The position numbers and the translations under genes are program-made. The notes beneath the pieces were generated by a model that made no database searches, was not told the DNA's origin, and saw only the letters and a list, made by a program, of their open reading frames with translations. From an uncultured Spirochaetota bacterium (lineage in GTDB: Bacteria; Spirochaetota; Spirochaetia; Treponematales; Rectinemataceae): DNA of 57,964 bases. Shown in pieces: positions 1 to 57,964 of this stretch; the stretch's first letter is position 1, and every line of letters starts with the position of its first letter. Location of the stretch: positions 1 to 57,964 of the forward strand of contig CAIJMU010000077.1 of NCBI GenBank assembly GCA_903821875.1. Reading direction: 5' to 3'.

Positions 1-738
1 AATGATCCTCTTGCGAAGTCGGTCATTCGGCAGTGTCGCTATGATCGTCCGATGGCCATCCTTGTCATCATTTGAAACCAAGGGAAATTCGCGATGTCCA
101 TTCAGCTTTATCTCGATCGGCATAAGGAGTCCATAGAGCGGATCACCGATGAGCGCAACCGTGAACTCCCTGCGGTCCCGGAAATGGCCAAGATAGCGTT
201 CAACGATGCAGTCACCGTGCTTTTTCAAATATTTAGTAAGGCTTTCGTCGAGCGATGCCTGATCGATGACAACCGAATCCGACGAAATGCCAATGCTATT
301 GCCTCCAGCCAGGGGCTTGAGCAAGACAGGAAATTCAGGGAGAGGTTGGGATAACTCAAATCCGCCTTGCGCCTTCAGGCGCGCGATACTCCATGCTGGT
401 GTCCTGATGCCATCACGAAGCCACTGTGCCTTGAGATCCGCCTTACACAGGCAAAGGTCAAGCGTATCCGCGCTCGATCCGACACAGGCCAGATTCCGCT
501 CCTCGAAAACGGCGTGAACGAAGGGCCCATTGCAAGGAAATCGAGCCGAGCCTGAATAGGCAAGTTCCGGTTTCACTTCATCAATGACGGTCTGTAGCTC
601 GACAGGATCATTCGAAGAACTGACAACAACTTCCATTCCAGATTTAGCCAGAATTGACTTGATAGTCGCCAGCCGCTCCATATCGCCCAGGTCTCTATAA
701 TCATCGGCGGAGGGTATCCTGAACAGCATTGTTTTCAA
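1..738 (-). CDS. ATP-grasp ligase, D-Ala-D-Ala ligase-like (C-terminus beyond window)
   Basis: The minus strand is open from the window edge to about 738. The translation contains the ATP-grasp lysine and glycine-rich loop (KPLAGGNSIGIS), then a conserved ERYLGHFRDRREFTV stretch, as in D-alanine-D-alanine ligases. Family members join two amino acids or similar acids using ATP in the cytoplasm. The ATG at 729 is poorly spaced from a ribosome site. An in-frame TTG at 738, five bases after GGGAG (744-748), is the better start. The end of the ATP-grasp domain lies outside the window. It is divergent from the LysR gene, which may regulate it. A housekeeping cell-wall Ddl is less likely, since the N-terminus (MLFRIPSADDY) is unlike typical Ddl and no wall genes adjoin. 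Substrates cannot be named. Confidence 0.75.
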   Translation of the reverse strand, partial: MKTMLFRIPSADDYRDLGDMERLATIKSILAKSGMEVVVSSSNDPVELQTVIDEVKPELAYSGSARFPCNGPFVHAVFEERNLACVGSSADTLDLCLCKADLKAQWLRDGIRTPAWSIARLKAQGGFELSQPLPEFPVLLKPLAGGNSIGISSDSVVIDQASLDESLTKYLKKHGDCIVERYLGHFRDRREFTVALIGDPLYGLLMPIEIKLNGHREFPLVSNDDKDGHRTIIATLPNDRLRKRII

Positions 739-804
739 TGTGACTCCCTCAGAACCTTCACAGTTCCACTACAAACATGACTGAATCTGGCGGAATCGTC
801 CAAT

Positions 805-841
805 CCAATATTGGCAGGGCGCTGATACCCTCTCGGTATCA
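805..841. promoter_or_regulatory. Paired palindromes in the divergent ligase/LysR spacer, candidate LysR operator
   Basis: TGATACC-CTCTC-GGTATCA (823-841) is a perfect 7-bp inverted repeat with a 5-base spacer and contains the T-N11-A pattern of LysR-type boxes. CCAATATTGG (805-814) is a second, perfect 10-bp palindrome. Both lie in the 205-bp spacer between the ligase and the LysR gene, where LysR proteins usually bind to control themselves and their divergent target. Confidence 0.55.
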
Positions 842-943
842 TTCACGGATAAAAACCCCGTAACAATTGAGAGTTATGTAAGGATACAACTTATCGGCAG
901 GGTACTGCCTCCTCTGACCTGCCTTGAGAAGGATTGCGTCCCC

Positions 944-1855
944 ATGAGTGGTGTTGTATCATCCTTGACCATGGAACTTCGCCATCTAAGGTATTTTCTT
1001 GCAGTCGCCGAAGAACTCAACTTCAGACGAGCAGCCGAAATGTTATATATAACTCAACCTCCGCTCACGCGACAGGTTCAGGAGCTTGAACAGGAATTGG
1101 GCGTCAAGCTCTTCGATCGCTTGGGGAAGAAGATCAAACTCACATCTGCGGGTGAATTCCTTCGAAAGGAAGCCCGTCTCCTCCTCGATCGGGCTGACGA
1201 GATCAAGCGCCTTGTCAAGGCAACCGAGGAGGGCGAACAGTCGCGGCTCAGGTTGGGCTTCATCGAGTCTGCACTGCACTCCTTCCTGCCCGGTGTCCTT
1301 TCCGACCTTCGGGAAAAGAAACCCGAGATCAGTTTTGAACTCTTCGAAATGAGCACAGAAGAGCAGATCGAGGCGCTGCTACATGATCGACTCGATGTAG
1401 GGTTTATCCGGAATTGGGGGCAAGTCGAGGACCTTGAATACACCAAGATCATTGACGAGACCTTTGTCGCCATTTACTCCAAGAAGCTTTCGGGGTCCAG
1501 AAATGCGTCATCGCTCGAAGAGCTCGCGGAGCTCCCTTTCATTTCCTTTTCGCGCGCCAGGGCTCCTGGACTTGTCGGGCGGATCGACGAGGCTTTTGCC
1601 CTCAACAACCTCCGCCCCAGGCATATCTTCGATGGAGGCGGTCTTGAGACTATCCTGAAACTCCTGTTCATGGGCCTGGGCTGGGCGATACTCCCCTGGT
1701 ACACCGTGAGTCACGCAACGGAGGCCAAGGAATTGATACACTTCGAAATTCCCAACATCAAAAAGAGGATCGAAATCGGAGTTGCACGGCCCAAAGGCAA
1801 GAAGAGTGAGGCGGTCAAGGCGTTTCTCGATTCCATACAGGATCTCAAATCATGA
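944..1855 (+). CDS. LysR-family transcriptional regulator
   Basis: A 303-aa protein with the classic LysR N-terminal winged helix-turn-helix (MELRHLRYFLAVAEELNF, then TQPPLTRQVQELEQELG) and a C-terminal two-lobed ligand-binding domain from about residue 100. The length is normal for the family. Two starts are possible. The ATG at 944 has GAGAAGGA (926-933) upstream, while the ATG at 971 gives the usual family N-terminus. The longer form is listed. LysR proteins are ligand-responsive activators or repressors and often control the divergent gene, here the ATP-grasp ligase; the palindromes between the two genes support this. The ligand is unknown. Confidence 0.9.
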   Translation: MSGVVSSLTMELRHLRYFLAVAEELNFRRAAEMLYITQPPLTRQVQELEQELGVKLFDRLGKKIKLTSAGEFLRKEARLLLDRADEIKRLVKATEEGEQSRLRLGFIESALHSFLPGVLSDLREKKPEISFELFEMSTEEQIEALLHDRLDVGFIRNWGQVEDLEYTKIIDETFVAIYSKKLSGSRNASSLEELAELPFISFSRARAPGLVGRIDEAFALNNLRPRHIFDGGGLETILKLLFMGLGWAILPWYTVSHATEAKELIHFEIPNIKKRIEIGVARPKGKKSEAVKAFLDSIQDLKS

Positions 1856-1893
1856 AGGCGAGCCCACGTAGCGTCCGCGCTTGAAAAGCAAAA

Positions 1894-1976
1894 ACGGAGC
1901 GCGAGCCATACTTCCACCCTTTGAGCGGCTGACTGACAGCCGACTCACAGTGAAGTAAAAAAGGCTCGGGCTCCGT
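1894..1976 (-). terminator. Nested inverted repeat downstream of tRNA-Ala, probable terminator
   Basis: Fourteen-base arms at 1894-1907 and 1963-1976 pair with one mismatch. Between them sits a perfect hairpin, CGGCTG-ACTGA-CAGCCG (1926-1942). Read on the minus strand, the outer stem ends in CCGTTTTTGC, a U-rich tail, which would stop transcription from the tRNA. It lies between the 3' ends of LysR and tRNA-Ala, so it may serve both strands. Nothing else is seen in 1856-2021. Confidence 0.5.
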
Positions 1977-2021
1977 TGTTCGGTCACCAGACTAATTACT
2001 TACCCTAAAACAAGAACTTCG

Positions 2022-2095
2022 TGGAGGTGATCGGAATTGAACCGACGACCTCTTGAATGCCATTCAAGCGCTCTAGCCAACTGAGCTACACCCCC
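2022..2095 (-). tRNA. tRNA-Ala (anticodon GGC)
   Basis: The reverse complement folds into a complete cloverleaf. The 7-bp acceptor stem GGGGGTG/CACCTCC includes the G3:U70 wobble pair that specifies alanine. The anticodon stem CTTGA/TCAAG encloses the loop ATGGCAT, giving anticodon GGC. The T arm contains GGTTCAATTCC. The discriminator base is A, at 2022. The CCA end is not encoded, since the next three bases read CGA. It lies between the LysR gene and the 564-aa gene and has its own promoter just upstream. Confidence 0.97.
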
Positions 2096-2106
2096 GAAGC
2101 AGTGGC

Positions 2107-2135
2107 ATAGTAGAAAAAGGGCGAGGAAATGTCAA
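2107..2135 (-). promoter_or_regulatory. Sigma-70 promoter of tRNA-Ala
   Basis: On the minus strand a perfect -35 box TTGACA (2130-2135) is followed after exactly 17 bases by TACTAT (2107-2112), 11 bases before the mature tRNA 5' end. Confidence 0.75.
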
Positions 2136-2276
2136 GCATGGGCTCCGGATCGGGAATATGCCCTCAAGTGACCTACCGATCGGCTTGATCGGAGGAGCTT
2201 GGGGCAATAGAATCTGGGGAACAGGCGGATGGGTCGCGCGTGGCGCTGCTCACTCCATACTGAAAACGGAGGCCCA

Positions 2277-3971
2277 ATGTCCGATTCCATCGATCCTGAG
2301 ATCGCCGCCCTCCTCGGAGGCGGAGTCGAGCAATTCCCAGGCAAGGGAAGCTCCGCTCCCCGAGCCCCCACGGGAGGTACCGGTCCTGGACCCGATCTGT
2401 CATCAGCACCCGATTTCGAAGCGCTTTTTGGCGGCCTCGACACCGATGGCGAAGCAAAGCCCCGCAACGAGTCCTCCGTCGACCTCACCAGGAAGACTTT
2501 TGCCCCCGTCACGAAGTTCGAGGAGGAGAAGGCTGCCGACTTCTTCGCCGATCCTGACTTCTACAAGCGTGCGCTTGCCAACGAGGGCGACGAGGCCCAG
2601 CGGGTCCACGAAATCCTGTCGAAATATCTCAAGGCTACCGACCCCAAGGACAGGAGCGTCTTCCGCCAGCAGATTGTCTCGGCCTACTGGTACCTTGCCA
2701 CCAATGTTTCGATCCACTCTATCGGGCCTTCGACGCACATCTCGAAAAAGCTCGTGCTCCGCTATGGAGTCCTCCTGCCCTCCCTTATTACTCCCGAACA
2801 GCGCGACACCCTCGCGAAGATCGTTTTCAACAAGGACATCGACGAGCCGATCTACTATGTGGACGAATGGATAAAAGGCGTCTCCAATGGCCAGATAAAG
2901 GCCAGCGCCACCGATGAGGTCAAGAGTGCGCGCGGCGATGACCGAGCCAAGGTCAACGCCTCCCTCCAGAAAGCCCAGGGTCGCAAGGACGCTGTCGAGG
3001 GAATGCTGAAAGCCAAGGCCGAGGAGCGGAGAAGCCTCGAATCCGAACTGGGAGCCAAGGTCGAGGAGGTCTGCAGCCGAACAAGCCAGCCGGGCCTTCT
3101 CAACATCCCCGCGCCTTACACGGAAGGCCAGCGCAAGGCAGCCTCGGAGGTCATGGAGATACTCCGGAAGCTCTCGGTCACGGACAAGGCCCTCGCCCTC
3201 AACATCGACGAGTACGAAAAAGCGAGCGAGATGCTAGAGGACATGGAAACCAAGGCCAAGGATTTCGGCGGAGAAACCAAGGCGGACCTCCAGTCGGTCG
3301 CCCAGGAATTCGAGACGATCAAGCAAATGGTAAAGCTCTGCATCGGCCGCCAGGGCAACCAGTTCCCCATACTGACGAAGGACCATTTCCACGGTTCGAT
3401 CCGCGATATATCAACGCGGGAGAATGTCATCAAGAATCTCGCCTGGATCGAAAGCATCGACTCACAGGCCTTCATGCGCCCCTACAAGAACGTGCTCAAC
3501 CGCATAGTACCCTACATCATCCTCGTGCCGGCCTTCGGCGACCAGGGCATCTGCTGGGAGCCCTTCGACAAGTTCAACCGCGCCTCGGGCCGCGGCCGCG
3601 TCGCCATCCCCCTCTACCCGAAGAATGTCCAGGCCGCCGTCATCTACGCCGTTGCCGACCTCAGGTGGCAGGTTGCGAAGGAAAAAGCCTCCTACTACTG
3701 GATGGAAGAGGGACTTACCGGCAGCTACTACCAGTGGTTCACCTCGAAGAAGCTGAAGGGCGACGTCAAGGAAGCCTTCATCCAGGACTACATCATCTGG
3801 GTGACCAAGGAAAGCGAGGGAATGCAGAAGCTCGACAAGGAAGTACGAGCCGAGTTCTGGCGCCTCATGCCCTTCCAGCAGGCCATCAAGGACAAGCTCA
3901 AGACGAGAAGCTACATATACCAGGAGCTTTGCCAGAAGGACAACAACCGGTCCCGCTCTGACGGCTACTGA
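2277..3971 (+). CDS. Conserved hypothetical cytoplasmic protein, 564 aa
   Basis: I do not recognise this family. The ATG at 2277 follows GGAGG closely and is preferred over upstream starts. No signal peptide or membrane segment is visible. The N-terminal 80 residues are low-complexity and rich in Gly, Pro and Ser. From about residue 95 the protein is charged and mostly helical, with a long heptad-like Lys/Glu/Arg stretch (about 240-370) that looks like a coiled coil. The C-terminal third is rich in aromatics (YYWMEEGLTGSYYQWFTSKK), suggesting a folded domain. The acyltransferase gene starts 52 bases downstream with its own ribosome site, so the two are probably co-transcribed and may share a role in lipid or envelope metabolism. 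That link is inferred only from position. Confidence 0.8.
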   Translation: MSDSIDPEIAALLGGGVEQFPGKGSSAPRAPTGGTGPGPDLSSAPDFEALFGGLDTDGEAKPRNESSVDLTRKTFAPVTKFEEEKAADFFADPDFYKRALANEGDEAQRVHEILSKYLKATDPKDRSVFRQQIVSAYWYLATNVSIHSIGPSTHISKKLVLRYGVLLPSLITPEQRDTLAKIVFNKDIDEPIYYVDEWIKGVSNGQIKASATDEVKSARGDDRAKVNASLQKAQGRKDAVEGMLKAKAEERRSLESELGAKVEEVCSRTSQPGLLNIPAPYTEGQRKAASEVMEILRKLSVTDKALALNIDEYEKASEMLEDMETKAKDFGGETKADLQSVAQEFETIKQMVKLCIGRQGNQFPILTKDHFHGSIRDISTRENVIKNLAWIESIDSQAFMRPYKNVLNRIVPYIILVPAFGDQGICWEPFDKFNRASGRGRVAIPLYPKNVQAAVIYAVADLRWQVAKEKASYYWMEEGLTGSYYQWFTSKKLKGDVKEAFIQDYIIWVTKESEGMQKLDKEVRAEFWRLMPFQQAIKDKLKTRSYIYQELCQKDNNRSRSDGY

Positions 3972-4023
3972 GGCCCTGGCTCCCGACAATCCACCGAAGG
4001 CGCGAGGCGCCACAGGAGACGAG

Positions 4024-4935
4024 ATGCAACCAATCAGTGTCAATTACCGCGAGCACCTCATGAAGATGATGTCCAGGTCGAAGGCCCAGCTCGAAGTCGG
4101 GGAGCACAACGTCTTCCAGGAGGGCAACCCGGAAATCCTGCCCTTCATCGACAGGATCATCGAGGACGTCCTCTTGCCGGGCTCGACCATACTCCACTCC
4201 GAGCGACTCGTGGAACTGATGGCTGCCTCGAAGGCAGGAGAGCCCTGCCTCCTCCTCCTCGAGCACTTCTCCAACTTCGACCTTCCCGTCCTCCACTATC
4301 TCATCCGGAAGGTCGTACCGGGAGGCCAGGAGATCGCCGACGCGATCGTCGCAATTGCCGGAATCAAGCTCAACGAGGCAAATCCTGTCGTTGCGGCCTT
4401 CAGCGAGGCCTACACGCGGCTCGTGATCTATCCAAGCCGTGCCGTGGATTCCCTCAGGAAGGGTGGGCATGCCGATCCGGCGGCCATCGTCGCCGAGCTC
4501 ATGAGGAGCGTCGCTGTCAACCGCCGTTCCATGAGGGTCCTCGGCGAGATCAAGACGAAGGGCAAGCTCATCCTCGTCTTCCCCTCCGGTACACGTTACA
4601 GGCCCGGGGTTCCCGACTCGGCCAAGGGCGTGCGCGAGATCGACTCCTACATCAAGAGCTTCTCGAAGATGTGCATGGTCTCGCTCAACGGCAGCATCCT
4701 CAGGCTCAATCCTGAGATGGGAGAGATGCAGGAAGACCTCCTGTGCAAGGACAGGGTCATCATTGACGTGCACGGACCCCATGACTGCGACAGCTTCCGC
4801 AAGAAAGTCAAGCACGCGCCAGGTCACCACCTCATCGAGGACCCCAAGCAGGCAGTGGCAGACGGGATCATGGCCGAACTCAAGGAAATGCACGAGGCCG
4901 TGGACAGGGAATACCCGCCGCTGGCTGTGGAATAG
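4024..4935 (+). CDS. Acyltransferase of the glycerol-3-phosphate acyltransferase superfamily
   Basis: A 303-aa protein preceded by AGGAG. It carries the catalytic HX4D motif of PlsB/PlsC-type acyltransferases (EHFSNFD, about residues 80-86) and, near residue 190, FPSGTRYRPG, which matches the later substrate-binding block usually read as PEGTR. Members transfer an acyl chain to the hydroxyl of glycerol phosphate or a related acceptor at the membrane during phospholipid synthesis. No clear transmembrane helix is visible, so it is likely peripheral. It is the second gene after the unrecognised 564-aa protein. The acceptor and the sn-position cannot be decided from the sequence. Confidence 0.75.
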   Translation: MQPISVNYREHLMKMMSRSKAQLEVGEHNVFQEGNPEILPFIDRIIEDVLLPGSTILHSERLVELMAASKAGEPCLLLLEHFSNFDLPVLHYLIRKVVPGGQEIADAIVAIAGIKLNEANPVVAAFSEAYTRLVIYPSRAVDSLRKGGHADPAAIVAELMRSVAVNRRSMRVLGEIKTKGKLILVFPSGTRYRPGVPDSAKGVREIDSYIKSFSKMCMVSLNGSILRLNPEMGEMQEDLLCKDRVIIDVHGPHDCDSFRKKVKHAPGHHLIEDPKQAVADGIMAELKEMHEAVDREYPPLAVE

Positions 4936-4990
4936 GCCCATGTAGGACAAATGCAGGGAGAGCCCCGGCTTCGGCCGGATTGTAATGCCC

Positions 4991-6325
4991 TCAGCTCCCC
5001 TTCCTCCACCGACCCGACCGCCAGCGTCCCAGCATGAAGAGCCCACGCAGCCATTCGTCCGTGCACATGGCGATCCAGACGCCCAGCAGTCCGAGGCCAA
5101 GCACGCGGCCGAGGAACCAGGCTCCGGATACCGATACACCCCACATGAACACTGCGCCGACAGCCACGGGAAACCGCACGTCGCCTGCGCCTTTCAGGGC
5201 CGGAATCACGACGGTGTTCAGGCTCCTGCCCGGCTCGTAGACGATCGCGACGGAGAGGACAGCGGCTGCAATTCCCGCTATGGCAGCGTCGCGCGTGAAA
5301 ATCGCGATAAGGGGAAGCTTGACGATATTCAGGATCACCGCGAGGGTCACCGAGATGGCCGAAGCGAGAGCCAGCCACTTCGGCAGCAAACGGGCTGCCT
5401 CGTCATGGCAGCCAGCTCCGACCAGCCATCCCACACGGATCTGCGCCGCCATGCCGACCGAGATCCCGAAGATGAATACGTACCTCGAAAGGGCTATCAC
5501 GAGGCCATAGGCTGCCAGGGAGACTGTGCCCATGCCGGAGATTATCGCCGCAATGACAACCTGGGAAAGGTTGTAGGAGATGTTCTCGCCCGCTGTAGGC
5601 AGGCCGATGGACAGTATTCCACGGATCACGTTCCGCGGGATCCTGAAGGCTCTCCGTAAGCCTCCGAGCCTTATTCCCCTCTTCCGCATGGCCCGCGCCA
5701 GGATCACCGAGGCTACCATCTGTCCCGCCACGTTTGAAGCCGCGACCCCGGCCAGGCCCAGGACTGGCAGTCCGAAGGGTCCGAACAGGGCGAGGTAGTT
5801 GCCCGCGATCGTGCAGCAGAGGGCCGAGATGTTGGCCACCATCACATCGCGGGTGTAGCCCCAGGAGCGGAGGATGACCGCCTGGGCGATGTTGAGGGCC
5901 ATGAAGAGGCTCGCGCCACCGTAGATGGACAGGAATGTTACGGCCCCTGTCCTGACGCCGGGGGCGAGGGCGAAGAGGCCGAGCGCGGATCCTGAAAAGA
6001 AGATATATCCAATGCTGACGAGTACTGAAAAGCTCAAGACCATGACGATTCCGGCCCAGGCGTAGGACTCGGCTTCCTCGCGCTTCCTCGCACCAAGGCG
6101 TTGGGCCACGAGGATGCCGGCGCCCTGCGAGGGCATCAGATAGAGGAGCTGGAGGAAGAAGGCGAGCTGCGAAGCCGCGCTCATCGCCGCGGCTGCCTCG
6201 ACCGAGAAGGCATAGAGCATGAGCTGGTCAATCGCGATGAGGGAGGTACGGACGAGATTCTCGGCGAAGATCGGGGCCGCGAGTTTCGCGAGGGGGATTC
6301 CGGCAGGGACTGGCCTGTTTTCCAT
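4991..6325 (-). CDS. MATE-family multidrug/sodium antiporter
   Basis: A 444-aa integral membrane protein beginning MENRPVPAGIPLAKLAAPIF. About twelve hydrophobic segments are visible, in the two six-helix halves typical of MATE exporters, including LVRTSLIAIDQLMLYAFS near the start. MATE proteins expel cationic drugs or metabolites in exchange for Na+ or H+. The start at 6325 is chosen because the frame upstream belongs to the overlapping EamA gene. It lies 29 bases downstream of the EamA gene on the same strand, so the two exporters probably share a transcript. The substrate is unknown. Confidence 0.85.
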   Translation of the reverse strand: MENRPVPAGIPLAKLAAPIFAENLVRTSLIAIDQLMLYAFSVEAAAAMSAASQLAFFLQLLYLMPSQGAGILVAQRLGARKREEAESYAWAGIVMVLSFSVLVSIGYIFFSGSALGLFALAPGVRTGAVTFLSIYGGASLFMALNIAQAVILRSWGYTRDVMVANISALCCTIAGNYLALFGPFGLPVLGLAGVAASNVAGQMVASVILARAMRKRGIRLGGLRRAFRIPRNVIRGILSIGLPTAGENISYNLSQVVIAAIISGMGTVSLAAYGLVIALSRYVFIFGISVGMAAQIRVGWLVGAGCHDEAARLLPKWLALASAISVTLAVILNIVKLPLIAIFTRDAAIAGIAAAVLSVAIVYEPGRSLNTVVIPALKGAGDVRFPVAVGAVFMWGVSVSGAWFLGRVLGLGLLGVWIAMCTDEWLRGLFMLGRWRSGRWRKGS

Positions 6326-6354
6326 CGGGAGCCTCGGGATATCCACTCCTGGCT

Positions 6355-7251
6355 TCAGGAGGCCGCCCGGGCAGCGCGGCGCGCGCCGATGACCGAGGCG
6401 GCCGTGACCGCGACCACGATTATTGAACCACCGACAATGGCTGCGGACGAAGGTCGCTCCCCCATGAAGAGGAAGACCCAGAAAGGATTGAAGAAGGGCT
6501 CGATCAAGGCGACGAGGACTCCCTGGACCGCAGTGACCCGCTTGATTCCATAGGCGAAGAACACTGCAGCCAGGCCTATCTGGAGCACGCCGAGCGCGAG
6601 GATGGCGAGGACCGATCCCGTCGTGATGGCGGGCATGGGCAGGAAGACCGCGATCGGCAGCATCACCAGGGCAGTCAACCACTGGGACAGGAGGTTGGAC
6701 TCGAGGGGGGATCCGTCCTTCTGCATCCTCATGAACACGAAGTAGAGGCCGAAGGTCAGGCCAGTCGCCGCAGCGGCGAGGTTTCCGAGGAGCATGCCAC
6801 CGCCCAGCGAATCCATGAAGAAGATGCCCATGCCGATCATCACAAATAGGAAGGCTACGACCTCCTCGGCCCTGGGCCTTTCCCGGAGGATGAGGGCACC
6901 GGCGACTGCGGTGATGACAGGGGCCGAATACTGGAGGAGGATGGCGTTGGCCGAGGTCGTGGTCTTGTTCGCGTAGACGAAGAGGCACATGGTGGCCGTG
7001 TTGAGGACAGCGGCCGCCACCTGCGCGAAGGACCAGTGGAAGCGCGGCTTCCCGATCCAGGCAAGGAGGAAGATGCCCGCGATGAGGCTCCGGACTCCCG
7101 CGATGAGGGGCGCATTCCAGGGCAGGATCTTGATGAAGATGCCAGCGGTACTCCAGAGCATGGCGCAGGCGGCAAAGGACAACATGCCTCTGACGCGCTC
7201 GCTCGACTGGTCGCTGCGGGTTTCGGAGTGTGGAACGGACAATGGATTCAT
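6355..7251 (-). CDS. EamA/DMT-family transporter
   Basis: A 298-aa protein with about ten transmembrane helices in two EamA repeats. The first opens with GMLSFAACAMLWSTAGIF and the second starts near residue 160. The drug/metabolite transporter superfamily usually exports amino acids, nucleotides or other metabolites. The start at 7251 (MNPLSVPHSETR) is chosen because it leaves a short cytoplasmic N-terminus before the first helix; the longer open frame upstream is arginine-rich and not EamA-like. The ribosome site is weak. It is first in a probable two-gene transcript with the MATE exporter. Confidence 0.85.
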   Translation of the reverse strand: MNPLSVPHSETRSDQSSERVRGMLSFAACAMLWSTAGIFIKILPWNAPLIAGVRSLIAGIFLLAWIGKPRFHWSFAQVAAAVLNTATMCLFVYANKTTTSANAILLQYSAPVITAVAGALILRERPRAEEVVAFLFVMIGMGIFFMDSLGGGMLLGNLAAAATGLTFGLYFVFMRMQKDGSPLESNLLSQWLTALVMLPIAVFLPMPAITTGSVLAILALGVLQIGLAAVFFAYGIKRVTAVQGVLVALIEPFFNPFWVFLFMGERPSSAAIVGGSIIVVAVTAASVIGARRAARAAS

Positions 7252-7428
7252 GGCAGTTCCCGACAATGTCCTGCAAGCCCCCGCGAGGTCAATACCGGGA
7301 TGCCGCGGGTGGGCAGGGCCGGGAAGCTTGAAAGTCCGGCGTTTCTCCGAATAGAATGGAGATCGTCGGCAAAGCATGCGGATCCGATTTCCGCATCGCC
7401 GTTCGGCAGCTTGCCTGGGAGGCACTGG

Positions 7429-8823
7429 ATGGTCATCGCTTTCACGATCCTCGGTCTGGCCGCGCTTGTCGTCTGCATCGCCCTCCTCGCCATGATGCAG
7501 GTCAGGAAGGCCAGCTTCGCCAGGAGGGTGCTGGTCTCACTTGGCATGGGCGTAGTCCTGGGCCTCCTGCTCAAGTTTGCCTTCGGAAGGAACAAGGCAG
7601 TCCTCGACCAGGTCCTCCCCTGGTTCGGCCTCGTCGGCAATGGCTATGTCGACCTCCTCAGGATGATCATAATTCCCTTGGTCATGGTTTCCATAATCTC
7701 GGCTATCCTCAAGCTCAAGGACGTCAGGAACCTCGGGAAGATGAGCGCCAGCGTGATACTGACCCTCGTGCTGACGGCCGGGATCGCCGCGCTGGTCGGC
7801 GAGACCTCGGCCCTCGCCTTCGGACTCGACGCCCGGCAGATCACCCAGGGTACGGCAGAACAGCACCGCGCCGCGACCCTCCAGCAGAATACCGGCACTG
7901 CCACCACGCCCCTGGCCGACAAGATCCTCGAAATCATCCCCCAGAACCCCTTCAAGGACATGACGGGAGCGAGGAACACCTCGACCCTCGCGGTCGTCGT
8001 CTTCTCGGCCTTCCTCGGTGTCGCGGCCCTGGGCATCAGGAAAAAACATCCTGCCGAGGCGGAATTCGTCCAGAAGGGCGTCGACGCGGCCTACGCCGTC
8101 ACGATGCGCCTTGTCGGCATCATCCTCAAGCTCACGCCCTTCGGAGTCCTGGCCATCATGTCATCGACCCTGGCCAGCACCGACTACGGGGCCATCGTCA
8201 ACCTCCTCAAGTTCATCCTTGCCTCCTACACCGCCTTGATTGTCATGTTCATAATTCATCTATTCCTCCTCTCGGTCTTCGATTTCAATCCCTGGATCTA
8301 CCTGAAAAAAGCCTGGCCTGTCCTCACCTTCGCCTTCATGTCCCGCACGAGCATGGGCACCATTCCCCTGACCATCGAGGCGCAGACGAAGAAGATGGGC
8401 ATCTCCGAGGCGATAGCGAATTTCTCGGCGACCTTCGGAACGGCCATCGGCCAGAATGGCTGTGCCGGCATCTATCCGGCCATGCTCGCCGTGATGATCG
8501 CCCCGTCGGTGGGCATCAATCCCTTCGACATCGGATTCCTCCTCACCGTGGCCCTCGTGACCGCAGTCTCCTCCTTTGGCGTGGCAGGTGTCGGGGGGGG
8601 GGCTACCTTCGCGGCCCTCATAGTACTGTCCTCCCTCAACCTCCCGGTCGCCCTCGCGGGGGTCCTCATCTCGATCGAACCCCTCATCGACATGGGGCGC
8701 ACGGCCCTCAACGTCTCCGACGCCTTCGTCGCGGGAGCCATCACGGGGCGCGTCATGAAGGAGGTGGACATGACGACCTACAACAACCGCGACATGGAAC
8801 TGGACCAGGTCCAGCCCATCTGA
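7429..8823 (+). CDS. tcyP: TcyP-like sodium:cystine symporter (DAACS family)
   Basis: A 464-aa membrane protein preceded by GGGAGG. The C-terminal core (GVAGVGGGATFAALIVL, then ISIEPLIDMGRTALNV) matches TcyP/YdjN L-cystine symporters of the dicarboxylate/amino acid:cation symporter family more closely than the glutamate or C4-dicarboxylate branches. The length also matches TcyP. About eight helices and two re-entrant loops would place it in the cytoplasmic membrane, importing cystine with Na+ or H+. The next two genes encode exported proteins, one with thioredoxin-like repeats, which suits a sulfur or redox theme. Substrate assignment rests on motif resemblance. Confidence 0.8.
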   Translation: MVIAFTILGLAALVVCIALLAMMQVRKASFARRVLVSLGMGVVLGLLLKFAFGRNKAVLDQVLPWFGLVGNGYVDLLRMIIIPLVMVSIISAILKLKDVRNLGKMSASVILTLVLTAGIAALVGETSALAFGLDARQITQGTAEQHRAATLQQNTGTATTPLADKILEIIPQNPFKDMTGARNTSTLAVVVFSAFLGVAALGIRKKHPAEAEFVQKGVDAAYAVTMRLVGIILKLTPFGVLAIMSSTLASTDYGAIVNLLKFILASYTALIVMFIIHLFLLSVFDFNPWIYLKKAWPVLTFAFMSRTSMGTIPLTIEAQTKKMGISEAIANFSATFGTAIGQNGCAGIYPAMLAVMIAPSVGINPFDIGFLLTVALVTAVSSFGVAGVGGGATFAALIVLSSLNLPVALAGVLISIEPLIDMGRTALNVSDAFVAGAITGRVMKEVDMTTYNNRDMELDQVQPI

Positions 8824-8898
8824 GCAAACGGGAATATTTCACACGCCCTTGAAACGAGGCTGCCTGGCGAGAGAGGATGCCAGGAAAGGAGTACTGCC

Positions 8899-9177
8899 AT
8901 GAATCGCAATTCCGTAGCGTTGCTTGCCGTCCTCATACTGATATTCTCGGGCATGTTCGCCATGGCCGACTACCAGCGGGGCCATGCCCTCGAACCGGCC
9001 AGCGCGACCCCGGCGGGTTCGAGCAGCGGCCTCATCATCAACAGCGTCATCATCCCGGGCGATACCGCTCCCCTGGCGGGAACCGGACCGGGAAGCAGTG
9101 GCATGCCGGCGACAACCGCGCCAGGAGGCGAACTGCCAGCCCTGCCCGCGGCCGCCGACGGGGCTGCCTGCCCCTGA
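8899..9177 (+). CDS. Small exported hypothetical protein, 92 aa
   Basis: The ATG at 8899 has a good ribosome site (AAAGGAG). Residues 1-24 look like a signal peptide (basic MNR, hydrophobic LLAVLILIFSGMFAM, then A-D). The mature part is low-complexity, rich in Ala, Gly, Pro, Ser and Thr, with one cysteine near the C-terminus (GAACP). No known domain is recognised. It sits between the cystine symporter and the double thioredoxin-like protein on the same strand, which suggests an envelope role linked to those genes. It could be a minor, poorly conserved secreted peptide. Confidence 0.6.
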   Translation: MNRNSVALLAVLILIFSGMFAMADYQRGHALEPASATPAGSSSGLIINSVIIPGDTAPLAGTGPGSSGMPATTAPGGELPALPAAADGAACP

Positions 9178-9271
9178 CACACCATCAGGGCCGCGCCGGT
9201 AGCATCAGCCACAGCGGGCGGCCTCGAGGATATCCAAGCGCATTGCTCATATCAGTGAGGGAGGAAGCATC

Positions 9272-10639
9272 ATGAAGAAGGTCCTAGCTATGAGGATAGG
9301 AGCATTCAGGCTCCTGGTTTCGGTCCTGTTGGCCCTTGGGTTCGCGGCCACGGCCACCGCGGCCCCGGGAATCAACTCGACCTACCAGTATTTCGGCACC
9401 GAGAACTTCGCCCACATGACGGCCAACCCCGTCTTCAGGAGCCTGTCCTACAACCAGCTCCAGCAGCTCATGGAGAGCGACGGCACCTTCCTGGTCCTCT
9501 TCGGCGGCGCCTGGTGCCCCAACACCCAGGCTGTCATCGGGCAGATCAACGACGTGGCCAACGAGTACGGTGTCAAGACGATCTACAACTTCGACTGGCG
9601 CATCGACGGCGCAACCATGCACCTCCGCGACTCAAAAAACACCGGAGCCTTCCTCTACGTCGACTTCGTGAACAAGTACCTCTCCAACATCCAGGTGGAG
9701 TACAGCGCCGACCATACGAAGGACATTGCCTATCCGGACAAGGACGGAAAGGCCGTCGCCGCCGCCCGCCTCCAGGTTCCCTTCCTCTTCCTATACAACA
9801 GGGCCGCCAGAGACACCAAGGGCAGTCCCGCGCCCATCATCGCCTCCTACGAGAAGATGCTCCTCTGGGACAAGGATTTCCAGACCGGCGGCAAGGACGA
9901 TCCGGCGAAGATCGAGGCCTACAAGAAGGAGATCCGCCCCCTCTTCGACGCCGTTTCCACGACCTCCGGGTCCAAAAAGGTAGCAACTAAACTCACTTAC
10001 GTCGACGACCTGACCCTCTTCGCGAAGGGCTACAACGCCCGCGCCGCCGGTGTCACGGTCATCGACCAGAAGGATGCACCCTGGGTCATCAGGACCGTCG
10101 GCTATGTCGAACTGAAGAAGATCCTCGAAAGCCAGGGAAATTATGCCATCATGTTCGGCGGCCCCTGGTGCCCGAACACCCGCGCCGTCATCGACGTCGT
10201 CAACCAGTACGCGAAAAAATACAACATCGACACTGTCTACATGTGGGACACCCGCGTCGATGGCAACATCTTCCACCTCCGCGACTCGAAGAATGCCTAC
10301 GCCAACCTCTACGTCGACCTGGTCAACAAGTACTTCCCCGGCATCAGCGTCGAGTACGGTGCCATGCGTGAGCGCGACATCAGCTACACCGACAAGGACG
10401 GCAAGGTCGTTGCCGCGCCGCGCCTCCAGGTGCCCTACGTCTTCGTCTACAACAAGGACTGGAAGGACGCCGCAGGCAATCCGAAGCCCATCCTCGACCA
10501 GGTCGAACTGATGTACGAGTGGGCTGACATGCAGAGCGACTACAAGGACAAGGACGGGAAGATAGGCGAGCACTACAAGACCTACACCGCCGCCCTCGAC
10601 AAGCTCTACTTGGCCTTTGCAGCAAAGGTTAAAAAATAA
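9272..10639 (+). CDS. Exported protein with two tandem thioredoxin-like repeats
   Basis: A 455-aa protein with GGGAGGAAG upstream and a signal peptide ending near ATATAAPG (about residue 31). It has two homologous repeats, about 60-240 and 265-440. Each has a strand and turn reading GGAWCPNTQ or GGPWCPNTR, followed by HLRDSKN, YVD-VNKY, VEY and a cis-Pro-like RLQVPF/RLQVPY. The fold resembles thioredoxin, but each site keeps only one cysteine (WCPN rather than WCxxC), so ordinary dithiol chemistry is unlikely. A monothiol role, such as disulfide capture, a sulfur relay or binding, is possible. It is exported, and two genes upstream lies a cystine symporter. Its exact function is unknown. Confidence 0.8.
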   Translation: MKKVLAMRIGAFRLLVSVLLALGFAATATAAPGINSTYQYFGTENFAHMTANPVFRSLSYNQLQQLMESDGTFLVLFGGAWCPNTQAVIGQINDVANEYGVKTIYNFDWRIDGATMHLRDSKNTGAFLYVDFVNKYLSNIQVEYSADHTKDIAYPDKDGKAVAAARLQVPFLFLYNRAARDTKGSPAPIIASYEKMLLWDKDFQTGGKDDPAKIEAYKKEIRPLFDAVSTTSGSKKVATKLTYVDDLTLFAKGYNARAAGVTVIDQKDAPWVIRTVGYVELKKILESQGNYAIMFGGPWCPNTRAVIDVVNQYAKKYNIDTVYMWDTRVDGNIFHLRDSKNAYANLYVDLVNKYFPGISVEYGAMRERDISYTDKDGKVVAAPRLQVPYVFVYNKDWKDAAGNPKPILDQVELMYEWADMQSDYKDKDGKIGEHYKTYTAALDKLYLAFAAKVKK

Positions 10640-10643
10640 AAGG

Positions 10644-12973
10644 CTAGTCCTTGGAAAGGAACCAGGCGCCCAGGAGGGCCAGCAAGGCGCCCGGTTCATC
10701 CAGACCTACTTCCGCCCCGGGAGAGCCGAGTTCAGATCGACAGGCACGGGCCACGGCATCCCAGGCGCCAAGGCGCGAGTCAGCCCGGGCGATGAGTTCG
10801 GACAGCTCATCGCGATCGCGGGCTGGCCCCAGCATGGCGTACAAGGCCACGTCGCCCGCATCGAGGAGAAGCCTGAGGGCTTCCCTGCCACTTCCCGACT
10901 CGACCGCTTCGGCCAGGTCTGCGGCAAGTCCCGGCGGCATTGCCGGGGTGGTCGCACCCAAGGACCGGAGCCGCCCTTCCAGAGCCTTGAAAAGAGCGGC
11001 GCGGGACTCCTCTCCTCCGGATTGCTGGCCGGCAGCTCCAAGGCCGCCGAGATAGGGGGAGAAATCAGCTGCGTCCCCGAGAAGGTTGGCCATGGCCATG
11101 ATGTATTGCCGGCGCCCGCCCTGACCGGAGGAATCGAAGAGGCCACGGTAGAGCCCCAGCAGGGCTTCAGCCAATTGGTTTGAATCTGGCTCGCCATGGC
11201 GGGGGCGCGAGGCAGCCCCGAGGGCTGCAGCCTCCAGGACACGGTGATCGCTTTCGGCCGAGAAAATGCTCGCCAGGGACAGGCTGCCGGGACCTCCTGA
11301 AAGGGCGCCTATGGACTGGGCCGAAGCAGCGCGGAGGGCTGTCCCCCCCTCCCGCATCGCCGCCTCCAGAGCTGGCAACGAGGCAGGATCGCCCAGGCGC
11401 CCGAGGACCCGCGCAGCCTCAACGCGGAGGTCCCAGCCCAGGTCCAGGAGCCGTGACTCCAGGGCGTCGCGTGCCTCTTCGCCGCCGATGCGGCCGAGGG
11501 CGCGTATGGCCTCCTCGCGAACCTCGGGCTCCGGATCGTCGAGCCGGCCTATCACCTCGTGCACCACGAGTTCACCCTCGTCACCGTCGATGCGTCGCAA
11601 GGCACGGGCGACGCGCGGATCGCCCGCGTGGCGACGGAGGTCCAGGAGCGAAGCGTAGGTGCGGAAGAGCCCCGCGCTGGCCATCTGCGTGATGAGGCCT
11701 GCGATCGGCCTCTCCCTGCCCTCGCGCACACCGCGCAGGACCAGCACTGCCAGCACCATGACAACAAGGGCCACGATATGCACGGCACTAAAGCCATCAA
11801 AGCCCGGGACAAGGGCCTTGAGCCGGGCGAAGGGCCCCCATATGGCGGCGTGACCGCTGCCGCCGAAGGCTTCCATCAGCTGACCGCCGGCCATCGGCCC
11901 CAGCGCGGCCACGAGACCCACGATGGTGTTGTACCAGGCTATGTAGATGACGCGTCGCGGAGGAGGGGCCAGGGTCAGCATCAGCTGTCCCGCGCCCTCC
12001 CAGAGGGCTGGCCCGAAGAAGCCCTGGAAAAGCGCCACAATGGGCAGGATATAGCTGTAATTGCCATGATCGATGAAAAAATAGCCCATCCAGCCACCGA
12101 CGATGAGGCAGCCCAGCACTACGGCAGGTTTCCGGCCGTAACGGTCCATCACGAAGCCCCACAGGGGCGCCATGGCCACCCATGCCAGGATGCTGATGAC
12201 CGTCATGATGCCCAGCCAGACGTTGGGTGCGCCGACGAAGGCCAGGTCGGTGATGCGCGGCGCCTGGAAGGGGGCAGCCACGTTGACGGCAAAGACCGCG
12301 ATACCCGTGCCCAGGGAAAAGCGGAGGAAATTGCGGTCGCCCAGGGGGAAAGGAATTCCGCCGCAGTGAGCCTTCCTTCGACGGGGGGAGGCGCTGGTTC
12401 GGGGATGCGGACATGGAGGAGGATGTCGACAATGCCGCCCAGGGCACCGATGCCGAAGATGGCGGCGTAGGCCCAGGAACGGCCAGACTCGGGCACGAGG
12501 TCCAGAAGGACGCTTGCGGCGAAAAACCACAGCACTGTGACGGTCTGGAAGATGGCCGAGCGGCGCAGGAAAAAAGAGCCCCGCACGTCCTCGGGCACGA
12601 GGTCGGCCATCCAGGACAGCCATCCCGAGGTCGAAATGTTCATGAAGACCCAGGAGAGCGCCAGGGCCAGGGCGGCCAGCCGCGCCGCTTCGATGCCGCT
12701 CTTCCCTGTGAGGAAGAGGAAGGCGGAGGCCGCGATCCCGAGGCCGAGGAAGCGGTGGATCACGGACATTGCGATGAAGTAGGTCTTCCGACGTGGCAGG
12801 GCGCGGTAGATGAAAACCGAAACCAGCTGCAAGGCTCCGGTCGCGAGCATGAAACCGAAAAGGGTACCCAGCAGCGAAGCGGGGGCCCCGAGGTGGTTGG
12901 CGAGGTATACCTGGAAGATGGGCTGGATGTTGCAGACGGTCATGAAAAGGGCGGCGAAGCCACCTGCCGCCAT
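10644..12973 (-). pseudogene. MFS transporter fused to HEAT repeats, frame broken by one base
   Basis: Two overlapping minus-strand frames together make one protein. The first starts at 12973 (MAAGGFAALFMTVCNIQPIF) and encodes the first six helices to ...GRLTAAEFL. The second resumes at PLGDRNFLRFSLGTG and encodes the remaining helices, including the MFS loop DRYGRKP. A soluble region of HEAT/PBS-lyase repeats (VREEAIRALGRIGGEEA, LRVEAARVLGRLGDPAS) then runs to 10644. The switch falls at the G5 run 12344-12348 (C5 on the coding strand); six bases would restore the frame. This may be a real mutation, a slippage site or a consensus error. The open frame also extends some codons upstream of 12973 without a good start codon. 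The substrate is unknown. Confidence 0.75.
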
Positions 12974-13041
12974 GGAGGTACGGGTGGCGCGGGCATAGTC
13001 AGAACCCCTGATGCCCCCTCCCTGCGTGGAAGCTCCTGCGC

Positions 13042-14538
13042 TCAGCGTCGACCAGCCTCGAAGGCCGGAAGAGGCTCGAAGCCCTCCATCAGGCCGGAGA
13101 CGGCCGCGGCAGGCTGCCTGGCAAGGAACTCGCCCGACTCACGGTCGAACTCGTAGTCCTGGCCCCATTCACGGTAGTTGCGTATGACCTCCACCACGGA
13201 GCTGCCGACATGCCGGGCCTCGGCATCCGTCATGGTGGGATGTATGGACACCCGCACCCAGCCGGGTTTTTCCGAAAGGTCGCCCGAATCGATGAGGTCG
13301 GTGATGTGGCGCGAAGTAGTCTTTCCAATGCTGAAGAGTATGTGGCCGTAGGTTCCCGCGCAGGAGCAGCCGCCCCGGGTCTGTACACCGAAGCGGTCGT
13401 TCAAGAGCCTGACGATGAGGTTATGGTGCTCGCCCGGCGCGTAGAAGGACAGTATGCCCAGGCGCTCGAGGTTCTCCCCCTCGAGGAGCATGATGGCCGG
13501 CTCCCTCCGGAACTCGCCGATGATGATGTCGAGCAGCTCCTTCTCGCGGTCATGGATGGCCTCGACACCCATGGATTCCTTCACCTTGACGGCCAGGGCG
13601 GCGCGCATCGCCTGAAGGAAGCCGGGAGTACCGCCGTCCTCCCGGGCCTCGATGCCCTCGACATAGGCATGGGTCCCGAAGGGCGTGGTCCACTTGACCG
13701 TGCCGCCCCCCGGCTGGTCCGGCACACTGCGCCGATAGAGGGAATTGTGAAGGACAAGGACGCCAGAGGAACCAGGGCCGCCGAGGAATTTGTGCGGCGA
13801 AAAGGTGATGGCGTCGAGGTACTCGCCCTCTCCCGGCCCGTGCATGTCGATGTCTATGTAGGGGGCGGCCGCCGCGAAGTCCACAAAGCAGAGGCCGCCA
13901 TGGCGATGCATGACGGCCGCCATCTGGTGGTAGGGCGTGAGAAGCCCCGTCACGTTGGAGCCGGCGGTGAAGGCACCGATGAGGAGGGGGCGGTCGGCAT
14001 TCTCCCGGCAGATGCGTTCCTGCCAGCCGAGGTCCGGCAGGCCGGTCGCCTCGTCTCGCGGCACGATGCGGACGTCGACCTCGCATTCCTCCCAGGTGAT
14101 CTGGTTGGAGTGGTGCTCCATGTGGGTGATGAGGACGAGGGGCCGCCTGTGCGAGCGGTCGCCGCACTCATGCCTGCAACTCTCCGGCATGCGGAGGCCC
14201 AGGAGGCGCTGGAGCTTGTTGATGGCTCCGGTCATTCCGAAGTCGGTGAAGATCAGGGAATCGTCGGGGCCTGCCTTGACGTGGCGCTTGATGATCTCGC
14301 GGGCAGCGTGGTAGGCGCGGGTCATGGCGGTACCGGTATAGGTCGTCTCGGTATGGGTATTCGCGACAAGGGGGCCGATCTCGCGGAGCATGAAGTCCTC
14401 GATGGGACGGTAAAGCTTGCCAGAAGCGGTCCAGTCGGCATAGACGATGGGAACGCGGCGTCCGTCCGAAAGGGGCATCGTGGCGTCTATCCCGACGATG
14501 TTGGACCTGTAAGGCGCAAAGCTGGATTCGAGGCTCAT
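13042..14538 (-). CDS. Aminotransferase class V, cysteine-desulfurase-like
   Basis: A 498-aa PLP enzyme of the NifS/SufS/Csd fold. Visible landmarks are THMEHHSN (cofactor-contacting histidine loop), SPHKFLGGPG with the Schiff-base lysine, and RGGCSCAGTYGH with cysteines where the desulfurase persulfide cysteine sits. It is about 90 residues longer than SufS, mostly in the middle and at the C-terminus. Desulfurases move sulfur from cysteine to acceptors; other members are selenocysteine lyases or amino-sugar enzymes. No suf or isc genes adjoin, so Fe-S assembly is not assured. The region upstream is shared with the divergent typA gene. Confidence 0.8.
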   Translation of the reverse strand: MSLESSFAPYRSNIVGIDATMPLSDGRRVPIVYADWTASGKLYRPIEDFMLREIGPLVANTHTETTYTGTAMTRAYHAAREIIKRHVKAGPDDSLIFTDFGMTGAINKLQRLLGLRMPESCRHECGDRSHRRPLVLITHMEHHSNQITWEECEVDVRIVPRDEATGLPDLGWQERICRENADRPLLIGAFTAGSNVTGLLTPYHQMAAVMHRHGGLCFVDFAAAAPYIDIDMHGPGEGEYLDAITFSPHKFLGGPGSSGVLVLHNSLYRRSVPDQPGGGTVKWTTPFGTHAYVEGIEAREDGGTPGFLQAMRAALAVKVKESMGVEAIHDREKELLDIIIGEFRREPAIMLLEGENLERLGILSFYAPGEHHNLIVRLLNDRFGVQTRGGCSCAGTYGHILFSIGKTTSRHITDLIDSGDLSEKPGWVRVSIHPTMTDAEARHVGSSVVEVIRNYREWGQDYEFDRESGEFLARQPAAAVSGLMEGFEPLPAFEAGRR

Positions 14539-14582
14539 CTTTTTCCTCCGCGACTGGACGGCACAGGGGCATTCTACCCTTA

Positions 14583-14611
14583 TTGGACCTTATTGTCGAC
14601 TCGAGGATACT
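14583..14611 (+). promoter_or_regulatory. Candidate promoter of typA
   Basis: TTGGAC (14583-14588), a 17-base spacer and GATACT (14606-14611) lie 80 bases before the typA start, in the divergent spacer with the aminotransferase gene. Confidence 0.45.
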
Positions 14612-14690
14612 GAGTCGCAGGCTCCTGTCACATCCGTGGATTTTCGGTTATAGTGACGAATCCCCGCCAGACATCCCTCCCAGGAAGCGC

Positions 14691-16526
14691 ATGATCCCCA
14701 AGGACGCATCGAACGACCGCATCAGGAATATCGCCATCATTGCCCACGTCGACCACGGAAAAACCACCCTCGTCGATGCCATGTTCAGGCAGTCAGGTGT
14801 CTTCCGTGAGGGGCAGGAGACGCAGGAGCGCCTCATGGACAGCATGGAGCTCGAACGCGAGCGCGGCATCACCATCGCCGCGAAAAACTGTTCGGTGATC
14901 TGGGAAGGCGTGAAGATCAACATCCTCGACACCCCGGGCCACGCCGATTTCGGCGGCGAGGTGGAGCGGGCACTCTCGATGGTCGATGGAGCCATCCTCC
15001 TGGTGGATGCCTCGGAGGGACCGCTGCCCCAGACGCGCTTCGTCCTCAACAAGGCCCTCGAGGGCAAGCTCTCCGTCGTTGTCGTCATCAACAAGATCGA
15101 CCGCCCCGACGCCCGCCCCGATGAAGTGCTCTCGGAAATCATCAACCTCTTCATCGACCTCGGGGCCGACGACGAACAGCTCGAGTTCCCCCTCGTCTAC
15201 GCGATCGGAAGGTCGGGCGTTGCCAAGGCCACGCTCGACGGAGACGCCGAGGACCTGAAATACCTTTTTGAAACCATCATCGCCCGCGTCAAACCGCCTT
15301 CCTACTCCTCTGCGGAGCCCTTCCAGATGCTTGTCTCCGACCTTTCCTATTCCGACTACTTCGGTCGCCAGGCCATCGGAAAGGTCATAAATGGTTCGGT
15401 CCACTCCAAGGACAACCTGGTATGCATCGGGGATGGCAACGTCAAAAAGACGCTCAATGTCTCCAAGCTCCAGACCTACGTGGGACCGCGCATCGTCGAA
15501 AGCCAGAGCGCCGAACCCGGAGATATTGTCGTGCTCTCGGGCATCGACGACGTACACATCGGGGACACCATCTGCACGAGGGACGCGCCCAAGGCCTTGA
15601 AACGCATCATCGTCGACGAGCCCACCGTGTCGATGCGCTTCAACGTCAACACTTCGCCGATGGCGGGCACTGAAGGCACCGAGGTAACGACGAGCAAGCT
15701 CATCGCCCGCCTCCGGAAAGAGACTCTCCGCAACGTATCCATCCAGGTAGAGGAGTCGGGCACTGCGGGCCAGTACCGCGTAAAGGGCCGGGGCGAGTTC
15801 CAGCTGGTCATCCTCATTGAAATGATGCGCCGCGAGGGCTTCGAGCTCTGTGTCGGCCGCCCCGAAGTGATCTACCGCCACGAAGGCGGGAAGAAGCTCG
15901 AGCCCATCGAGCACCTCTCCGTCGACGTCGCCGAGCCCTTCGCCGGGGTGGTCACCGAGCGCCTGTCCTCGAGGAAGGGCCGCATGCTGACCTACGTCTC
16001 GCACGGAGGCGGTCGCGTCAAGCTCGAGTTCTCCGTGCCCACGCGCTCGCTGATCGGCTACCGCGACCTCTTTCTCACCGACACCAAGGGCACGGGTATT
16101 CTCAATTCATATCTTTCCGGCTACGAGGAATATCGGGGAGACTTCATCGACCGCTTCACCGGCTCCCTGGTCGCAGACCGGGCTGGAAACGCGGTTACCT
16201 ACGCCCTCTTCCACATGGAGCCGCGCGGCCGCCTCTTCGTGGTGCCCGGCGATCCCGTCTACGAGGGCATGATCGTCGGCGAGCACAACCTCGACCAGGA
16301 CCTCAACGTAAACCCCTCGAAGCCCAAGAAGCTCTCGAACATGCGTTCAGTACTGAAGGACGAGGCCCTCACCCTGACCCCCATCCAGCCCATGACCCTC
16401 GAGAAGGCCATCCAGTTCATCCGCGACGACGAGATGGTGGAGATCACCCCCAAATCGGTGCGCCTCAGGAAGACCATCCTTCTTGTGGCGGACAGGAAGT
16501 CGGCACGGCGGGAGGACGCGAGCTGA
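14691..16526 (+). CDS. typA: Translational GTPase TypA/BipA
   Basis: A 611-aa protein starting at an ATG with AGGAAG upstream. The G domain shows all signature motifs: AHVDHGKTTLVD (P-loop), RGITI, DTPGHADFGGEVER (G3) and NKIDRPDA (G4). It is followed by EF-G-like domains and the TypA-specific C-terminal region. The length is typical. TypA binds the ribosome and helps subunit assembly and growth under stress or cold. It stands alone on the plus strand and is divergent from the aminotransferase gene. Confidence 0.97.
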   Translation: MIPKDASNDRIRNIAIIAHVDHGKTTLVDAMFRQSGVFREGQETQERLMDSMELERERGITIAAKNCSVIWEGVKINILDTPGHADFGGEVERALSMVDGAILLVDASEGPLPQTRFVLNKALEGKLSVVVVINKIDRPDARPDEVLSEIINLFIDLGADDEQLEFPLVYAIGRSGVAKATLDGDAEDLKYLFETIIARVKPPSYSSAEPFQMLVSDLSYSDYFGRQAIGKVINGSVHSKDNLVCIGDGNVKKTLNVSKLQTYVGPRIVESQSAEPGDIVVLSGIDDVHIGDTICTRDAPKALKRIIVDEPTVSMRFNVNTSPMAGTEGTEVTTSKLIARLRKETLRNVSIQVEESGTAGQYRVKGRGEFQLVILIEMMRREGFELCVGRPEVIYRHEGGKKLEPIEHLSVDVAEPFAGVVTERLSSRKGRMLTYVSHGGGRVKLEFSVPTRSLIGYRDLFLTDTKGTGILNSYLSGYEEYRGDFIDRFTGSLVADRAGNAVTYALFHMEPRGRLFVVPGDPVYEGMIVGEHNLDQDLNVNPSKPKKLSNMRSVLKDEALTLTPIQPMTLEKAIQFIRDDEMVEITPKSVRLRKTILLVADRKSARREDAS

Positions 16527-16597
16527 GGGCGGACCTGCGCTGTTGAGGGATGACAGGAATGCGAGCAGGGAATAGACTCATGGAGAAGAGGTGATCT

Positions 16598-16720
16598 ATG
16601 GCCTTGCATCGCGATTTTCAGAAGATCCTCCCCACGGTCCTCGATGTCCTTGCCAGCGACAAGATCAAGGTTGGCATGAGCAAAGAAAGCATCAGGCCAT
16701 ATATTCGGGGAGGGCAATGA
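16598..16720 (+). CDS. Small ORF upstream of mntA-hepT, 40 aa
   Basis: ATG at 16598 with AGAGGTG upstream; it encodes 40 residues beginning MALHRDFQKILPTVLDVLAS and ends at 16720, one base before the mntA ATG. No family is recognised. The tight spacing and ribosome site suggest translation with the toxin-antitoxin pair. It may be a leader peptide, a small third component or the remnant of an older gene. Confidence 0.4.
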   Translation: MALHRDFQKILPTVLDVLASDKIKVGMSKESIRPYIRGGQ

Positions 16721-16721
16721 A

Positions 16722-17027
16722 ATGCTCCATCCAGACATTCACGCACGCCTTGACGATATTCGGCGAATTCTGGCTGACCACAGAGTCAAGACAGCCTATG
16801 TCTTTGGCTCGGCGCTTCGGGAAAATTTCAAGGATGACAGCGACCTCGATCTTCTCATCGAGTTCGAAAAAGGCATCACTACCAAAGATTACGCAGACTT
16901 GTATTGGGATCTCGGCGACAAGATCGAAAAACTCACAGGGCGCGAAGTAGATCTTGTGACCCTGTCCTCGATTACCAACAAGTACTTCTTGATGGAACTT
17001 GAGAACACGAGGGAGGCGATCCTGTGA
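16722..17027 (+). CDS. mntA: MntA-type nucleotidyltransferase antitoxin
   Basis: A 101-aa minimal nucleotidyltransferase with the fold signature GSALRENF...DSDLDLL (GS followed by DxD). In MntA/HepT (type VII) systems this enzyme AMPylates a tyrosine of the HEPN toxin and silences it. The stop codon overlaps the start of the next gene by four bases (GTGA), so the two are translationally coupled. The composition is a little less GC-rich than the flanking typA, consistent with a mobile module. Confidence 0.88.
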   Translation: MLHPDIHARLDDIRRILADHRVKTAYVFGSALRENFKDDSDLDLLIEFEKGITTKDYADLYWDLGDKIEKLTGREVDLVTLSSITNKYFLMELENTREAIL

Positions 17028-17368
17028 ATCTCCGCTATCTCAAATACTGCGAGGACATCCGAAAGGCATGCGAGGAAATTGAGTCATTCATGGCAATGGT
17101 CAAAGATGGCGAAGACTATAAGGCCAACCTGGCTATCCGCCGCGCAGTGGAACGAAGCCTTGAAATATGCGGTGAGGCTACCAAGCAGCTTCTCGATGAA
17201 TTCCCGACTACGCCTTTCCCCGGCGCTCCAAGAATCATAGGATTGCGCAACAGGCTCATTCATGGCTATGCCGCAGTCGATGACGATCGGATCTGGTCAA
17301 TCGTCGTGACCTATCTACCGGACTTGAAAGCCACGGTCCTCAAGCTCATGGAAGAAGCAAATGCCTGA
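17024..17368 (+). CDS. hepT: HepT-type HEPN ribonuclease toxin
   Basis: A 114-aa all-helical protein of the HEPN/DUF86 family, starting with GTG at 17024. It carries the catalytic RX4HXY motif (RNRLIHGY), whose arginine and histidine form the RNase site and whose tyrosine is the AMPylation target of MntA. It overlaps mntA by four bases. The likely role is growth arrest during phage infection or plasmid loss. Confidence 0.9.
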   Translation: MNLRYLKYCEDIRKACEEIESFMAMVKDGEDYKANLAIRRAVERSLEICGEATKQLLDEFPTTPFPGAPRIIGLRNRLIHGYAAVDDDRIWSIVVTYLPDLKATVLKLMEEANA

Positions 17369-17479
17369 AGAGCATTACAACCCGAAGATCAATCCCGGTA
17401 CCATCAAGACATGAGAGCAAGAAGTCCGAAACAATAGGTATCGTACTCGAACACACTGCACTGCAGGGAGGCTGACCCC

Positions 17480-18292
17480 ATGGATACCTGGCGACTCCTG
17501 AAGACCCCACTGGCACGCGGAGCCTGGAACATGGCTGCGGACGAGGCTCTCCGCGAGGCTGTGGGCCACGGCGAATCTCCGCCGCTGCTGCGCCTCTATT
17601 CCTGGGCGCCAGGTTGCCTTTCCCTGGGCCTCGGACAATCGCGCGGGGACGTCGATGACGCGGCCCTGGCCGAGCATGGCTGGGACCTGGTCCGCCGCGC
17701 CTCGGGCGGACGCGCCATCCTCCACATCGACGAACTGACCTACTCGGTGATCGCGCCCATCGGGGAGCCGCGCGTGCAGGGCAGCATCCTTGAAAGCTAC
17801 CGCCGCCTGGCGAAGGCCCTCATGGCAGGCCTCCGCTCACTGGGGCTTCCCGTCGAAATGCAGGGCGAGGCGCCACCCTCGGCCCAGACCAAGGGCCCCG
17901 TCTGCTTCGAGGTTCCCTCGTCCTACGAGATCGTCATAGCTGGGAAGAAGCTCGTCGGCTCGGCGCAGGCGCGCAATCGGGACAGCGTGCTCCAGCACGG
18001 AACGCTGCCACTCAGCGGCGACCTTTCGCGCATCACCCGGGCCCTCGCCTTTCCCGACGGGCCTGCGCGCCAGGCTGCTGCCGTGAAGCTGCTGTCGCGG
18101 GCAACGACGGTCGAGACGGTACTGGGGAGGGCTCCAACCTGGGAAGTCGCCGCCACCGCCTTCGTGGCAGCCTTCGAGGAAGAACTCGGACTCCATCTGG
18201 AGCCTTCGGAAATGAAGGAGGCTGAGCGAATGCGCACAGAAGAACTAGTACAGACTAAGTACGCGCACGCGGACTGGACAGACCGGAGCTAG
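17480..18292 (+). CDS. Octanoyltransferase LipM-like (BPL/LPL family)
   Basis: A 270-aa protein with GGGAGG upstream. The lipoate/biotin ligase-fold core is clear: RRASGGRAILH in the binding site, then GPVCFEVPSSYEIVIAGKKL, where the cysteine matches the acyl-thioester nucleophile of LipM, and GSAQARNRDSVLQHG. LipM moves octanoate from acyl carrier protein to GcvH or E2 subunits. A lipoate-protein ligase is the alternative, but the cysteine in the CFE/CFD position favours LipM. It converges with the transaldolase gene, with only five bases between stop codons. Confidence 0.8.
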   Translation: MDTWRLLKTPLARGAWNMAADEALREAVGHGESPPLLRLYSWAPGCLSLGLGQSRGDVDDAALAEHGWDLVRRASGGRAILHIDELTYSVIAPIGEPRVQGSILESYRRLAKALMAGLRSLGLPVEMQGEAPPSAQTKGPVCFEVPSSYEIVIAGKKLVGSAQARNRDSVLQHGTLPLSGDLSRITRALAFPDGPARQAAAVKLLSRATTVETVLGRAPTWEVAATAFVAAFEEELGLHLEPSEMKEAERMRTEELVQTKYAHADWTDRS

Positions 18293-18297
18293 GGGGC

Positions 18298-18945
18298 TCA
18301 GTCCGGAACCTTGACCCAGTCGCGCTCAAAGGCAGCCATGCCCTGATCGGTGAGCGGATGCTGGATCATCTGGCCGAGAAGCTTGTAGGGCAGGGTCACG
18401 ATGTCCGCACCGGCGATGAAGAGCCGGGAAACCGAGAAGGGACTCCGCACCGAGGCGGCTATCACCTGGGTCTTCATCGAATGGGCGACGAGGGTCTCCT
18501 TGATCGAGCGGACGAGGCCTATCCCGTCCGAGTCGATATCATCGAGGCGCCCGACGAAGGGGGCGACAAAATCGGCACCGGCGCAGGCCGCAGCGATAGC
18601 CTGGTTGAGGCTGAATACCAGGGTCACCGTCGTGCGTATGCCCGAACCAGAAAGCTTCCGGGCAGCCGCGATTCCCTCGGCGGTGCAGGGCAGCTTGATG
18701 ACGATGGCCGCACTGAGGCTGGCCAGGTCGCGCGCCTCGGCTTCCATGGCTGCCGCGCTTTTCGAAACCACTTCGGCCAGGACGGTAAGGTGGGGACCCA
18801 TCCTGAGTATGTCCTCGATGCAGGCCTTGAAGGGTCGCCCCTCGCGCGCGATGATGCTCGGATTCGTCGTAACTCCATCTATCCGTCCCGACTCGAGGGC
18901 GCGGGACACATCCTCGAGATTGGCCGAGTCGAGGTAGATCTTCAT
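18298..18945 (-). CDS. Transaldolase-like fructose-6-phosphate aldolase
   Basis: A 215-aa small class I aldolase of the TalC/FSA subgroup. It opens with KIYLDSANLEDVSRAL, then GVTTNPSI; the Schiff-base lysine is in VIKLPCT (about residue 84), followed by TLVFSLNQA and APFVGRLDD. The length fits FSA or short transaldolases rather than the 315-aa TalB type. It would act in the cytoplasm in pentose phosphate or fructose 6-phosphate chemistry. It lies 11 bases downstream of the AraR-like regulator on the same strand, so it is probably part of the pentose-use operon that includes the ABC importer. Confidence 0.88.
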   Translation of the reverse strand: MKIYLDSANLEDVSRALESGRIDGVTTNPSIIAREGRPFKACIEDILRMGPHLTVLAEVVSKSAAAMEAEARDLASLSAAIVIKLPCTAEGIAAARKLSGSGIRTTVTLVFSLNQAIAAACAGADFVAPFVGRLDDIDSDGIGLVRSIKETLVAHSMKTQVIAASVRSPFSVSRLFIAGADIVTLPYKLLGQMIQHPLTDQGMAAFERDWVKVPD

Positions 18946-18956
18946 TCGTAGCTCCT

Positions 18957-20063
18957 TTAAGCTGTTTTCCCCGTCGAAGGCACGATCGAGGACTTCCGGA
19001 TGACCAGTTCCGCATCCACCAGCGAGGTGGTCGGCATGCTTTCACTCTTCCTGGACTTGAGCCCCAGCATTTCGAGTACCGCCCGTTCGGCGATTTCCCG
19101 GACTGGTTGCCTGACTGTCGTGAGGGGCACTGAGATGAGGCGGCTATAGCGCACATCGTCGAAACCGGCCAGCCTGATGCTCTCGGGGATGCCCACTCCC
19201 ATCTCGCGGAGCGAGCTCATGAGGAGGGCGGCGGTTTCGTCGTTGCCGCAGATGATATTGGTCGCTCCCGAGGCAAGGAGCTTTTCGACAAAGAGCCGGT
19301 CCTCGGGTTCGCCCGTATGGATCCAGTCTGCGGATGCCATGATTCCGCATTCGTGCAGGGCCATGCGGTATCCCCTCTGGCGCAGGTCGATCGTGTAGGC
19401 CTCATAGGGAAGCCATAGGAAATCGACCCGCGACTGCCCCTGCTTCAGAAAATGCTCGGTTACCCTATACCCGGCTTTCAGGTTGTCGATACCGACCAAG
19501 GGGTAGGAACTGCGATCGGGAAAGAGGCAGAGATCGCGGTCAATGAGAACAACCGGTATGCCGGCACTCCCCAGTCTTTCCAGAGCCTTGCGACTGGCGA
19601 GACGGGTATCAGCAGGTCCTTCGAGCGGAGCGAAGAAGACGCCGTCGACCTTGCGCGAGATGAACTCGTCGAATAGGCCAAGCAGTTCATCGGAAGAAAA
19701 AATGCTGCCCTTTGCCTTGGTAGTTCCCCACAGAAGGCTGTAATTGCCTTCCTTCCCCCGCTCGGCGATGTTGCTCGTGATGGGATCGAAGATCTCCCCG
19801 TGGCCGAATTCGGGAAAGGCCAGTCCGAAGAGGAGCTCCCTCCCGCCGCTTTCGGCGGCTCCGCGTACAAAGGTGCCCATGCCCGGCTTCCGTACCACGA
19901 GGCCCTCCACCTCGAGCATGCGGAACGCCTTCGCCGCCGTCGGACGCGACACCTCATAGCGTTCCATGATCCTGGATTCGGTAGGAAGCTGGTCGCCTTC
20001 ATTGACCTGCCGCTCATCGATCTGCCGTTTCAGTTCCTCATAGATCTGTTGGTACTTTTTCAT
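18957..20063 (-). CDS. AraR-like regulator (GntR DNA-binding domain with LacI-type sensor)
   Basis: A 368-aa protein. Residues 1-70 form a GntR winged helix (YEELKRQIDERQVNEGDQLP, then YEVSRPTAAKAFRMLE). From about residue 80 comes a periplasmic-binding-protein-like sensor as in LacI repressors (VDGVFFAPLEG, PVVLIDRD, AGFDDVRYS). This architecture is that of AraR, the arabinose repressor of Bacillus. The start at 20063 (MKKYQQIYEEL) fits GntR domains. It sits between the aldolase and the sugar permeases and may sense a pentose. Its operators may be the repeats upstream of xylB. Confidence 0.85.
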   Translation of the reverse strand: MKKYQQIYEELKRQIDERQVNEGDQLPTESRIMERYEVSRPTAAKAFRMLEVEGLVVRKPGMGTFVRGAAESGGRELLFGLAFPEFGHGEIFDPITSNIAERGKEGNYSLLWGTTKAKGSIFSSDELLGLFDEFISRKVDGVFFAPLEGPADTRLASRKALERLGSAGIPVVLIDRDLCLFPDRSSYPLVGIDNLKAGYRVTEHFLKQGQSRVDFLWLPYEAYTIDLRQRGYRMALHECGIMASADWIHTGEPEDRLFVEKLLASGATNIICGNDETAALLMSSLREMGVGIPESIRLAGFDDVRYSRLISVPLTTVRQPVREIAERAVLEMLGLKSRKSESMPTTSLVDAELVIRKSSIVPSTGKTA

Positions 20064-20137
20064 CACCCATCCATCATCCGGCTTTCGCACAAGGCCGCCG
20101 CGCCATGAAACGACATCGTCTTTTCCGTCCGAGGATA

Positions 20138-20974
20138 TCATTTCAGCGAAGAGGCTGCTATGCCGGTGAAGATCCATTTCTTGAAAAGGAGGAACACGAT
20201 CACCAGGGGGAGACTCGCCATGAAGGCTGCGGCCATCACCTGGCTGAAGGGTGGCTTGACGGTGCCGCCAAGGAGGGTCTGGAGACCGACGCTCAGCGTG
20301 AAGAATTTCTCGTTGTTGATGTACATCAGTGGAATCATGAGGTTCTTCCACATGAAGATGAAGTGGAGGAGGAAGCTTGCGAAGAGGGCCGGCTTGGCGA
20401 GGGGAACGATGATCTTCAGGAAGATCCCATAGTCGTTCGCACCGTCGATCCGGGCGGCGTCGGAAAGCGACTCCGGTATGCCCCGGAAAAACTGGGTCAG
20501 AAGAAAGATGATGAAGGGATGCTGGAACCAGTAGGGCAGCCACAGGGGCGTCAGGGTACCGAGTATGCCTACCTTCCAGTACAACAGGTACCAGGGAATC
20601 GCGAAGACGGAAGTCGGGATGATCATGGTACTTATCGTCACGAGGAAGAAGGCATCTCGTCCCTTCCAGCGCATCCGGGCGAAGGCGTAGGCTGCCATGG
20701 CGCTGCAGAGCGTCTGCCCGACCGCGGAAAGGAAGGCGGCGTAGGCGGTGTTTCCGAGGTACCTGAAAAAGGGGAAGATCGCCAGGACTTCCTTGTAATT
20801 GCCCGTAGTAAAGAAGGTCGGCAGCCATTCGGGGGGCCGCGTATAGACATGGCCCTGTGACTTGAGCGAGGTCAGCGCCATCCAGTAGAAGGGGAAGACA
20901 AAGACGAGGGCCAGGGCCACCATGAGAAGCGAGAGAAGGGCGCCAGCCAGCGGTTTCCTGAGTGTCATGGTCAT
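20138..20974 (-). CDS. ABC sugar transporter permease (MalG/AraQ type)
   Basis: A 278-aa inner-membrane protein with six helices and the EAA loop that contacts the ATPase (DAARIDGANDYGIFLKIIVP). The N-terminus (VFPFYWMALTSLKSQG) and the C-terminal ...FKKWIFTGI are typical of the CUT1 MalG-like subunit. Its ATG overlaps the stop of the preceding permease by four bases (ATGA), so translation is coupled. No ATPase gene is present nearby. Confidence 0.92.
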   Translation of the reverse strand: MTMTLRKPLAGALLSLLMVALALVFVFPFYWMALTSLKSQGHVYTRPPEWLPTFFTTGNYKEVLAIFPFFRYLGNTAYAAFLSAVGQTLCSAMAAYAFARMRWKGRDAFFLVTISTMIIPTSVFAIPWYLLYWKVGILGTLTPLWLPYWFQHPFIIFLLTQFFRGIPESLSDAARIDGANDYGIFLKIIVPLAKPALFASFLLHFIFMWKNLMIPLMYINNEKFFTLSVGLQTLLGGTVKPPFSQVMAAAFMASLPLVIVFLLFKKWIFTGIAASSLK

Positions 20975-21912
20975 CGCTCGTAATTGACCAGGCGCTGGCT
21001 CAGGCGCATTACGGGAAAGGCGATCGCCAGCACGATGACCAGCGAGAGGATGGCCATGGCCGTCGCGGTCCCCGCGTCATACTCGCTGAACATCTTGTCG
21101 TACATGTACATGGCAAAGGTGGTGCTCGACCAGCCTGGCCCACCGGAAGCCTTGGCCTGCATGCTCGATCCTCCGTTGAGCGTCATCACATAGGGAATCT
21201 CGAAGATCTGGAATTCGGCGATCAGGCAGGTGATGAAGTTGAAGAGGGCGGCCGGAGACACCATGGGCAGCGAGATGTTGAGGATCTTCTTCCAACCCGA
21301 TGCACCGTCGATGTCCGCCGCCTCGTAGAGTTCCTTGGGCACGTCCTGGAGGGCTGCTGCGAAGATGATCATGTACTGCCCGACCAAGGTCAGCTCGGCG
21401 ATGGCGATGGCGGGCTTCACCCAATGGCTGCTGGTAAGCCAGCTGGGCCCCTCGAGATGGAAGAGCGAAAAGAGGTAATTGACCACTCCATAATCGCCGT
21501 TGAACATCCAGCGCCAGACGAGGCCCGTCGCCGCGAGCGGGATGATGAAGGGAAGGAAATACGCGACGCTCGCCCAGTTCGCGATCCGGGTTTTCCGGTT
21601 CACCAGGAGGGCGAGCATGAAGGCAAGGACCAGGATGCCGGGAACCAGGAGCACCACGAAAAAACCGGTGTTCGCCAGGGTCGTCCAGAACACCGAGTCC
21701 TTGAAGATCAGGTTCGTGTAGTTGGCCAATCCGATCCAGATGGCGTCGTTCATCAGATTGTAGTCGGTGAAGGAATAAGCGAGAGTCTGTCCGATGGCGT
21801 AGAGGAAGAGGCCCGTGAAGCCGATGAGCCACAAGGAGAGGAAGGACAGGACGGTCAGCGAATTCCTTCGCCGCTTCCTTCGTAATTGCCTGTTCCCATC
21901 CGTGCTGCCCAT
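20971..21912 (-). CDS. ABC sugar transporter permease (MalF/UgpA type)
   Basis: A 313-aa inner-membrane subunit with an EAA-type loop (EAADIDGASGWKKILNISLP) and six helices. The start at 21912 (MGSTDGNRQ) is chosen because AGGAG lies five bases upstream; longer in-frame starts run into the hairpin that separates it from the binding-protein gene. It pairs with the MalG-type permease to form the membrane channel of a CUT1 sugar importer. Confidence 0.92.
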   Translation of the reverse strand: MGSTDGNRQLRRKRRRNSLTVLSFLSLWLIGFTGLFLYAIGQTLAYSFTDYNLMNDAIWIGLANYTNLIFKDSVFWTTLANTGFFVVLLVPGILVLAFMLALLVNRKTRIANWASVAYFLPFIIPLAATGLVWRWMFNGDYGVVNYLFSLFHLEGPSWLTSSHWVKPAIAIAELTLVGQYMIIFAAALQDVPKELYEAADIDGASGWKKILNISLPMVSPAALFNFITCLIAEFQIFEIPYVMTLNGGSSMQAKASGGPGWSSTTFAMYMYDKMFSEYDAGTATAMAILSLVIVLAIAFPVMRLSQRLVNYER

Positions 21913-21939
21913 AGCCGCTCCTGTCATCCATCCACTGGC

Positions 21940-21977
21940 CATGGCGTCTCCAGGGAGTTTGCCCGGGAGACGCCATG
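21940..21977 (-). terminator. Intercistronic hairpin between binding protein and permease genes
   Basis: A perfect 12-bp stem (CATGGCGTCTCC at 21940-21951 with its complement at 21966-21977) and a 14-base loop, between the binding-protein stop and the permease start on the minus-strand transcript. Such hairpins usually stabilise the upstream message or partly terminate, giving more binding protein than permease. Confidence 0.75.
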
Positions 21978-21990
21978 CTTTTTCAGGACA

Positions 21991-23307
21991 TTACCTCATC
22001 TTGTCGAGGGCTGCCTGGGCCCGTGCGATGGCCTGGTCCACGGCGACCCTGGGTTCGATCTCGAGATTGAGGATCGGCTCAAGGATGGCCGACAGCTCAG
22101 TATTGTATGCCTGCTCGGCCGGGGTTCCATAGGGTATCGGCAGGACAGCAGGACCGGCCATGATGTCGATGAAGCTCTTGAGCTTGGGATTGGTGACGGC
22201 AGCCTTATAGAACTCCGCCCCGCCAAATTCCTTGACCGTCGGTATGCGACCGGAGCCTTCGGGGCCAGTGTTCATGTAGAACTGGCCTTCCTTGCCGGAG
22301 AACCAGATCATGAAATCGAGGGCCTCGTTCTGGTTCTTCGCTCCCTTGGGAATAGCGAAGGTATCGATGCCGATCCAGCCGAAGTCGCCCTTCTTGACGA
22401 TGGCATCGACGGTCGGGGCCGAGGCGACGCCCCAGTCCATGTTGGGCGCGAACTTGGAGATATGGTCCGCGATCCAGGGACCGTTCCAGGACATGGCCAT
22501 CTTGCCGGAGAGGAAGGGCTCGGCCTCGGTGCCCCAGCCGCCAAAACCAGCCTCGAACTTCTGGAGATCCTTGTCACCGTATTCCTTGGCCATGGACTGG
22601 ATCCACTCGAAGGCCTGGTAGAGGGCTTCGGGCTTGAGGAATTTCTTGGCCTTGGCGTCATAGAGGGTTTCCGGGGTGGCTCCAAACATATAGGAGTAGT
22701 AGGGAACAAACCAGCCAGGGAAGGTGGTGCGGAAGGAAATACCCATCTGGGTGATGTTCCCGGCTGCGTCACGCTTGGTCAGCTTGCGCTGGGCTTCGGT
22801 CACTTCTGCGATGGTCCTCGGCGGTTTTTCAGGATCAAGTCCGGCTTCCCTGAACATTTCCTTGTTGTAGATGAGTACTTCAACCCAGTCGGTGCAGGGC
22901 AGACCGTAGGTCTTGCCTCCGACCATCATGGCCCGGTTGGTCCAAGGCTGGAAATACACATCCATGTTGAACTTCTTGGCCTTGAGCTGGCTGTCGAGGG
23001 CGGTGTACATGCCGTTGGCGACAAACTGCGGATAGTTCTGGTTGTCTCCCACCGAAACGATGGCAGGGGGATTGCCGGCACGGACCGAAGCGACAACCTT
23101 CTTGTCCAGATCGGGCATACCTGTATATTTCACCTGGACATTGGGATGGGTCGCGTTCCAGCGGGCTACCGCGTTTTCCGTACCCTTGGCCTCAAAACCG
23201 GTGAACTCTCCCCACCACTCGATCGTGATCGGAGCGGCGATAGCTTGCAAACCGCTGCCGAGCATCGCGAGCGCAACGAGACCGACCAACAGACCTCTTC
23301 TTCTCAT
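21991..23307 (-). CDS. ABC sugar-binding protein
   Basis: A 438-aa periplasmic or surface binding protein of the MalE/UgpB family. AAGGAGG precedes the ATG at 23307. The signal peptide MRRRGLLVGLVALAML...AIAA is cleaved before PITIEWW. The mature protein keeps family features (VARWNATHPNVQVKY, PAIVSVGDNQ, FLSGKMAMSWNGPWI). The residue after the signal is not cysteine, so it is not a lipoprotein. It is the first gene of the importer operon and is divergent from xylB, suggesting a pentose or pentose-containing ligand. Confidence 0.92.
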   Translation of the reverse strand: MRRRGLLVGLVALAMLGSGLQAIAAPITIEWWGEFTGFEAKGTENAVARWNATHPNVQVKYTGMPDLDKKVVASVRAGNPPAIVSVGDNQNYPQFVANGMYTALDSQLKAKKFNMDVYFQPWTNRAMMVGGKTYGLPCTDWVEVLIYNKEMFREAGLDPEKPPRTIAEVTEAQRKLTKRDAAGNITQMGISFRTTFPGWFVPYYSYMFGATPETLYDAKAKKFLKPEALYQAFEWIQSMAKEYGDKDLQKFEAGFGGWGTEAEPFLSGKMAMSWNGPWIADHISKFAPNMDWGVASAPTVDAIVKKGDFGWIGIDTFAIPKGAKNQNEALDFMIWFSGKEGQFYMNTGPEGSGRIPTVKEFGGAEFYKAAVTNPKLKSFIDIMAGPAVLPIPYGTPAEQAYNTELSAILEPILNLEIEPRVAVDQAIARAQAALDKMR

Positions 23308-23342
23308 TGGACCCTCCTTGGGCACTTCAAAGATTCGGGCAA

Positions 23343-23370
23343 AGACTAGCATGAACTTCCATATTGTCAA
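23343..23370 (-). promoter_or_regulatory. Promoter of the sugar-importer operon
   Basis: On the minus strand TTGACA (23365-23370), a 16-base spacer and the extended -10 TGC-TAGTCT (23343-23350) lie about 35 bases before the binding-protein start. They are in the AT-rich 301-bp divergent spacer shared with xylB. Confidence 0.65.
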
Positions 23371-23406
23371 TATAAAAACTTATATTCAGTTTAATTTGCT
23401 AGCACG

Positions 23407-23584
23407 TTGACCTTACATTGCTCGACTCAGAAACTGCTTCCCAACGCCATGTCAATCTTTTGTCATTTTTTATTTATTATATTATAAAGAGTTAAGACTA
23501 AGAGCTCCCTGTGCGAATTATCCTTGCGGCATTGGAGCTGCCATGCTACAACTACTTAGCATTTGCTCGCTAATGTAAGGTCAA
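23407..23584. promoter_or_regulatory. Widely spaced inverted 13-mer flanking the xylB promoter, candidate operators
   Basis: TTGACCTTACATT (23407-23419) recurs as its exact complement AATGTAAGGTCAA (23572-23584), centres 165 bp apart. The xylB promoter lies between them: TTGTCA (23460-23465), 17 bases, TATAAA (23483-23488). TTAGC-N8-GCTAA overlaps the second copy. The arrangement suggests two operator sites bridged by DNA looping, perhaps by the AraR-like regulator. The rest of 23308-23608 is AT-rich with no gene. Confidence 0.55.
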
Positions 23585-23608
23585 AGTTCCGATGTGGGGG
23601 GAGCGTGG

Positions 23609-25123
23609 ATGGATTATTTCATGGGTATCGACCTCGGCACCTCGACCGTGAAGGTAATCGTCATGGACGAAGCTGCTCGAACACGTACCCTGCAATCCAA
23701 GTCCTATCCGACTCGACATCCATTCCCCGGCCATGCCGAGCAAGATCCTGGGGACTGGTGGGAGGCGACCGCGAGCTGTATCCGCCAGGCGATGGCAGAG
23801 GATTTTCTCGAGGGAAAGGGCATCCGCTCCATCGGCCTGTCTGGGCAGATGCACGGACTCGTGCTGCTCGACAAGGAAATGAAGCCGATCCGAAATGCGA
23901 TCATCTGGCCTGATCGACGAAGTACAGCCCTCTGCCGCCAACGCAGCGAATCAAGCCAGATGGCAGGTTTCAGGCAGATGACGGGCCTGCCCCTTGCCAC
24001 AGGCTTCCTGGCTCCCTCGCTCGAATGGGTCCGGGAAAACGAGCCCTCCATCTATGGCAAGGCGTCATGCTTCATGCTTCCCAAGGACTATATCCGCTTC
24101 CGGCTTACGGGGCTGATCGCCACAGATCCGACAGACGCAAGTGGAACCTACCTCTTTGACCTGGGAACCGGTTCCTGGGCCGGAGAGCTCTTTGATGAAT
24201 TCGGCCTTTCGACCTCCCTCGCGCCAGAGATCATGGAAACCATGTCCATGGCCGGGAGCGTCAGCCACAGCGCATCCGGTGCGACAGGCTTGCGGGCCGG
24301 CACCCCCGTGATCGTGGGCGGCTCCGACCAGTCCATGGCTGCCCTTGCGCTCGGGGCGAGCCGCCCGGGGGTGATCGCTGCAGCCATAAGCACCGGAGGA
24401 ACCCTGATCACGACTGTCGGGTCCCCCCTGCACGACCCACGCCTCCACACACTCAGGCACGTCTATCCCGATAGCTGGTTGATGATGGGAGCGACCCTGT
24501 CCGCCGCAGCGGCCTTGGCCTGGTTCAACGAGAGGATACTGGGAAAGCCGGATGGCAATGATGGATGGATGCCAGGAAGCGCGATCGAGGAGCTTTCAGC
24601 CCTGGCCGGCAGCGTTCCCGCCGGTTCGGAAAGCCTGGTATTCCTGCCCTATCTCAGCGGCGAGCGGACTCCGCACATGAACGCCAACGCAAAGGGCTGC
24701 TTCATCGGCCTTACCACAGCCCACAGCCGGGCCCACATGGCGCGCGCCATCATGGAGGGCGTAGCCTTTGCGCTCTGCGATTCCCTGGACATCTTCCGCG
24801 AGCTCGGGCTGCCTGCCGACGAAATCCTCTGCTGCGGCGGCGGAGCGAAGAGCGAGGTCTGGCGACAGATCCTCTGTGATGTCTTCGAGGAGGGGATAGC
24901 CTGGGAAAAATCCTCCGAACAGTCGGCCATCGGCGCAGCCCTCGCGGGAGCCGAGGTCCTGGGCCTCAGGCTCCGCAGCGGTGGAAGCGGAGGATCGGCG
25001 GAAGAAAAATCGCAGCCCCGTCCGGAGAACAGGGAGCTGTACCGCTCGCGGAAGGGGACCTTCCGGAAAATCTATGTACAGTTAGGCGGTATTTTCGAGG
25101 AGCTCTCCGAGTTCCGGTCCTGA
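23609..25123 (+). CDS. xylB: Xylulokinase (FGGY family)
   Basis: A 504-aa sugar kinase. The ATG at 23609 follows GGGGGGAG. It shows the FGGY N-terminal phosphate loop GIDLGTSTVKVIV, SIGLSGQMHG typical of xylulokinases, the domain signature from NAIIWPDRR on, and in the C-terminal half GGSDQSMAALALG, LSGERTPHMN and CCGGGAKS. It phosphorylates D-xylulose to xylulose 5-phosphate. It is divergent from the sugar importer, with shared operators between them. A related ketopentose kinase activity is possible but less likely. Confidence 0.92.
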   Translation: MDYFMGIDLGTSTVKVIVMDEAARTRTLQSKSYPTRHPFPGHAEQDPGDWWEATASCIRQAMAEDFLEGKGIRSIGLSGQMHGLVLLDKEMKPIRNAIIWPDRRSTALCRQRSESSQMAGFRQMTGLPLATGFLAPSLEWVRENEPSIYGKASCFMLPKDYIRFRLTGLIATDPTDASGTYLFDLGTGSWAGELFDEFGLSTSLAPEIMETMSMAGSVSHSASGATGLRAGTPVIVGGSDQSMAALALGASRPGVIAAAISTGGTLITTVGSPLHDPRLHTLRHVYPDSWLMMGATLSAAAALAWFNERILGKPDGNDGWMPGSAIEELSALAGSVPAGSESLVFLPYLSGERTPHMNANAKGCFIGLTTAHSRAHMARAIMEGVAFALCDSLDIFRELGLPADEILCCGGGAKSEVWRQILCDVFEEGIAWEKSSEQSAIGAALAGAEVLGLRLRSGGSGGSAEEKSQPRPENRELYRSRKGTFRKIYVQLGGIFEELSEFRS

Positions 25124-25154
25124 GTCCTTGCGCGGGGGAACCGGCACCCAGGGA

Positions 25155-26510
25155 TCAGCCGCCCTCCCTTTCGATGCGGTATATCTTCCAGCCCTGCCCG
25201 ACCTGGCGGAGCTGGAGCCTGTCATGCCGGGTTGCCGCGATCGGGGCCGGGGGCGAAGCCTCGTCCATGCTCCAGATACGGTAGCGGGCATCGACAATTC
25301 CCTCCGCCTGCGATCCGGCCCCGGGCTCGGCGAGCGTGAGGTCGGTGATGCCATGGACCACCTTCCCCTCGGCGAGGACAGGCGACCCGGCTTGCAGCCA
25401 TTCAGAGGCCCGGAGCATCGGATCCTCGCCTTCCATTGCCATGCGGGCCCGGCCCAGCACCGTCAGCGCAGCAATGTACCGAGCATCCTTGTCGCGCCCC
25501 TGGCCCCGGCTGGCCGCCTCCAGGAGATCGGTATCCAGGGCGTCGAGGGCACGGTAGTAAGCAGCTGCGACTTCCCGGGGCGAGAGGGCGGAAAGGTCCG
25601 GAAGGGCCGCAGAGCGTGCGAGGATGCCCGCAACGACAAGGGTAATCACAATTAGTACTGCCGAGGCTGCCGTGAGCGCGCCTTTGTGGGACCCCAGGAA
25701 GCGCTTCGCCGCCTGGGTCCTGTGCGCCCGGGACTCGTAGGACCTCCGCCTGCGTTCGTTGTCCGCCGCCTCGCTTTCCGACAGCGACCGGACCGGACCC
25801 GCGATCCTGGCGGCGGCAAGGGCCGCGACCCAGTCGGCCGGCCCTGTCCCGCGAGGATCGGCGAGCACGCGGTCGACCAGGGCGGACAGGCCCGCCTCGA
25901 GTGAAGGCGCGGCAAGGGACAGCGGAAGGAATTTCCCTCCGGCAGCCCTCTCTTCTTTCGCCGCCTTGGTGGCCGGGAAGGCCTCTCGGCCACTGGCCAG
26001 CCGGTAGACGGCAAGCGCAAGAAAGGTGGAGGCCGCAGTCCCGGCATCCTCCTGACGTGAATGAAAGACCGGCACCGTCCCTTCCGCGAAGCTTGTTGTA
26101 GAAGATGCGGAGAGAGCCTTGGAGACAAGGTAGGGTGGAAGGACAAGGACAGCCTGCGACGCGGACACAAGGATGCCAGGGGAAAGCAGTGGCGACGGAA
26201 GGCTCCCTGCCTCGAGCATCGCGCGAAAGGCCCTGGCCAGCGCCTCGACGAGGGCGAGGGAGGAAGCGACATCAGGAGCGACGGCGAGGGCCGTGTCGAG
26301 GTTGCTGCCTTCGAAGTCGGGGCCGAAGAGGAGGAGGTCATCGCCCTCCTCGCGGGAGCTGGAAACACTCCAGACGGAGAGCCTGTCTTCGCCATCGAAG
26401 AGGAGCCCCTCCCCAACGCCCGCCCTGACCGCTCGACCGGCAGCCCTCAGGCTGTTTCTCGGCAAGCGGATGCAGAGCCCCTCGGCCGCACGGAAGTGGA
26501 TGGGTATCAA
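25155..26510 (-). CDS. Hypothetical membrane-anchored protein, 451 aa
   Basis: No family recognised with confidence. About residues 1-260 are soluble and resemble a degraded kinase-like or regulatory domain (LVEALARAFRAMLEAGSLPS, then a proline-rich segment), but no kinase catalytic motifs are visible. A single transmembrane helix lies near residue 285 (ALTAASAVLIVITLVVAGIL). The C-terminal 140 residues, with ALSPREVAAAYYRALDALD and YRIWSMDEA, resemble an NTF2-like extracytoplasmic domain. The start at 26510 is a TTG, and the frame stays open upstream, so the N-terminus may be longer. It is last in a minus-strand group with usp and mntH. Confidence 0.7.
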   Translation of the reverse strand: MIPIHFRAAEGLCIRLPRNSLRAAGRAVRAGVGEGLLFDGEDRLSVWSVSSSREEGDDLLLFGPDFEGSNLDTALAVAPDVASSLALVEALARAFRAMLEAGSLPSPLLSPGILVSASQAVLVLPPYLVSKALSASSTTSFAEGTVPVFHSRQEDAGTAASTFLALAVYRLASGREAFPATKAAKEERAAGGKFLPLSLAAPSLEAGLSALVDRVLADPRGTGPADWVAALAAARIAGPVRSLSESEAADNERRRRSYESRAHRTQAAKRFLGSHKGALTAASAVLIVITLVVAGILARSAALPDLSALSPREVAAAYYRALDALDTDLLEAASRGQGRDKDARYIAALTVLGRARMAMEGEDPMLRASEWLQAGSPVLAEGKVVHGITDLTLAEPGAGSQAEGIVDARYRIWSMDEASPPAPIAATRHDRLQLRQVGQGWKIYRIEREGG

Positions 26511-26538
26511 GGGAAACAGGCCATGGGCAAACCGGAAC

Positions 26539-27423
26539 TCACTCCGCCCTCACCAGCAAGGCCGCACATTTGAGGCGGGAGAGCATGCGTGCCGCCATGC
26601 TGCCTTCCCAGATGGAGCCGAAGCCGATGCGGCCATGGGTTGACAGTACTATGAGATCTTCCGAACGGCTGCCCTGCCGCCTGGCCAGCGCGCTGTCGGG
26701 CCTGCCCCGGAGGATGTCCGTCCGGACACTGAGGCCCTCGAGCTCGCCCGAGGCAGCAAGGCCCTGGAGCCAGACGGCCGACTCGGCGACAGCGGCCTCG
26801 AGGGCGAGGGCCATCGAAGCTGGCATCGAGCGGGCGATGGCCTTGGTGTCACCCGTCAGGCTGGCGCTGGTATCCACGACCAGGAGCAGTTCGACATCGA
26901 GGCGCAGCGAGGTGGCCAGGGCGCCGAGCCAGGCCAGGGGCGGCCGGTGGCCATCCCTGCCGTCAGTCGTAACTATGAGATTCTTCCACCGCATCGCGTC
27001 TATGCCCGCGCCTGCGGGGACGGTGAGGACAGGCACTCCGCCGAAGGACAGGGCGCGCTGCGCGGCGTTGCCCTTGAAGATGCGGCCGAAGCGGTGGATG
27101 CCATGGGTCGCGATGACGACGAGGTCGGACTGGAGTTCCTCCGCGTGCTCGCCGATGGACTTGCCCGCGTCATGGATGCCTTCCTCGTGTACATGCACTT
27201 CCACGGGGATCGGCGCGAGTCCGCGGGCGAGGGCTTCGAGGTAGTCCCTCGCCTCGGGGACCGAGCCCAGGTGCCGCTGGCCATGCACCGCTCCAGGGGG
27301 AGAGGCCTCCAGCACATGGAGGAGGAGGAGTCCGGCGCCGGTGGCTCCGGCCAGGGTGCGCGCGACAGGAAGGGAGGCCTCGGCCAGGGCCGATCCGTCA
27401 AGCGGGACAAGAATCCTATGCAT
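26539..27423 (-). CDS. Tandem universal stress protein (two UspA domains)
   Basis: A 294-aa cytoplasmic protein with two UspA domains. The first begins RILVPLDGSALAEAS and ends at a nucleotide-binding loop near GNAAQRALSFGGVPVL. The second runs from about residue 150 and ends IGFGSIWEGSMAARML. Both carry the ATHG/STHG pre-loop. It starts with GGAGGT upstream and overlaps mntH by eight bases, so it is co-transcribed with the manganese transporter. A stress- or metal-linked signalling role is inferred. Confidence 0.88.
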   Translation of the reverse strand: MHRILVPLDGSALAEASLPVARTLAGATGAGLLLLHVLEASPPGAVHGQRHLGSVPEARDYLEALARGLAPIPVEVHVHEEGIHDAGKSIGEHAEELQSDLVVIATHGIHRFGRIFKGNAAQRALSFGGVPVLTVPAGAGIDAMRWKNLIVTTDGRDGHRPPLAWLGALATSLRLDVELLLVVDTSASLTGDTKAIARSMPASMALALEAAVAESAVWLQGLAASGELEGLSVRTDILRGRPDSALARRQGSRSEDLIVLSTHGRIGFGSIWEGSMAARMLSRLKCAALLVRAE

Positions 27424-28753
27424 TGGTACCTCCTGCGAAAAGCTGGATGATAAGGAAAAGGTTGAGCGATACGATGACGGCGGCCACGAGGATGGCCGCC
27501 GCGGTCACCTTCCGGCTGTTGACAAAGACGCCCATGCGGCGGCGCGAGGCGGTGAAGACGACTAAGGGTATGACAGCGAAGGGAAGCCCGAAGGACAACA
27601 GGACCTGGCTGGCGACAAGGGTCTTCGTCGGGTCAAGCCCGAGGGCGATGATGACCAGGGAAGGCAGTACTGTGACGATCCTCCGGAGCCAGACGGGCAC
27701 CTGGTGCCGCAGGAATCCCTGCATGATGATCTGGCCAGCGCTTGTGCCGACTGTCGACGAGGCCAGCCCCGAGGCGAGGAGGGAAAGCCCGAAGACGACG
27801 CTCGCGGCCTTGCCCAGGAGGGGTTCGAGGGTCCTCCCGGCATCCTCGATGCTAGCGACGCCGGAGTTCCCGCCCTGGTGGAAGGCCGCCGCGGCCATTA
27901 TAAGCATTGCAGCGTTCACGAGGCTCGCGATGCCCATGGCCATGACCACGTCGATGCGTTCGAAGCGGAGGAGTCTCCGCACGTGCGACTCCTCGCTCAC
28001 CCGTACGCGGCCCTGGGTGAGGGCGGAGTGGAGGAAGATCGCGTGGGGCATCACCGTCGCGCCCAGGATTCCCGCGGCGAGGACGAGGCTCGGGGCGCCT
28101 TCGAAGCGCGGGGGAAGGAAGGAGATTCCGATAGCCGCCCAATCGGGCTTTCCCACAGCCAGCTCGAAGACATAGCAGAGGGCGATGACGCCCAGGAGGC
28201 CCGAAATGACGGCCTCCAGGGGCCGGAATCCATAGCGCTCGAGGCCGAGGATGAGGAAGGTCGAAAAGACGGTCAGAGCCCCTCCCACGATGAGGGGTAC
28301 GCCAAAGAGGAGCTGGAAGCCGAGGGCGGCGCCGATGAACTCCGCGAGGTCGGTCGCCATGGCGACCAGTTCCATCAATACCCACACAATACGTACGAGT
28401 ATGGGATGGAAGCTCTCCCGGCAATGCTCGGCCAGGTTCATGCCCGTCACGATGCCGAGCTTGGCTGCCAGCGACTGGACGAGCATCGCCATGAGGTTGC
28501 TTGCGAAGATCACCCACAGGAGGCGGTAGCCATAGGCCGAGCCGGCCTGGATGTTGGTCGCGAAGTTTCCGGGATCGACGTAGGCGATGCTGGCGACGAA
28601 GGCGGGGCCGAGGAAGGGCAGGATGCGCCTGAGGCCCTTGGCGCCGCCGCCCTCGAGGATGGCCCGGGCCCTGTCCACCCCAGCCGCGCCTTCGAGAGCG
28701 AGGGCGGCGCCTTGTTCCAGCTCCCCTACCGCTTTTTCGGGGCCTACTTCCAT
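27416..28753 (-). CDS. mntH: NRAMP-family Mn2+/Fe2+ transporter
   Basis: A 445-aa membrane protein with eleven or so helices. It carries the metal-site motifs of NRAMP transporters: DPGNFATNIQ in helix 1 and VMPHAIFLHS in helix 6 (methionine-histidine site). It imports Mn2+ or Fe2+ with protons. The N-terminal 40 residues before the first helix are a longer soluble tail than usual. The gene leads a minus-strand group with a tandem Usp protein, overlapping it by eight bases. Confidence 0.93.
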   Translation of the reverse strand: MEVGPEKAVGELEQGAALALEGAAGVDRARAILEGGGAKGLRRILPFLGPAFVASIAYVDPGNFATNIQAGSAYGYRLLWVIFASNLMAMLVQSLAAKLGIVTGMNLAEHCRESFHPILVRIVWVLMELVAMATDLAEFIGAALGFQLLFGVPLIVGGALTVFSTFLILGLERYGFRPLEAVISGLLGVIALCYVFELAVGKPDWAAIGISFLPPRFEGAPSLVLAAGILGATVMPHAIFLHSALTQGRVRVSEESHVRRLLRFERIDVVMAMGIASLVNAAMLIMAAAAFHQGGNSGVASIEDAGRTLEPLLGKAASVVFGLSLLASGLASSTVGTSAGQIIMQGFLRHQVPVWLRRIVTVLPSLVIIALGLDPTKTLVASQVLLSFGLPFAVIPLVVFTASRRRMGVFVNSRKVTAAAILVAAVIVSLNLFLIIQLFAGGTNA

Positions 28754-28761
28754 CGGGCTAC

Positions 28762-30603
28762 TTAACCTGCCGTACCGAAGTCATAGCGCGCCAGAAGTGT
28801 CTCGACAGCCCGGATGGCTTCGCTGTTCCTCGTCGAGAGCGCGTCGACGGCGACTGCCGCGTCGGAAATCTCTCCCATCTCGCGCGAGATGCCGTCGATG
28901 GCCTGCTTGAGGCCGAGGGTCGTATCCTGGAGTTCCCCCATTTCGGTGCCGATCGCACGGGATCCCTCGGTGAGTTCCCGCGAACCCGACAGCACGCGCG
29001 CTGAACCCGACTTGATCCCCTCGAGCGACGAGAGGATGCGGCCGGAACCGCCACGCTGCTCGTCGAGCGAAGCATTGATCTCGCGTTCGAGCTCGCCCAG
29101 CCTGTGGATGAGATCCTGGACCTCTTTGAAGGAGGACCGGGCTACCTCTGCGCTTGCGACCGCCTCGGAGATGGAGTCGCGGATGCCCTTGATGTCCGAG
29201 TTGATTTCCTTGGACTGGGTCGCGGCGCTCTCCGCGAGGTTGCGGATCTCGTCGGCGACGACCGCGAATCCCTTGCCCGAATCGCCTGCGTGGGCGGCCT
29301 CGATGGCGGCGTTCATCGCCAGGAGATTGGTCCGGGAGGCTATGTTCGCGACGGTCAGGTTGGCCTCCCCAAGCTTTTCAGACTGCAGGGCGATGCCGCC
29401 GACGATGCCGGTGACATTCTCGAGCTTCGAGCGCCCATCGTCCGCCGCCGCAAGGAGCTCCTCGAAGCTGGAGCCCAGGCGTCCGATGGCCGATCGGACC
29501 TCGTCGATGCTCGCGACCAGGCTGCCCACGGACTCGGTGGAACCGGTGACGGCGACAGCCTGCGAAGTAATCTCTCCCTCGAGGCCCTGGATCGTCTTAG
29601 CCATTTCCCGCACCGTTGCAGCGGTCTCCTCGACTCCGGCGCTCTGCTCTTCGGTCTCGCTTCGCACACGGTCGATGTTTGCACCGATCCTGCCCACCGA
29701 CTCGCGCATGCGGAGCATGCTCAAGGAGAGGGTTTCGCCCACTGACTGGAGGGAGGTCACGGAGCCGCCTATGGTCCTGAACCCCTCGCGGAGGTCGCCC
29801 GACATGGCGCCGAGGGCGCGTACAAGGTCGCCCACCTCGTCTCCCCTGTTGCGGTCGCGGACAGATACCTCGACGACAAGCTTGCCCGAGGCGATGTTCG
29901 TCGCCGCCCTGGCGGCGGAAAGCACCGGCCGCAGGATCTGGGTGGACACGAAGAGGCCCAATCCGATGGAAACGAGAAAGCCGAGGACGACAAAGGCGAT
30001 GAGTTCGAGTGAGGCAGCCCTGGCAAATTCCCCGCTCTTCGATTCCATCCTCGTAGCCTGGGCCATGAAGGCGTCGATAACCATCCCAATGGCGTCGCGG
30101 GAACCCTGGCCAGGACCGGCCATGAGCATGTACATGAAGGAGGCTCCTGCCCGACCCTTCCCCGCGCGGGCATCGGCGTAGAGGATGGGAAGGTTGCCCT
30201 TGAAATCCCCCCAGACAACGGGGAAGGTCCTGAGGGCCAGCTTGATGTTGTTGTCGGTGGCGACATCGAAGAGGGCCTTGGCCTCGGTCTCGATGAACTT
30301 TCCGCGCTCATCGATGAGGGTGATCGTGGCTTCGAGCTCCTTTCCATCCTTCAAGAGGAGGTCCCGGGCTGAGATCTGCACTTCAAGGAGGGCAGCATAG
30401 AGTCCGAAAACCCGTTTCAAGGGCGCTGTGGTTTCCTCGATGACTCGGCTGGTCTGCCTCGAGATTGAATTCATGGCCAGCACGCCCAAGAGGCCGACTC
30501 CGGCCCCTATCATGGCGATGACCATAAAACCGGCCAGAAGCCGCGTGCGCGTGAGTATTCGTAGCTTCACTTGGAACCCCGGTACTACTGGAAGTCGAAC
30601 CAT
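28762..30603 (-). CDS. Methyl-accepting chemotaxis protein
   Basis: A 613-aa receptor. A helix at about residues 22-46 and another near 200-220 enclose a helical periplasmic sensor. A HAMP region follows (about 222-275, PVLSAARAATNIASGKL), then a long signalling coiled coil whose hairpin tip reads RTNLLAMNAAIEAAHAGDSG. The ATG at 30603 lacks a ribosome site; an in-frame GTG at 30570 (VKLRILTRTRLLAG) gives a more usual N-terminus. It would signal through CheW/CheA to flagella. The mntH stop region is close, but the genes are probably independent. Confidence 0.93.
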   Translation of the reverse strand: MVRLPVVPGFQVKLRILTRTRLLAGFMVIAMIGAGVGLLGVLAMNSISRQTSRVIEETTAPLKRVFGLYAALLEVQISARDLLLKDGKELEATITLIDERGKFIETEAKALFDVATDNNIKLALRTFPVVWGDFKGNLPILYADARAGKGRAGASFMYMLMAGPGQGSRDAIGMVIDAFMAQATRMESKSGEFARAASLELIAFVVLGFLVSIGLGLFVSTQILRPVLSAARAATNIASGKLVVEVSVRDRNRGDEVGDLVRALGAMSGDLREGFRTIGGSVTSLQSVGETLSLSMLRMRESVGRIGANIDRVRSETEEQSAGVEETAATVREMAKTIQGLEGEITSQAVAVTGSTESVGSLVASIDEVRSAIGRLGSSFEELLAAADDGRSKLENVTGIVGGIALQSEKLGEANLTVANIASRTNLLAMNAAIEAAHAGDSGKGFAVVADEIRNLAESAATQSKEINSDIKGIRDSISEAVASAEVARSSFKEVQDLIHRLGELEREINASLDEQRGGSGRILSSLEGIKSGSARVLSGSRELTEGSRAIGTEMGELQDTTLGLKQAIDGISREMGEISDAAVAVDALSTRNSEAIRAVETLLARYDFGTAG

Positions 30604-30785
30604 CCCCGTGGAGGGGAGATTTTCATGGTAGCAGCTGCATCCCCAAGGGTCAATGTCGCCGCGTGTCGCGGAGGCTCGCGAGCTGCTCCGAGACAGGCTA
30701 CAATTGAGGAATGTCGCCCGGGGGCGGCGGGCAGCGCTGCCTGCCCCCCGGCAACTTCCTCCGAAGTGGAAAGGCAGGCAGTCTG

Positions 30786-32093
30786 ATGGAAGCTATCGTC
30801 ATCGAACTTTCGCGGTTCATCCGCCATTACCTGGTTTCGTCCCTCAATGACATCGGCGTGACGACCCAATCCTTCACCTCTGCCGGGGAAGCCCTGGAAG
30901 CCATCAAGGCTGGGGCCCGCCCCTCCCTTGTCTGCACAAGCCTCGTCACCTCGGACCTGTCCGGCCTCGAGCTGCGAGCGGCCCTTTCATCCGATGCGAG
31001 GTTCCGCGAGATCCCGATGGTGCTGGTGACGAGCTCGGCCGAGGATGGGACAGCCGCAGAGGCGATCAAGGCCGGATTCCTCGCCATCTTCCGCAAGAAC
31101 GACCTGACCCGATTCGGCCCCTGGGCCGCCCGCTTCCTCTCCAGCAGTCCCGACATCGACGTGATCCGGGGTCGAATCCTCCACATCGAGGATTCGCGCA
31201 GTGCCGTCGAGCTGATCGCAAAGCTGTTCGCGGAGCATCCGGTGGAGATCGACTCCTGCCCGAGCGTCGAGTCAGCGCTCGTGAAGGTCGGACAGCTGCC
31301 CTACGACCTCATACTGGCTGACTACAGCCTGGAAGGGGAAAGGACCGGCCTCGACTTCGTACGTATACTGAGAAACGACCTGTACAGCAGGATCCCGGTC
31401 GTCATGCTCTCGGCCTCCAGCGACCGGGACCGCATCTGTTCGATCCTCGAGTCGGGGGCGAACGACTTCGTGTCGAAACCCGTGATCCCACGGGAACTAC
31501 TCGCGCGGGTGGGTATCCTCCTCGAGAACAAGTACCTCATCGACCGCCTCGAAAAACAGAAGCACTTCCTCTTCGACATGGCGATGCGCGACCAGCTCAC
31601 CTCGCTCTTCAACCGCCGAAGCCTCTTCGAGGTCGGCCCGAAGGAGATCTCCCGCGCAAGACGCCATGGCTACCAGCTCTCCCTCCTCATCCTCGACCTC
31701 GACCATTTCAAGGAAGTCAACGACCGCCACGGCCACCAGAGGGGCGACGAGGTCCTCAGGCAGGTCGGTGGCCTCCTCCACACGATCCTGCGGGACGGAG
31801 ACTGGGCAGCACGCTTCGGCGGCGAAGAGTTCGTGATACTTATGCCTAATTGCGGCCTGGACAACGCGGCCGGTCGCGCCGACCAGATCCGGCTGGCCTT
31901 CGAAGCGCTGAAGCCCGCGGACCTTCTGGTGACCGTGAGCATCGGCGTGACCACCTGCAAGGAGGGCTGGGACTTCGAAAGCCTCTTCCGCGCCGCCGAC
32001 GAGGCCGTCTACCGGGCCAAGGCCAATGGCCGGAACCGCGTCGAACGTGGCGAGGACCTGGAGGGAGAGTTGCCCGGCCAGACGCGGCCCTGA
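30786..32093 (+). CDS. PleD-like diguanylate cyclase (two receiver domains plus GGDEF)
   Basis: A 435-aa cytoplasmic protein. REC1 (about 1-120) lacks the phosphoacceptor aspartate: the expected strand reads SLVCTSLVTSD. REC2 (about 130-250) keeps it in DLILADYSLEG and has the C-terminal lysine in FVSKPV. GGDEF (about 270-425) is active-looking, with RFGGEEF and DQLTSLFNRRS. An RxxD inhibitory site (RDGD) lies five residues before GGEEF, so product inhibition by c-di-GMP is likely. It is divergent from the chemoreceptor and ends in a strong terminator. Confidence 0.92.
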   Translation: MEAIVIELSRFIRHYLVSSLNDIGVTTQSFTSAGEALEAIKAGARPSLVCTSLVTSDLSGLELRAALSSDARFREIPMVLVTSSAEDGTAAEAIKAGFLAIFRKNDLTRFGPWAARFLSSSPDIDVIRGRILHIEDSRSAVELIAKLFAEHPVEIDSCPSVESALVKVGQLPYDLILADYSLEGERTGLDFVRILRNDLYSRIPVVMLSASSDRDRICSILESGANDFVSKPVIPRELLARVGILLENKYLIDRLEKQKHFLFDMAMRDQLTSLFNRRSLFEVGPKEISRARRHGYQLSLLILDLDHFKEVNDRHGHQRGDEVLRQVGGLLHTILRDGDWAARFGGEEFVILMPNCGLDNAAGRADQIRLAFEALKPADLLVTVSIGVTTCKEGWDFESLFRAADEAVYRAKANGRNRVERGEDLEGELPGQTRP

Positions 32094-32124
32094 AAAAAAA
32101 GGGCGCCACGTGGCGCCCTTTTTT
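32094..32124. terminator. Bidirectional rho-independent terminator
   Basis: The 18-bp perfect palindrome GGGCGCCACGTGGCGCCC (32101-32118) is flanked by A7 (32094-32100) on the left and T6 (32119-32124) on the right. It starts right after the cyclase stop codon and would also stop the convergent exported-protein gene. Confidence 0.92.
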
Positions 32125-32145
32125 CTGTCAGTACTCTCAGTATTT

Positions 32146-32766
32146 TCAGTGTTTGCCACCCGCTGTGGGTTTGCCCTGGCCACCGCCCATCGACTGGCCG
32201 GTGGAGCCTTGCCCCGACTGCTTGCCGCCGCCGGTCTTCGCCGAAACGCCTGCAACGGTCGTGGTGTTCGAAGCTGCGGCAGCGCTTGCTTCGGGAGGGG
32301 GACCACGATGGCCCTTTCCTTCGCCTTCGAGGGCGCTGCTCCCTGGGCCATGGGGACCCTTCCCCACTCCTTCGGGCTTGCCTGGCGGGCTCACCGTGAC
32401 GCCGAGACTGCTGCCTGCGCTGATCCAGCTCTCAGGATCGCCGGCCTTGCCCAGGGCAATGACGTCGGTGAGGGCCTTGCCCGACTGCGTGGCGATGGAC
32501 AGGGCCATGTCGATGTCGCCGAGGCGATAGCCCTGATCGAGATATGCCTGGATATCGGTGGTGGAAACTCCGTATTCGGTCGCCAGGGACTGGATGCGCT
32601 CGGCTTCGCCGAGGCGGGAGCCCTGGCCCCAGGGACCCTGGAAAGCAGAGACGCCAGATGTCGTCGTAGTTGTGTCCGTCGCGTCGGCCACGTCCTGTGC
32701 AAGGGCGAATGTCCCCATAACCATCATTGCCGCGAGGGTCGCAATGCCCTGCTTCATGCTCTTCAT
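32146..32766 (-). CDS. Exported low-complexity protein, 206 aa
   Basis: AAGGAG stands six bases before the ATG at 32766. A signal peptide (MKSMKQGIATLAAMMVMG...ALAQ) precedes a short folded part (GEAERIQSLATEYGVST, then AYLDQGYRLGDIDMALSIA) that looks like two helical hairpins. A long tail rich in Gly, Pro, Ser, Lys and His ends in GGGQGKPTAGGKH. No known family is recognised. The gene converges on the cyclase terminator and lies downstream of ackA. It is probably periplasmic or surface-associated. Confidence 0.75.
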   Translation of the reverse strand: MKSMKQGIATLAAMMVMGTFALAQDVADATDTTTTTSGVSAFQGPWGQGSRLGEAERIQSLATEYGVSTTDIQAYLDQGYRLGDIDMALSIATQSGKALTDVIALGKAGDPESWISAGSSLGVTVSPPGKPEGVGKGPHGPGSSALEGEGKGHRGPPPEASAAAASNTTTVAGVSAKTGGGKQSGQGSTGQSMGGGQGKPTAGGKH

Positions 32767-32918
32767 CAAAAGCTCCTTCCTCGAACCTGCGGATCCAGCC
32801 GGATTTCCGCATCGACACGGTCGCTGTCAGCGCCGGTCGATAGGGATATGCGTGCCAGGGACATCCGGTTGCAGGAAAAAGGAAGCAGCGGTCATTTTGC
32901 AGCCCGGACCGCGCGCCC

Positions 32919-34298
32919 TCAGGGGATCTTGGCGATGAATTCCTTCAGGTAGGGCTTCCTCTCCAGGTCGCGCGCGAGCCCCTCGGCCCGTGCCTTGTTG
33001 GAGTAGTCGCGGGACTGGAAACTGTAGGTGTAGTTGGTATGGACATCGTAGCTCCCGTCCATTAAGGCGAAGGCGTCCTCGGTCATCACGAGTTCCTCGT
33101 CCGTGGGAATCACGAAGATCTTGACCCTGGAACGCACGGAGGTGATGTCGAGCTCGGCGTTCCGGCACTTGGCCAGCTCGTTCTTCATGTGGTCGATCTC
33201 GATGCCGAACTCCTGGAGGTCGGAGGTCGCAAGCCGGCGGATCATCGGACCCATCTCGCCGACACCGGCGGTGAAGATGATCGCGTCGAGCCTGCCCAAG
33301 GCCGCCATGTAGGAGCCGATGTACTTCTTGATGCGGTAGCCCTCGATCTCCTGGCAGAGCTTGGCGTTCTCGTCGCCCTTCTCGGCGGCCATCTCGATGT
33401 CGCGGCGGTCGGCCCAGCGGCCGGTGATGCCCAGGACGCCGGAAGCCTTGTTCAGTTGCTTCTCGACCTCGGAGGCCTTCATGCCGCAGGACCGCATCAG
33501 GTGGAAGACGATGCCCGGGTCGATGTCGCCCGAGCGCGTGCCCATCACCAGGCCCTCGAGGGGGGTAAGGCCCATCGAGGTATCGAAGGAGACGCCGTTC
33601 TTTACGGCATTTACCGAAGCCCCGTTGCCGATGTGGCAGATGATGAGGTTCGTGTCCTTGGGTTCCTTCCCCAGGAGGACGGAGGCGCGCTTGGTATTGT
33701 AGAGGAAGCTCGTGCCGTGGAAGCCGTAGCGGCGCACGAGGTACTTTTCGGTCCACTCCTTGGGCACCGCGTAGGTGTAGGCTTTCTGGGGCATGGTCTG
33801 GTGCCAGGCCGTGTCCATGACGGCGCACATGGGCACGCTCGGAAGGACAGCCCTGGCTGCGTCCATTCCCATGAGGTTGGCGGGGTTGTGGAGGGGGGCG
33901 AGATCGCTGATCTCCTTGAGGGAGGCGGTCACCTCGTCGTCTATGAGGACAGAGGTCCCGTACTTCGGCCCGCCATGGACGACCCGGTGGCCGACAGCCT
34001 TGATGGTGCTCATGTCGTCGACGACGCCGTACTCGGGGTGGGTGATCGTGTTGAGGATGAGTTCGATGGCGTTGGTATGCGTCGGACACTCATGGGCGGC
34101 CGCGTACTCCTCCATGGGGAAATCCGGCATCTTGCCCTGGGCGGCAAGGTTGGCGTGGACGCGGGGCTTGTGGCTGATCGAGGAATTGCCGAGGGTCACA
34201 CGCTCGACAAGGCCGGTCGCAAGGATGTTCTTGGTATCCCAGTCGTAGACCTGGTATTTGACCGAAGAAGAACCGCAATTGAGGGTGAGGATGACCAT
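32919..34298 (-). CDS. ackA: Acetate kinase
   Basis: A 459-aa ASKHA kinase. The signature NCGSSSVKYQVYD (substrate phosphate loop) is at the start; RRYGFHGTSFLYNTKRAS, ICHIGNGASVNAV and GVGEMGP follow, in acetate-kinase order. It converts acetyl phosphate and ADP to acetate and ATP, the last step of fermentation. It is about 50 residues longer than the usual 400, mostly by a C-terminal extension from about residue 400. No pta gene adjoins. Confidence 0.95.
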   Translation of the reverse strand: MVILTLNCGSSSVKYQVYDWDTKNILATGLVERVTLGNSSISHKPRVHANLAAQGKMPDFPMEEYAAAHECPTHTNAIELILNTITHPEYGVVDDMSTIKAVGHRVVHGGPKYGTSVLIDDEVTASLKEISDLAPLHNPANLMGMDAARAVLPSVPMCAVMDTAWHQTMPQKAYTYAVPKEWTEKYLVRRYGFHGTSFLYNTKRASVLLGKEPKDTNLIICHIGNGASVNAVKNGVSFDTSMGLTPLEGLVMGTRSGDIDPGIVFHLMRSCGMKASEVEKQLNKASGVLGITGRWADRRDIEMAAEKGDENAKLCQEIEGYRIKKYIGSYMAALGRLDAIIFTAGVGEMGPMIRRLATSDLQEFGIEIDHMKNELAKCRNAELDITSVRSRVKIFVIPTDEELVMTEDAFALMDGSYDVHTNYTYSFQSRDYSNKARAEGLARDLERKPYLKEFIAKIP

Positions 34299-34444
34299 GA
34301 TGACTCCTTGGGTCGGTAGCGGCTTGTCGCGAAATTCCGCAGCACGCCGTGAGATAAGATTAGCATCGAGGGGCTCTGGCCTTCAATAGAGCAAAGGAGA
34401 GCGAATGATTCGAGGGCCTGGCAGTCTCCAGGGGAATGAAAGAA

Positions 34445-34511
34445 ACTTTACTTAATCCCGGTTGACAGCTCGGCAATCCCATCCCATAATTACTAAAGTT
34501 AGTTAAGTAAT
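34445..34511 (+). promoter_or_regulatory. Promoter and candidate operators of the ROK-led cluster
   Basis: TTGACA (34462-34467), a 17-base spacer and CATAAT (34485-34490) form a strong sigma-70 promoter. TTACTTAA (34448-34455) before it and its complement TTAAGTAA (34503-34510) after it flank the promoter. The latter lies within a partly symmetric 23-bp element ATTACT...AGTAAT (34489-34511). This suits binding by the ROK repressor it precedes. Confidence 0.65.
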
Positions 34512-34534
34512 GGTCGAATTGGGGAGGGGGAGCG

Positions 34535-35644
34535 GTGGGCGCCTATGTCGCGTCGGACTTGAAAGAAATGAACCGCGCCGCTGTGTATGAACTCCTCAAG
34601 GCCAAGGGCGAAATCAGCAAGGCCGAAGTCGGCCGACTGAGCGGCATCAGCGCCCCCACCGTCATCAAGATCGTCGATTACTTCCGCGAAATAGGAGTAG
34701 CCAGCGAAGCTGGGGCCCTGCCGAGCGCCCTGGGAAGAAAACCAGTGCGGATCCGCTTCGAACCCGAGTCATCCCTGTCCATCGGCGCACAATACGATGG
34801 AGTACACCTGACCGTCGGCCTGGTGGATCTGGGGGGACGGATCCACGCACTGCGCCGTAGCGAGGCCTCTTCCAACCTCCGCGAAACGGTCGAAGGCAGG
34901 CTTCCCCGGGAGATCAAGGCTCTTTTTACGGAATCATCCCTGCCCTGGACCAGGGTCCACGGGATTGGCATCGGCGTACCCGCCGTCATCGACCGTGGAA
35001 AGGAACTCATCCGCTTCGCTCCCCTCGCAGGCCTCCGGGAGTCCTTCAACTATCGTCCCATCCTCGACAGGCTGGGGGAAGAACTCGGATTTCCGGTCTT
35101 CATCGAGAACGACGCCAACGCAGCGGCCCTCGGGGAAGTAGCCGCGCGAGGACCAGGCGAGGGCTGCGATCTTGTCTTCATCGAAATGGGGAGGGGCCTC
35201 GGCGCAGGACTCATCCTCGATGGCCGGCTCAGGAGGGGCTCGAGGCATTCCGCAGGGGAAATCGGCTATCTTGCCCTGGAAGGAGACCGGGTAGCCTCGC
35301 TCGACGAGCCTGGCTGGCTCGAGTCCCGAATGGATCTCGATTCCTTCTGGAATGAGGTATCACGCTGGGGGAGTCCCTCCGAGGCTTCGCTGACCCGCGT
35401 CGTCGACCTCCTGGCCCTCGCCCTCTCCAACATCTGCGTCTCCCTCGACATCGGCAGGGTTGTCGTGGGACAGGCGGGGCAGGAACCCTTCGGCCCCCTC
35501 CTCCTCGAGCGACTTGCGAAGGCCCTCTCGAAACTCTGTGTACTCGACGTCGTCTGTGACGCACCGCGTGCGCCCGAACCGGGGGTCACCGGAGCCGCGG
35601 GTGTCGCAACCGAAGCCTGGATGGCGAAGGCCTTCGCAGGATAG
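34535..35644 (+). CDS. ROK-family transcriptional repressor
   Basis: A 369-aa protein starting with GTG after GGGGAGG. Residues 1-65 form a MarR-like winged helix (VYELLKAKGEISKAEVGRLS, PTVIKIVDYF). The rest is a ROK sugar-binding fold (ENDANAAALGEVAARG, RGLGAGLIL, SAGEIGYL). The usual ROK zinc cysteines are absent after the SAGEIGY motif. Relatives are NagC, Mlc and XylR, which release DNA on binding a sugar. It heads a co-directional gene cluster that it presumably controls. Confidence 0.9.
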   Translation: MGAYVASDLKEMNRAAVYELLKAKGEISKAEVGRLSGISAPTVIKIVDYFREIGVASEAGALPSALGRKPVRIRFEPESSLSIGAQYDGVHLTVGLVDLGGRIHALRRSEASSNLRETVEGRLPREIKALFTESSLPWTRVHGIGIGVPAVIDRGKELIRFAPLAGLRESFNYRPILDRLGEELGFPVFIENDANAAALGEVAARGPGEGCDLVFIEMGRGLGAGLILDGRLRRGSRHSAGEIGYLALEGDRVASLDEPGWLESRMDLDSFWNEVSRWGSPSEASLTRVVDLLALALSNICVSLDIGRVVVGQAGQEPFGPLLLERLAKALSKLCVLDVVCDAPRAPEPGVTGAAGVATEAWMAKAFAG

Positions 35645-35723
35645 GGAATACTCTCGATGCTTCAAGCGGAACCCGGCCAGTCCAGGCAACCGCTCGATAT
35701 AGCGAAAGAACAGGAGGCATGGA

Positions 35724-36977
35724 ATGGATCGGATCCGTCGTATCGCGTTTGCGCTCGTCGCGTTCGCCCTCGTTGCGGGTGGACTGGCGTCCGCCGAGAC
35801 TGTCAAGATCACCTACTGGCAGTACTTCTACCAGACCAAGGTGGATCTCATGGACAGCCTCATTGCACAGTTCCAGGAGAAGAACCCCGACATCGAAGTA
35901 GAGCAGGTCACCTTCCCCTACGAGAGCTACAACCAGAAGGTCGCAGCCTCCATCCCGGCCGGCGAGGGTCCGGATGTCATCAACCTCTTCGGAGGCTGGC
36001 TGCCCATGTACGTCAAGGCCAGCTACCTCCAGGAGCTGCCCAAGGCCTCCTTCCCGGCCAGTTACTTTAAAAGCACCTATTACCCCTTTGTCGCGGACGC
36101 CGTCCAGTTCGGGGGCAAGTACTACTCCGCTCCCACGGCAGTGCGCACCCTGGCCCTCATCTGGAACAAGAAACTCTTCGCGGAAGCCGGTCTTGACCCG
36201 AACACCCCGCCCAAGACCCTTGAGGAGCTCGCGAGCTTCGCCAAGAAGCTCTCGAAGTACGATGCCCAGGGCAACCTTATCCAGGCAGGACTGGCGATGC
36301 AGCCCAATGGCCAAGGCCACAGCTACATCCGCGAAGTCCTCTTCCGCCAGTTCGGCACTGCGCCCTACGATGCCACCGGCCGCAAGGTCACCTACAACAA
36401 CGCAGCCGGTGTCGCCGCCCTCCAGTGGTACATGGACCGCATCCAGAAAGACAAGGTCGGCTATCCCAATTTCACTACCGACGACGTGACTGCATTCAAG
36501 GGACAGAAGGCCGCCATGAATATCGACGGCTCCTTCCGCATCGCCACCCTCAACGGGGTCAAGGACCTCGAGTGGGGCGCTGCCGAGCTGCCCAGCTACA
36601 AGGGAATCAAATCCAACTTCGCCTCCTTCTGGACCCACGGCATCGTAGCCGGCGTGAGCGGCAAGAAGCTCGAAGCCTCGGTGAAGTTCCTCCAGTTCAT
36701 CACCTCACCCGATGCCATGGAGCAGATGCTCGCGAAGGTCGGGGAACTCCCCGCCAACCCGAAGATCGGTGAAAAGCACAAGGACGATCCCTACGTGAGC
36801 GTCTTCCTCAAGGGTCTGCCCTACGCCCACGCCACTGCCTACGTCGACGAGGCCGGACAGCGCACCTTCTTCGTGGACATGATCGACGAGATCAACCTGA
36901 AGGGCAGCAAGAGCGCCGACGTCCTCAAGGCGACAGCAGCCAAGGAACAGACACTCATCGACGATTTCTGGAAATGA
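35724..36977 (+). CDS. ABC sugar-binding protein
   Basis: A 417-aa exported binding protein with CAGGAGG upstream. The signal peptide MDRIRRIAFALVAFALVAGG ends at LASA before ETVKITYW. The mature chain is a family 1 solute-binding protein (IAQFQEKNPDIEVEQV, GPDVINLFGGWLP, AAMNIDGSFRIATL). No lipobox is present. It is the first transport gene after the ROK repressor and defines the cluster substrate, which cannot be named. Confidence 0.93.
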   Translation: MDRIRRIAFALVAFALVAGGLASAETVKITYWQYFYQTKVDLMDSLIAQFQEKNPDIEVEQVTFPYESYNQKVAASIPAGEGPDVINLFGGWLPMYVKASYLQELPKASFPASYFKSTYYPFVADAVQFGGKYYSAPTAVRTLALIWNKKLFAEAGLDPNTPPKTLEELASFAKKLSKYDAQGNLIQAGLAMQPNGQGHSYIREVLFRQFGTAPYDATGRKVTYNNAAGVAALQWYMDRIQKDKVGYPNFTTDDVTAFKGQKAAMNIDGSFRIATLNGVKDLEWGAAELPSYKGIKSNFASFWTHGIVAGVSGKKLEASVKFLQFITSPDAMEQMLAKVGELPANPKIGEKHKDDPYVSVFLKGLPYAHATAYVDEAGQRTFFVDMIDEINLKGSKSADVLKATAAKEQTLIDDFWK

Positions 36978-36979
36978 CC

Positions 36980-37029
36980 GGGGTCTGACCCCAGGGCGAC
37001 CGGGAGGGACAAGCCCTCCCGATCGTCGC
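36980..37029 (+). terminator. Double hairpin between binding protein and permease genes
   Basis: A small hairpin, GGGGT-ctg-ACCCC (36980-36992), is followed by a strong one with CGGGAGGG (37001-37008), loop ACAAG and CCCTCCCG (37014-37021), extended by partly paired flanks to 36996-37029. No U-tract follows, so it is more likely an mRNA stabiliser or attenuator than a full stop. Confidence 0.65.
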
Positions 37030-37070
37030 AATTACTACTTTCCAGGTACCGAGGCGAAGGAGGCGGACTT

Positions 37071-37958
37071 ATGACTCTCGCGAAAAAGCGCGCGATGACA
37101 GCCTATGCGTTCCTGCTCATTCCGCTGGTGTTCTTCATCGCAGTGCGCTTCGGGCCCATGCTCTACATGATGGGGCGGAGCCTGACGGACTGGAGCCTCC
37201 TCAGGAAGACCAACCTTTTCCTGGGGATCGCCAACTTCGCGGCGGTCTTTTCCGATCCCGCCTTTACCGCTGCGATGGTCAACACCCTGCGCTACGCCCT
37301 GGTCGGCGCGCCGGTCGTCATCGCCCTCAGCCTCGCCATCGCCCTCCTCCTCAACGGCATCACCCGGGGCAAGGGCCTGTACCGTCTCATCTATGTCCTT
37401 CCCTACATCACCCCCATCGTGGCCGTGAGCTGGGTTTGGCGCTGGATCTTCCAGACCCCGCCCCTGGGTCTGGCCAACGGCATCCTGGGCGCCCTCGGGC
37501 TCCCGGCACAGGAGTTCCTCAACAGTCCCAACTCGGCCCTCTATTCCATACTCGGTGTCAACATCTGGGTGGAACTCGGCTACTGCGTCACGATTTTCCT
37601 GGCAGGCATCCAGACGGTGCCGACCGATTGCCTCGAGGCGGCGCGCATCGACGGAGCCTCCGAACGCAAGGTCCTCTCGAGGATCATCCTCCCCCTCCTG
37701 GTGCCCATCACCTTCTTCCTGGCCATCATGCAGGGCATACAGTTCCTCCGCATCTTCACGCCCGTGTACAACATGTCGTCCCAGGCCATGGGCGGCCCCC
37801 TCAACTCGACCAAGTCGGCGGCCCTCTACATCTACCAGACCGCCTTCACCAAATTCGAGATGGGCAAGGCCGCGGCAGCCAGCATCATCCTCTTCGCCCT
37901 CATCATGGCCGTGACCCTGATCCAGGTCAGGTTCTTCGACAAAAAGACCAATTACTAG
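37071..37958 (+). CDS. ABC sugar transporter permease (MalF type)
   Basis: A 295-aa inner-membrane protein with GGAGG upstream, six helices and an EAA loop (EAARIDGASERKVLSRIILP). It follows the hairpin after the binding-protein gene and is nine bases before the second permease. Together these form a CUT1 importer without a local ATPase. Confidence 0.93.
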   Translation: MTLAKKRAMTAYAFLLIPLVFFIAVRFGPMLYMMGRSLTDWSLLRKTNLFLGIANFAAVFSDPAFTAAMVNTLRYALVGAPVVIALSLAIALLLNGITRGKGLYRLIYVLPYITPIVAVSWVWRWIFQTPPLGLANGILGALGLPAQEFLNSPNSALYSILGVNIWVELGYCVTIFLAGIQTVPTDCLEAARIDGASERKVLSRIILPLLVPITFFLAIMQGIQFLRIFTPVYNMSSQAMGGPLNSTKSAALYIYQTAFTKFEMGKAAAASIILFALIMAVTLIQVRFFDKKTNY

Positions 37959-37967
37959 GAGTCGGGA

Positions 37968-38795
37968 ATGACGAGAGACAGGACACTCGCCCGCACGGGC
38001 TCCTACGTGGTGCTGACCCTTCTTGCGGTCGCCATGGTCTTCCCCTTTTTCTGGATGGTCCTGACCTCGCTCAAGGACGCCACCGAGATCTTCCAGCTCA
38101 GGCTCTTCCCGACCGACCCAAGCCTTGACAACTACGCGCACATCCTCCTCGGCAAGGGGGCGCGCTTCCCCATCTGGTTCGTCAACAGCATGATCGTCGC
38201 CATAGCCACGACCAGTTCGGTGCTTTTTTTCGATTCCCTGATCGGCTACACCCTGGCGAAGTTCACCTTTCCCGGAAAAAAGCTCATCTTCCTCTTGATA
38301 ATCAGCACACTGATGATCCCCACCGAGATGCTCGTCATTCCCTGGTACGCGCTGTCGCGGGCCATGAAGTGGGGCAATACCTACTGGGGCATCATGTTCC
38401 CCGGCATGATCAGCGCCTTCGGGGTCTTCCTGATGCGGCAGTTCATGTCGACCCTTCCCGACGACCTCATCGACGCCGCCCGCATCGACGGCCGGAGCGA
38501 GTTCTCGATATTCCTCTTCGTCGCCCTCCCCCTGGTCACGCCGGCGCTGGCGACCCTCGCCATCTTCAACTTCGTCGGCAACTGGAACGCCTTCCTCTGG
38601 CCCCTCATCGTTGCCTCGAAGCCGAAGATGTTCACCATTCCCGTGGGACTGGCCAATTTCTCCGGAGAGGCGGGCAGCGACTGGCACCTCATCATGACAG
38701 GCGCCACTGTCGCGATGGTGCCCCTCGTCATCGTATTCCTCCTTTTCCAGAAGCAGATAATCCGTGGCATCGCGATGACAGGCCTGAAAGGATGA
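37968..38795 (+). CDS. ABC sugar transporter permease (MalG type)
   Basis: A 275-aa inner-membrane protein preceded by AGGAG. It shows VFPFFWMVLTSLKDATEIF at the N-terminus and the EAA loop DAARIDGRSEFSIFLFVALP, as in MalG-like subunits. Its stop overlaps the amidohydrolase start by four bases (ATGA), so import and the next enzyme are translationally coupled. Confidence 0.93.
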   Translation: MTRDRTLARTGSYVVLTLLAVAMVFPFFWMVLTSLKDATEIFQLRLFPTDPSLDNYAHILLGKGARFPIWFVNSMIVAIATTSSVLFFDSLIGYTLAKFTFPGKKLIFLLIISTLMIPTEMLVIPWYALSRAMKWGNTYWGIMFPGMISAFGVFLMRQFMSTLPDDLIDAARIDGRSEFSIFLFVALPLVTPALATLAIFNFVGNWNAFLWPLIVASKPKMFTIPVGLANFSGEAGSDWHLIMTGATVAMVPLVIVFLLFQKQIIRGIAMTGLKG

Positions 38796-39829
38796 AAGCA
38801 ATGCGTGTAATCGATTCCCATGTCCACTTCCCCGAGGACCACCTGATCGACGACGGCAGCCATTCCAGGGCCGGAGCCAGCGGCAGTCCTGCCGGCGGCA
38901 ATCCTGCCGGCGGCAGTCCTGCCGGCGGCAATCCAGCTGCCGAGGTTCACGCCGCCGGAACCGGCTACACCAGTGGCCCCTCGGTGGACAGGAAGGCTCA
39001 CCCCTGGATAGAAACTGAAAAGATCCGCTGGGCTGCCGCCTGGCGTAATCCTGCGCCAAGGAAGGTCTCCTGGCCCGAGGGGGAACGCCTGTGGCGCGCT
39101 GAGGTCGAGGCGCGGGAATGGCTGAAATCCGTGGTCTTTGTCACAACTGGTTCTAACGATGACGCCTCTGCCCTGGTCGCCCGCAACCCCGGCATCTTCA
39201 TGGGCTACGCCCACCACGATCCGCTGTTGCCGGACGCCGCCGAGAGGCTCGAGCGCGCCCTCGGCCCGCAGGCCCAGGGCCAGGGCGGACTGCGCGGCTA
39301 CAAGATCCTCGGACCCGCCATTGACCGGAGGCTCGACGATCCCTCTTTCTATCCGCTCTGGGAGATAGCCCAGGCCCACGGGGTCCCGGTGCTCATCCAC
39401 TTCGGCATCATGGGTGGAGCAGGCGGCATCGCCAACCATGTGAACATCAACCCGATCATCATCCACGATGTCGCCAAGCGCTTTCCGCACATGCCCATCA
39501 TCATTCCGCACTTCGGCTGTGGCTACGTCTTCGAGACCCTCAACCTCTGCTGGGCCTGCCCCAACGTCTTCGTGGACACTTCGGGCTCCAACCAGTGGAT
39601 GCGCTGGATGCCCTACCCCATCGACCTGGCCGCGCTTTTCAGGAAGTACCGGGAGACGGTAGGAGCTTCACGCATCATCTTCGGCACCGACTCGAGCTGG
39701 TTCCCCAGGGGTTTTGCCGAAGCCTACCTCGATGACCAGGTGCGGGAGATGTACGACACCGGCTACTCGGCCGACGAGGTCGACGCCGTGCTGTACCGGA
39801 ACATCGCTGCCCTCCTCAAGGTCAAATAA
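38792..39829 (+). CDS. Amidohydrolase family 2 metal-dependent hydrolase with repeat insertion
   Basis: A 345-aa TIM-barrel hydrolase. DSHVHFP gives the metal-binding HxH; PVLIHFG and IIIPHFGCGY supply further histidines; FGTDSSWFPRG supplies the catalytic aspartate. Members hydrolyse amides or lactones or decarboxylate acids. The start at 38792 overlaps the permease stop; a second ATG lies nine bases on (38801). Residues about 31-50 are an inserted Gly/Ser/Asn/Pro/Ala repeat, in a loop just after the HxH motif. The position between importer and lyase suggests an early catabolic step. Confidence 0.82.
   Translation: MKAMRVIDSHVHFPEDHLIDDGSHSRAGASGSPAGGNPAGGSPAGGNPAAEVHAAGTGYTSGPSVDRKAHPWIETEKIRWAAAWRNPAPRKVSWPEGERLWRAEVEAREWLKSVVFVTTGSNDDASALVARNPGIFMGYAHHDPLLPDAAERLERALGPQAQGQGGLRGYKILGPAIDRRLDDPSFYPLWEIAQAHGVPVLIHFGIMGGAGGIANHVNINPIIIHDVAKRFPHMPIIIPHFGCGYVFETLNLCWACPNVFVDTSGSNQWMRWMPYPIDLAALFRKYRETVGASRIIFGTDSSWFPRGFAEAYLDDQVREMYDTGYSADEVDAVLYRNIAALLKVK
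38882..38941 (+). repeat. Four tandem 15-bp repeats inside the amidohydrolase gene
   Basis: Units at 38882, 38897, 38912 and 38927 alternate GGCAGTCCTGCCGGC and GGCAATCCTGCCGGC, the last one diverged. They encode GSPAG, GNPAG, GSPAG and GNPAA. Being a multiple of three, length changes would keep the frame. Confidence 0.93.
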
Positions 39830-39861
39830 GGTCATACTTGTTACATTCCCAGGAGGGATGC

Positions 39862-41319
39862 ATGTTCTCGCCCGTCTACGTCAAGCGTGTCCTCGGGCCC
39901 TGCTACGACAACTGGAAGCGGCTCTACGCGGACGATGCCCTGGCCGTCCACCAGGCCCATCTGACCTGCCTGGTGGAAAGGGGCATCGTCGAAGCCACCA
40001 CGGGGACTTCGATTGCCCGCGCCATTGTAGCGATGGAGTCGGATTTTGCCTGGCCGCAGAGCATCCCGGAGGGGGTCGAAGACCTCTATTTCGTCTTCGA
40101 GAGGGAGCTCGGGAACCGGATCGGAGAGGAATCCGCCGCCTACCTCCACACTGCACGGAGCCGGAACGACATGGACACGACCGTGTTCCGCCTCGCCCTG
40201 AAGCGCTCCCTTCAGACCCTGGCTCACGAAGTCCTCGGGGCGATACGGACTGCCCAGCGGCGCGCGGCAGGCCCAGGCTCCGAAAAGCTCATGGTACTGT
40301 ATACCCATGGGCAGCCGGCCAACGTCTCGACCCTCGGCCACTACCTGGCTGCAGTGGCTGCGGACCTAGCCGAGGGTCTCGAGGAGCTCGTCGCTTCGAT
40401 AGGCGCCGTCGACCGTTCGACGATGGGCGCCTGCGCCATCACCGGCAGCGGCTTCGACCTCGACCGGGTCCGGGTAGGCGCACTTCTGGGCTTAGACAGT
40501 ATTGTGACGAACACCTATCAGGCGATCTCCAGCTCCCACTGGCTCACCCGACCGGCCTGTGCCCTCGAGGCCATGTTGTGCGACCTCGTGCGGGTGTCCG
40601 CCGACCTCTTCCACAAGGCGAGCTGCGAGGTCGGGCTCCTGGACTTCCCCGACGCCCTCGTGCAGTCGAGCAGCATCATGCCGCAGAAGCGCAACCCCGT
40701 GATCATCGAGCACCTCCGGATCCAGGCCGGCATGGCCATGGGCAGCTGCGCCACGATCCGGGAGCTCTTCCGGGCGGCGCCATACCAGGACGTCAACGAG
40801 GTTGCCGACGCCCCCGTGAGCGCCTTTATCGATTCACTCGGGACTGCCGCCTCGGCCTTCGCCCTCTTTGCGGAAACGGTGGCGGGCATGGAGCCCAACG
40901 AGGCCCGTGCCAGGGAGATAGCCCTGCGATTCGGTGTAACTACGACGGAGCTCGCCGACGAGATGGTGCGCCGCGCAGGGGTGGGCTTCCGCACGGCGCA
41001 CAGGGCCTGCGCTGCCTACGCCCGTTCGGGAGGGGACCTGGCTGAGCTCCGCGCATCCTTCCAGTCCATCGCGGGCAGGGAGCTTCCCTTTTCGGATGCC
41101 CAGATCGCCGCCATCCTCGACCCTGCCCACTTCGTCGAGGTTCGCCGCCTGGCAGGTGGTCCAGCTCCCGAGGGCATGGCCGTGGCCCTCGCCGGACTTG
41201 CTGAGAGCCTTGACCGCTCGCAATCAGCCCTGCAGGCCATGGATGAGGCGGGGCAGCGTGCAAAGGCAGAGTTGTCGGCAGCCTGGAATGCGCTGCTGGA
41301 CGCAGGAAGGGATGACTAG
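39862..41319 (+). CDS. Argininosuccinate lyase-superfamily lyase
   Basis: A 485-aa enzyme of the fumarase/aspartase/ArgH superfamily; AGGAGGG precedes the ATG at 39862. It contains the signature loop SSSIMPQKRNP (catalytic serine), HTARSRNDMDTTVFR (the ArgH-like SRNDQ region reads SRNDM) and YTHGQPANVSTLGHY, where ArgH has HxQxAQP. These changes and the sugar-catabolic context argue against arginine synthesis. It probably eliminates fumarate or a related acid from an N-substituted adduct. The substrate is unknown. Confidence 0.8.
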   Translation: MFSPVYVKRVLGPCYDNWKRLYADDALAVHQAHLTCLVERGIVEATTGTSIARAIVAMESDFAWPQSIPEGVEDLYFVFERELGNRIGEESAAYLHTARSRNDMDTTVFRLALKRSLQTLAHEVLGAIRTAQRRAAGPGSEKLMVLYTHGQPANVSTLGHYLAAVAADLAEGLEELVASIGAVDRSTMGACAITGSGFDLDRVRVGALLGLDSIVTNTYQAISSSHWLTRPACALEAMLCDLVRVSADLFHKASCEVGLLDFPDALVQSSSIMPQKRNPVIIEHLRIQAGMAMGSCATIRELFRAAPYQDVNEVADAPVSAFIDSLGTAASAFALFAETVAGMEPNEARAREIALRFGVTTTELADEMVRRAGVGFRTAHRACAAYARSGGDLAELRASFQSIAGRELPFSDAQIAAILDPAHFVEVRRLAGGPAPEGMAVALAGLAESLDRSQSALQAMDEAGQRAKAELSAAWNALLDAGRDD

Positions 41320-41336
41320 GATGAGGATGTCCCGTC

Positions 41337-42344
41337 GTGGCTGAGTTCATCGGAATAGACCTCGGAGGCACCAAGATCAGGGGGGTGCTCACTGACCCTT
41401 CTGGCAGGGTTATCCTTGCACGGGAGGTCCTGACCCTCGCCTCCGAGGGGGAGGAAGCCATCTTCTCGCGGATAGCCTCGATTACCCGCGAACTCGCCCA
41501 TGGCGCTCCCGGCGACGGAATGCGACCCGAGGTCCAGGCTATCGGCATCTGCGCTCCCGGCCCCCTCGATAGCGCAAAGGGCAGGATCCTCGTCACCGAG
41601 AACCTTCCCTTCATCGACTTCCCCCTCGGACCGCGACTCCAGGAACTGCTTGGCTTGCCCGTCTTCCTGGACAACGACGGTGCCGCTGCAGCCATGGGAG
41701 AGTACCTTCATGGAGCCGGAAGGAAGGCTGATCCCCTCCTCTATCTGACAATCAGTACGGGTATCGGAGCCGGGGCCATCCTCGGGGGGAAGCTTTTCCG
41801 AGGCCACAGCTCCAATGCCCTGGAGGCGGGGCACATGACCCTGGAGCCCGAGGGGCCGACCTGCGCCTGCGGGAACCAGGGCTGCGCCGAGGTCCTGGCC
41901 TCGGGCACGGCCATTTCGATCGCAGCAACTGCAGCAGCAGCGGCAGCCCGGGAAGGGTCGGGGCCACAGACGGCCCTCTCCGCCTGGGCACAGCCCGGGA
42001 GCCGGGAAGCCTTCCTCGCTGCGGCAGGGGGCGACAGGGTCGCGGAAGCCATTGTTTCGGAGGCCCTCCGCTACCTCGGCATCTGCGCTGCCAACCTGGC
42101 GACCCTCTTCGATCCTGAGGTCCTCATAGTCGGTGGTGGTGTGACCAGGGCAGGACCCCGCGTCATCGAGGCCATCCGTGCGGGAGTCCGGGAGCGCTGT
42201 CCGAGGGTTGTTGCCGAGGGGCTCCGGATCCTTCCCGCAAGCCTCGGCGATGATTCTGGCGCCCTCGGAGCCGCTGCCCTGGCCGCCGGGGCCCTCGAAG
42301 TCCTCGGCCGCTCGGCGCATTCCGCCTCAAGAAATGCTGGCTGA
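41337..42344 (+). CDS. ROK-family sugar kinase
   Basis: A 335-aa kinase starting with GTG. The phosphate loop FIGIDLGGTKIRGVL, the catalytic region FLDNDGAAAAMGEYLHG, EAGHMTLEPEGPTCACGNQGCAE (ROK zinc site with three cysteines) and VGGGVTRAG are all present. Relatives phosphorylate glucose, fructose, N-acetylmannosamine or allose in the cytoplasm. It follows the lyase by 17 bases, so it may phosphorylate a sugar released by the upstream enzymes. Confidence 0.92.
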   Translation: MAEFIGIDLGGTKIRGVLTDPSGRVILAREVLTLASEGEEAIFSRIASITRELAHGAPGDGMRPEVQAIGICAPGPLDSAKGRILVTENLPFIDFPLGPRLQELLGLPVFLDNDGAAAAMGEYLHGAGRKADPLLYLTISTGIGAGAILGGKLFRGHSSNALEAGHMTLEPEGPTCACGNQGCAEVLASGTAISIAATAAAAAAREGSGPQTALSAWAQPGSREAFLAAAGGDRVAEAIVSEALRYLGICAANLATLFDPEVLIVGGGVTRAGPRVIEAIRAGVRERCPRVVAEGLRILPASLGDDSGALGAAALAAGALEVLGRSAHSASRNAG

Positions 42345-42345
42345 A

Positions 42346-43701
42346 ATGGATGCAGCTGCGATCCTGGCCCTCCTCGAAAGGGAGATGGTCGTCGCCCTGG
42401 GCTGCACCGATGTCGCGGCCATCGCCTATGCCGCTGCCCTTGCGCGCGATGCTGCAGCTGGGGCGTCGGAAGCGAAACCGGCCTCCCCTGCCACAGGGGA
42501 GATCCTGGGAATCCGGCTACGCGCGAGCCCCAACATCATCAAGAACGCGATGGGAGTAGGCATTCCCGGAAGCCGCTTCAGGGGCATGGCCCAGGCAGCG
42601 GCGCTCGGGGCGATGGCCGGGAAGGCCGATCGTGGCCTGACAGCCCTTGAGGGACTGCGGCAGGAGGAGGGGGACAGGGCGGCTTCCCTCGTTGCCAGGG
42701 GCCTGGTCCATATCGAGACCTTCGAAGGCAGGGCAAAGCTCCACATCGAGGTCGAAGTCGAACTCAGGGCCGGCCTGGGGCGGGCGGTCATCGAGGAGGA
42801 GTACGACCGCGTCGTGCTCGTAGAGGCCAATGGAAAGCCGCTCGTGCGCCTGGGTGGAGGAGACAGGGGAGCTGCGAGGGCCCCTGAGCCGGCCCTGCCC
42901 TCCCTCGCCGGACTCGTCGATTTCGTCGAGACCGTGGATTCGAAGCAACTAGGCATTGTCAGGAAGGCCATCGAACTCAACTCGGCCATCGCCGAGGAGG
43001 GGCTCTCGGGCGACTACGGCCTCGGTGCGGGAAAGACCCTCAGGGACAGCATGGCCCGGGGACTCCTTGCAGACGACCTCCTGGGACAGGCGATGGCGGC
43101 GACCGCGGCAGGCGTGGACGCCAGGATGGCGGGCTCGAACCTGCCCGTCGTGGCGACCACGGGCTCTGGCAACCAGGGCATCACCGCCACGCTGCCCGTC
43201 CTCGTGGCAGGCAGGCGGACCGGGGCCGAAGCGGAACGGATCCTCCGCGCCGTCGCCCTCTCGCATCTTGTGACAATTAGTATCAAAGCGAGGTTCGGAC
43301 AGCTTTCGGGACTCTGCGGCGCAGCCGTGGCAGGCACCGGAGCGGCCTGTGGCATCACCTGGCTCCTGGGCGGTACGGCCGGGGCGGTGGGGCATGCGGT
43401 CCAGAACATGGTCGGTAACATTTCGGGCATGGTCTGCGACGGAGCCAAGGGCTCCTGCGCACTCAAGGCCTCCACGAGCGCCGCGGCGGCCGTGCAGGCC
43501 GCCCTCCTGGCCCTCGGTGGAAAATCCGTCTCGGGCCTCGAAGGCATCGTCGAGGCCGACCCCGAGCGTTCCATCGACAACCTCGCCCGCCTGGCCAACG
43601 AAGGTTCCCCCCCCATGGATGCCCTGATCCTGGCGATCATGGTCGGGAAGGACGGGAGGCAGGGTTGTGCCGCGGAGGCCCAGGGGGCGCATCCCGCGTG
43701 A
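42346..43701 (+). CDS. CyuA-like L-cysteine desulfidase / UPF0597 serine dehydratase-alpha-like
   Basis: A 451-aa protein related to CyuA/YhaM. The cysteines that could hold an Fe-S cluster are in ALGCTDVAAIAYA (near residue 20), SGLCGAAVAGTGAACG and GMVCDGAKGSCALK. Such enzymes remove sulfide or ammonia from cysteine or serine to give pyruvate. The start at 42346 matches the family N-terminus, but the ATG at 42334, overlapping the ROK gene, is possible. It is coupled to the next transporter by a GTGA overlap. Within a sugar cluster it suggests an amino-acid moiety in the substrate. Confidence 0.82.
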   Translation: MDAAAILALLEREMVVALGCTDVAAIAYAAALARDAAAGASEAKPASPATGEILGIRLRASPNIIKNAMGVGIPGSRFRGMAQAAALGAMAGKADRGLTALEGLRQEEGDRAASLVARGLVHIETFEGRAKLHIEVEVELRAGLGRAVIEEEYDRVVLVEANGKPLVRLGGGDRGAARAPEPALPSLAGLVDFVETVDSKQLGIVRKAIELNSAIAEEGLSGDYGLGAGKTLRDSMARGLLADDLLGQAMAATAAGVDARMAGSNLPVVATTGSGNQGITATLPVLVAGRRTGAEAERILRAVALSHLVTISIKARFGQLSGLCGAAVAGTGAACGITWLLGGTAGAVGHAVQNMVGNISGMVCDGAKGSCALKASTSAAAAVQAALLALGGKSVSGLEGIVEADPERSIDNLARLANEGSPPMDALILAIMVGKDGRQGCAAEAQGAHPA

Positions 43702-44696
43702 AGGGGACCAGGCCCCCCGCTTCCACGGAAGCACCACTGCTTAAGGCTTTTTCGCTGGGCCTGCTCTCCTCGCTCTTCTTCGCCTTTACCTTCGTGCTGA
43801 ACCGGGAGATGGAGACGCAGGGCGGGCACTGGATCTGGAGCTCCAGTCTCCGCTTCTACTTCATGCTGCCCCTCCTCTGGCTCATCCTCCTGCGGGGAGG
43901 GAAATACAGGAGGGTCTTCGCATCGATACGAAAGGATCCCCTCCCCTGGCTCTTGTGGAGCACGGTGGGTTTTGGCGTCTTCTATTCATTCATCTGCATC
44001 GCCGCCTCCGGGGGCCCCTCCTGGCTCACCGCCTCGGCCTGGCAGCTCACGATCGTGGCCGGGGTCCTCCTGTCGCCCCTCTTCTACGCTGACAGGGCTC
44101 TCGGCATCAGGCAGGGCATCCCCCTCGGGCAGCTCCTCGTCTCGGCCCTGGTGCTGGCAGGGGTCTTCACGGTCCAGGCGGGCATGGGCGCCGGAGCTGC
44201 GGGGGATGGGGGGGCTGCCGACCCCGCCGCCTACCTGGGGCTCTTCTTCGTGGTGGTGGCCGCCTTCGCCTATCCGCTGGGAAACAGGAAAATGATGGAA
44301 TTGGTTGGAAGCAGCCTCGGAACCGCAGAGCGGGTTTTCGGGATGACCCTCTGCAGCATGCCCTTCTGGGGCATCCTGTCCCTCTCGGGGATAGCCCTGG
44401 GCATCGTGCCGGGCCGGACCCAGGTCCTCCAGACCCTCGTCGTCGCCCTGAGTTCGGGCATCGTGGCAACCCTCCTTTTCTTCAAGGCCACGACCCTGGT
44501 CAAGTCGGATGTCCGGAAGCTGGCCGTCGTGGAATCCACGCAGGCGGGAGAGGTGGTCTTCAGCCTCCTGGGCGGAGTCCTGGTCTTCGGCGACCGGAGC
44601 CCCTCGGCCCTGGCGATGGCGGGACTGGCGATTGTCATAGTCGGTATAATATCGAACGCCGCCGTGGCTGCGGCGAAGCCGGCCCGGAGCGGCTAG
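43698..44696 (+). CDS. Multidrug/metabolite transporter (EamA/DMT type)
   Basis: A 332-aa membrane protein starting with GTG at 43698, overlapping the preceding stop by four bases. About ten helices are seen, with FSLGLLSSLFFAFTFVLNRE first and a second half ending STQAGEVVFSLLGGVLVFGD. It resembles DMT multidrug-resistance exporters. It ends the cluster and its last bases overlap the convergent priA stop by four. It may expel a by-product such as an amino acid. Confidence 0.82.
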   Translation: MKGTRPPASTEAPLLKAFSLGLLSSLFFAFTFVLNREMETQGGHWIWSSSLRFYFMLPLLWLILLRGGKYRRVFASIRKDPLPWLLWSTVGFGVFYSFICIAASGGPSWLTASAWQLTIVAGVLLSPLFYADRALGIRQGIPLGQLLVSALVLAGVFTVQAGMGAGAAGDGGAADPAAYLGLFFVVVAAFAYPLGNRKMMELVGSSLGTAERVFGMTLCSMPFWGILSLSGIALGIVPGRTQVLQTLVVALSSGIVATLLFFKATTLVKSDVRKLAVVESTQAGEVVFSLLGGVLVFGDRSPSALAMAGLAIVIVGIISNAAVAAAKPARSG

Positions 44697-46651
44697 AGCA
44701 GGGACACCGGGTCCACGTCGACCTCGAGGCGGACCCCCGCAGGCGCCTTGTATCCGGAGAGGAGCCGCCCGATTTCGAGGTGGATGCCCCCCAGCGTCGG
44801 TGCCCGCACGATGAGCTGCCAGCGAGCGGTGCCGGCTACAAGGGCCAGGGGGCACTCGGCGGGGCCGAGGATCTCGGCGTCGGCCGGGAGGGTGGGCTGC
44901 AGGGCGGCCGCGAAGGCTGTCGCCGCCTCGGGAGCACGCTCACGTTCCCGTGCACGGAAGACAATCCTGATCAGCCGCGTGTAGGGAGGGAAGCCGAGCA
45001 TCCGCCTTGTGGCGAGCTCCTCGGTCTGGAAGCCTTCGACGTCGAGGGCGCGCCCCCGCGCGATCACCGGGCTGTCGGGGCGAAGGGTCTGGAGGATGAC
45101 GCGGCCGTCGGGGGAGAACCTCCCCGCCCTCCCGGCCACCTGCACGATGAGACTGAAGGTCCGTTCAGCCGCTCGGAAATCGGGCAGGCTCAGGGAGGAG
45201 TCGGCCATCACGATGCCGACAGTCTTCACGCGCGGGAAATTAAGGCCCTTGGCCACGATCTGAGTGCCCAGGAGCACATCGAGCCTTCCCTCGCGGAAGT
45301 CGTCGAGGGTCTTTTCGAGCTCGCCCTTCTTCGCGGTGGAGTCGGCGTCGAGGCGGCCGATGCGGAGTTCGGGAAAGAGCCGCGCTGATTCCTCCTCCAC
45401 CTGCTCGGTGCCGAAGCCCGACCAGCCGACGTCGAGCGATCCGCACTCGGGGCAGGAGCGCGGCGGCGGGATCCGATAGCCACAATAGTGACAGATGAGG
45501 GCGCCGCGGTCCTTGTGCCAGGTGAGCGACACCGAACAATGCCTGCAATTGATACCACCCCCACAGGTCCTGCAGCGGAAGAAGTGGGCGAAGCCGCGCC
45601 GGTTGAGGAAGAGGATCGACTGCCCGCCCTTCGCGTGGGTCTCGCGCACGGCCTGGGCCAGGCGTGCGGAGATCGGGCTGCCCTCGTCGCGCATGTCGAC
45701 CACCTCGATGGCAGGTACCGCGCCTCCGGCGAGCATCTTCGTAAGTCCGAGCTTCTCGATGGAGTGCGTCGACATGAGGCTCCAGGCCTCGGTGGAGGGG
45801 GTGGCAGAGCCCATCACGAGGCGGGCACCCGAAAGTGCGGCGCGCTTCATGGCGACCTGCCGCGCATGGTAGCGCGGCGCGTTCGAGGCCTTGTAGGAAC
45901 CCTCGTGCTCCTCGTCGATGATAATGAGGCCTAAATCAGGCAAAGGTGCAAAGACTGCACTCCTCGCCCCTATGACGATGGTCGCCTCGCCCCGGAGGAT
46001 GCGCCTCCATTCGGAGAGCCTGTTCGAGGGGGTAAGCCGCGAATGGAGGAGGGCGCAGCGCTCGCCGAAGCGGCTGCGTGCGGCTGCGACGACCTGCCCG
46101 GTCAGCGCGATCTCGGGCACGAGGTAGATGACCCCCCTCCCTGAGTCGAGGGTCCTCTCGGCGGCCTGGAGGAAAACCTCGGTCTTTCCCGAGCCGGTAA
46201 GGCCGTGGAGGTACCAGGTCCCGGCGGCCTTCGACGTTATGCGATCCAGCGCAACTGCCTGTTCGTCGGAGAGAGTGAGCGCTGCCTCCGTGATGCCGGG
46301 ATCGGTGGCGTCCCAGGCGGGGGGCTCGGTCTCGCGCCGCCCCGAGGGTATCATCGCCGCCAGGCACTCCCCCAGGCCTGCGAAGTACATGCCGGCCATC
46401 CAGCGCGCCAGGTCCACCTGGGCGGTCCCGAAGAGGGCCTCGGAGTCGATGCGCCGCGAGATAGCCTTGACCTGGGCTTCGGGAAGGTCACAACTATCAT
46501 GTTCTCCGACGACGTAGCCGGAAAGTTCACGCCGGCCAAAGGGTGCCGCGACACGCAGGCCCAGGGCCGCGGCCTTGTCCCCGGCCAGGTTTTTGTAGGT
46601 GAAGGTCCCCGCCAGGGGGATGTCGAAGGCGACCTCGACGAAGGCTGCCAT
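44693..46651 (-). CDS. priA: Primosomal replication restart helicase PriA
   Basis: A 652-aa superfamily 2 helicase. An N-terminal 3'-DNA-binding domain (residues 1-110) is followed by Walker A GLTGSGKTEVF, DEEH in the Walker B, SATPS and QVAGRAGR. The zinc-binding insert is visible as CRTCGGGINCRHC and CHYCGY...CPECG, giving eight cysteines. It reloads the replisome at stalled forks. The length is a little short for PriA. It is 16 bases downstream of the uracil-DNA glycosylase gene, so the two are probably a DNA-repair operon. Confidence 0.97.
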   Translation of the reverse strand: MAAFVEVAFDIPLAGTFTYKNLAGDKAAALGLRVAAPFGRRELSGYVVGEHDSCDLPEAQVKAISRRIDSEALFGTAQVDLARWMAGMYFAGLGECLAAMIPSGRRETEPPAWDATDPGITEAALTLSDEQAVALDRITSKAAGTWYLHGLTGSGKTEVFLQAAERTLDSGRGVIYLVPEIALTGQVVAAARSRFGERCALLHSRLTPSNRLSEWRRILRGEATIVIGARSAVFAPLPDLGLIIIDEEHEGSYKASNAPRYHARQVAMKRAALSGARLVMGSATPSTEAWSLMSTHSIEKLGLTKMLAGGAVPAIEVVDMRDEGSPISARLAQAVRETHAKGGQSILFLNRRGFAHFFRCRTCGGGINCRHCSVSLTWHKDRGALICHYCGYRIPPPRSCPECGSLDVGWSGFGTEQVEEESARLFPELRIGRLDADSTAKKGELEKTLDDFREGRLDVLLGTQIVAKGLNFPRVKTVGIVMADSSLSLPDFRAAERTFSLIVQVAGRAGRFSPDGRVILQTLRPDSPVIARGRALDVEGFQTEELATRRMLGFPPYTRLIRIVFRARERERAPEAATAFAAALQPTLPADAEILGPAECPLALVAGTARWQLIVRAPTLGGIHLEIGRLLSGYKAPAGVRLEVDVDPVSLL

Positions 46652-46667
46652 GCTCAGGATTCCATGC

Positions 46668-47438
46668 TCAGGCCGGCGGAAATGCGTCGTCGAGGCGGAA
46701 CTTGAGGGCCTTGAGGTCCTCCCAGGCTGGCCTCTTCAGGGACTCGTCGTGGAGGAGGGCGCTTGGGTGGTAGGTCGCCAGGAGGGGGATACCCCTGCGC
46801 TCGAACCACTTGCCCCGCAGCCTGCCGATGCCCTCCTCGCTGCCCAGGAGGGTCCCCGCCGCGACCCTGCCCAGGGCCAGGATGAAGGCAGGCATCAGGA
46901 CATCGATCTGCCGCTCGAGCCAGGGCAGGCAGGCCTCCCTCTCGTCCGTCGCCGGATCGCGGTTTCCCGGCGGCCTGCACTTCACGATGTTGGTAATGTA
47001 GCAATTGGTATCACGTGACAGGCCGATGGAAGTGAGCATCCTGTCGAGGAGCTGGCCGGCCGGACCGACGAAGGGCCTGCCCAGAGTGTCTTCCTCGGAC
47101 CCGGGTCCCTCGCCGACAACCAGGACCAGGGGCCGTGGAACGCCCTCGCCATAGGCGGCGTGGAGCCTGCCCGAGCCAAGCCTGCAGCGTGCGCAGGATG
47201 CGACCGCCTGGGCGTCGGAGAGGAGGTCCAGCTTGTCGTGCGGGCCTGCGCTCGCGGGAGCGACCCAGTCGGAGGCCCCGGAGGAAGAGCCGGAACCGGA
47301 ACTCCCTACGCGGGGACCACCCCAGCCGCTGTTCCCCTCTATGCCCGAAAGCCAGCCCTCCACGAGGGCAAGGGCCTCAGCGCGTGAGGGAAGGCCCTGG
47401 TCGCCGCCGCCTGCCCTGGGGTTTTCCAACTCTTTCAT
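46668..47438 (-). CDS. Uracil-DNA glycosylase, type 4 Fe-S family
   Basis: A 256-aa enzyme. The start at 47438 (MKELENPRAGGG) is chosen because upstream frame is not family-like. The C-terminal 170 residues hold the family 4 features: CARCRLGS (two Fe-S cysteines), GEGPGSEEDTLGRPFVGPAG (active-site loop), TNIVKCRPPGNRDP (third cysteine) and ATYHPSALL. The first 90 residues form a low-complexity Gly/Ser linker found in many family 4 enzymes. It removes uracil from DNA. It precedes priA. Confidence 0.9.
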   Translation of the reverse strand: MKELENPRAGGGDQGLPSRAEALALVEGWLSGIEGNSGWGGPRVGSSGSGSSSGASDWVAPASAGPHDKLDLLSDAQAVASCARCRLGSGRLHAAYGEGVPRPLVLVVGEGPGSEEDTLGRPFVGPAGQLLDRMLTSIGLSRDTNCYITNIVKCRPPGNRDPATDEREACLPWLERQIDVLMPAFILALGRVAAGTLLGSEEGIGRLRGKWFERRGIPLLATYHPSALLHDESLKRPAWEDLKALKFRLDDAFPPA

Positions 47439-47520
47439 CGCCCCGAAGGATACACGGCGCGGCCCCGGCCGGACAAGGGAAGGATGGACGAGCCGGTCCC
47501 GGGCCGCTATCATTGCCTGC

Positions 47521-47910
47521 ATGGATGTCCAGATACTGACGCTCTGCGATTTCGCCGAGGACTTCAATGGGAAGATGTGCATCACCGGCACCTTCGACAC
47601 CCTCCGCGTCGCCGACTTCTCCCACAACATGAGCACTTTTTCCATTGCCGCACGGGTAGCCTTCGACCAGGGCGAAGCGGGAAAGCAGGAGTTCAGCTTC
47701 GGCATCCGCGATGAGGAGGGCAAGGACCTCGTCCCCGAGATGAAGGGAGCCTTCCAGATCGGCGAGCGCCACAGCTTCATGGGAGCCTCCAACATCGTGC
47801 TTACACTGAACGGCGTCAGCTTCCATCGGCCGGGAATCTACTTTGTGTCCTTTTCCATCAACCAGAGCCACCTCAAGGCGATAGCCTTTTCGGTGGAAAA
47901 GGCCCTCTGA
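47521..47910 (+). CDS. Small conserved protein, DUF6941-like
   Basis: A 129-aa soluble protein with a beta-rich pattern (MDVQILTLCDFAEDFNGKM, then ITGTFDTL and GIYFVSFSIN), resembling the DUF6941 family of unknown function. No signal peptide. It is divergent from the glycosylase and 58 bases before the pirin gene. The family name is from memory of its N-terminal pattern. Function unknown. Confidence 0.72.
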   Translation: MDVQILTLCDFAEDFNGKMCITGTFDTLRVADFSHNMSTFSIAARVAFDQGEAGKQEFSFGIRDEEGKDLVPEMKGAFQIGERHSFMGASNIVLTLNGVSFHRPGIYFVSFSINQSHLKAIAFSVEKAL

Positions 47911-47968
47911 GGCTCGTATTCCGACCCTCCTCCTTGCCGGAGGAGGCCGCTTTTCGTACGTTTCCCCA

Positions 47969-48814
47969 ATGGACAGAGAACCAGCACTCATACGAAAGAG
48001 CCAGCCGACCATGGAAGGCGCGGGCGTCCGGCTCAGGCGCGCCTTCGGACACGGGGACAGCGAGCGTGTCGACCCCTTTCTCATGCTCGACGACTTCCGG
48101 GGTGACAGGCCCGCCGACTACCAGCGGGGCTTCCCCTGGCACCCGCACCGTGGCATCGAGACGATCACCTACATGCTCGCAGGACAGGTCGAGCACCAGG
48201 ACAGCCTTGGAAACAAGGGAGTAATTGGTACTGGTGACGTCCAGTGGATGACCGCGGGACGGGGCATCATCCACCAGGAGATGCCCGTGGGCTCGGAAGG
48301 GGGCCGCATGGGGGGCTTCCAGCTCTGGGCCAACCTGCCCGCCCGCGACAAGATGATGGGGCCGCGCTACCAGGACATCGCCGCATCGGCGATTCCCGAA
48401 CGCGTGCTGGCCGATGGCAGCCGGGTGCGTGTCATCGCCGGCGCCTTCGATGGTCTCACCGGCCCGGTCGAGGGGATCGTAACGAACCCCGACTACCTCG
48501 ACCTCGAGCTCGCGCCGGGGGCGGACCTGCGCCACCGCGTGGAGCCCGGCAAGTCGGCCTTCGTCTACGTCTTTGGAGGAGAGGGACGCATCGGGGAAGG
48601 TCCTGTCGTGGGAGACTCGAGCATCGTCTTCCTCGGCAGCGGCGATTCAGTGCGGCTGCGCGCCACGGGCTCAGTGCCCTTCCGCCTCCTCCTCTGCGCA
48701 GGGATGGGCCTGGGCGAACCGGTGGCCTGGCACGGACCAATTGTGATGAATACCCAGGCGGAGATCGAGCTGGCCTTCAGGCAGCTGGACGAAGGGACCT
48801 TTCTCGGGGGCTGA
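47969..48814 (+). CDS. Pirin-family protein
   Basis: A 281-aa double cupin. The N-terminal cupin holds the pirin metal site: FPWHPHRGIETITYML gives two histidines, and HQDSLGNKGVIGTGDVQWM followed by GIIHQEMP supplies the third and a glutamate. Bacterial pirins are iron-binding, some with quercetin dioxygenase activity and others acting as redox regulators. No operon partner gives more detail. Confidence 0.92.
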   Translation: MDREPALIRKSQPTMEGAGVRLRRAFGHGDSERVDPFLMLDDFRGDRPADYQRGFPWHPHRGIETITYMLAGQVEHQDSLGNKGVIGTGDVQWMTAGRGIIHQEMPVGSEGGRMGGFQLWANLPARDKMMGPRYQDIAASAIPERVLADGSRVRVIAGAFDGLTGPVEGIVTNPDYLDLELAPGADLRHRVEPGKSAFVYVFGGEGRIGEGPVVGDSSIVFLGSGDSVRLRATGSVPFRLLLCAGMGLGEPVAWHGPIVMNTQAEIELAFRQLDEGTFLGG

Positions 48815-48850
48815 GGGGCGGGCCCAGCCTGGCGGCAAAGGTATCGCCTG

Positions 48851-49933
48851 CTAGTCCCCGCTTTTCTCGTACTCCCCGACCAGTTCGTCCACGAGGGTCT
48901 GGACCGGAACGATGTGGTCAACCCTGCCCACGTTGGCGCCAGCGAAGGCAAAGCCGTGTTCGAGCCGGCCCTTCTGCGCATTGATGAGGGCGAGCGAAAT
49001 GCAGTAGGGGGCCTTCTCGTAGTCGCAGGTAACGATGCAGTGGTAGGGGCAGGAGAAGGGCTGCTTTTTGCCAGCCTCGACCTCTTTGATGAAGCCGTTG
49101 CGGATCGCGCGGCCGGGCATTCCCACAGGGCTCGTGATGATGGCAAGGTCCTCCTCCTTGGCTTTCACGAAGGCTTCCTTGAAGGCGGCTGACGCGTCGC
49201 ACTCGTCGGTTGCCACAAAACGGGTAGCCATCTGCACTCCTGATGCGCCGAGTTCGAGGAATTGGCGGATGTCCCCGCCGGTGTAGATCCCGCCACCCGC
49301 GATCACGGGGATGGGATGACCGGCCTTTTCCTCGAAGGGCTTCACGGCCGCGACGACTTCGGGGACTATTTTCTCGAGGCTGAAGGCCGGGTCGGCAAGG
49401 TCCTGTGCCCTGTAGCCGAGGTGGCCGCCGGCCTTCGGGCCCTCCACGACGAAGGCGTCCGGGAGCACGCCGTACTTGTCGAGCCAGCGCTTGGCGATAA
49501 GGGCCGCAGCCCGGCCTGAAGAAACAATTGGTACTGCCTTGGTATGCGTGCCCTTGGTGAATTCGGGAAGGTTCATGGGGAGTCCAGCGCCGGAGAAGAT
49601 GATGTCGACGCCCTCCTCCACCGCCGTCTTCACCAGGTCGGTGAAGTTCCGGAGGGCGACCATGATATTGACGCCAATGATACCCGTTGAAAGCTCGCGG
49701 GCCCGGCGTATCTCGCGGCGGAGGCCGCGGATGCTCGCCCCGAGGAAGTCGGTGAAGCCGTCCGGCTCGAAGAGCCCGACACCTGCTGCCGCGATGACAC
49801 CGATTCCGCCGGCATTGGCTGTGGCAGCGGCAAGTCCGGACAGGGAAATGCCGATGCCCATGCCACCCTGCACGATGGGGACCCTGGCGAAAAGGTCGCC
49901 GATGGCGAGCCCCTTAAGTGCATGATTCTTCAT
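48851..49933 (-). CDS. Nitronate monooxygenase / FabK-like FMN enzyme
   Basis: A 360-aa TIM-barrel flavoprotein; AAGGAG precedes the ATG at 49933. Features are VPIVQGGMGIGIS at the start, GAGLPMNLPEF, KAGGHLG, GGGIYTGGDIRQFLELGA and GVQMATRF, the FMN-phosphate site of the nitronate monooxygenase/enoyl-ACP reductase II family. The C-terminal third has a cysteine-rich segment (FSCPYHCIVTCDYE) not typical of small members, which could bind metal or an Fe-S cluster. The substrate is uncertain. Confidence 0.85.
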   Translation of the reverse strand: MKNHALKGLAIGDLFARVPIVQGGMGIGISLSGLAAATANAGGIGVIAAAGVGLFEPDGFTDFLGASIRGLRREIRRARELSTGIIGVNIMVALRNFTDLVKTAVEEGVDIIFSGAGLPMNLPEFTKGTHTKAVPIVSSGRAAALIAKRWLDKYGVLPDAFVVEGPKAGGHLGYRAQDLADPAFSLEKIVPEVVAAVKPFEEKAGHPIPVIAGGGIYTGGDIRQFLELGASGVQMATRFVATDECDASAAFKEAFVKAKEEDLAIITSPVGMPGRAIRNGFIKEVEAGKKQPFSCPYHCIVTCDYEKAPYCISLALINAQKGRLEHGFAFAGANVGRVDHIVPVQTLVDELVGEYEKSGD

Positions 49934-50173
49934 CACCGCTCCTTGAAAGCAGACAACATTACACACTTCGACATTTTGTCAGTCTCAAGGTTGCGGCAAG
50001 GGGGGAGGAATCCCAAGGATTTCATGGATGGGGCTGGAATGACTCGAAGAGGCGCTGCCGGAGGTGGACCCCGACAGAGCTGGCCCTGCAGTCCCTCTCT
50101 TGGAAAATCCAGCAAAATCCGGGATGATGCGGGGAATCGGGACCCAGGAGTCCCGCCCACGGAGGATCCTTCC

Positions 50174-50719
50174 ATGAAATGCTTTGTTCCCCTCGCTGCC
50201 GCTTTGCTGTGTCTCACGTTTGCTGTCGCCTGTAGCCGCAGTCAGAGCCAGCCCCTGGTCACTCCGGCCGCCGCTACTGGAGTCGCCGCTTCTACTGGAG
50301 GCGCCTCCTCGCCCGCAGCGCCACAATCACTGCCCTCCCTCTCGGCGACAGCAGCCACCAAGGAAGCTCTTATCGATGCCGGCAACGCCGCCATGGATGC
50401 CCAGCGCTTTGCCGAAGCGATCATCGCCTACCAGGGGGCCCTCGACCTTGACCCCTCCAATGTCGATGTCCGCACCGACATGGGCACCTGCTATCGCAGC
50501 GTCGGCCAGTCGGAGCGGGCCCTCGCGGAGTACCAGAAGGGTCTCGCCGTCAATCCCAGGCATCCGAACGCCAACCGCAACAGCGGGATAGTCCTCGCCT
50601 ACGACCTGAAGCGGCCGGCCGAAGCAGTCAAGGCCTTCCAGAAGTACCTCGAAGTCTGGCCCCAGGCCCCCGATGTGGCCCAGATCCTCGCAATGATCCA
50701 GGAGCAGAAGGGGAAGTGA
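50174..50719 (+). CDS. TPR-repeat putative lipoprotein
   Basis: A 181-aa protein, GGAGG upstream. The signal LAAALLCLTFAVAC ends in a loose lipobox, so Cys20 would be acylated and the protein membrane-anchored. A Pro/Ala/Ser linker follows, then two to three TPR motifs from about residue 63 (AIIAYQGALDLDPSNVDVRT, ALAEYQKGLAVNPRHPNANR, AVKAFQKYLEVWP). A scaffold role is likely; the partner is unknown. Confidence 0.82.
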   Translation: MKCFVPLAAALLCLTFAVACSRSQSQPLVTPAAATGVAASTGGASSPAAPQSLPSLSATAATKEALIDAGNAAMDAQRFAEAIIAYQGALDLDPSNVDVRTDMGTCYRSVGQSERALAEYQKGLAVNPRHPNANRNSGIVLAYDLKRPAEAVKAFQKYLEVWPQAPDVAQILAMIQEQKGK

Positions 50720-50888
50720 GGGCTCGAAAGCCAGGGGCGAGCAGCCAAAGGCGATCTGGGGATATGCCAGCCTGAAGACGATGATGGGGACCGAGCCTCC
50801 GAACAGGAAGGAAACTCAGGCGGGATAAGACCCTTCGGGCCTGCCCAGGAGATAGATATCGCTGTCTCACCCTTCCATACTGGACGCA

Positions 50889-51115
50889 CATAGTGTGGTG
50901 CTCAACAGCGAGGCGATGGATGTCCTTGCCTACATGACCTGTCTACGCAGGTCGAGGTCGGGGTTTCGGAGGGGCTGAAACACGACAGCTCGATCCACTG
51001 CGATGAACTCGTCAGCATTCCGAAGTCCATGTTGACGGACTACCTCGGTCACCTGTCGGACGAAATGATCGATCATGATGCCAGGCGGCGAAGCCGGCGA
51101 TCATCATGTCACTAA
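50889..51115 (+). pseudogene. Degraded MazF/PemK-type toxin gene
   Basis: The frame from 50945 reads [20 protein letters not shown] then [15 protein letters not shown], which resembles the C-terminal half of a MazF/PemK ribonuclease, ending at 51115. The upstream part ([15 protein letters not shown] from about 50892) is in another frame, one base out of register, and no start is visible. The rest of the 50720-51189 gap shows only a hairpin GCCTGCC/GGCAGGC near 51117-51140. Confidence 0.55.
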
Positions 51116-51144
51116 GCCTGCCTGGGAGTCCGGGCAGGCAAGAC

Positions 51145-51173
51145 TTGAACCCTGTATATACATAGAGTATACT
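51145..51173 (+). promoter_or_regulatory. mazEF promoter with overlapping palindromes
   Basis: TTGAAC (51145-51150), 17 bases and TATACT (51168-51173) form the promoter. The 8-bp palindromes GTATATAC (51154-51161) and AGTATACT (51166-51173) overlap it and suit autoregulation by MazE. Confidence 0.65.
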
Positions 51174-51189
51174 CCATCTGGAGGCAGCG

Positions 51190-51426
51190 ATGGAAGCCGT
51201 GATGAGGAAGTGGGGCAATAGCCTTGGACTGAGGATTCCTGGGCTTTTGGCCAAGGATCTTGACCTGAAAGAGGGATCGCATGTGGAAATCCGGCAAGAG
51301 GATAATCGGATAGTCATTATTCCAGTCAGGAAGACCGATCTGAAAGAGCTGCTCTCAAGAGTCACCAAAGACAATATCCATGCTGAGACAGACACGGGAA
51401 CTCCGGTCGGGAATGAAGCATGGTGA
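51190..51426 (+). CDS. mazE: MazE antitoxin (AbrB/SpoVT fold)
   Basis: A 78-aa protein with GGAGG upstream. The N-terminal swapped-hairpin DNA-binding domain is clear (VMRKWGNSLGLRIPG, then VEIRQEDNRIVIIPV). The acidic C-terminal tail would wrap the toxin. It overlaps mazF by seven bases. It would neutralise MazF and repress the promoter through the palindromes just upstream. Confidence 0.92.
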   Translation: MEAVMRKWGNSLGLRIPGLLAKDLDLKEGSHVEIRQEDNRIVIIPVRKTDLKELLSRVTKDNIHAETDTGTPVGNEAW

Positions 51427-51767
51427 AGAAGGAATACGTTCCCGATCGGGGAGACCTGGTATGGCTCAATTTCACGCCCCAGGCTGGACATGAACAGAGG
51501 GGAAAGCGGCCCGCGCTCATCCTCTCCCCAAGGGCGTATAACAAGAAAGTCCATCTGGCTCTGGTGTGCCCGATAACCAGTACAGAAAAGGGATATCCCT
51601 TCGAGGTAAGGATTGAGGGAAAGAAAGTCAAGGGATCGGTCCTTTCCGACCAGGTAAAAAGCCTTGATTGGACGGTACGGGATATCGGCTATATCGAAAA
51701 GTGCGACACCGAAGCATTCGAACAAGTACTGGGGAATATAAGGGCTTTGATTGTTGGGGATGAGTGA
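51420..51767 (+). CDS. mazF: MazF endoribonuclease toxin
   Basis: A 115-aa toxin of the MazF/PemK fold. GDLVWLNFTPQAGHEQRGKRP holds the loop and catalytic arginine; LVCPITSTEKGYPFEV holds the conserved threonine and serine region; the C-terminal helix is LGNIRALIV. It cleaves mRNA at short sequences and is blocked by MazE. The gene looks complete. The second toxin remnant lies just upstream. Confidence 0.93.
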   Translation: MVKKEYVPDRGDLVWLNFTPQAGHEQRGKRPALILSPRAYNKKVHLALVCPITSTEKGYPFEVRIEGKKVKGSVLSDQVKSLDWTVRDIGYIEKCDTEAFEQVLGNIRALIVGDE

Positions 51768-51800
51768 TTGTCGGTTGTCTTGCCCACCAAGAAACAGTAA

Positions 51801-52001
51801 TCAGTCTAGCGCTCCTTTGGCAGGGAGTCCCTTACTTTCCGAGAAGTCGATGTTTGCGGCTAAGTTCGGTGACATCGGCTTGAGGTTGGTTTCTTTGTCA
51901 TTCAGAATGCTGGTCAACTCCTGCACCCACAGGGGGTGGTCGGAGTTAAGTCCCCGTTTCCTGAGCCATGTGCCTCGCCTGTGCGATGCTATCGCAACCG
52001 C
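51801..52001 (-). pseudogene. Fragment of an unrecognised gene
   Basis: An open minus-strand stretch of 66 codons, bounded by stops, with protein-like composition (HPLWVQELTSILNDKETNLK, then a PNLAANIDF segment) and no ATG near its 5' end. The only in-frame start codons are internal. It is probably a truncated gene. The remaining bases between mazF and 52021 show nothing else. Confidence 0.35.
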
Positions 52002-52020
52002 CTAGGTTCAAAGTACCAGC

Positions 52021-52401
52021 TTAGTGCTGCTGCCCGGAATAATATTTAAGTAGCTCATCTTGTTCCGCCCTCCTTGTGGCTAATACTACCTTGATTTCTC
52101 TTGTACTCTGTTTTCCGGTCTTCGCCGACTTCGGCGGTCGATACAATTCAGTGATATCAAAAAGCATGCTGATGAGTTCGTCCCAAGGCTCGCAGGAATC
52201 CTTGCCGAGACTCTTGGCATATTCGATGAACTGCTGTTCAGCCTCACGGTCGAACCACAAATAGCTATAGCAGGCACCGTCTGCTTGATCGACTACGTGG
52301 GCAATATTGACCCCATTGGCCAGCAGATCAGCAGCGAGGCCTATGCCAGAATGTCCTTCGAATGTTTGTACTTTTGCGAGCGTATATGCCGCAGTCTTCA
52401 T
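52021..52401 (-). CDS. Hypothetical protein divergent from S24 repressor, 126 aa
   Basis: GGGAGG and a perfect 17-base-spaced promoter precede the ATG at 52401. The protein (MKTAAYTLAKVQTFEGHSGI..., then ANGVNIAHVVDQADGACYSY, WFDREAEQQFIEYAKSLGK) is soluble, 126 aa, with a Lys-rich C-terminal third. I recognise no domain. Its position opposite a CI-like repressor, with operator-like palindromes between them, suggests it is the target of repression, perhaps a mobile-element or defence function. Confidence 0.7.
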   Translation of the reverse strand: MKTAAYTLAKVQTFEGHSGIGLAADLLANGVNIAHVVDQADGACYSYLWFDREAEQQFIEYAKSLGKDSCEPWDELISMLFDITELYRPPKSAKTGKQSTREIKVVLATRRAEQDELLKYYSGQQH

Positions 52402-52433
52402 GTGACTCCTCCCTTTTTGTAGCCCAAAGCTAT

Positions 52434-52512
52434 TGGATATCCATTATAAGCTTCATATGGAATCCTTGCAAGGAATAATATATCCATATGGCATCTTTTT
52501 GTAAGTTATAAT
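52434..52512. promoter_or_regulatory. Divergent promoters and palindromic operators
   Basis: On the minus strand TTGCAA (52466-52471), 17 bases and TATAAT (52443-52448) drive the 126-aa gene. On the plus strand TATAAT (52507-52512) is only 7 bases before the repressor ATG and has a poor -35. Perfect palindromes TGGATATCCA (52434-52443), CCTTGCAAGG (52464-52473) and CCATATGG (52484-52491) overlap both promoters. Confidence 0.7.
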
Positions 52513-52518
52513 CGAAGG

Positions 52519-53175
52519 ATGAACTTTTGGGACGTAATTCGAGACGAGATAAAGGCCCAAGGCACAACCCAAGAGTGGGTGGCGGCTAAATCCGGTATCT
52601 CCTATGACACAATAAAAGGCTGGATCTCCAAGAACCGGCTTCCCCGTCTGGACCAGGCGAAGGTCATCGCCGATTCACTCAATCTCTCCCTCGACGCCAT
52701 CCTTGCCGGCAAAGCCCTCCACACCTTCGTCATTCCCGTGCAGGATTACTCTCCCAACAGTGAAGCGATAGCTATACCGATTCTCGATCACAAGGTGGTC
52801 CCGGGGACGGAACTAGATGTACCCGGCAGCCTTAAGGTGATAGGAAGCCTTCCTTTCATGAGGAAGCTGCTCCGTGGGGCCTTGCCAGCGGAAGCTAGGG
52901 CCCTTGAGATTCGCGGCGACGCAATGACCGGGTTAGGGCTGTTTGGCGGAGACATGGTTGTCTTCCAGCCTGGGCTCGTGGAGGAGGATGGGATTTACGT
53001 CATCCAGGTCGATATGCTTCTGCTGGTAAAGCGTATCTACTTCGATCGGATCGCCCGGAATATCCACATCATGTCCGAGAACGAGCGCTATCCTGACAAG
53101 ATTGAGCCACTCGACGCACAAGCTGTGCGCTTAATCGGCAGGGTTCTGGCTTGGGTCCACGTCCATCAGCGCTGA
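52519..53175 (+). CDS. CI/LexA-type repressor lacking the catalytic serine
   Basis: A 218-aa phage-repressor-like protein. Residues 1-65 form an XRE helix-turn-helix (TTQEWVAAKSGISYDTIKGW). The C-terminal half is an S24 peptidase fold, but the site that normally reads GDSM is GDAM, with alanine for the catalytic serine. The lysine strand (LLLVKRIYF) is kept. It therefore should not self-cleave on DNA damage. The -10 box ends 6 bases before the ATG, so its mRNA is probably leaderless, as for lambda cI from PRM. Confidence 0.88.
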   Translation: MNFWDVIRDEIKAQGTTQEWVAAKSGISYDTIKGWISKNRLPRLDQAKVIADSLNLSLDAILAGKALHTFVIPVQDYSPNSEAIAIPILDHKVVPGTELDVPGSLKVIGSLPFMRKLLRGALPAEARALEIRGDAMTGLGLFGGDMVVFQPGLVEEDGIYVIQVDMLLLVKRIYFDRIARNIHIMSENERYPDKIEPLDAQAVRLIGRVLAWVHVHQR

Positions 53176-53181
53176 AGAACG

Positions 53182-53769
53182 TCACGGAGACGCGTGATTG
53201 GCGACCGTAGCGCCATAGGGCGGGGAGCGCTCCGCAGCAAATCCAGTCATAGTGCCATTCGTCCCTACCTGGCTTTTCGCTGACCTTACCGACGGCCTCG
53301 AGCGCCCATCCATTGCAGCGGCATCAAAGAACTCCACGAAAGTACTACGGCCTTCGATCCATCGGGAAATCCGGCTGGCAAGGCCAGAAACGGCTGTTCC
53401 CGGCGAGACCAGCCTGGTTGCGCACTCCCAGACAATGCAGACACGCCACCCGGCCACGCGGAGGGCCTGGACATCGCGGAGGTCGCGCTCGCGGTTCTTC
53501 CGGATCTTGTCCTCCCAGAAACCGACATTGCTGGAAGGCAACCTGAAATAGCGGCAATTGTGCCCATGCCAGAAGCAGCCGTGCACCAGGATCACAGCCC
53601 CGTGCTTCGTGAGCTTGAGGTCGGGGCGTCCGGGGAGGTCCTTGCAGTTCACCCGGAACCTGAAGCCGCGCGCGAAGAGCGCCTTGCGTATGAGGAGCTC
53701 GGGCCTGGTATCCTTACCATGGATAGAAGCCATCATACGGCTGCGGGTGGAGGGGGTTACGGTGTCCAT
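53182..53769 (-). CDS. vsr: Very short patch repair endonuclease
   Basis: A 195-aa Vsr nuclease. MMASIHGKDTRPELLIRKAL and GRPDLKLTKHGAVILVHGCF, with WHGH next and WEDKIRKNRERD after it, match the PD-(D/E)xK-like Vsr core with its zinc histidines and cysteine. The C-terminal 50 residues are longer and less conserved. Vsr nicks beside T:G mismatches made by deamination of 5-methylcytosine. It sits 27 bases downstream of the C5 methyltransferase gene and so limits its mutagenic cost. Confidence 0.95.
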   Translation of the reverse strand: MDTVTPSTRSRMMASIHGKDTRPELLIRKALFARGFRFRVNCKDLPGRPDLKLTKHGAVILVHGCFWHGHNCRYFRLPSSNVGFWEDKIRKNRERDLRDVQALRVAGWRVCIVWECATRLVSPGTAVSGLASRISRWIEGRSTFVEFFDAAAMDGRSRPSVRSAKSQVGTNGTMTGFAAERSPPYGATVANHASP

Positions 53770-53796
53770 GGAAGGATCATGAGGCGCAGAAGGCTG

Positions 53797-55032
53797 TCAG
53801 GCGAGAGGAATGAGCGGCTTCATGAATTTCGCAACCGCCTCAAAAACCGGCACCGCCACCGAGTTCCCGAACTGCTTGTAGGCCCGCGTGTCGGAAACTG
53901 GGATGATGAAGCTATCGGGGAAACCCATGAGGCGGGCGCATTCGCGGGGGGTAAGGCGGCGGGGGTTGATTTCCTTGCCCTTTGCGGTCTGAGCAATTAG
54001 AATCTCGGAACCATCCTTATAGTAGCGTGCAGAGAGGGTGCGGGAGACAGATTCCTCGGTAACAAGGCCGAAGCCGAAACCGTTCCCTAGCGAACGATGC
54101 TTTTCGGCATAGGACTGAAGATAGGCCCAGAGCTTGTCGGTAAGCGTGTATTTATCCTGGACACGGTTTTGGGCGTGATCGAAGTACTTATTGCCGTCGT
54201 GTTGGAGAAAAGGCTCCGAGCCATCGGCGCAGTGAAGGATATCTCCGAGAACCATCCGTTCGCCTACAGGCGCGGAGAAGCTATCAAAATCGAACAGTAC
54301 CGGATCGCGGAAGCCAATGATGACAATTCGCTCCCTGTGCTGCGGCAACCAGAGTTGCGCATCAAGGACACGGTATTGCACCGAATACCCTAGCTCATCA
54401 GCCAAGGTGCTCATGATTACCTTGAATGTGTTGCCCTTGTCGTGAGACTGCAGGTTCTTGACGTTTTCCAGGAGAAAAGCGCGTGGCCGTTTTTCAGCGA
54501 TGATTCGCGCGACATCAAAAAAGAGCGTTCCTTGTATCTTGTCCGCAAAGCCATGAGCCCGCCCGAGCGCGTTTTTTTTCGAGACACCGGCGATTGAAAA
54601 GGGCTGGCAAGGAAAGCCCGCCACGAGGACGTCATGATCGGGGATGGCTGCAGCATCGATCCTGGTGATATCTCCCTGGATGGCGGCTTCGTCAGGGAAA
54701 TTTACTTCGTAGGTCTTCTGGGCATAGCCATCCCACTCAGAAGTGAATACGCAGTGCCCCCCTATTGATTCAAATGCGGTTCGAAGCCCGCCTATGCCTG
54801 CGAACAAGTCGATGAACCTGAAATCGCTCCGACTGGCCTGGTGCTGGATTGACTCGCGGATGATGGCGTGGAGGGCTGGAGCCGTGTAAGGCTTCGGCTC
54901 ACTTTTCCCACCTCTCCATCTCCGAACGGTGGTCACATTGACTCCAAGCTTCTTTGCCAGCTCTGACAATGAATTAAATCGAAGCGCTTGGGTAAGGATT
55001 GTGTTTATGTCAGGCTGAGCGATATCTGCCAT
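53797..55032 (-). CDS. DNA (cytosine-5) methyltransferase with N-terminal helix-turn-helix
   Basis: A 411-aa Dcm-like enzyme; AAGGTGG precedes the ATG at 55032. The catalytic motifs are in order: FIDLFAGIGGLRTAF (I), GFPCQPFS (IV, PCQ), ENVKNL (VI, ENV), QHRERIVIIGF (VIII) and GNSVAVPV (X). Residues 18-45 form a helix-turn-helix (LSELAKKLGVNVTTVRRWRG), as in M.EcoRII and M.SsoII, which regulate their own operons. The neighbours imply a CCWGG- or CCSGG-like target, but that is inferred. It is divergent from the restriction enzyme. Confidence 0.93.
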   Translation of the reverse strand: MADIAQPDINTILTQALRFNSLSELAKKLGVNVTTVRRWRGGKSEPKPYTAPALHAIIRESIQHQASRSDFRFIDLFAGIGGLRTAFESIGGHCVFTSEWDGYAQKTYEVNFPDEAAIQGDITRIDAAAIPDHDVLVAGFPCQPFSIAGVSKKNALGRAHGFADKIQGTLFFDVARIIAEKRPRAFLLENVKNLQSHDKGNTFKVIMSTLADELGYSVQYRVLDAQLWLPQHRERIVIIGFRDPVLFDFDSFSAPVGERMVLGDILHCADGSEPFLQHDGNKYFDHAQNRVQDKYTLTDKLWAYLQSYAEKHRSLGNGFGFGLVTEESVSRTLSARYYKDGSEILIAQTAKGKEINPRRLTPRECARLMGFPDSFIIPVSDTRAYKQFGNSVAVPVFEAVAKFMKPLIPLA

Positions 55033-55043
55033 AGTGCCACCTT

Positions 55044-55081
55044 GGGGAATTACTGAAGACAATATGCACGAAATATTCCCC
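55044..55081. promoter_or_regulatory. Inverted repeat between methyltransferase and restriction genes
   Basis: GGGGAAT (55044-55050) and ATTCCCC (55075-55081) form a 7-bp inverted repeat with a 24-base spacer in the 94-bp divergent spacer. It is a plausible operator for the helix-turn-helix domain of the methyltransferase. Confidence 0.45.
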
Positions 55082-55126
55082 ATCCGCAAGGAGAAAAGAA
55101 AGGGAAATTTCAGCCGATAAGAGTTC

Positions 55127-56428
55127 ATGGGGATAGCACACTACCGCGAGATTGTTTTGGCTTTGAAAGGCAATGGTGCCACACGGGCGCACATGAAAGC
55201 GCTGCGAGAAAACGATAACTCGAAGAACCAGATCTATTTGGGAAAAGGCTTTGCCGCGCTGCAGCTTTTACCTTTCGGCAAGATTGTCAACTGCAGCACA
55301 GAGAAGCAGGTAATTGAAAAAGCTCCAGTCAATTTCTCGTGGATGACCGATTCCTGGACCACAGAACCCGCACCAAACACCAAGCTGATACTTTATCCTC
55401 AGTACCCCGAAGTCAGGCTATCGGGATTCTTGAGTGGCTGCGCTTGTGCGCCTTCGGAACATATGCAAGCAGTCCCCGGGGACCAGAGGACCGGCACGGA
55501 TGGCCGCTACCTCATTCTTGGAGTGACTCCCCTTGGCCACATCATCGGCTATCTCGTCTTGCCTGACTCGGCGGTCGCCGCCTCGATCGTGGATGACTTT
55601 CCAGATCTTCATATCAAAAAGGGTGTCCTTGTCGACCTTCCATTTGAGAGTGGAAATCCAAGGAGGGAACTCCTTGATCGGCTTGTCGCAGTGGCGAAGG
55701 CTGGCTGGATTCCATCGCAACGGTTGAACTCCGAGGGCACTATCGTGGAGTACCGAGCTAGAAATGCAGGCGGATATGTCCTTGAGGCGCAGTTCGGAAT
55801 CATTCCCAATGGCTTGGCGGAGCCTGACTTTCAGGGATGGGAGCTGAAATCCTTTTCCGGGAATGTCCTTACCCTCATGACCCCTGAGCCTGACTCCGGT
55901 TTCTATTTCGAGCAAGGCGCGGAAGCTTTTGTCCGGAGATTTGGCCATGACGCCGGCAATGATGTCATCTACTTCACTGGTTGCCATAAGGCAGATTCGA
56001 AAAATGCGACAACCGGTCTCACCTTGACGGCAATTGGTTATGCGGCGGAACGCGGGAAATTCATCGATCTTGATGGAGGACTGGCGCTGAAAACAGACGA
56101 CGGAGAAGTCGCGGCGCTATGGACATTCAGGCGACTCATCAGGCATTGGGCAAGGAAACACGCTAGGGCAGCATATCTACGCAATGAGAAACAGGAGGTG
56201 GCGGGGAAGGTCGGATACTCTTTCTTGGGTCCGGCTTGGCTTGGTGAGGGAACCTCTTTCGAGAATTTCATGACTGCCTTTCTCAGCGGATACATCTACC
56301 TTGATCCGGCAAGCAAGGTCAGCGATGCGAGTACTGACCATTCCAAGGTCAAGGCGCGTAGCCAGTTCCGGATCAAGGCGGCCAATCTAGGAGCGCTCTA
56401 TCATGCATTCACGGAAGAGCCGCTCTGA
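55127..56428 (+). CDS. MvaI/BcnI-type restriction endonuclease with N-terminal extension
   Basis: A 433-aa protein. The C-terminal 230 residues resemble the MvaI/BcnI monomeric nickase-type nuclease (GGYVLEAQFGIIPNGLAEPD, then FQGWELKSFSG, with the E-x-D...ExK catalytic pattern). MvaI and BcnI cut CCWGG and CCSGG. The first 190 residues are extra relative to those enzymes and may be a DNA-binding or effector domain. It is divergent from the matching methyltransferase. Confidence 0.82.
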   Translation: MGIAHYREIVLALKGNGATRAHMKALRENDNSKNQIYLGKGFAALQLLPFGKIVNCSTEKQVIEKAPVNFSWMTDSWTTEPAPNTKLILYPQYPEVRLSGFLSGCACAPSEHMQAVPGDQRTGTDGRYLILGVTPLGHIIGYLVLPDSAVAASIVDDFPDLHIKKGVLVDLPFESGNPRRELLDRLVAVAKAGWIPSQRLNSEGTIVEYRARNAGGYVLEAQFGIIPNGLAEPDFQGWELKSFSGNVLTLMTPEPDSGFYFEQGAEAFVRRFGHDAGNDVIYFTGCHKADSKNATTGLTLTAIGYAAERGKFIDLDGGLALKTDDGEVAALWTFRRLIRHWARKHARAAYLRNEKQEVAGKVGYSFLGPAWLGEGTSFENFMTAFLSGYIYLDPASKVSDASTDHSKVKARSQFRIKAANLGALYHAFTEEPL

Positions 56429-56495
56429 CTTGGCCGCAGCTGGCATGCCGATCCCCGCGCACAGGTTACGGAATACTCGCTATCCCTCTCTCCTT

Positions 56496-57899
56496 CTAAT
56501 TCAGCTCCGGGCAACCTTCTTCGGCAAGCTTGTTCTTGATTTCCCAGATGACAAGTGCCTGCTTCTCTGAAGGCACCTTCCGAGGGATACTAGCGGCGAC
56601 GGCAAGGAAACTCTGATGCTCTTCGGTAAGGAGGTGCTTGGCCATGGCCCATTGGAGTATCCTCGTCCACTTTGCCCCACCCATGTTGCAGATCTCGGCT
56701 TGTATGGCGATCTTGTCATCCTCTTTCCGTTGTTTCTTCGCTTCGGTCTTGGATTCCTGGAGGCTCGCCACTGTGACGAGCTTGGCAGTTGTTTTTTCAA
56801 GCAACTTCAAGGGAAGCTCGCGTACGCGGTCCCAGCAAAAGATCATTTTTGCCCACTCGGTGACGTTTTCCTTCCTGCGGTCCTCCGCCGTCAGGACTCC
56901 CATCACCTCCACGGCAATCAGTGCTAACTGCTCTATGAGTTCCTCAGGGAGAGTCTGGCGATCCCAAATCCGACGATAGTCGACCGACCAACCCGGAGCC
57001 TCGGATTCAATCATGTCGCTGAGCTTGGCAAGCGCATAGGTCACGATATTGGCTCGGTACCCACTCTGGTACCATGCCTGTTCGCCGACAAGGCGCTCTG
57101 TGGATCGGAAAAGGATCGCGATGGCGACAAGGGTCCGGTAGTACTCCTCATGGAATTGTGTAGGGTCCTGCTCCCAAGCTTTTTCGATATGCGCTGCGAA
57201 ATCCCTGAAATTTTTCTGGCTTCCAAGGCTGACCTTGTGCGGAAGGCGACGCCATGTGTTTTCGAACTTCGCAATGTCTGTTTTCGTAATCACCTGATTG
57301 CGCGGGTTGACCAAAAGGAACTTCTTCTTATCAGTCGGTGTCAGTCTCGACTGCTCGTTTACGTACTGGCCCCTCGCCCGCTCGTAGAACCAGTGCGTCT
57401 GGTGCTGGGCACCGCCGTAGGCTGGTGCGAAAAGCCGACGCGAGAATTCCTCCAAGCGGACATGGAAAGGATGGTTTGAAAAGAAGTCCGCCTCATTGAT
57501 CTTGTTTTGACTGTTGGCGTATCGGGCGATGTAGGGGATCATGCCTTCCGCCGTTTCAGGAGGCAGGACAGAAAGCTTCATCTGAACAAAGACTTCCCCC
57601 AAGGAAGCCTTGTCCTTTCGTTTCGCCGTAGCCAAGGAAGCCGTGGTCTGTCCCCCGTTCACGATCTGGAGGTTCTTGGCAGAAAGGATCAGTCGGGAAT
57701 CCTTGTCCATGACGATCTCCTCGGCGGTCACTGAGATGCCATTGTTATAGGCAAAAAACATCTCGGGATGGTTGAGGATGGTCGTGCGGATACCCTTGTT
57801 GACATTGCCCTTGACGCTCAAGAAGGATCGAACATTGCCTTCTAGAAGGCGGCTCCCGAAACGGTCATAAATGCTAGCAAGCATCTCGCCTGGAATCAT
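56496..57899 (-). pseudogene. AIPR anti-phage protein, apparently interrupted at its 5' side
   Basis: A 467-aa open frame with the AIPR (abortive infection) signature: GSRLLEGNVRSFLSVKGNVN, then MFFAYNNGISVTAEEI and IVNGGQTTASL. Family proteins have a further N-terminal region. Upstream of the ATG at 57899 the frame still reads like the family (YLEASGKSELYKGYLCMIPG) until an in-frame TGA at 57960-57962, two bases from the window edge. The gene may be broken there, or may begin at 57899. No RBS is seen. Confidence 0.65.
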
Positions 57900-57964
57900 G
57901 CAGAGATAGCCTTTGTATAATTCACTCTTCCCGCTTGCCTCGAGGTAGCGAGCCTCAAATCAAG

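Follow-up and report, generated by a model that had tools for sequence, protein, structure and literature searches.

The window analysed here, the whole 57,964-nucleotide stretch from an uncultured Spirochaetota bacterium, carries nine plus-strand genes that form one co-directional cluster behind a single promoter (Table 1). The initial annotation had placed all of these genes correctly but counted eight rather than nine. The promoter, TTGACA-17-CATAAT at 34462-34490, matches at 11 of 12 positions and is the sole promoter match within 13.5 kb. Within the whole 58 kb, TTACTTAA has exactly two copies, one on each side of the promoter (34448 and 34503); the chance expectation is 0.13 and none of 100 shuffles contained two copies. 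AT-rich palindromes like TTACTTAA also lie just 5′ of the ROK gene in loci L038, L040, L041, L042, L044, L045, L090 and L092. The TTACTTAA/TTAAGTAA repeats are probably the ROK operator. The strong promoter with putative operators that had been reported is thus confirmed, as are gene overlaps of a few bases: ATGA at 38792-38795, the CyuA ATG at 42334 within the 3′ end of the kinase gene, and GTGA at 43698-43701. An alternative CyuA start at 42346 would give no overlap with the kinase gene.

Table 1. Genes and features of the cluster and its borders (positions in the window).
Feature	Position	Strand or orientation	Remarks
ackA	32919-34298	divergent from operon	left border
Promoter and putative ROK operator	34448..34510	+	promoter between inverted repeats
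ROK-family transcriptional regulator, NagC/Mlc-like	34535..35644	+	PF00480; alignment to the NagC model begins at residue 9
CUT1-type sugar ABC solute-binding protein (SBP)	35724..36977	+	PF13416/PF01547
ABC permease A, UgpA/MalF-like	37071..37958	+	profile match
ABC permease B, UgpE/MalG-like	37968..38795	+	stop overlaps AHY start
AHY, Amidohydro_2, COG2159/ACMSD-type metal-dependent hydrolase	38792..39829	+	conserved HxH-H-H-D; candidate amidase
ArgH-superfamily lyase, proposed glucosaminyl-malate lyase (fumarate-releasing)	39862..41319	+	sequence, tree, fold comparison
ROK sugar kinase	41337..42344	+	CxCGxxGCxE zinc motif present
CyuA-like (SDH_alpha) L-cysteine desulfidase homologue	42334..43701	+	Glu25 position is Asp
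EmrE/DMT-family exporter	43698..44696	+	GTG start overlaps CyuA stop
PriA-like helicase gene	44693-46651	convergent with operon	right border

The first gene product combines a ROK domain, an N-terminal HTH region and the palindromic predicted operator, and is predicted to be a ROK regulator; such a gene lies directly 5′ of the cluster in 8 spirochaete loci. An SBP_bac_1/8 protein with two MalF/MalG-type permeases constitutes a CUT1 sugar ABC importer, the SBP matching only general sugar-binding relatives in the PDB. No ABC ATPase gene is found within the window operon; in Alphaproteobacteria the ATPase gene ugpC adjoins the cluster. In AHY, residues H10, H12, H203, H240 and D300 are invariant on a TIM barrel, as in a COG2159/ACMSD-type amidohydrolase, and its closest structures are ACMSD/LigW/LigI-type proteins, found with a model of mean pLDDT only 70.9. 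The CyuA homologue matches PDB 9he0/9fsl (E 5e-28). The EmrE exporter had no BLAST match in other spirochaete or Thermotogota loci. L090 and L116 contain other DMT/EamA genes.

The gene order, which the initial annotation had expected to find elsewhere, recurs across phyla. AHY and the lyase occur in the identical 18 of 294 genomes of a Spirochaetes-order sample, and the SBP-permease-permease-AHY-lyase block is present in 20/103 Thermotogota genomes. Moreover, plasmids of Alphaproteobacteria carry a sister version without AHY and those of Deinococcus a related version; none of AHY, CyuA, EmrE or FumA occurs at the plasmid loci. The majority (34/36) of plasmid records with a close SBP relative (E<=1e-60) also encode the lyase. 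A search of 247 Spirochaetota genomes gave, among the matches listed, the window's own genome alone at E<=1e-55; the listing covered genomes already in the order sample, and the search therefore adds little. Of the gene set originally assigned to the pathway, SBP-permease-permease-AHY-lyase stands as the core, and the ROK kinase (in the equivalent position in 8 loci), CyuA (5) and exporter (1) are accessory among 19 spirochaete loci, several contigs being truncated.

The lyase belongs to the fumarase/aspartase (lyase class I) superfamily by its SSxMPxKxN loop, SRND and TH motifs and fold. Its relatives are labelled argH in RefSeq, and this name, together with a score of 220.6 bits against TIGR00838 (ArgH), would suit a diverged but ordinary argininosuccinate lyase whose neighbourhood is incidental. 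That reading is strongly contradicted and we regard it as scarcely credible. The score falls below the equivalog cut-off of 279.5 bits (two orthologues score 257.4 and 232.7), and the window's own genome has a separate canonical ArgH at 488.3 bits. In the tree, the window lyase is placed with 38 ASL-like rows set apart on a 100/100 branch, 13 ArgH rows being grouped at 100/99; the Deinococcus lyases show no clear grouping with the window lyase clade. Furthermore, where ArgH has PGYTHLQRAQP, QKKNPD and DLQEDKE, the window lyase has YTHGQPA, QKRNPV and YQDVNExxD, and the arginine-side motifs DLQEDK and NPD are also gone in its orthologues, which have YQDVNExxD and NPV instead. The conservation of gene order across phyla likewise argues against an incidental neighbourhood. 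The superfamily fold and the SSxMPxKxNP signature are therefore shared with ArgH, but on sequence grounds the window lyase is distinct from it, because of the sub-cut-off score, its own clade and a changed leaving-group pocket. Both the altered motifs noted initially and the expected separation from true argininosuccinate lyases thus hold.

The best PDB match of the lyase is the EDDS lyase of Chelativorans sp. BNC1 (6g3d; phmmer E 2e-39, by fold E 1e-23 at 25% identity). The two have catalytic and succinyl-binding residues in common, R112, N113, T158, S281, K286 and N288 of EDDS lyase all being retained, whereas the substrate-contacting Q159, D290 and Y320 are replaced by H, V and D. The V and D at the latter two positions are also found in alphaproteobacterial and Deinococcus relatives; D290 and Y320 are among the substrate-contacting residues picked for EDDS lyase engineering (PMC12363623). 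The succinyl-binding and catalytic residues are thus conserved, and the leaving-group pocket has been rebuilt. EDDS lyase is surrounded by a chelator pathway, whereas the window lyase is accompanied by a sugar-type importer, a kinase and a regulator.

Genes next to the cluster in relatives bear on what the lyase releases. Class I fumarase alpha and beta genes lie directly 3′ in 12 of the 17 Thermotogota genomes with a long enough contig, followed by malic enzyme in L087, L088 and L095 and by an Ldh_2-type malate/sulfolactate dehydrogenase in L090. The fumarase, with malic enzyme in some Thermotogota, therefore points to fumarate as a product. In Paroceanicella the kinase gene is followed by NagB (242 bits; equivalog cut-off 236.9), in Roseomonas by a SIS protein whose best match is NagB-II (313 bits; cut-off 430), and in L093 a GlmD-like SIS gene follows the fumarase; these are non-orthologous solutions to one step. 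The kinase-nagB and kinase-SIS pairs of Alphaproteobacteria therefore suggest glucosamine-6-phosphate, and from such neighbours we infer fumarate and glucosamine as the lyase products, a pair that the gene context supports well. Against glucosamine, the Zwf/6PGL genes adjoining two loci would fit glucose equally. L047, L048 and L053 have a NagA-like gene close to the cluster, but this was not used as support for an amino sugar because its further neighbours resemble alanine racemase/DapF/LysA-type genes.

PIG-L de-N-acylase genes are present in 10/18 plasmid loci and in Mesotoga, and the Deinococcus proteins align to MshB/Mca over their full length. This recurrence makes it probable that the glucosamine nitrogen bears an acyl group and that the succinyl part is attached through oxygen. 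The NCBIfam matches of these proteins are confined to the four thiol-pathway models and therefore tell little about the exact substrate; some are secreted-looking with NEW3/CBM9 domains, features that fit an extracellular glycan no less than a small thiol. The initial idea of a sugar conjugate whose succinyl-type part is removed by C-X elimination is thus supported, but the relatives' neighbour genes favour a GlcN-O-malate skeleton over an Amadori or N-succinyl amino-acid compound.

We consider it on balance probable that this ROK-regulated operon breaks down a glucosamine-malate conjugate acylated on nitrogen, the likeliest candidate being bacillithiol (Cys-GlcN-O-L-malate) or fragments of it. 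Bacillithiol is Cys-GlcN-malate, and the BshB/Bca deacetylase-amidases act on it (PMC4360819); it is proposed here because its skeleton is that of an N-acyl-glucosamine-O-malate. That bacillithiol itself is the substrate is a hypothesis to which we give somewhat less than an even chance. The CUT1 importer would bring the conjugate into the cell, and an amidase would free the glucosamine nitrogen, a role that would fall to AHY in Spirochaetota and Thermotogota and to PIG-L elsewhere. By C-O beta-elimination the ArgH-like lyase would then remove the malyl part as fumarate. The remaining glucosamine would be converted by a ROK or PfkB kinase to glucosamine-6-phosphate, which NagB-type deaminases would pass to glycolysis. 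Fumarate would go through fumarase and malic enzyme to pyruvate, and CyuA would turn the cysteine part into pyruvate, ammonia and sulfide. The O-linkage, the cysteine part and the order of steps are hypothetical. BshA, BshB, BshC and Bca have in common with this scheme the predicted GlcN-O-malate skeleton and PIG-L-type deacetylase/amidases, but they make bacillithiol or detoxify with it (PMC4360819), whereas the window operon would break it down. The window's own genome lacks BshC, which is neutral for bacillithiol as substrate. The open-access literature contained neither a described route for breakdown of bacillithiol's glucosamine-malate part nor a description of the cluster itself, in agreement with the initial view of an undescribed-looking, conserved catabolic cluster.

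Several observations count against this explanation. Its weakest step is the hypothetical amidase role of AHY, whose ACMSD-type relatives are mostly decarboxylases or lactonases, and AHY is missing from one spirochaete cluster (L063). Kinase, CyuA, PIG-L and NagB each occur in only part of the loci, some contigs being truncated, and the Deinococcus lyases, as noted above, do not group clearly with the window lyase clade. Removal of sulfide or ammonia by CyuA, as first suggested, is plausible but weakened. The homologue keeps Cys23 and the three [4Fe-4S] cysteines of the known L-cysteine desulfidase (9he0/9fsl), but in place of the catalytic base Glu25 the proteins of the window, L043 and L044 have Asp; this counts against the cysteine step because the E25D variant of Methanococcus maripaludis CyuA is inactive (PMC12647591). 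In favour of a cysteine part, CyuA adjoins the cluster in 5 spirochaetes, at two different positions, and in L095 (Thermotogota) its gene lies between fumarase and malic enzyme; the L095 protein has Glu at position 25.

Of the other substrates considered, the nearest to the initial annotation is an adduct of aspartate with a sugar, joined through nitrogen. An example is N-(1,2-dicarboxyethyl)-glucosamine, the Heyns product formed from aspartate and fructose; other Amadori/Heyns compounds would also qualify. C-N elimination, the reaction usual among ArgH-group enzymes, would split such an adduct into fumarate and an amino sugar for phosphorylation and deamination, and the fumarase, kinase and NagB/SIS genes would be accounted for. 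We consider it unlikely, given that the PIG-L de-N-acylases and CyuA find no role and that the Asp common to ArgH and EDDS lyase at position D290 is Val family-wide. For the Amadori/fructose-asparagine type there is no FraB/FrlB-type deglycase pattern, and the idea was retained as a rival in its Heyns form. A nucleobase or succinyladenosine substrate was also set aside, as the genes that suggested it, for a uracil-xanthine permease following the lyase in L052 and an 8-oxoguanine-deaminase-like protein in L044, are single cases.

Less probable again is a muramic-acid-like unit released from an extracellular glycan, in which an N-acetylhexosamine would be joined to malate or succinate as an ether or glycoside, with PIG-L acting outside the cell and the ABC system importing the unit. 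The PIG-L proteins of D. ficus (NEW3/CBM9) and Mesotoga (NEW3) have signal-like N-termini, CUT1 importers usually transport glycans and Zwf/6PGL is present at two loci; however, no glycoside hydrolase recurs in the spirochaete and Thermotogota clusters and CyuA is unaccounted for. The lyase might instead be an S-(2-succino) lyase (2SL) that yields cysteine and fumarate from a succinated thiol, with CyuA removing the cysteine and the DMT protein exporting the surplus, both genes being within the window operon. 2SL is a lyase class I (cd01334) enzyme whose products are fumarate and (N-acetyl)cysteine (PMC9706529), and like the window lyase it is a superfamily member recruited for fumarate release from a non-canonical conjugate. 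We find this highly improbable: 2SL goes with the yxe gene set, whose defining members (YxeL acetyltransferase, YxeP deacetylase and the amino-acid-type transporter YxeMNO) do not recur in the loci examined, whereas the window cluster and its relatives have a CUT1 sugar importer, a sugar kinase and PIG-L/AHY, and the kinase, NagB and PIG-L would be left without a role.

Apart from glutathione, little is known of how low-molecular-weight thiols are broken down in nature. The full proposal is one that we put forward tentatively: a first bacillithiol catabolic pathway, spanning Spirochaetota, Thermotogota, Alphaproteobacteria and Deinococcota, in which import of bacillithiol or GlcN-malate is combined with a new ArgH-superfamily C-O lyase, freeing fumarate from the malyl glycoside, and a recruited ACMSD-type amidase. 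If true, a glycosyl-malate C-O lyase would be an added reaction type for a superfamily routinely annotated argH, and this annotation would be corrected in at least four phyla. Even with a different exact substrate, the cluster would define a widespread fumarate-releasing sugar-conjugate pathway.

The operon stretch holds nine co-directional genes, one more than the eight units that the initial annotation had counted in a possible catabolic cluster; its observations were otherwise correct. An inverted pair of TTACTTAA sites brackets the promoter, with no further copy in the 58 kb, and palindromes resembling this pair were found upstream of the ROK gene at eight related loci. The second permease gene overlaps that of the Amidohydro_2 protein (AHY) and the CyuA gene overlaps the EmrE gene; the kinase and CyuA genes probably overlap as well.

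Features of the operon and its flanks in the window, in gene order
Feature	Position	Orientation	Remark
ackA	ends at 34298	divergent	bounds the operon on one side
Promoter	34462-34490		near-consensus
ROK regulator gene		+
CUT1 solute-binding protein (SBP) gene		+
First permease gene		+
Second permease gene		+
AHY gene	38792-39829	+
Tandem repeat in AHY gene	38876-38934		15-bp unit, about four copies
ArgH-superfamily lyase gene	39862-41319	+
ROK kinase gene		+
CyuA/SDH_alpha protein gene	42334-43701	+
EmrE/DMT exporter gene		+
PriA-like helicase gene	from 44693	convergent	bounds the operon on the other side

Sequence comparison shows that the window lyase is no true ArgH. Its score, 220.6 bits, falls short of the 279.5 set as the curated argH cut-off, and the same genome holds a separate canonical ArgH (488 bits). 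Moreover, 38 lyase orthologues form a single clade (100/100) apart from 13 ArgH sequences; once plasmid relatives are added, the alphaproteobacterial lyases are the sister group of this clade (99/96), the placement of the Deinococcus lyases being less sure. EDDS lyase is the closest PDB entry in both sequence and fold. Its R112, N113, T158, S281, K286 and N288 (EDDS numbering), which bind the succinyl part and carry out the elimination, are all kept in the window lyase. The substrate-contacting D290 and Y320, counted among the EDDS-lyase residues near the substrate (PMC12363623), are replaced by V and D, which are also kept in the plasmid relatives. Our reading is that the chemistry would be unchanged and the leaving group different.

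ArgH-like genes also occur in other settings. Genome G240 carries two further such lyases, with 28-32% identity, each within a different catabolic cluster: the first is accompanied by a CUT1 ABC system and apparent MR_MLE and Gfo/Idh genes, and the second is placed between duplicated peptide-type ABC transporters; both may be further fumarate-releasing conjugate lyases. A Haladaptatus plasmid presents a similar setting: its ArgH-like lyase is a distant one, has MR_MLE and MFS genes close by and lacks the CUT1 importer. On a Streptomyces plasmid the ArgH-like gene is part of a cluster of NRPS type that also encodes ATP-grasp and PLP enzymes and may serve the biosynthesis of an N-succinyl-type amino acid.

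The lyase is present at 48% identity or more in 18 of the 294 genomes of the same order, with a clear gap down to true ArgH at ~30%, and these 18, no more and no fewer, also have AHY at E<=1e-25. The nominal probability of identical sets is 10^-28, an optimistic figure given that the genomes are related. The gene content is conserved: the order SBP-permease-permease-AHY-lyase is kept at every locus where the contig permits, except one spirochaete locus (L063), where AHY is absent between permease and lyase (7013-7021) and no close AHY was found elsewhere in the genome. The same block occurs in 20/103 Thermotogota genomes, and the nesting of the spirochaete lyases among Thermotogota rows in the lyase tree suggests transfer between phyla. 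AHY was modelled with moderate confidence (mean pLDDT 70.9); the structures nearest to it are decarboxylases and lactonases of the ACMSD type, which is a weak point for the amidase role proposed for it below. Its tandem repeat, translated as the low-complexity stretch SPAGGNPAGG, lies in an N-terminal insertion that is variable, and is missing from the ten other orthologues aligned.

More distant lyases are carried on plasmids of Alphaproteobacteria (~35-40% identity) and Deinococcus (32-34%). The CUT1 importer adjoins the lyase in all 18 plasmid records examined, and a separate search with the SBP matched 36 plasmid records, 34 of which contain the lyase. Importer and lyase thus travel together and therefore very likely have one substrate in common. 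Close SBP relatives with no lyase nearby were seen in Deinococcus sp. AJ005 and on a Thermus oshimai plasmid, the latter adjoining aromatic-degradation genes. Four alphaproteobacterial clusters (L116, L117, L128 and L129) have a common sequence around AAGTAAATTATCTTATTGAC in the intergenic stretch that precedes the SBP gene, probably an operator plus -35 box.

Neighbouring genes point to the products of the lyase. Genes for both class I fumarase subunits, alpha and beta, lie directly 3′ of it in 12 of the 17 Thermotogota genomes in which this could be assessed, followed by malic enzyme in three or by an Ldh_2-type dehydrogenase; it is likely, from these neighbours, that the lyase releases fumarate. 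Paroceanicella has the arrangement lyase-ATPase-ROK kinase-nagB, with NagB above its equivalog cut-off, and in Roseomonas a SIS protein takes the last place (best match NagB-II, under cut-off). A GlmD-like SIS gene follows fumarase in one Thermotogota locus. The same step is filled by different gene families, and the kinase role is taken by two (ROK and PfkB). This company somewhat favours glucosamine as the co-product. PIG-L de-N-acylases occur in 10/18 plasmid loci and also in Mesotoga, pointing to an N-acyl group; with an acyl group on the glucosamine nitrogen, oxygen would be the more likely site of the succinyl part. Some PIG-L proteins have secretion-like and carbohydrate-binding features, which would suit a glycan substrate too. 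Accessory genes are patchy across loci.

Bacillithiol is Cys-GlcN-malate (PMC4360819). Because N-acyl-glucosamine, O-malate and cysteine all fit together in this thiol, we tentatively propose it as a possible substrate, and hypothesise the following order of steps. The ABC system would import the compound and its amide would be cleaved by AHY or PIG-L, hypothetically assigned as amidases. The lyase would then convert GlcN-malate to glucosamine and fumarate by C-O beta-elimination at the hypothesised linkage, with the kinase yielding GlcN-6-P and NagB fructose-6-P. Fumarate would reach pyruvate via fumarase and malic enzyme, whilst cysteine would give pyruvate, ammonia and sulfide via CyuA. CyuA, which points to a cysteine part, lies next to the cluster in five spirochaetes, where it takes one of two positions, and at locus L095 sits between fumarase and malic enzyme. 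The homologues of the window and of loci L043 and L044 have Asp at the catalytic Glu25; E25D abolished activity of Methanococcus maripaludis CyuA (PMC12647591), a weak point of the CyuA step in the window. These homologues are possibly a subgroup with another substrate.

In the open-access literature, the scope of our search, we found neither a description of this cluster nor a paper on GlcN-malate breakdown. Taken together, we regard this as a sugar-conjugate catabolic operon whose lyase probably has a new specificity.
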